DNA from: Lachnospiraceae bacterium
GTDB taxonomy: Bacteria > Bacillota_A > Clostridia > Lachnospirales > Lachnospiraceae
Direction: 5' to 3'
Length of the DNA: 14,200 nt
Assembly (NCBI GenBank): GCA_018365895.1
Contig: JAGZJD010000059.1
Location: 1 to 14,200 of the forward strand
Below the pieces are notes generated by a model. That model worked only from the letters and a program-made list of their open reading frames with translations, was not told where the DNA came from and ran no database searches. Numbering within the stretch: position 1 is the stretch's first letter; each line of letters opens with the position of its first letter. This document shows, piece by piece, positions 1 through 14,200 of this stretch. A program made the translations under genes and the position numbers.

Positions 1-88
1 GCGGCATCATGATCTTGCTGACCTTTTCGATTCCGTTGATACCAAAACAGCAGATGACCGTGGTCACAAACAGGAACAGGAAATGCCA
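1..88 (-). pseudogene. Fragment resembling a sodium:neurotransmitter symporter (SNF family)
   Basis: Read on the minus strand, about 28 codons are open and give a hydrophobic stretch followed by GINGIEKVSKIMMP. A glycine-rich turn followed by a G(I/V)EK-(V/A)SK-(I/F)MMP motif is familiar from bacterial SNF-family sodium-dependent amino-acid transporters, where it precedes a membrane helix. The piece runs off the left edge, so the rest of the gene would lie outside the window. Its minus-strand upstream side is lost at about position 88, where transposase-like sequence takes over, so it is probably the interrupted remainder of a transporter. The match is short, and the family call is from memory of the motif only. 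Confidence 0.45.
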
Positions 89-355
89 GAATACCGGTTA
101 TCCCTGTTCCTTTTCGGAAGCATATCTATGCATCAACGGGCATTTCTGTTATGCCTATAAATTCGGCATTGTCACAAACGGTCTGGGCATTGTACGGCAT
201 ATCGACTTCTATAATGAAGATTTCCTTGAAAACATCCTGAAATCGTCATTGAGAAGAAGCCGGATTGTCCCAATGAAGATAAATCTGTCCATGATACTAC
301 AAAATTAATCTGGCTGACCGTTGTGGGAACTGCTAGTTCCAAAACAAGGCTGTGA
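89..355 (+). pseudogene. Frameshifted DDE transposase remnant
   Basis: The plus strand encodes INGHFCYAYKFGIVTNGLGI and then RHIDFYNEDFL, which is the core of a DDE-type transposase common in Lachnospiraceae and other clostridia (KFG-VTNGLGI-RHI-FY-EDF). Near 275 the reading frame shifts by one. The second frame continues as DCPNEDKSVHDTTKLI, matching the next conserved block (SPDEDKS-D-LI), and stops at 353-355. Only about 90 residues of a protein several hundred residues long remain, with no start and no C-terminal half, so this is a dead fragment. The exact IS family is not certain; IS1182-like is my best guess. Confidence 0.6.
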
Positions 356-412
356 ATCGGTTCTGTCAGCATTATACGCCGCTTTACTTCGTTTTTACAT
401 CAAAGCCAATTT

Positions 413-1456
413 TTAATAATGTATTACGTTATCTGAATTCTGAATCGCCGTAATTACTTTCTGTGCTTCTGCTGAAGTCAAGTAATTCCAGGTTGTATCC
501 GGAACTATCTTTTTTAATTCTTCCCATTGCATATCTTTTATATATTGCCGCACGGTTGACGCACTGATAATTTTTCCTTCCTTTTCTTTTCTCGGTACTA
601 CAATGCAGTCAATATTGTTTTTTTCCAGTTCCTCCTTCATAATCCGGTTATAGAGCCCGGTCACTTGACTGAATGGCTCTTCTCCCACATATCTGCAGCA
701 TATCTGCAGTTCCCGGGCAATTCGGAAAAATACTGCCAGATCAAGCCTTGCATGACCTTCTATGACCGATTCCTCATCCTTCTGAAAATAACTAGGAAAT
801 GTAGCGTTACTGATGATATATGGCCCACTTTCATGCACCACTACATTGGAAAGATACTTCACACCCTCCTGCACCAGCTTCTTACGAATATGAAATGGCA
901 CAAGACTTGCATCTTCACTGACCACGAACAAATGCACAATATCATTTTCACATGCTGCTTTTTCCACCAGATACTGATGCCCAAGCGTAAACGGGTTGGC
1001 ATTCATCACAATCGCTGCTGCTTTTTTTCCATCACTGACCGATTTTTCCAGCTTTTTTAAATAATCCTGAAAGCCCGTCCGGCAGTTTTCCATAAAAACA
1101 ACACGATTGTCTGCCCTCGCAATTTCATAAAAGCCAAGATTTCCAAAGAACTTTGCCGAATCACACTTCGTATAAAGAAACAAATGATAATTTCCCCGCT
1201 CAAACTGAATCTGAATCAAATGACCCATAATCTGATTCAACAGCCCTTCTCCCTGGTGACTCTTGCTGACCGCAAAACAGCGCAAGGTATTACCAAAACA
1301 GCTTCCGGTTGCAACAGGATTATAGTCATCGTCATACAGACAACATATATAATCCAGTTTTTTATCTAATGTAATCCCTTCTGCTTCCAGTAATGTTTTT
1401 ACCTGTCTGATTCCCCAATGATTATTTTGATAAACCTGCGAAATCACATATCCCAT
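413..1456 (-). CDS. citC: [Citrate (pro-3S)-lyase] ligase CitC
   Basis: This 347-residue cytoplasmic enzyme uses ATP and acetate to acetylate the thiol of the prosthetic group on CitD, turning inactive HS-citrate lyase into the active acetyl form. The N-terminal ~125 residues look like a GNAT acetyltransferase fold (GNTLRCFAVSKSHQGEGLL, residues 55-73). The C-terminal part is the nucleotidyltransferase-like domain, with the ATP-binding motif NANPFTLGH at 152-160 and SASTVRQYI at 298-306. Length is normal for the family. The ATG at 1456 is preceded by AAAGGAG at good spacing. The gene begins 3 bases after the citXG stop, so it is the last gene of the citrate lyase series. No convincing terminator stem is visible after its stop. 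Family assignment is firm. Confidence 0.95.
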   Translation of the reverse strand: MGYVISQVYQNNHWGIRQVKTLLEAEGITLDKKLDYICCLYDDDYNPVATGSCFGNTLRCFAVSKSHQGEGLLNQIMGHLIQIQFERGNYHLFLYTKCDSAKFFGNLGFYEIARADNRVVFMENCRTGFQDYLKKLEKSVSDGKKAAAIVMNANPFTLGHQYLVEKAACENDIVHLFVVSEDASLVPFHIRKKLVQEGVKYLSNVVVHESGPYIISNATFPSYFQKDEESVIEGHARLDLAVFFRIARELQICCRYVGEEPFSQVTGLYNRIMKEELEKNNIDCIVVPRKEKEGKIISASTVRQYIKDMQWEELKKIVPDTTWNYLTSAEAQKVITAIQNSDNVIHY

Positions 1457-1459
1457 AAT

Positions 1460-2815
1460 CTATTGCTCCTTTAAGAAATACAGGAAATATGTAAAAGCCA
1501 GCAAATCCGCGCTGCCTCCAGGCGAAAGATTTTTACTGATAAATGCTCTATCAATGATTTCCAGCATATCTTCTTCCGGATATGGATTTTTTCCCAGTAT
1601 TTCTCTGATTTCTTCCGTCACCTGAAGCTGTGTTTTCCGATTGCTTCGTGCAATCAGATTGGTATCTACCGTAGACACCATCAATGCCAGCAAAACTCCA
1701 CATCCTGCCTGTTCCAGAGACAGTCCTTTTTTCAGCCCTTTTTCCAGCACCGGCAATCCCGTTTCAACAACAGCCGGAAAACCTTTTTCCGCCTGTCCGC
1801 GAATTCCTGTAATCCCATATTTTACATACAACTTTTCTCCAGTTGTTCCGGCATTTTCTTTCGTCACTTCTCGAAAATCATGTTCAACAAGCCCCTTTGT
1901 CATTGCAGCACATTCCCCGGATACTGCTTTAACATTTTTCCATTGGTCTCGTGGAAGACGTCCAAGAGCACCGCAAAGTATCCCAATAGAAAACAAGGCG
2001 CCTTTATGTGTATTTACTCCATTGGTCGCCTGATTCATTTCATAATCGGCAACTTTTCCTGTCCAGCGTAGCCTGCGAAAAGTTTCTTCCGGTGACTCCT
2101 GAGCGGTTTCCATTCCCAGCTGTGCACACTTCTGAAAATAAGGCCATAAAGCAGCTGCACTGGCCATAAAAGTAAAGCAGTCCATATCTTTATGACTTCC
2201 ACTATTTCTACAATCCACAAGCCCAGGCTTCGGAGTAGTGCACACCTCATACAACAGACTTCTGCAGGCCAGTTCTGCAATCTTCCGACTGTCCTGTTCC
2301 TGAAATTCTTTCAAAAGTAATTTTTCCGTCATATGCTGGAGTTCTGGTACTGAATGGGTTCTGTTTCTGGCACATTCCTTTGCCGGATTCCTGCAAATCA
2401 GACAAACTCTCGGACTTTCTCCGATTTCTGTACGTTCTATATGATTACCATTTTCATCAAGAACATCCATATCAAAAAGACGCCCAATTGACAGATTATT
2501 TTCAATTTCCGCTGTTATTTTTTTTATCTTCACGGCACTGCCTTTTACACAAAAATAACCTTCATTTCCTGTATCTTCGGAATAACTTTCCTGATGCAGA
2601 CACTCCACACCTGTACTGACAAGCTGCGTTTTTAAAATTTCACAGCCATATTCAAATGCACGGTGTATCAACCTGTTATTTTTAACTGGTCCGGCAATAT
2701 TCATGGTAAAACAAATCAGACCAGAAGAATATTTCTGCTGCAAAGACAACTGACGCTGCATACGCATTTCTCTTGCATCCAGCATTTCCACCAGTGAAAC
2801 TTCTTTTCCTGTCAT
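1460..2815 (-). CDS. citXG: CitX-CitG fusion: apo-citrate lyase prosthetic group transferase / triphosphoribosyl-dephospho-CoA synthase
   Basis: This 451-residue bifunctional maturation protein makes and attaches the citrate lyase prosthetic group. Residues 1 to ~160 are CitX, the holo-ACP synthase that transfers phosphoribosyl-dephospho-CoA to CitD; its signature GRLFDMDVLD is at 111-120 and PRVCLICRNPAKECAR at 135-150. Residues ~165-451 are CitG, which makes triphosphoribosyl-dephospho-CoA from ATP and dephospho-CoA; visible motifs are TPKPGLVDCRNSGSHKDMD (194-212) and NQATNGVNTHKGALFSIGIL (261-280). CitX and CitG are separate proteins in Klebsiella and fused in some bacteria such as Haemophilus. 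The ATG at 2815 has a GGGAG ribosome binding site. A 148-base gap with two strong dyads separates it from citF, much longer than other gaps in the operon. Confidence 0.94.
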   Translation of the reverse strand: MTGKEVSLVEMLDAREMRMQRQLSLQQKYSSGLICFTMNIAGPVKNNRLIHRAFEYGCEILKTQLVSTGVECLHQESYSEDTGNEGYFCVKGSAVKIKKITAEIENNLSIGRLFDMDVLDENGNHIERTEIGESPRVCLICRNPAKECARNRTHSVPELQHMTEKLLLKEFQEQDSRKIAELACRSLLYEVCTTPKPGLVDCRNSGSHKDMDCFTFMASAAALWPYFQKCAQLGMETAQESPEETFRRLRWTGKVADYEMNQATNGVNTHKGALFSIGILCGALGRLPRDQWKNVKAVSGECAAMTKGLVEHDFREVTKENAGTTGEKLYVKYGITGIRGQAEKGFPAVVETGLPVLEKGLKKGLSLEQAGCGVLLALMVSTVDTNLIARSNRKTQLQVTEEIREILGKNPYPEEDMLEIIDRAFISKNLSPGGSADLLAFTYFLYFLKEQ

Positions 2816-2857
2816 TTTGGCGTCTCCCTTTCACATTGTTTCCAGTTACTTATTTTT

Positions 2858-2891
2858 GTAGAGGGTCCGCCAGAAAATCGGACCACTCTAC
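2858..2891 (-). promoter_or_regulatory. Intercistronic hairpin between citF and citXG
   Basis: The arms 2858-2869 (GTAGAGGGTCCG) and 2879-2891 (CGGACCACTCTAC) pair over 12 base pairs with one bulged base and a 9-base loop. In the transcribed (minus) direction the stem is followed by an A-rich, not U-rich, stretch, so it does not look like an intrinsic terminator. A role in mRNA processing or in protecting the citDEF message is possible. That role is inference. Confidence 0.5.
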
Positions 2892-2912
2892 ATATCGTAT
2901 CAAATACGATAT
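2892..2912. promoter_or_regulatory. Perfect 9-bp inverted repeat, candidate operator
   Basis: ATATCGTAT (2892-2900) and ATACGATAT (2904-2912) are exact inverted copies around a 3-base centre. The dyad touches the hairpin at 2858-2891 and sits in the only sizeable gap among the lyase genes. It could be the binding site of a dimeric repressor or activator controlling the maturation genes, or a second RNA hairpin in tandem. I do not recognise the motif. Confidence 0.45.
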
Positions 2913-2963
2913 TTTAACACAACGAACATATGGCAGATTTCCGTTGCGATAAAAACTTTTTAT

Positions 2964-4526
2964 TTATTCTGCAAATTCAAATGGTTTAATCTGACGGACA
3001 ACATCCATAATTGTACCGTCACGTGCTTCAATAATACCTACTACACGGTCCGAAAACTGAACCTTTTCTGGTTCTCCAACAATAGAATATGCAATATCAC
3101 GTAGCTCTTCGATGGACTTTAACGGAATACAATCTGCAGCCTTTAATGCTTCCATAAGATCTGGTCTGCGTGGATTAACCGCTACACCATAATCTGTAAC
3201 TACAATATCAATGCTTTCTCCCGGTGTTGTAACAGTCGTAACATCAGAACAGATTGCCGGTATTCTCCCCTGCAGGAGCGGTGCAAGTACAATCGTACAT
3301 TTGGCTCCGGCAGCGGTATCCGGATGTCCACCCTGTGCTCCTGTAATCACGCCATCAGATCCCACTACTACATTACAGTTAAAGTTTACATCTACTTCCA
3401 ATGCGGCCAAAATTACATAATCCAGTTTATTAACAAAGGAACCTTTGTTGAACGGATTCGCGTATGCACCTGTGCTGATTCGGAAATGATTCGGATTCTT
3501 CACATTTTTAATTGCATCCAAATCGAAGTCCTGCGTATCTAACAAGCAGCGAACCATACCGCGATTCAGAAGGTCACACATCGGTTTTGTCAAACCGCCT
3601 ACACCAAATCCCATCTTGATTCCACGTTCTTCCATAATCTTGGTAAGAGAAATCGTAGATGCGATGGACGCGCCGCCCACACCTGTCTGATAGGAAAATC
3701 CTTCTTTAAAATAAGGTGTATTGGCAACTACCTGTGTACAATACTCTGCCATCAGAAGCTTTCTCTGATTTGTGGTCGGTTTTGCCGCTCCTATTGCAAT
3801 TTTTGAAGGATCTCCGATTTCATCAACTACACATACATAATCCACTCTCTGCATCGGAATATGTGCCGGAAAATTTGGAAACGGTACAAGACAGTCTGTA
3901 AGCGCAACAACTTTATCCGCATGATTTCCATCTACATGAGAATAGGAAAGGACACCACAATCCGCTTTACCGCCAATACCACGGCAATTTCCATAATCGT
4001 CACAGGTCGGCGTGCCGATAAAAGCAATGTCAATGTGTGTCTCACCGGTAATTACAGCTCTTACACGGCCGCCATGAGAACGCATGATTGCAAGCCCTTT
4101 GAGTTTTCCCTGTGAAATAGCTTCTCCAATAGCACCACGCACACCGGAAGATTCAATACTGGTAATTGTTCCGTCTTCAATCATCGGAACCAGTGGAGCT
4201 TGCGCTTTTCCAAGGGAGCTTGCGCAAATGGTAATGTCTTTCAGACCCATTTTATGAATTTCTTCCATTACCATATTTACAACTTTATCTCCATCTCTGA
4301 AATGATGATGGAAGCTGACAGTCATTCCATCATGTGCTCCGCATTTCACAAGTGCCTCATGAATAGAATCAACCAATTTACTCTCGGTGTTATTCATAAT
4401 CGGTTTTACATTGGAACCAACTTTTTTAAATTCCACACCATCTTTATAATGATTGCCCTGGAATACCTCTTTTCCGGTAATTTTCAGGATTTCTTCCGGA
4501 ATGTCTCTTCCTACTGCATTTATCAT
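2964..4526 (-). CDS. citF: Citrate lyase alpha subunit CitF (citrate:acetyl-ACP transferase)
   Basis: CitF (520 residues) swaps the acetyl group on the CitD prosthetic arm for citrate, giving citryl-ACP and free acetate. The sequence has the family blocks MTVSFHHHFRDGD (68-80), IESSGVRGAIGE (124-135), SHGGR (150-154), SYQTGVGGASIA and PFNKGSFVNKLDYVI, and ends in the usual IV-DYG-AVNPRRPDL region. The reading frame is open 27 codons further upstream. I chose ATG 4526 because AAGGAGGTGC lies just before it, it follows the citE stop by one base, and the protein then starts MINAVGRDIPEEI like other CitF proteins. It forms the cytoplasmic lyase complex with CitD and CitE. Citramalate lyase alpha subunits are close relatives, so citramalate as substrate cannot be excluded by sequence alone. 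Confidence 0.95.
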   Translation of the reverse strand: MINAVGRDIPEEILKITGKEVFQGNHYKDGVEFKKVGSNVKPIMNNTESKLVDSIHEALVKCGAHDGMTVSFHHHFRDGDKVVNMVMEEIHKMGLKDITICASSLGKAQAPLVPMIEDGTITSIESSGVRGAIGEAISQGKLKGLAIMRSHGGRVRAVITGETHIDIAFIGTPTCDDYGNCRGIGGKADCGVLSYSHVDGNHADKVVALTDCLVPFPNFPAHIPMQRVDYVCVVDEIGDPSKIAIGAAKPTTNQRKLLMAEYCTQVVANTPYFKEGFSYQTGVGGASIASTISLTKIMEERGIKMGFGVGGLTKPMCDLLNRGMVRCLLDTQDFDLDAIKNVKNPNHFRISTGAYANPFNKGSFVNKLDYVILAALEVDVNFNCNVVVGSDGVITGAQGGHPDTAAGAKCTIVLAPLLQGRIPAICSDVTTVTTPGESIDIVVTDYGVAVNPRRPDLMEALKAADCIPLKSIEELRDIAYSIVGEPEKVQFSDRVVGIIEARDGTIMDVVRQIKPFEFAE

Positions 4527-4527
4527 T

Positions 4528-5430
4528 TTACTGCACCTCCTTATATACACCGGATGCCTTAGCCAACTCCAGTGTACGTTTTGCACCATCATAAAATGCA
4601 ATATCAATCATCTTGCCGTCTACAGTAAATACCCCGATACCCTGTGCCTTTTTGGTTTCAATCTCATTCACAACCTTCTGTGCAAAAATAATATCTTTCT
4701 GGGATGGTGTGAAGATTTCATGCACAATAATAATCTGACGAGGATTGATAATAGATTTTCCATCAAATCCCATCAAATGAATTCCTTCCACATCTTTACG
4801 GAAACCTTCCATATTATTCAAATCCGTATAAACAGTATCAAAGCACTGTACGCCGGCAGCTCTGGCAGAAATGACCATCTGAGAACGGGCTCCCATTAAT
4901 TCTATTCCCGTACCTGTAATTTTCGTCTGAAGGTCTTTTGTGTAATCTCCTCCAGAAAGTGCGATACCAAATAATCTTTCAGAAGCAGTACAGATGTCAT
5001 AAGATTTTAACACACCTTTTGCAGATTCAATGGCAGCCATAATCAGAACACTTCCTTCTGGGCGCCCAAACTCCTTTTCAGCTGCTATGATTGCTTTTTC
5101 CACTGCTACAACATCTTCCGGACATTCTGTTTTCGGAATACGAATGGAATCACAGCCCCCTGCCACTGCGCAACGGATATCCTCTTTCCAGAGGTCTGTA
5201 TCTAGGCCATTGATTCGAACAACCTTTTCACATCCATGATAATCCAGTGTTTTCAATGCATGATACAGAGAAAATCTTGCTGCATCTTTTTGATTTTCTG
5301 CCACTGCATCTTCCAGATCCAGCATAATGGAATCCGGTTTATAAATATACGGGTCTTTGATCAAACTAGGTTTTTGAGCATTCAAAAACATCATGGTTCT
5401 TCTCAGACGTTTTTTATTTGGATAATTCAT
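4528..5430 (-). CDS. citE: Citrate lyase beta subunit CitE (citryl-ACP lyase)
   Basis: CitE (300 residues) cleaves citryl-ACP into acetyl-ACP and oxaloacetate in a Mg2+-dependent reaction. It is a TIM-barrel protein of the HpcH/HpaI and malyl-CoA lyase family. Visible motifs are RRTMMFLNAQKP (10-21), MLDLEDAV (36-43, acidic metal-site region), VRING (71-75), IRIPKTE (96-102), AAIESAKGV (132-140) and ALSGGDYTKDL (157-167). I chose ATG 5430 over the in-frame ATG six codons upstream because GGGGAGGTGC sits at the right distance before 5430. Its ATG overlaps the citD stop (ATGA), so the two are probably translationally coupled. The citF start is one base past its stop. Confidence 0.95.
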   Translation of the reverse strand: MNYPNKKRLRRTMMFLNAQKPSLIKDPYIYKPDSIMLDLEDAVAENQKDAARFSLYHALKTLDYHGCEKVVRINGLDTDLWKEDIRCAVAGGCDSIRIPKTECPEDVVAVEKAIIAAEKEFGRPEGSVLIMAAIESAKGVLKSYDICTASERLFGIALSGGDYTKDLQTKITGTGIELMGARSQMVISARAAGVQCFDTVYTDLNNMEGFRKDVEGIHLMGFDGKSIINPRQIIIVHEIFTPSQKDIIFAQKVVNEIETKKAQGIGVFTVDGKMIDIAFYDGAKRTLELAKASGVYKEVQ

Positions 5431-5726
5431 CGGATTGCACCTCCCCATGGCAAATCTTTAAACTGCTGCAGGGAACGGTATACCGCCCCCTCAATACGGG
5501 CTTTGATAGTACAGTCTAATGCACCTTTGTCCACAATTTTAATTTTCACACTGTCTACATCAAGATTTCTCAATGTTCCCATCGTCACTTTTTTTATCTG
5601 ATTTCCATACTGGTTCAGTACAGCACTTTCCAGTTCAAACTCAATGCCGCCGTTTCCAGCTTCTACAGTAACCTGACAGTCACTGGATTCCAATGTTCCG
5701 GCAATTGCCGGTCTGATAATTTCCAT
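5427..5726 (-). CDS. citD: Citrate lyase gamma subunit CitD (acyl carrier protein)
   Basis: CitD (99 residues) is the acyl carrier of citrate lyase. It carries the phosphoribosyl-dephospho-CoA arm installed by CitX/CitG and acetylated by CitC. It starts MEIIRPAIAGTLESSD, with Ser14 in the GTLES motif at the same position as the modified serine of the Klebsiella protein. The later VDDKGALDC-type block is present as KIVDKGALDCTIKARIE, and LPW lies near the C-terminus. ATG 5726 is preferred to an ATG 14 codons upstream because a GGAGGAG site precedes it and the extra residues do not belong to the family. It is the first lyase gene, and its upstream side now abuts the IS110 element, so its original promoter or co-transcription with the transporter may have been lost. 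Confidence 0.95.
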   Translation of the reverse strand: MEIIRPAIAGTLESSDCQVTVEAGNGGIEFELESAVLNQYGNQIKKVTMGTLRNLDVDSVKIKIVDKGALDCTIKARIEGAVYRSLQQFKDLPWGGAIR

Positions 5727-5764
5727 GGTAAAATCTCCTCCTAATATATAAGTGTAAGGTTCAA

Positions 5765-5885
5765 GCACCCAACAGCCAGTTGGGACTTATCCTTCTCATT
5801 GTTAAAGCTGTATAATGATTAAGCATCGGCCTGACAGATTTCTCCTTGGACCACTAGGTGTCCGCAGTAAAGCCAGTCAGCCAGC
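5765..5885 (+). ncRNA. Candidate IS110 bridge RNA in the left end
   Basis: Three nested or adjacent stems are visible: CCCAAC/GTTGGG (5768-5773 with 5779-5784, loop of 5); an outer CTGAC/GTCAG stem (5831-5835 with 5876-5880); and inside it a small hairpin GGAC...GTCC with a 3-base loop (5848-5863). A long stem enclosing internal loops on either side of a small hairpin is the layout expected of a bridge RNA binding loop. A perfect TATAAT lies at 5811-5816 without a clear -35. IS110-subgroup elements are known to encode such RNAs here; the exact ends and fold are not established. Confidence 0.45.
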
Positions 5886-6016
5886 TTATCATTTGCAGCC
5901 GTTCGATTTATGCAGGTTGAACTACCGTGATGTACGTTCGTTTGATACCCCAGGAGATGGAATAAGCAATGAGTGAAGCTGGAACCATGCAAATTCACTT
6001 TAGGAGGTACGTAAGA

Positions 6017-7231
6017 ATGTACAACGCAGTAGGTATTGATGTTTCAAAAGGCAAGAGCACCATTGCAGTCCTGCAACCCGCAGGTGTCATTATCAGAAAG
6101 CCTTTTGATGTATCCCACACTTCTCAGCAACTGAATGAACTTTCCAGTTATCTCAATTCCCTTGAGGGCGATACCAAGGTAGTTATGGAATGTACCGGCA
6201 GATACCATGAACCTATGGCAAATGCCTTACATAAAGCCGGACTGTTTGTCTCAATTGTCAATCCGCACCTGATTAAAAATTTTGGGATTAACTCCCTTCG
6301 CAAAGTAAAATCTGACCCTGCGGATGCCAATAAAATTGCCCGCTATACTCTTGACAACTGGCCTGAACTGCGTCAGTATTCAAGTATGGATGATACACGT
6401 ACTCAACTAAAAACATTAAATTCTCAATTCAGCTTCTTTATGAAGCAAAAAGTTGCTGCAAAAGCAAACTTGATTGCTCTGTTGGATAACACCTATCCTG
6501 GTGTAAACAAGCTCTTTGACAGCCCTGTCCGCAGCGATGGCAGCGAAAAATGGGTGGACTATGCTTACTCCTTCTGGCATGTGGACTGTGTCCGTAAAAT
6601 CGGCTTAAAAGCCTTTACAGAACGCTACAAAGCCTTTTGCAAAAAGCACCACTACAACTTCCAGCCTTTGAAGCCGGAAGAATTGTTCCTTGCCTCAAAG
6701 GAACTCATTGCGGTTTTTCCAAAAGAGAAAAACTACAAGCTGTTAATCCAGCAAAGCATCCAACAGCTGAACCTTGCTTCTGAGCATGTGGAGCAGCTTC
6801 GCAAAGAAATGGATGCACTTGCCGCTACACTGCCGGAATACGGTACTGTCATGGGCATATATGGTGTGGGCAAAACTTACGGGCCTCAGCTTATGGCTGA
6901 GATCGGTGACGTATCAAGATTTACCCACAGGGAAGCATTAACTGCCTTCGCAGGTGTCGATCCTGGCGTAGATGAGTCCGGTCAACGCAAATCTAAAAGC
7001 AATAGGGCTTCAAAGATCGGTTCTGCGAGGCTACGCAAGACACTGTTTCAGATTATGACTACCTTGCTTCAGAACGCCCCGCAAGATGATCCGGTCTACC
7101 GTTTCCTTGACAAGAAGCGTTCAGAAGGCAAGCCCTACTATGTCTACATGACCGCCGGCGCCAACAAGTTCCTGCGCATCTACTATGGCAAAGTGAAAGA
7201 GTGTCTGCGTAATTTAGAGCAGCCAGAATAG
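6017..7231 (+). CDS. IS110-family transposase (RNA-guided DEDD/serine recombinase)
   Basis: This 404-residue recombinase moves the surrounding element. The N-terminal RuvC-like DEDD domain shows GIDVSKGK (residues 6-13, first Asp), VVMECTGRYH (second acidic residue), and KSDPADANKIARY (the DxxD pair). A helical linker follows. The C-terminal Transposase_20 domain shows YGVGKTYGPQLMAEIGDVSR, then AFAGVDPG and SGQRKSKSN with KIGSARLRKTLFQ, which contain the serines among which the nucleophile is expected. An in-frame ATG exists 16 codons earlier, but ATG 6017 has TAGGAGG nine bases ahead and gives the usual MxxxVGIDVSK start. The frame is intact and normal in length, so the element may be active. 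It is antisense to the flanking operon. Confidence 0.93.
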   Translation: MYNAVGIDVSKGKSTIAVLQPAGVIIRKPFDVSHTSQQLNELSSYLNSLEGDTKVVMECTGRYHEPMANALHKAGLFVSIVNPHLIKNFGINSLRKVKSDPADANKIARYTLDNWPELRQYSSMDDTRTQLKTLNSQFSFFMKQKVAAKANLIALLDNTYPGVNKLFDSPVRSDGSEKWVDYAYSFWHVDCVRKIGLKAFTERYKAFCKKHHYNFQPLKPEELFLASKELIAVFPKEKNYKLLIQQSIQQLNLASEHVEQLRKEMDALAATLPEYGTVMGIYGVGKTYGPQLMAEIGDVSRFTHREALTAFAGVDPGVDESGQRKSKSNRASKIGSARLRKTLFQIMTTLLQNAPQDDPVYRFLDKKRSEGKPYYVYMTAGANKFLRIYYGKVKECLRNLEQPE

Positions 7232-7348
7232 CATTTTTCTTCATATCCCTTTCAATGACCGGCTATTAGGGCGGTCTTGAAGTTGTGCCCAAAACCATCT
7301 CAAAAAATTTTTTCAAAAAACACTTGACTTTTTATTAGCAGGCTTTTC

Positions 7349-8614
7349 TTAATAAAACAGTCCACCCAGATTAAAAAGGCCAAGAGCTGATAAAACCACA
7401 TTCAGCAGCACATTTCCAACCGAAAGAAGAAACAGCTGTTTAAACATTTTGTTCAGTTCATCATTTGTTGTTTCTTTTGCTGCAGAATAGGAAGACATGA
7501 TAATCGCACCACCTGTTGACAATGGACTGATTGCTGCCGCAAAGGATGTTGCCACAACTGCTGAAATCAGCTCCACATAATTTACACTGCCTGCAAAAGA
7601 TATTGCCACGTCTGACGCGATTGGGAACAGTGCCGGCATAACCACGCCTGTTGTAGAACTTACCCAGGATAAAATACCTGATGTTGCAGAAAGAATCGGT
7701 GTTGCTGTTTTTTCACTCATCATTCCTGTCAGGAAATTGGAAATCAGCTCAATTCCGCCAAGAGTATTGATAACATTAATCAGTGTCCCTACGCCACAGA
7801 TAAATACCAAGGTTCCCCATGGAATGCTTTTAATAGCTTTCTTTTCATCTGCACATCCCAGAAGGATCAGTACTGAAGCTACAACAAAAGCAAAAAGACC
7901 GGTATCCAATTTAAAACCAAAACAGCAAACTACCATGACAACAATTCCGATAATGGTAAATCTCTGTTTACGGTTAAAGTTTGGAATTTCAGAAAGCTTC
8001 AGTGGATTGTCTGCCTTTACTTTGTAGCTTTTAAATGCCACATACAAGATTAAGGTAAAGATAAAACCGGAAATCAATGTACTCAGAAACAGATGAAGTC
8101 CAAATCCAGAATATCCTAACGGGTCAGAAAGGCTTTTTGCAAGAACACCTGTCAAAGACAGCGGCGAAGCACAACCTGCATTCGCACCTAGTTTTGCATA
8201 CAACGCAGTGGCGATTGGATTGATTCCCATCTCAAATGCCAGATACATTGCAAATGTAGTCATTAGAATTCCGGCTGCAATATGTCCTGGTCCGATTGCA
8301 GAAATAAATGCGGACAATACAAACATAAGGACCGGAATCAGTACCGTATTTTTTCCTACCAGCGCTACTATTTTTTTGGAAAAAAGTTCCAGTGTCCCAT
8401 TATTTGATGCCATACCAAACAAAAAGGTAACGCCGACAAGTGTCACAAACATAGAGCTGCTGAAACCAGCGGATATCTGCTTTGCACTCATATCACCTAT
8501 GGTACCCAAAATAAATGCTACTGCTAAAGAAAGAAAACCCAGATTAACTTTTTTAATAAATCCAATTGCTACAACGATTACCAATACAATCAAACTGATA
8601 ATTGCAAGATTCAT
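7349..8614 (-). CDS. MatC/SLC13-like di/tricarboxylate transporter
   Basis: This is a 421-residue integral membrane protein with about 10-12 hydrophobic segments over the whole length, and no other domain. The N-terminal half (NLGFLSLAVAFILG, SAGFSSSMFVTLVGVTFLFG, NNGTLELF, GPGHIAAGILMTTFAMYLAF, GANAGCASPLSLTGV) resembles the MatC N-terminal domain of Rhizobium malonate/dicarboxylate carriers. The C-terminal half repeats the pattern with SSTTGVVMPALFPIA and SPLSTGGAIIMSS, typical of the ion-transporter superfamily. It very likely imports the organic acid used by this operon; its position next to an isomerase, a hydratase and citrate lyase suggests a tricarboxylate or unsaturated dicarboxylate. 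The ATG at 8614 has GGGGAG upstream, 13 bases after the PrpF-like stop. The energy-coupling ion is not predictable. Confidence 0.85.
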   Translation of the reverse strand: MNLAIISLIVLVIVVAIGFIKKVNLGFLSLAVAFILGTIGDMSAKQISAGFSSSMFVTLVGVTFLFGMASNNGTLELFSKKIVALVGKNTVLIPVLMFVLSAFISAIGPGHIAAGILMTTFAMYLAFEMGINPIATALYAKLGANAGCASPLSLTGVLAKSLSDPLGYSGFGLHLFLSTLISGFIFTLILYVAFKSYKVKADNPLKLSEIPNFNRKQRFTIIGIVVMVVCCFGFKLDTGLFAFVVASVLILLGCADEKKAIKSIPWGTLVFICGVGTLINVINTLGGIELISNFLTGMMSEKTATPILSATSGILSWVSSTTGVVMPALFPIASDVAISFAGSVNYVELISAVVATSFAAAISPLSTGGAIIMSSYSAAKETTNDELNKMFKQLFLLSVGNVLLNVVLSALGLFNLGGLFY

Positions 8615-8627
8615 GATGAACTCTCCC

Positions 8628-9779
8628 CTATTTAATATGTGCAGTTCCGTCCATCAGCAGGTTTGCTGTACGGAATCCAAATGTATCTGCTACAACCGGC
8701 TCTTCACCGTTTTCCTCATAATCTACCCCACATTCCAGAACACCACTTGGATGTCCGATACGGATAAACTGTGTGTTTACATTTTCAGAAAGTACCTGAT
8801 TAACAACACTTCCAGGTACAACTGCCGCTGCAGCTGTACACATGGCCCCTGTCATGGCATAGCTGGGATGCGCTTTCTGCATGGACATCATACGTGAGAG
8901 CAGATCTATCTGCTCTTTTGAAACAGAAATCCCTTCTGCTGTCACATAATCTGCTGCCTCTGCAACAAATGTCATTTTCGGAATCCCGGGAGTTTCCCAT
9001 GCAGAACGGGTATAATCTTCAATTAACCCAAGCTTCACAGCTGCCATCCCTCTTACGTTTTCCAGCAGTGTCAGCTTATCAGCATCCGCATTTAATTCTT
9101 CCGGAAGTTCAAGGCCTGTCATCCCCAAATCCTTTGCTTTTACAAATACAAGGGGATTCGCTGCATCTACAATTGATACTTCTATTTTTCCAAAATTTGG
9201 AATATCTACAACATCCACTGCTTTTCCCGTAGGAAGCAGTCCATTTCCAAGAGTCCCAGCCGGTTCAACAAATTTCAGTTTAATCGGAGCTGCTGTACCC
9301 GGAACACCGGCAATGGCAAAATCCCCATCATACACCACACTGCCATTTTCTGTCTGAACATCTGCAATGATGACCTTATTGGTATTCGTGTTAAATATTC
9401 TTACCGAAGTCATTCCCTCTTCTGCCTGAATAAGACCTCTTTCAATAGCAAACGGTCCCACACCAGAAGAAATATTTCCACAATTTCCTTTATAGCTTAC
9501 CAGGTTTTTATCTACTGAAACCTGTGCAAATGTGTAATCTACATCTGCATCTTCTCTTGCAGATTTTTTTACAATCGCAACTTTGCTAGTAACAGACTGC
9601 GCCCCTCCAAGTCCATCAATCTGTTTTTTATCAGGACTTCCCATCATGCTCAGAAGCAGAGAATCCCACTGACCCTTATCTTCCGGAAGATCCTCCTCCA
9701 GAAGATAAATACCTTTACTCGTTCCTCCACGGATGATTATAGCCGGAAGAAAGAATCTGTTTTTATCTTCATTGAACAT
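8628..9779 (-). CDS. PrpF/YbhH-family cis-trans (aconitate-type) isomerase
   Basis: This 383-residue cytoplasmic protein belongs to the PrpF family (diaminopimelate epimerase-like double fold), which includes 2-methylaconitate isomerase PrpF, 3-methylitaconate isomerase Mii, oxalomesaconate tautomerase and E. coli YbhH. Motifs are [13 protein letters not shown] (14-26), [16 protein letters not shown] (55-70) and [20 protein letters not shown] (98-117), with [12 protein letters not shown] further on. Lys66 and Cys100 are 34 residues apart, as are Lys73 and Cys107, which I recall as active-site residues of Shewanella PrpF. That enzyme was reported to bind and isomerise trans-aconitate. ATG 9779 has GGGGAGG upstream, and the gene overlaps the hydratase gene by 11 bases, so the two are likely coupled. 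Family is sure; substrate (trans-aconitate favoured) is inferred from neighbours. Confidence 0.85.
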
Positions 9780-12063
9780 TTTTTCTTCCTCCCCTGTCTA
9801 TACTGTGGACTCTGTTATAATTAATCAGAGAACCACAGCGGATAATTTCTTTTTCTTTCTCTGTCAAAGGTGCAATTGCAAGAGAAAGTTCCTTAATCTC
9901 TTTTCCAATCACATAGGCCGGAATGTCACTCATCTCACCATCCAGTGCTTTTTTAATATCCGGAACAAAGATATAATCATCTTCTTCGAAATCCGGAATT
10001 CCGTTCATGACAAATGGGACCATACCCCAGTTAATCAGATTGGAACGATATCTCTTCGTTGCATATTCCATGGTGATATTTGCTCCACCAAGAAGAACCC
10101 TCTGACAGGAAGCAGCCTGTTCTCTGGCGCTTCCATCACCAGGTTTTACAGCATAAATCGTACTGGAAAGATTAATCTTTTCTTCCACAATTTCTTCAAA
10201 GCCGGAAATATTTTGAATTTTGGAAATAATCTCTGCAACCTCTGCCGGACAGTTTCCTGCTTTTCTTGCCTTTTCATTATCCATTACCGCCTTTGCTTTT
10301 CCCACATATTCCGGAACACGGCGGCTGAGTGTAAATTCCGCAAGTCCCATAGGGTTGGATCGGAAAGAACCTGTTTCACCGGAAGGGATCAGTTCGTCTG
10401 TAGTTGTAACCGAATCCGTGATAAATGCACATACCTTCAGAAGCATATGATCATTTAATTTCGGAAGTTTCGGCCAGTCTTTAATGTTCGGCCCGCAAAT
10501 GACAGGTTCTTCTGAACATCCCTGACCTACTCCCCAGAATACACGGTGCTGGTACGCTTTTGGATTATAATGATATTCCGGACATTCATATTCGTAACCG
10601 GCTTCATCTGCTGCCATAATCCGTCCTCCATTTGCAGACGAAACTGCAATGGAACGTGCATCCATCAATGCCACACTTGCCAGCTGTCCATTACCTGGTT
10701 TAGAGCCTTCTCTGTTCGGGAAGTTTCTGGTGGTATGTCTGATAGAAAGTCCGTTGTGTGCCGGTGTGTCACCAGCTCCAAAACATGGACCGCAGAATGC
10801 TGTCCGAATAGTTGCCCCTGCTTCAATCAGATCTGCCAGTGTCCCATTTCGTGTCAATTCCAGCATAACGGCCTGGCTGCTTGGATAAATTCCCAGTGCA
10901 TATTCATCTGTTCCGGTACTCTTTCCTTTCAGAATATGTGCCGCTTCCATAATATTGCTGTATGTACCTCCGGCACAGCCTGCAATCGTTCCCTGATCTG
11001 CATAAAGAGCTCCATCACGCACCTTATCTCTAAGATTCAGCCGGAGATTCGGATTTTTAATAAGTTTAGAAGCATTTTCTTCAACTTCATGAAGAATATC
11101 TTCCATATTTTCATTTAAGTCACGTATTTCATATCCATTTGACGGATGAAATGGCAGAGCAATCATACTGTGAATAGTGGACAGATTTATATAAATACAT
11201 CCGTCATAATGGGCAATCTCAGCCGGATTAAGCTGTCTGTAATCTTTCGGGCGTCCATGCTTTGTCAGATACTCTTGCGTATCTTCATCTGTACGCCAGA
11301 TACTGGACATACAGGTTGTTTCCGTTGTCATAACATCAATACCATTACGATAATCTGTTGAAATGGAAGAAACTCCAGGTCCTACAAATTCCATAACTTT
11401 ATTTTTCACATAACCATTTTTAAATACAGCACTTACAATGGCTATTGCAATATCCTGCGGTCCGATACCCGGGTTTGGTTTTCCATCTAAATATACTGCA
11501 ATAATTTCCGGATATTCTGCATCCCAGGTCTGTTTTAACAGCTGCTTAACCAGCTCGCCTCCGCCTTCACCAACTGCCATTGTTCCCAATGCGCCATAAC
11601 GTGTATGACTGTCTGAACCAAGAATCATTTTTCCACATCCGGCCATACTTTCACGCATATACTGATGAATGACTCCCATATGAGGCGGCAGATAAATACC
11701 GCCATATTTTTTACATGCAGAAAGGCCAAATAAATGGTCGTCTTCATTAATGGTTCCGCCTACTGCACAAAGGCTGTTATGGCAACAGGTCAACACATAT
11801 GGGAGCGTAAATTCTTCAAGGCCGGAAGCTTTTGCGGTCTGTATAATTCCAACATAAGTCAGATCATGACTGGTTATAGAATCAAACTTGATTTTCAGTT
11901 GTTCTTCATTCCCACTCACATTATGGGCCTGTAAAATACTGTAAGAAATCGTTCCTTTATGGGCTTCTTCTTTTTTTCTCAACAGTTCCGAATCTGCCTG
12001 AGCTTCCGCAACCAATGTGTTGCCGTTCAAAAGATAGACGCCTTCATCATAAAGCTTAATCAT
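9769..12063 (-). CDS. ybhJ: Aconitase-superfamily hydratase, YbhJ-like
   Basis: This 764-residue single-chain [4Fe-4S] hydro-lyase is close in length to E. coli YbhJ (about 750). The large aconitase domains carry GSDSHT (149-154), TTETTC (246-251), [14 protein letters not shown] (357-370) and [10 protein letters not shown] (423-432). Cys363, Cys424 and Cys427 match the three cluster ligands of aconitase in order and near spacing, though the usual SCTN is [21 protein letters not shown] follows. The C-terminal swivel domain has [10 protein letters not shown] and [13 protein letters not shown]. The frame is open 40 codons further upstream, but ATG 12063 with AAAGGAG and the start MIKLYDEG fit the family. 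First gene of the operon, it probably hydrates cis-aconitate or a related unsaturated acid; forming citrate would feed the lyase downstream. Confidence 0.88.
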
Positions 12064-12072
12064 GGTTTTCTC

Positions 12073-12091
12073 CTTTACTGAACGTTTATCC
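12073..12091 (+). repeat. Copy 1 of a repeated GAACGTT motif in the divergent region
   Basis: CTTTACTGAACGTTTATCC here matches CTTTACGAACGTTCATACC at 12220-12238 at 17 of 20 aligned positions. This copy lies in the hydratase leader and overlaps its ribosome binding site, which accounts for part of the CTTT match. It is a candidate regulator contact site. Confidence 0.35.
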
Positions 12092-12109
12092 GGGAAATGC
12101 GCAATTCCC
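12092..12109. promoter_or_regulatory. Near-perfect 18-bp dyad in the hydratase leader
   Basis: GGGAAATGCGCAATTCCC is an inverted repeat with one mismatched pair. It lies between the predicted transcription start (about 12134) and the ribosome binding site (about 12070-12076) of the hydratase gene. It could be an operator for a dimeric regulator acting downstream of the promoter, or a leader hairpin. No regulator family is recognised. Confidence 0.4.
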
Positions 12110-12139
12110 TGATTGCAAAGGTACCTTGCCTGTGAATTC

Positions 12140-12168
12140 ATTATAACAAAACAATATTTGACAATCAA
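12140..12168 (-). promoter_or_regulatory. Sigma-70-type promoter of the hydratase operon
   Basis: On the minus strand TTGATT (12163-12168) and a perfect TATAAT (12140-12145) are spaced by 17 bases. They would start a transcript near 12134 with a 70-base leader to ATG 12063. This is the only strong promoter seen ahead of the minus-strand series, so it probably drove hydratase, isomerase and transporter, and possibly the lyase genes before the IS110 insertion. Confidence 0.65.
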
Positions 12169-12219
12169 ATTCATAGTTTTCATTAAATTTATTCATTTTT
12201 TTCATTTATTATGTTAACT

Positions 12220-12238
12220 CTTTACGAACGTTCATACC
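12220..12238 (+). repeat. Copy 2 of the GAACGTT motif with palindromic core, candidate LysR operator
   Basis: CTTTACGAACGTTCATACC contains the perfect palindrome GAACGTTC (12226-12233), extendable to 14 bases (12223-12236) with one mismatched pair. It lies about 90 bases upstream of the predicted hydratase transcription start, within the range where LysR-type activators bind, and between the divergent promoters. It is the best candidate recognition site for the adjacent LysR regulator. Confidence 0.4.
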
Positions 12239-12361
12239 ATTTTTTGTACTAATATCACAAAAATTTTATTTTTCTTTAATAATATTACATTATTTATTCA
12301 ATTTTGTTTTTTCTTTAATATTCATATTTTTAATTTTTTTCATTCATATAAAGAATTATTG

Positions 12362-12390
12362 TTGAATTTGGTTTTTAGACATGATATACT
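12362..12390 (+). promoter_or_regulatory. Promoter of the LysR-type regulator gene
   Basis: TTGAAT (12362-12367) and TATACT (12385-12390) are separated by 17 bases. Transcription would begin near 12397, leaving only about 15 bases before the ATG. The AAGGAG ribosome binding site at 12398-12403 just fits inside this very short leader. Confidence 0.55.
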
Positions 12391-12411
12391 TTTGAAAAAG
12401 GAGACTTTTCT

Positions 12412-13335
12412 ATGGGATTTCGAGAATTTCAATATATCATTGCAATTGCAAAATATCAGAATATAACAAAAGCGGCAGAATCTCTATATATTGGACAACC
12501 TACATTAAGCAAATTTCTTAAAAGTTTGGAAGATGAACTTGGAATCAGTCTTTTCCGGAAAGCAGGCCATAAATATCATCTGACCTATGCCGGAGAACGA
12601 TATCTAGAAAAAGCAGAACAGATTTTACAGTTAAAATCAGATTTGGATGTAGAATTAGCTGACATTGTTAAACGGAATGTCGGTGTGCTTCGTCTTGGTT
12701 TTCCGACCATGCGTTGTACCTATATGTTGCCTGCTATTCTCCCAGCGTTTCATGAAATATATCCTAATATAAAAATACAAATTGTGGAAGGACCTTCTGC
12801 TGAGCTTGACAAAAAACTATTAAGCATGGAAGTAGATCTCGCTTTTTATAATCAACGTTTAGGAGACACTAATCCTTTTATCCAGACAGAAATTCTTGGA
12901 GAAGAAGAACTTCTTATTTGTGTAAAAAAGGGACATCCTATGGAACGCTTTGCTCAACCCAATCCGGCTAGCCAATATCCCAAACTGGATATTCATTTAT
13001 TGCAAAACGAAACTGTTCTTTTAATGTTAAAGAATCAACGGACTCGTCAGATTATCGATCAACATCTCCATCAACAAGGTGTGGTCCTAAAAAATATACT
13101 GCATACCAGCAATATTCCTGCAATTATGGAGCTTATTTCTGTAGGGTATGGTGTTAGCTTTTTATTCGAACCACATATATTACATCATACTTTTAAGAAT
13201 CCTATTTCTTGTTTCAGCTTTGGAGAACCACGAACTACTTCTGCATTAGTCGTTGCAACCCGAAAAAACTGCTATCTTCCTTCTTTTGCCAATGACCTCA
13301 TTGAACTGGCCAAACGATTATATATTAATATATAA
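12412..13335 (+). CDS. LysR-type transcriptional regulator
   Basis: This 307-residue DNA-binding protein has the standard LysR layout. The N-terminal winged helix-turn-helix spans about residues 1-60 (NITKAAESLYIGQPTLSKFL at 17-36, then LEDELGISLFRK). A linker helix follows, and a substrate-binding-protein-like effector domain occupies about 90-300 (GVLRLGFPTMR, FHEIYPNIKIQIVEG, DLAFYN, LISVGYGVSFL). It is divergent from the hydratase gene with a 348-base gap, the classical arrangement for a LysR activator of the opposing operon. E. coli ybhD sits in the same way beside ybhHIJ. The likely inducer is the transported organic acid or an intermediate. ATG 12412 is supported by AAGGAG at 12398-12403. 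Confidence 0.92.
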   Translation: MGFREFQYIIAIAKYQNITKAAESLYIGQPTLSKFLKSLEDELGISLFRKAGHKYHLTYAGERYLEKAEQILQLKSDLDVELADIVKRNVGVLRLGFPTMRCTYMLPAILPAFHEIYPNIKIQIVEGPSAELDKKLLSMEVDLAFYNQRLGDTNPFIQTEILGEEELLICVKKGHPMERFAQPNPASQYPKLDIHLLQNETVLLMLKNQRTRQIIDQHLHQQGVVLKNILHTSNIPAIMELISVGYGVSFLFEPHILHHTFKNPISCFSFGEPRTTSALVVATRKNCYLPSFANDLIELAKRLYINI

Positions 13336-13363
13336 TTCACCATCAACATTTTTATATAACCAA

Positions 13364-13397
13364 AAGTTCTCAACCTGTTCTTGCAGACTGAGAACTT
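13364..13397 (+). terminator. Probable terminator after the LysR gene
   Basis: AAGTTCTCA (13364-13372) and TGAGAACTT (13389-13397) form a perfect 9-bp stem with a 16-base loop. It starts 28 bases after the LysR stop and is followed by the T-rich CTTATTATCC. The U-tract is imperfect and the stem AT-rich, so it may be weak. Confidence 0.5.
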
Positions 13398-13629
13398 CTT
13401 ATTATCCTGAGAAATCTTTTTCTGTCATGTAGCGAATGACACGCCCTCCTTTTTAACATGTTACATTATTGTTATAAATTCGCCGATATGCTTCTGATTT
13501 TTGAAAATCCAGGCGGATTTTTATATTCCAAAAGCCCTGGAATCAATATTTCTGTGTTTGGGGATTAGGCGGAAACGCTTGATTTTACTGGGTTTTATCG
13601 ATGTGACCATATTATGACGTCCTCCTCAT
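13398..13629. other. Intergenic stretch without a recognisable gene
   Basis: Only short open frames occur. One minus-strand frame (ATG 13609, 29 codons, basic, containing SKIKRFRLIPKHR) follows a GAGGAGG sequence, but I recognise no relative and do not call it a gene. AT-rich minor hairpins (GATTTT/AAAATC near 13500 and ATTCCA/TGGAAT near 13527-13545) are present. The stretch looks like decayed or noncoding DNA. Confidence 0.4.
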
Positions 13630-14017
13630 ATCCTAACTGCGAATTGGACCAGGTCCCGTATCCGGGCAGGTGCCTGGAGCCCCGGGCCAGATATGCCTTT
13701 CCCTTCTCCCCATAGAAAAAGGGATTGTCTCCATCCACGATTCCCCGCTACATGGGAAGGGCCGCGCTGCCGGCCACAAAGGGCGCTGCAAAGGAAGTGC
13801 CAGTTACAGCCTCATATCCGCCGCCGCTTCCGGCTGTCACGATGTCCGCTCCCGGAGCCATAAGGTCCGGCTTTACCTGCTGTGTCTGGCGCGTAAAACC
13901 GCGCCCTGAAAAATCCGCATACGATTGGTAGGAATCATCATAGGCGCCCACGGATATCACATTGGCAATCGTGGAAGGGATGATAAGGGTGGGTTCTGCA
14001 TGGTCGTTCTCCGGCAT
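13630..14017 (-). pseudogene. Subtilase (peptidase S8) fragment with in-frame stop
   Basis: On the minus strand the reading gives VISVGAYD, YADFSGRGF, VKPDLMAPGADIVTAGS and GTSFAAPFVAGSAAL. The last contains the catalytic serine motif GTS-(M/F)A-P of subtilases (Ser75 counted from 14017). A TAG at 13748-13750 interrupts it, but the same frame continues as RGIVDGDNPFFYGEKGKAYL and RGSRHLPGYG, which is the expected C-terminal part of clostridial S8 proteases. The catalytic Asp and His regions are missing, and three stop codons in a row precede 14017. It is therefore truncated at the start and broken inside. It is clearly richer in G and C than its surroundings, suggesting origin from another genome or a very different gene. 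Confidence 0.8.
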
Positions 14018-14190
14018 TCCTTATCATTAGATGCTATTAATCATTGCTGGAAATTATTCCAATTATATGGAGATGCCGGGAATGAATTAAGAAGCACGCC
14101 TTAGGGCGTGTTTGAAAATTAAAATTTGCACAAAACATATGTTTTACTAGCCTTTTTCATGTTAAAATAAAAGAAAAAGGGGTGTTCGTT
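14018..14190. other. Intergenic segment with a perfect GC-rich hairpin
   Basis: CACGCC (14095-14100) and GGCGTG (14105-14110) pair perfectly around a 4-base loop, in otherwise AT-rich sequence. The following GGGCGTGTTTGAAAA resembles the outer end of an insertion sequence, and a new gene begins about 80 bases later. A terminal repeat of an IS continuing beyond the window is possible, but one end only is visible. Confidence 0.3.
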
Positions 14191-14200
14191 ATGTTGAAGC
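14191..14200 (+). CDS. Start of a further gene, cut by the window edge
   Basis: ATG at 14191 follows AAGGGG (14177-14182) at suitable spacing and begins Met-Leu-Lys. Only three codons are visible, so nothing can be said of the product. The IS-like sequence before it makes a transposase one possibility. Confidence 0.3.

Follow-up and report, generated by a model that had tools for sequence, protein, structure and literature searches.

A putative trans-aconitate fermentation operon combining a PrpF-family isomerase and a YbhJ-type hydratase with citrate lyase in a Lachnospiraceae bacterium

Cereals and grasses contain the acid trans-aconitate, which is abundant in maize and sugarcane as well as in grasses. 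The fermentation of trans-aconitate via citrate, oxaloacetate and pyruvate was described in 1996 for Acidaminococcus fermentans VR4, so the route itself is not new as biochemistry. Work on related systems reports that the PrpF-family protein TarA of Bacillus velezensis is a demonstrated aconitate isomerase governed by a divergently oriented LysR gene, that a PrpF-family isomerase of the Bacillus thuringiensis tbr system produces trans-aconitate, and that K73 and C107 have assigned roles in the PrpF of Shewanella. For Escherichia coli, one paper ties ybhHIJ to L-malate and one describes YbhJ as catalytically inactive.

The window, by which we mean the whole 14,200-nucleotide stretch of Lachnospiraceae DNA analyzed here, probably comes from a gut anaerobe and carries a divergent LysR gene followed by genes for a YbhJ-type hydratase, a PrpF-family isomerase, and a carrier of the MatC/CitMHS type, and then the full set of citrate lyase genes. 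The initial annotation had described the carrier, PrpF protein, and hydratase as lying upstream of a full citrate lyase set with the LysR gene divergent, and open-reading frames and family matches confirmed all of this, with every named gene present, open, and oriented as described, and with matches far above chance. Its title speaks of a possible complete operon and its text touches on an IS only in passing, yet the series is interrupted between the carrier and citD by an IS110-family transposase gene (5969..7231, plus strand, opposite to the cluster; PF01548 and PF02371, NF033542 over cut-off). This element now splits the putative transcription unit in the window strain. No further copies of it were present in the fetched loci, and comparison with plasmids gave only a partial match at 19%. 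An Rfam scan of the window gave no match. We consider it likely that the cluster is an inducible trans-aconitate fermentation operon.

The hydratase gene (9769..12063, minus strand) is taken to start at codon 41 (ATG) of the longest open-reading frame, where the match to NF008503 begins (1270.3 bits against a cut-off of 641), and its product, 62% identical to E. coli YbhJ, is the proposed cis-aconitate hydratase giving citrate. It carries the three cluster cysteines as well as H101, H147, D165-S166-H167, E262, R447, R452, S642, and R644 (pig aconitase numbering), residues that we take to have their accepted active-site roles in the pig enzyme; the cysteine C363 was placed by motif and the other catalytic positions by alignment. 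The protein departs from classical aconitase with C94, V244, H66, and A646 at the positions of pig D100, N258, Q72, and S643, respectively, and the YbhJ rows linked to citrate synthase share these four active-site departures. Together with the report of an inactive E. coli YbhJ, the departures count against the proposed activity. An AcnD identity was rejected (61 bits against a cut-off of 1420). YbhJ was found in 276 of 299 Lachnospiraceae genomes, with genes adjoining citrate synthase or isocitrate dehydrogenase, and this frequency and these neighbors suggest that YbhJ serves the Lachnospiraceae as their usual aconitase. Citrate synthase was present in 20 of 21 genomes with YbhJ versus 6 of 21 without it (p = 1.4e-5). 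The NCBIfam name for the YbhJ family is simply 'hydratase'.

The PrpF gene (8628..9779, minus strand; PF04303, 448.6 bits against a cut-off of 27) overlaps the hydratase gene by 11 bases and is separated by 13 bases from the carrier gene (7349..8614, minus strand; PF07158 and PF03600), whose product would bring in trans-aconitate. Residues K66 and C100 of the window protein correspond in the alignment to K73 and C107 of the Shewanella protein. Its scores lie below both NCBIfam equivalogs, PrpF (341.5 versus 440.55) and 4-oxalomesaconate tautomerase (372.3 versus 440), so neither named function was assigned. From homology and context, we propose that the protein is an aconitate isomerase converting trans- to cis-aconitate. 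The nearest solved structures are 3-methylitaconate isomerase, which is the closest, and Shewanella PrpF, as might be expected for a 2-methylcitrate cycle or dimethylmaleate pathway with PrpF acting on 2-methylaconitate or 3-methylitaconate; we judge such a role very improbable, as the hydratase is not AcnD, prpB and prpC are absent from the window, and the PrpFs that accompany two-subunit LeuCD-like genes cluster separately in the tree (6 of 7 rows, support 100/97), the seventh (L177) lying on a long branch elsewhere in the tree. It is likewise highly unlikely that the operon makes trans-aconitate or is regulatory, as the trans-aconitate-producing isomerase of B. thuringiensis tbr might suggest, since co-occurrence of the window-type PrpF with citrate lyase fits consumption. 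The 60 plasmid records listed, out of 337, did not include Bacillus tbrA.

The citrate lyase set, all on the minus strand, comprises citD (5427..5726; TIGR01608, 109.7 bits against a cut-off of 63.5), citE (4528..5448; PF03328, best NCBIfam match TIGR01588), citF (2964..4526; TIGR01584, 656.3 bits against the equivalog cut-off of 501.45), a CitX-CitG fusion that makes and attaches the prosthetic group (1460..2815; PF03802 and PF01874, TIGR03124 and TIGR03125 over cut-off), and the ligase gene citC (413..1456; TIGR00124, 326 bits against a cut-off of 262). CitD, CitC, CitX, and CitG are thus all present and over cut-off. The longest open-reading frames of citF and citD reach 4607 and 5768, respectively, and the citD start was chosen from ribosome-site spacing. 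By the established chemistry of these families, CitC and CitXG would activate and load the lyase, and CitDEF would cleave citrate to acetate and oxaloacetate.

The initial annotation had also raised an alternative in which itaconate or mesaconate is used by way of a citramalate-type lyase. A route of this kind, from these acids or a methylated relative to citramalate and on to acetate and pyruvate, would be consistent with the window CitE, which falls under the TIGR01588 equivalog (361.8 versus 443.4) and matches RipC too, and with the PrpF-linked CitFs of two Negativicutes loci (L235 and L236), which branch beside the citramalate side of the tree. The same CitE equivalog is reached by E. coli (452.1) and missed by A. 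fermentans (345.5), with methylaspartate-linked CitEs at 336.6 and 305.7, and the score of E. coli CitF against the window CitF is no higher than those of citramalate-type CitFs. The CitF trees argue against the citramalate route, because CitFs linked to methylaspartate ammonia-lyase group together (8 rows within 12, support 100/99) with the window CitF outside, while the window CitF groups with that of A. fermentans (34 rows, 100/100). Methylaspartate-linked lyase operons also have, at the hydratase position, two genes of ~185 and ~285 amino acids, their family inferred from length, in place of an aconitase. We therefore regard citramalate cleavage as improbable for the window lyase.

The trans-aconitate reading draws further support from the distribution of the genes. 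Window-type PrpF occurred in 4 of 299 Lachnospiraceae and 6 of 300 Negativicutes genomes, and citF was present in all ten. In the Lachnospiraceae, this is 4/4 against 35/299 overall (Fisher, 1.6e-4), one of the four, G009, being the sample center and not a random draw; in the Negativicutes, it is 6/6 against 114/300 overall (Fisher, 2.8e-3). Uninterrupted clusters were found in Oribacterium NK2B42 and in a Paenibacillaceae-labelled MAG. The initial annotation had named consistent separation of the trio from citDEF in relatives as an outcome that would refute the proposal; instead, PrpF, an aconitase-family gene, and citDEF were found together without an IS in L044, L031, and the Negativicutes loci L235, L236, L242, and L243. 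Gene order and carrier family vary among these IS-free clusters, indicating that the grouping was not simply copied, and in L235 the place of YbhJ is taken by an aconitate hydratase of a curated family (NF005558, 915.7 bits against a cut-off of 612). The IS-free clusters and the tenfold-repeated pairing of PrpF with citF favor, at the level of sequence, the path from trans-aconitate to citrate to acetate plus oxaloacetate put forward initially.

YbhJ also adjoins citDEF with PrpF absent within ~10 kb in three genomes, G239 (L161), G005 (L019 and L192), and G004 (L169), a pattern that would suit isocitrate or cis-aconitate as the main substrate, fermented by lyase and aconitase with PrpF in a side function. 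We think this unlikely given that the window PrpF gene overlaps the hydratase gene and that window-type PrpF has LysR and carrier genes alongside in most loci seen. Window-type PrpF modules away from cit genes, which count against the trans-aconitate reading, were present in L006, L007, L026, L182, L183, and L226-L231. In Enterocloster, the genus of G306, PrpF was found in one of four genomes, at 46%; a named E. bolteae MAG had only a YbhJ, at 64%, and E. bolteae proteins at 78% were not placed in the genomes examined. PrpF was found in neither of two genomes from Colibacter and Megasphaera.

The LysR-type regulator (12412..13335, plus strand; Pfam HTH_1 and LysR_substrate) is divergent from the hydratase gene across a gap (12064..12411) taken as the divergent promoter region. 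LysR genes adjoining window-type PrpF scored 270-395 bits against the window LysR, compared with <155 for most others in the fetched loci, and, by analogy with B. velezensis TarR, the protein probably responds to the substrate acid by switching on the divergent operon. The best LysR-box-like site in the window gap has two mismatches and was not significant (shuffle p = 0.12). A T-N11-A type palindrome is perfect in three Acidaminococcus-type loci (L226, L228, and L230), with one mismatch in L227 and three in L229; a shared LysR operator was rejected given the window site and L229.

Within the literature searched, three elements look new: the arrangement as an operon, the candidate gene for the isomerase of A. 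fermentans, and the proposal of a role for YbhJ. The cluster suggests what the YbhJ family may do and allows a prediction of the anaerobes able to ferment trans-aconitate. A broader view, which we find evenly balanced between belief and doubt, is that YbhJ is an unrecognized family of true aconitases, usual in Lachnospiraceae and relatives, and that citrate lyase operons are graded, with citDEF alone serving citrate, addition of YbhJ serving isocitrate or cis-aconitate, and addition of PrpF and a carrier serving trans-aconitate, such operons having come together on more than one occasion in anaerobes of the gut and rumen, and E. coli YbhJ surviving as a conserved, functional remnant of a module of this kind.

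Compared with known systems, the window shares a full lyase and maturation set with the citCDEFXG operon, and differs in that an isomerase, a hydratase, and a MatC carrier, not a citrate carrier, precede the set and that CitX and CitG are fused. The E. coli ybhD-ybhHIJ genes similarly encode a LysR protein, a PrpF-family protein, a carrier, and YbhJ, and the suggested extension of a role to them is supported by the 62% identity of YbhJ and weakened by YbhH, a distant relative on a very long branch (2.32) of the PrpF tree, and by YbhI, a carrier of the DASS family (judged on a YbhI relative in L236) instead of MatC/CitMHS; no citrate lyase adjoins them. The tarRAB system for trans-aconitate assimilation in B. 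velezensis has the divergent LysR, a PrpF-family aconitate isomerase, and a carrier in common with the window, but its carrier is of the MFS type, hydratase and citrate lyase are lacking, and the product enters central metabolism. A. fermentans VR4 has the same LysR-PrpF-MatC-YbhJ module, and its CitF falls in the common 34-row group, although its citDEF lies ~240 kb from the module while the two are neighbors in the window. The gene table for A. fermentans, in the portion of the published work available, gives carriers, aconitases, and the lyase without an isomerase, and the cluster described here offers a candidate gene for the aconitate isomerase step of that pathway.

The genes described in the initial annotation were all recovered in the window: a plus-strand LysR gene and close-packed minus-strand genes for a hydratase, a PrpF-family isomerase and a MatC/CitMHS carrier, with citD, citE, citF, a citX-citG fusion and citC, likewise minus-strand, following in that order past an IS110-family transposase gene (5969-7231). 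The transposase gene lies between the carrier gene and citD on the strand opposite to the operon, which it splits; no copy of the element was present in the fetched loci, and a plasmid search gave just a weak partial match. Beyond the LysR gene is a minus-strand subtilase fragment (Peptidase_S8, 13748-14017) lacking the start and end domains. The window is a 14.2-kb contig, most likely from a metagenome, since its PrpF protein is present on 40 contigs, the longest of 14,200 bases. On the best reading, the window is probably a trans-aconitate fermentation operon, in which the carrier would take up the acid, PrpF would isomerize it to cis-aconitate, and the hydratase would form citrate for the citrate lyase whose genes are present as a set.

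A scan of genome contigs for the YbhJ-type hydratase kept 80 loci of at least 572 confirmed and at least 595 matched stretches; adding the window and five named loci brought the set annotated against reference proteins to 86. The hydratase, isomerase and carrier trio with citDEF and no insertion sequence between them, as had been proposed for a genome search, was found as an uninterrupted single cluster in two of the 86. The Oribacterium sp. NK2B42 cluster (L044) reads LysR, PrpF, MatC, YbhJ, citD, citE, citF, citX- and citG-like genes, two unrelated genes and citC; that of a MAG labelled Paenibacillaceae (L031) reads LysR, MatC, PrpF, YbhJ, citD, citE, citF, a CitXG-like gene and citC, and this label may be wrong because its CitF falls among Lachnospiraceae. 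YbhJ adjoins citDEF in L013 and L019, the trio is present with no cit genes nearby in L006, L007 and L026, and about 1.2 kb separates YbhJ from PrpF in L008.

Among 38 Lachnospiraceae citF regions fetched (of 40 citF rows), YbhJ adjoins citDEF in four (L144, L152, L161, L169), and the end of a contig in a fifth genome, G005, holds a further such pair (L019, L192). PrpF shares the cluster in L144 only, and in L152 (genome G121) PrpF and MatC are ~14 kb distant. L161, L169 and L192, where no window-type PrpF neighbours the pair, may represent isocitrate or cis-aconitate fermentation. Among 21 Negativicutes PrpF regions, part of them selected for nearby citF, three (L235, L242, L243) have the order citDEF, non-YbhJ aconitase, PrpF and YbhI-type carrier, while L236 has LysR, PrpF, YbhI-type carrier, YbhJ, CitMHS carrier, citD, citE and citF; in L244 an aconitase and PrpF lie ~5 kb beyond citDEF, and L237 has a weak citD match at its end. 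The L235 aconitase scores 915.7 on the curated model for aconitate hydratase, above its cut-off of 612, and this different aconitase at the same place offers the best support in this analysis for the predicted hydratase step. Between it and PrpF lies a GatC-like PTS permease gene (EIIC-GAT, 7882-9246, plus strand), which is unexpected beside genes that would handle an acid. PrpF adjoins a two-subunit LeuCD-like hydratase in L186, L187 and L232-L234, where the PrpFs group apart in the tree; these arrangements are similar to the dimethylmaleate pathway of Eubacterium barkeri. Divergent CitE and CitF, PrpF and a split LeuCD-like hydratase in L177 (genome G212) may serve the fermentation of another acid by isomerase, hydratase and lyase.

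PrpF (E <= 1e-40) was found in 10 and CitF (E <= 1e-80) in 35 of 299 Lachnospiraceae genomes, with both in 7 of the 10 (Fisher p = 1.6e-5), and citF was present in all four with PrpF of at least 66% identity (G009, G061, G121, G260), G009 not being a random member because it is the centre of the sample. In the class of Colibacter, Negativicutes, PrpF (E <= 1e-60) was found in 52 and citF in 114 of 300 genomes, with both in 43 (p = 4.4e-13) and nine PrpF genomes without citF; all six genomes with PrpF of 63-68% identity had citF (p = 2.8e-3). These tests disregard relatedness among genomes. Nine genomes chosen non-randomly through trio or cit loci all matched citF, eight over the cut-off. In a 46-row tree, the window PrpF falls, together with copies from Acidaminococcus, Oribacterium and L031, into a group of 16 rows (100/99), and YbhH of E. 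coli and Citrobacter sits on a branch of 2.32. By our own neighbour labels, an aconitase-superfamily gene lies within 4.5 kb of PrpF in 41 of the 46 rows (29 YbhJ, 5 other aconitase, 7 LeuCD-like), though many rows were picked through YbhJ; of 13 Lachnospiraceae places picked by PrpF alone, 8 have such a gene nearby.

An unlikely alternative is that the lyase cleaves citramalate to acetate and pyruvate, and methylaspartate-linked CitFs provide a comparison. Among 291 genomes of Oribacterium's class, 15 encode methylaspartate ammonia-lyase, and 8 of the 14 regions fetched from these carry citDEF. In CitF trees of 51 rows and then 53 (two long-branch rows removed, four added), these CitFs and four others form one group (100/99) that excludes the window both times; the window CitF groups with that of Acidaminococcus fermentans (34 rows, 100/100). 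A simple division into citrate and citramalate types would nevertheless sit poorly with two results: E. coli CitF, on a long branch, scores 499 bits against the window, within the citramalate-type range of 390-509, and the CitFs of the Negativicutes PrpF clusters L235 and L236 adjoin the citramalate group (14 rows, 100/97), and the lyase of those clusters may therefore act on either citrate or citramalate.

The window hydratase is an orthologue-level match to NF008503 and is 62% identical to E. coli YbhJ. A citrate synthase gene, identified by Pfam, adjoins YbhJ in L029, L039, L040, L043, L058 and L070 and is one gene off in L038; an isocitrate-dehydrogenase-family gene is immediately next to it in L003, L005, L032, L035, L036 and L038. 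YbhJ exceeds the curated cut-off in 276 of the same 299 genomes of Oribacterium's family, Lachnospiraceae, and falls below it in 23; citrate synthase occurs in 20 of 21 YbhJ genomes versus 6 of the 21 without a strong match (Fisher p = 1.4e-5, phylogenetic spread disregarded). Given these neighbours, this prevalence and this co-occurrence, we infer that YbhJ is the ordinary aconitase of these bacteria. Counter to this, YbhJ differs from pig aconitase at four active-site positions, and E. coli YbhJ is called a catalytically inactive paralogue in PMC4054840. The same four departures occur in YbhJ rows adjoining citrate synthase, and are therefore not peculiar to the operon copy. At hydratase residue 93, the aligned window, Acidaminococcus and Oribacterium rows have TCCHN, and the rows from E. 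coli, Pusillibacter, L236 and the citrate-synthase-linked loci have TNCHN.

All six Negativicutes genomes with window-type PrpF have LysR, PrpF, MatC and YbhJ in one order, into which an isocitrate-dehydrogenase-like gene is inserted in G648. The LysR-PrpF gap holds a perfect T-N11-A-type palindrome in L226, L228 and L230, with one mismatch in L227, and this may be the operator bound by LysR in loci of the Acidaminococcus type. A. fermentans VR4 is reported to ferment trans-aconitate through citrate, oxaloacetate and pyruvate; the paper on it (PMC3035267) cites Hartel and Buckel 1996, and the part of its gene table seen has MatC carriers, aconitases and citrate lyase and no isomerase. The obvious candidate for that isomerase is the PrpF whose gene adjoins those for MatC and aconitase in L230. 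In L241, a second A. fermentans PrpF (43%) accompanies a further YbhJ, an aconitase, MatC and isocitrate dehydrogenase, and CitDEF is located elsewhere in the genome (L247).

No description of a PrpF, aconitase and citrate lyase cluster was found by title or abstract in a library of mostly open-access papers. That gut anaerobes use trans-aconitate has been proposed before: PMC11495376, on trans-aconitate assimilation, already predicts it from TarA homology for several gut bacteria, including Acidaminococcus and Sporomusa. For the E. coli relatives, ybhD is reported to regulate ybhH and was linked to L-malate (PMC9068703). The cluster arranges parts of known kinds in a new way on a known pathway.
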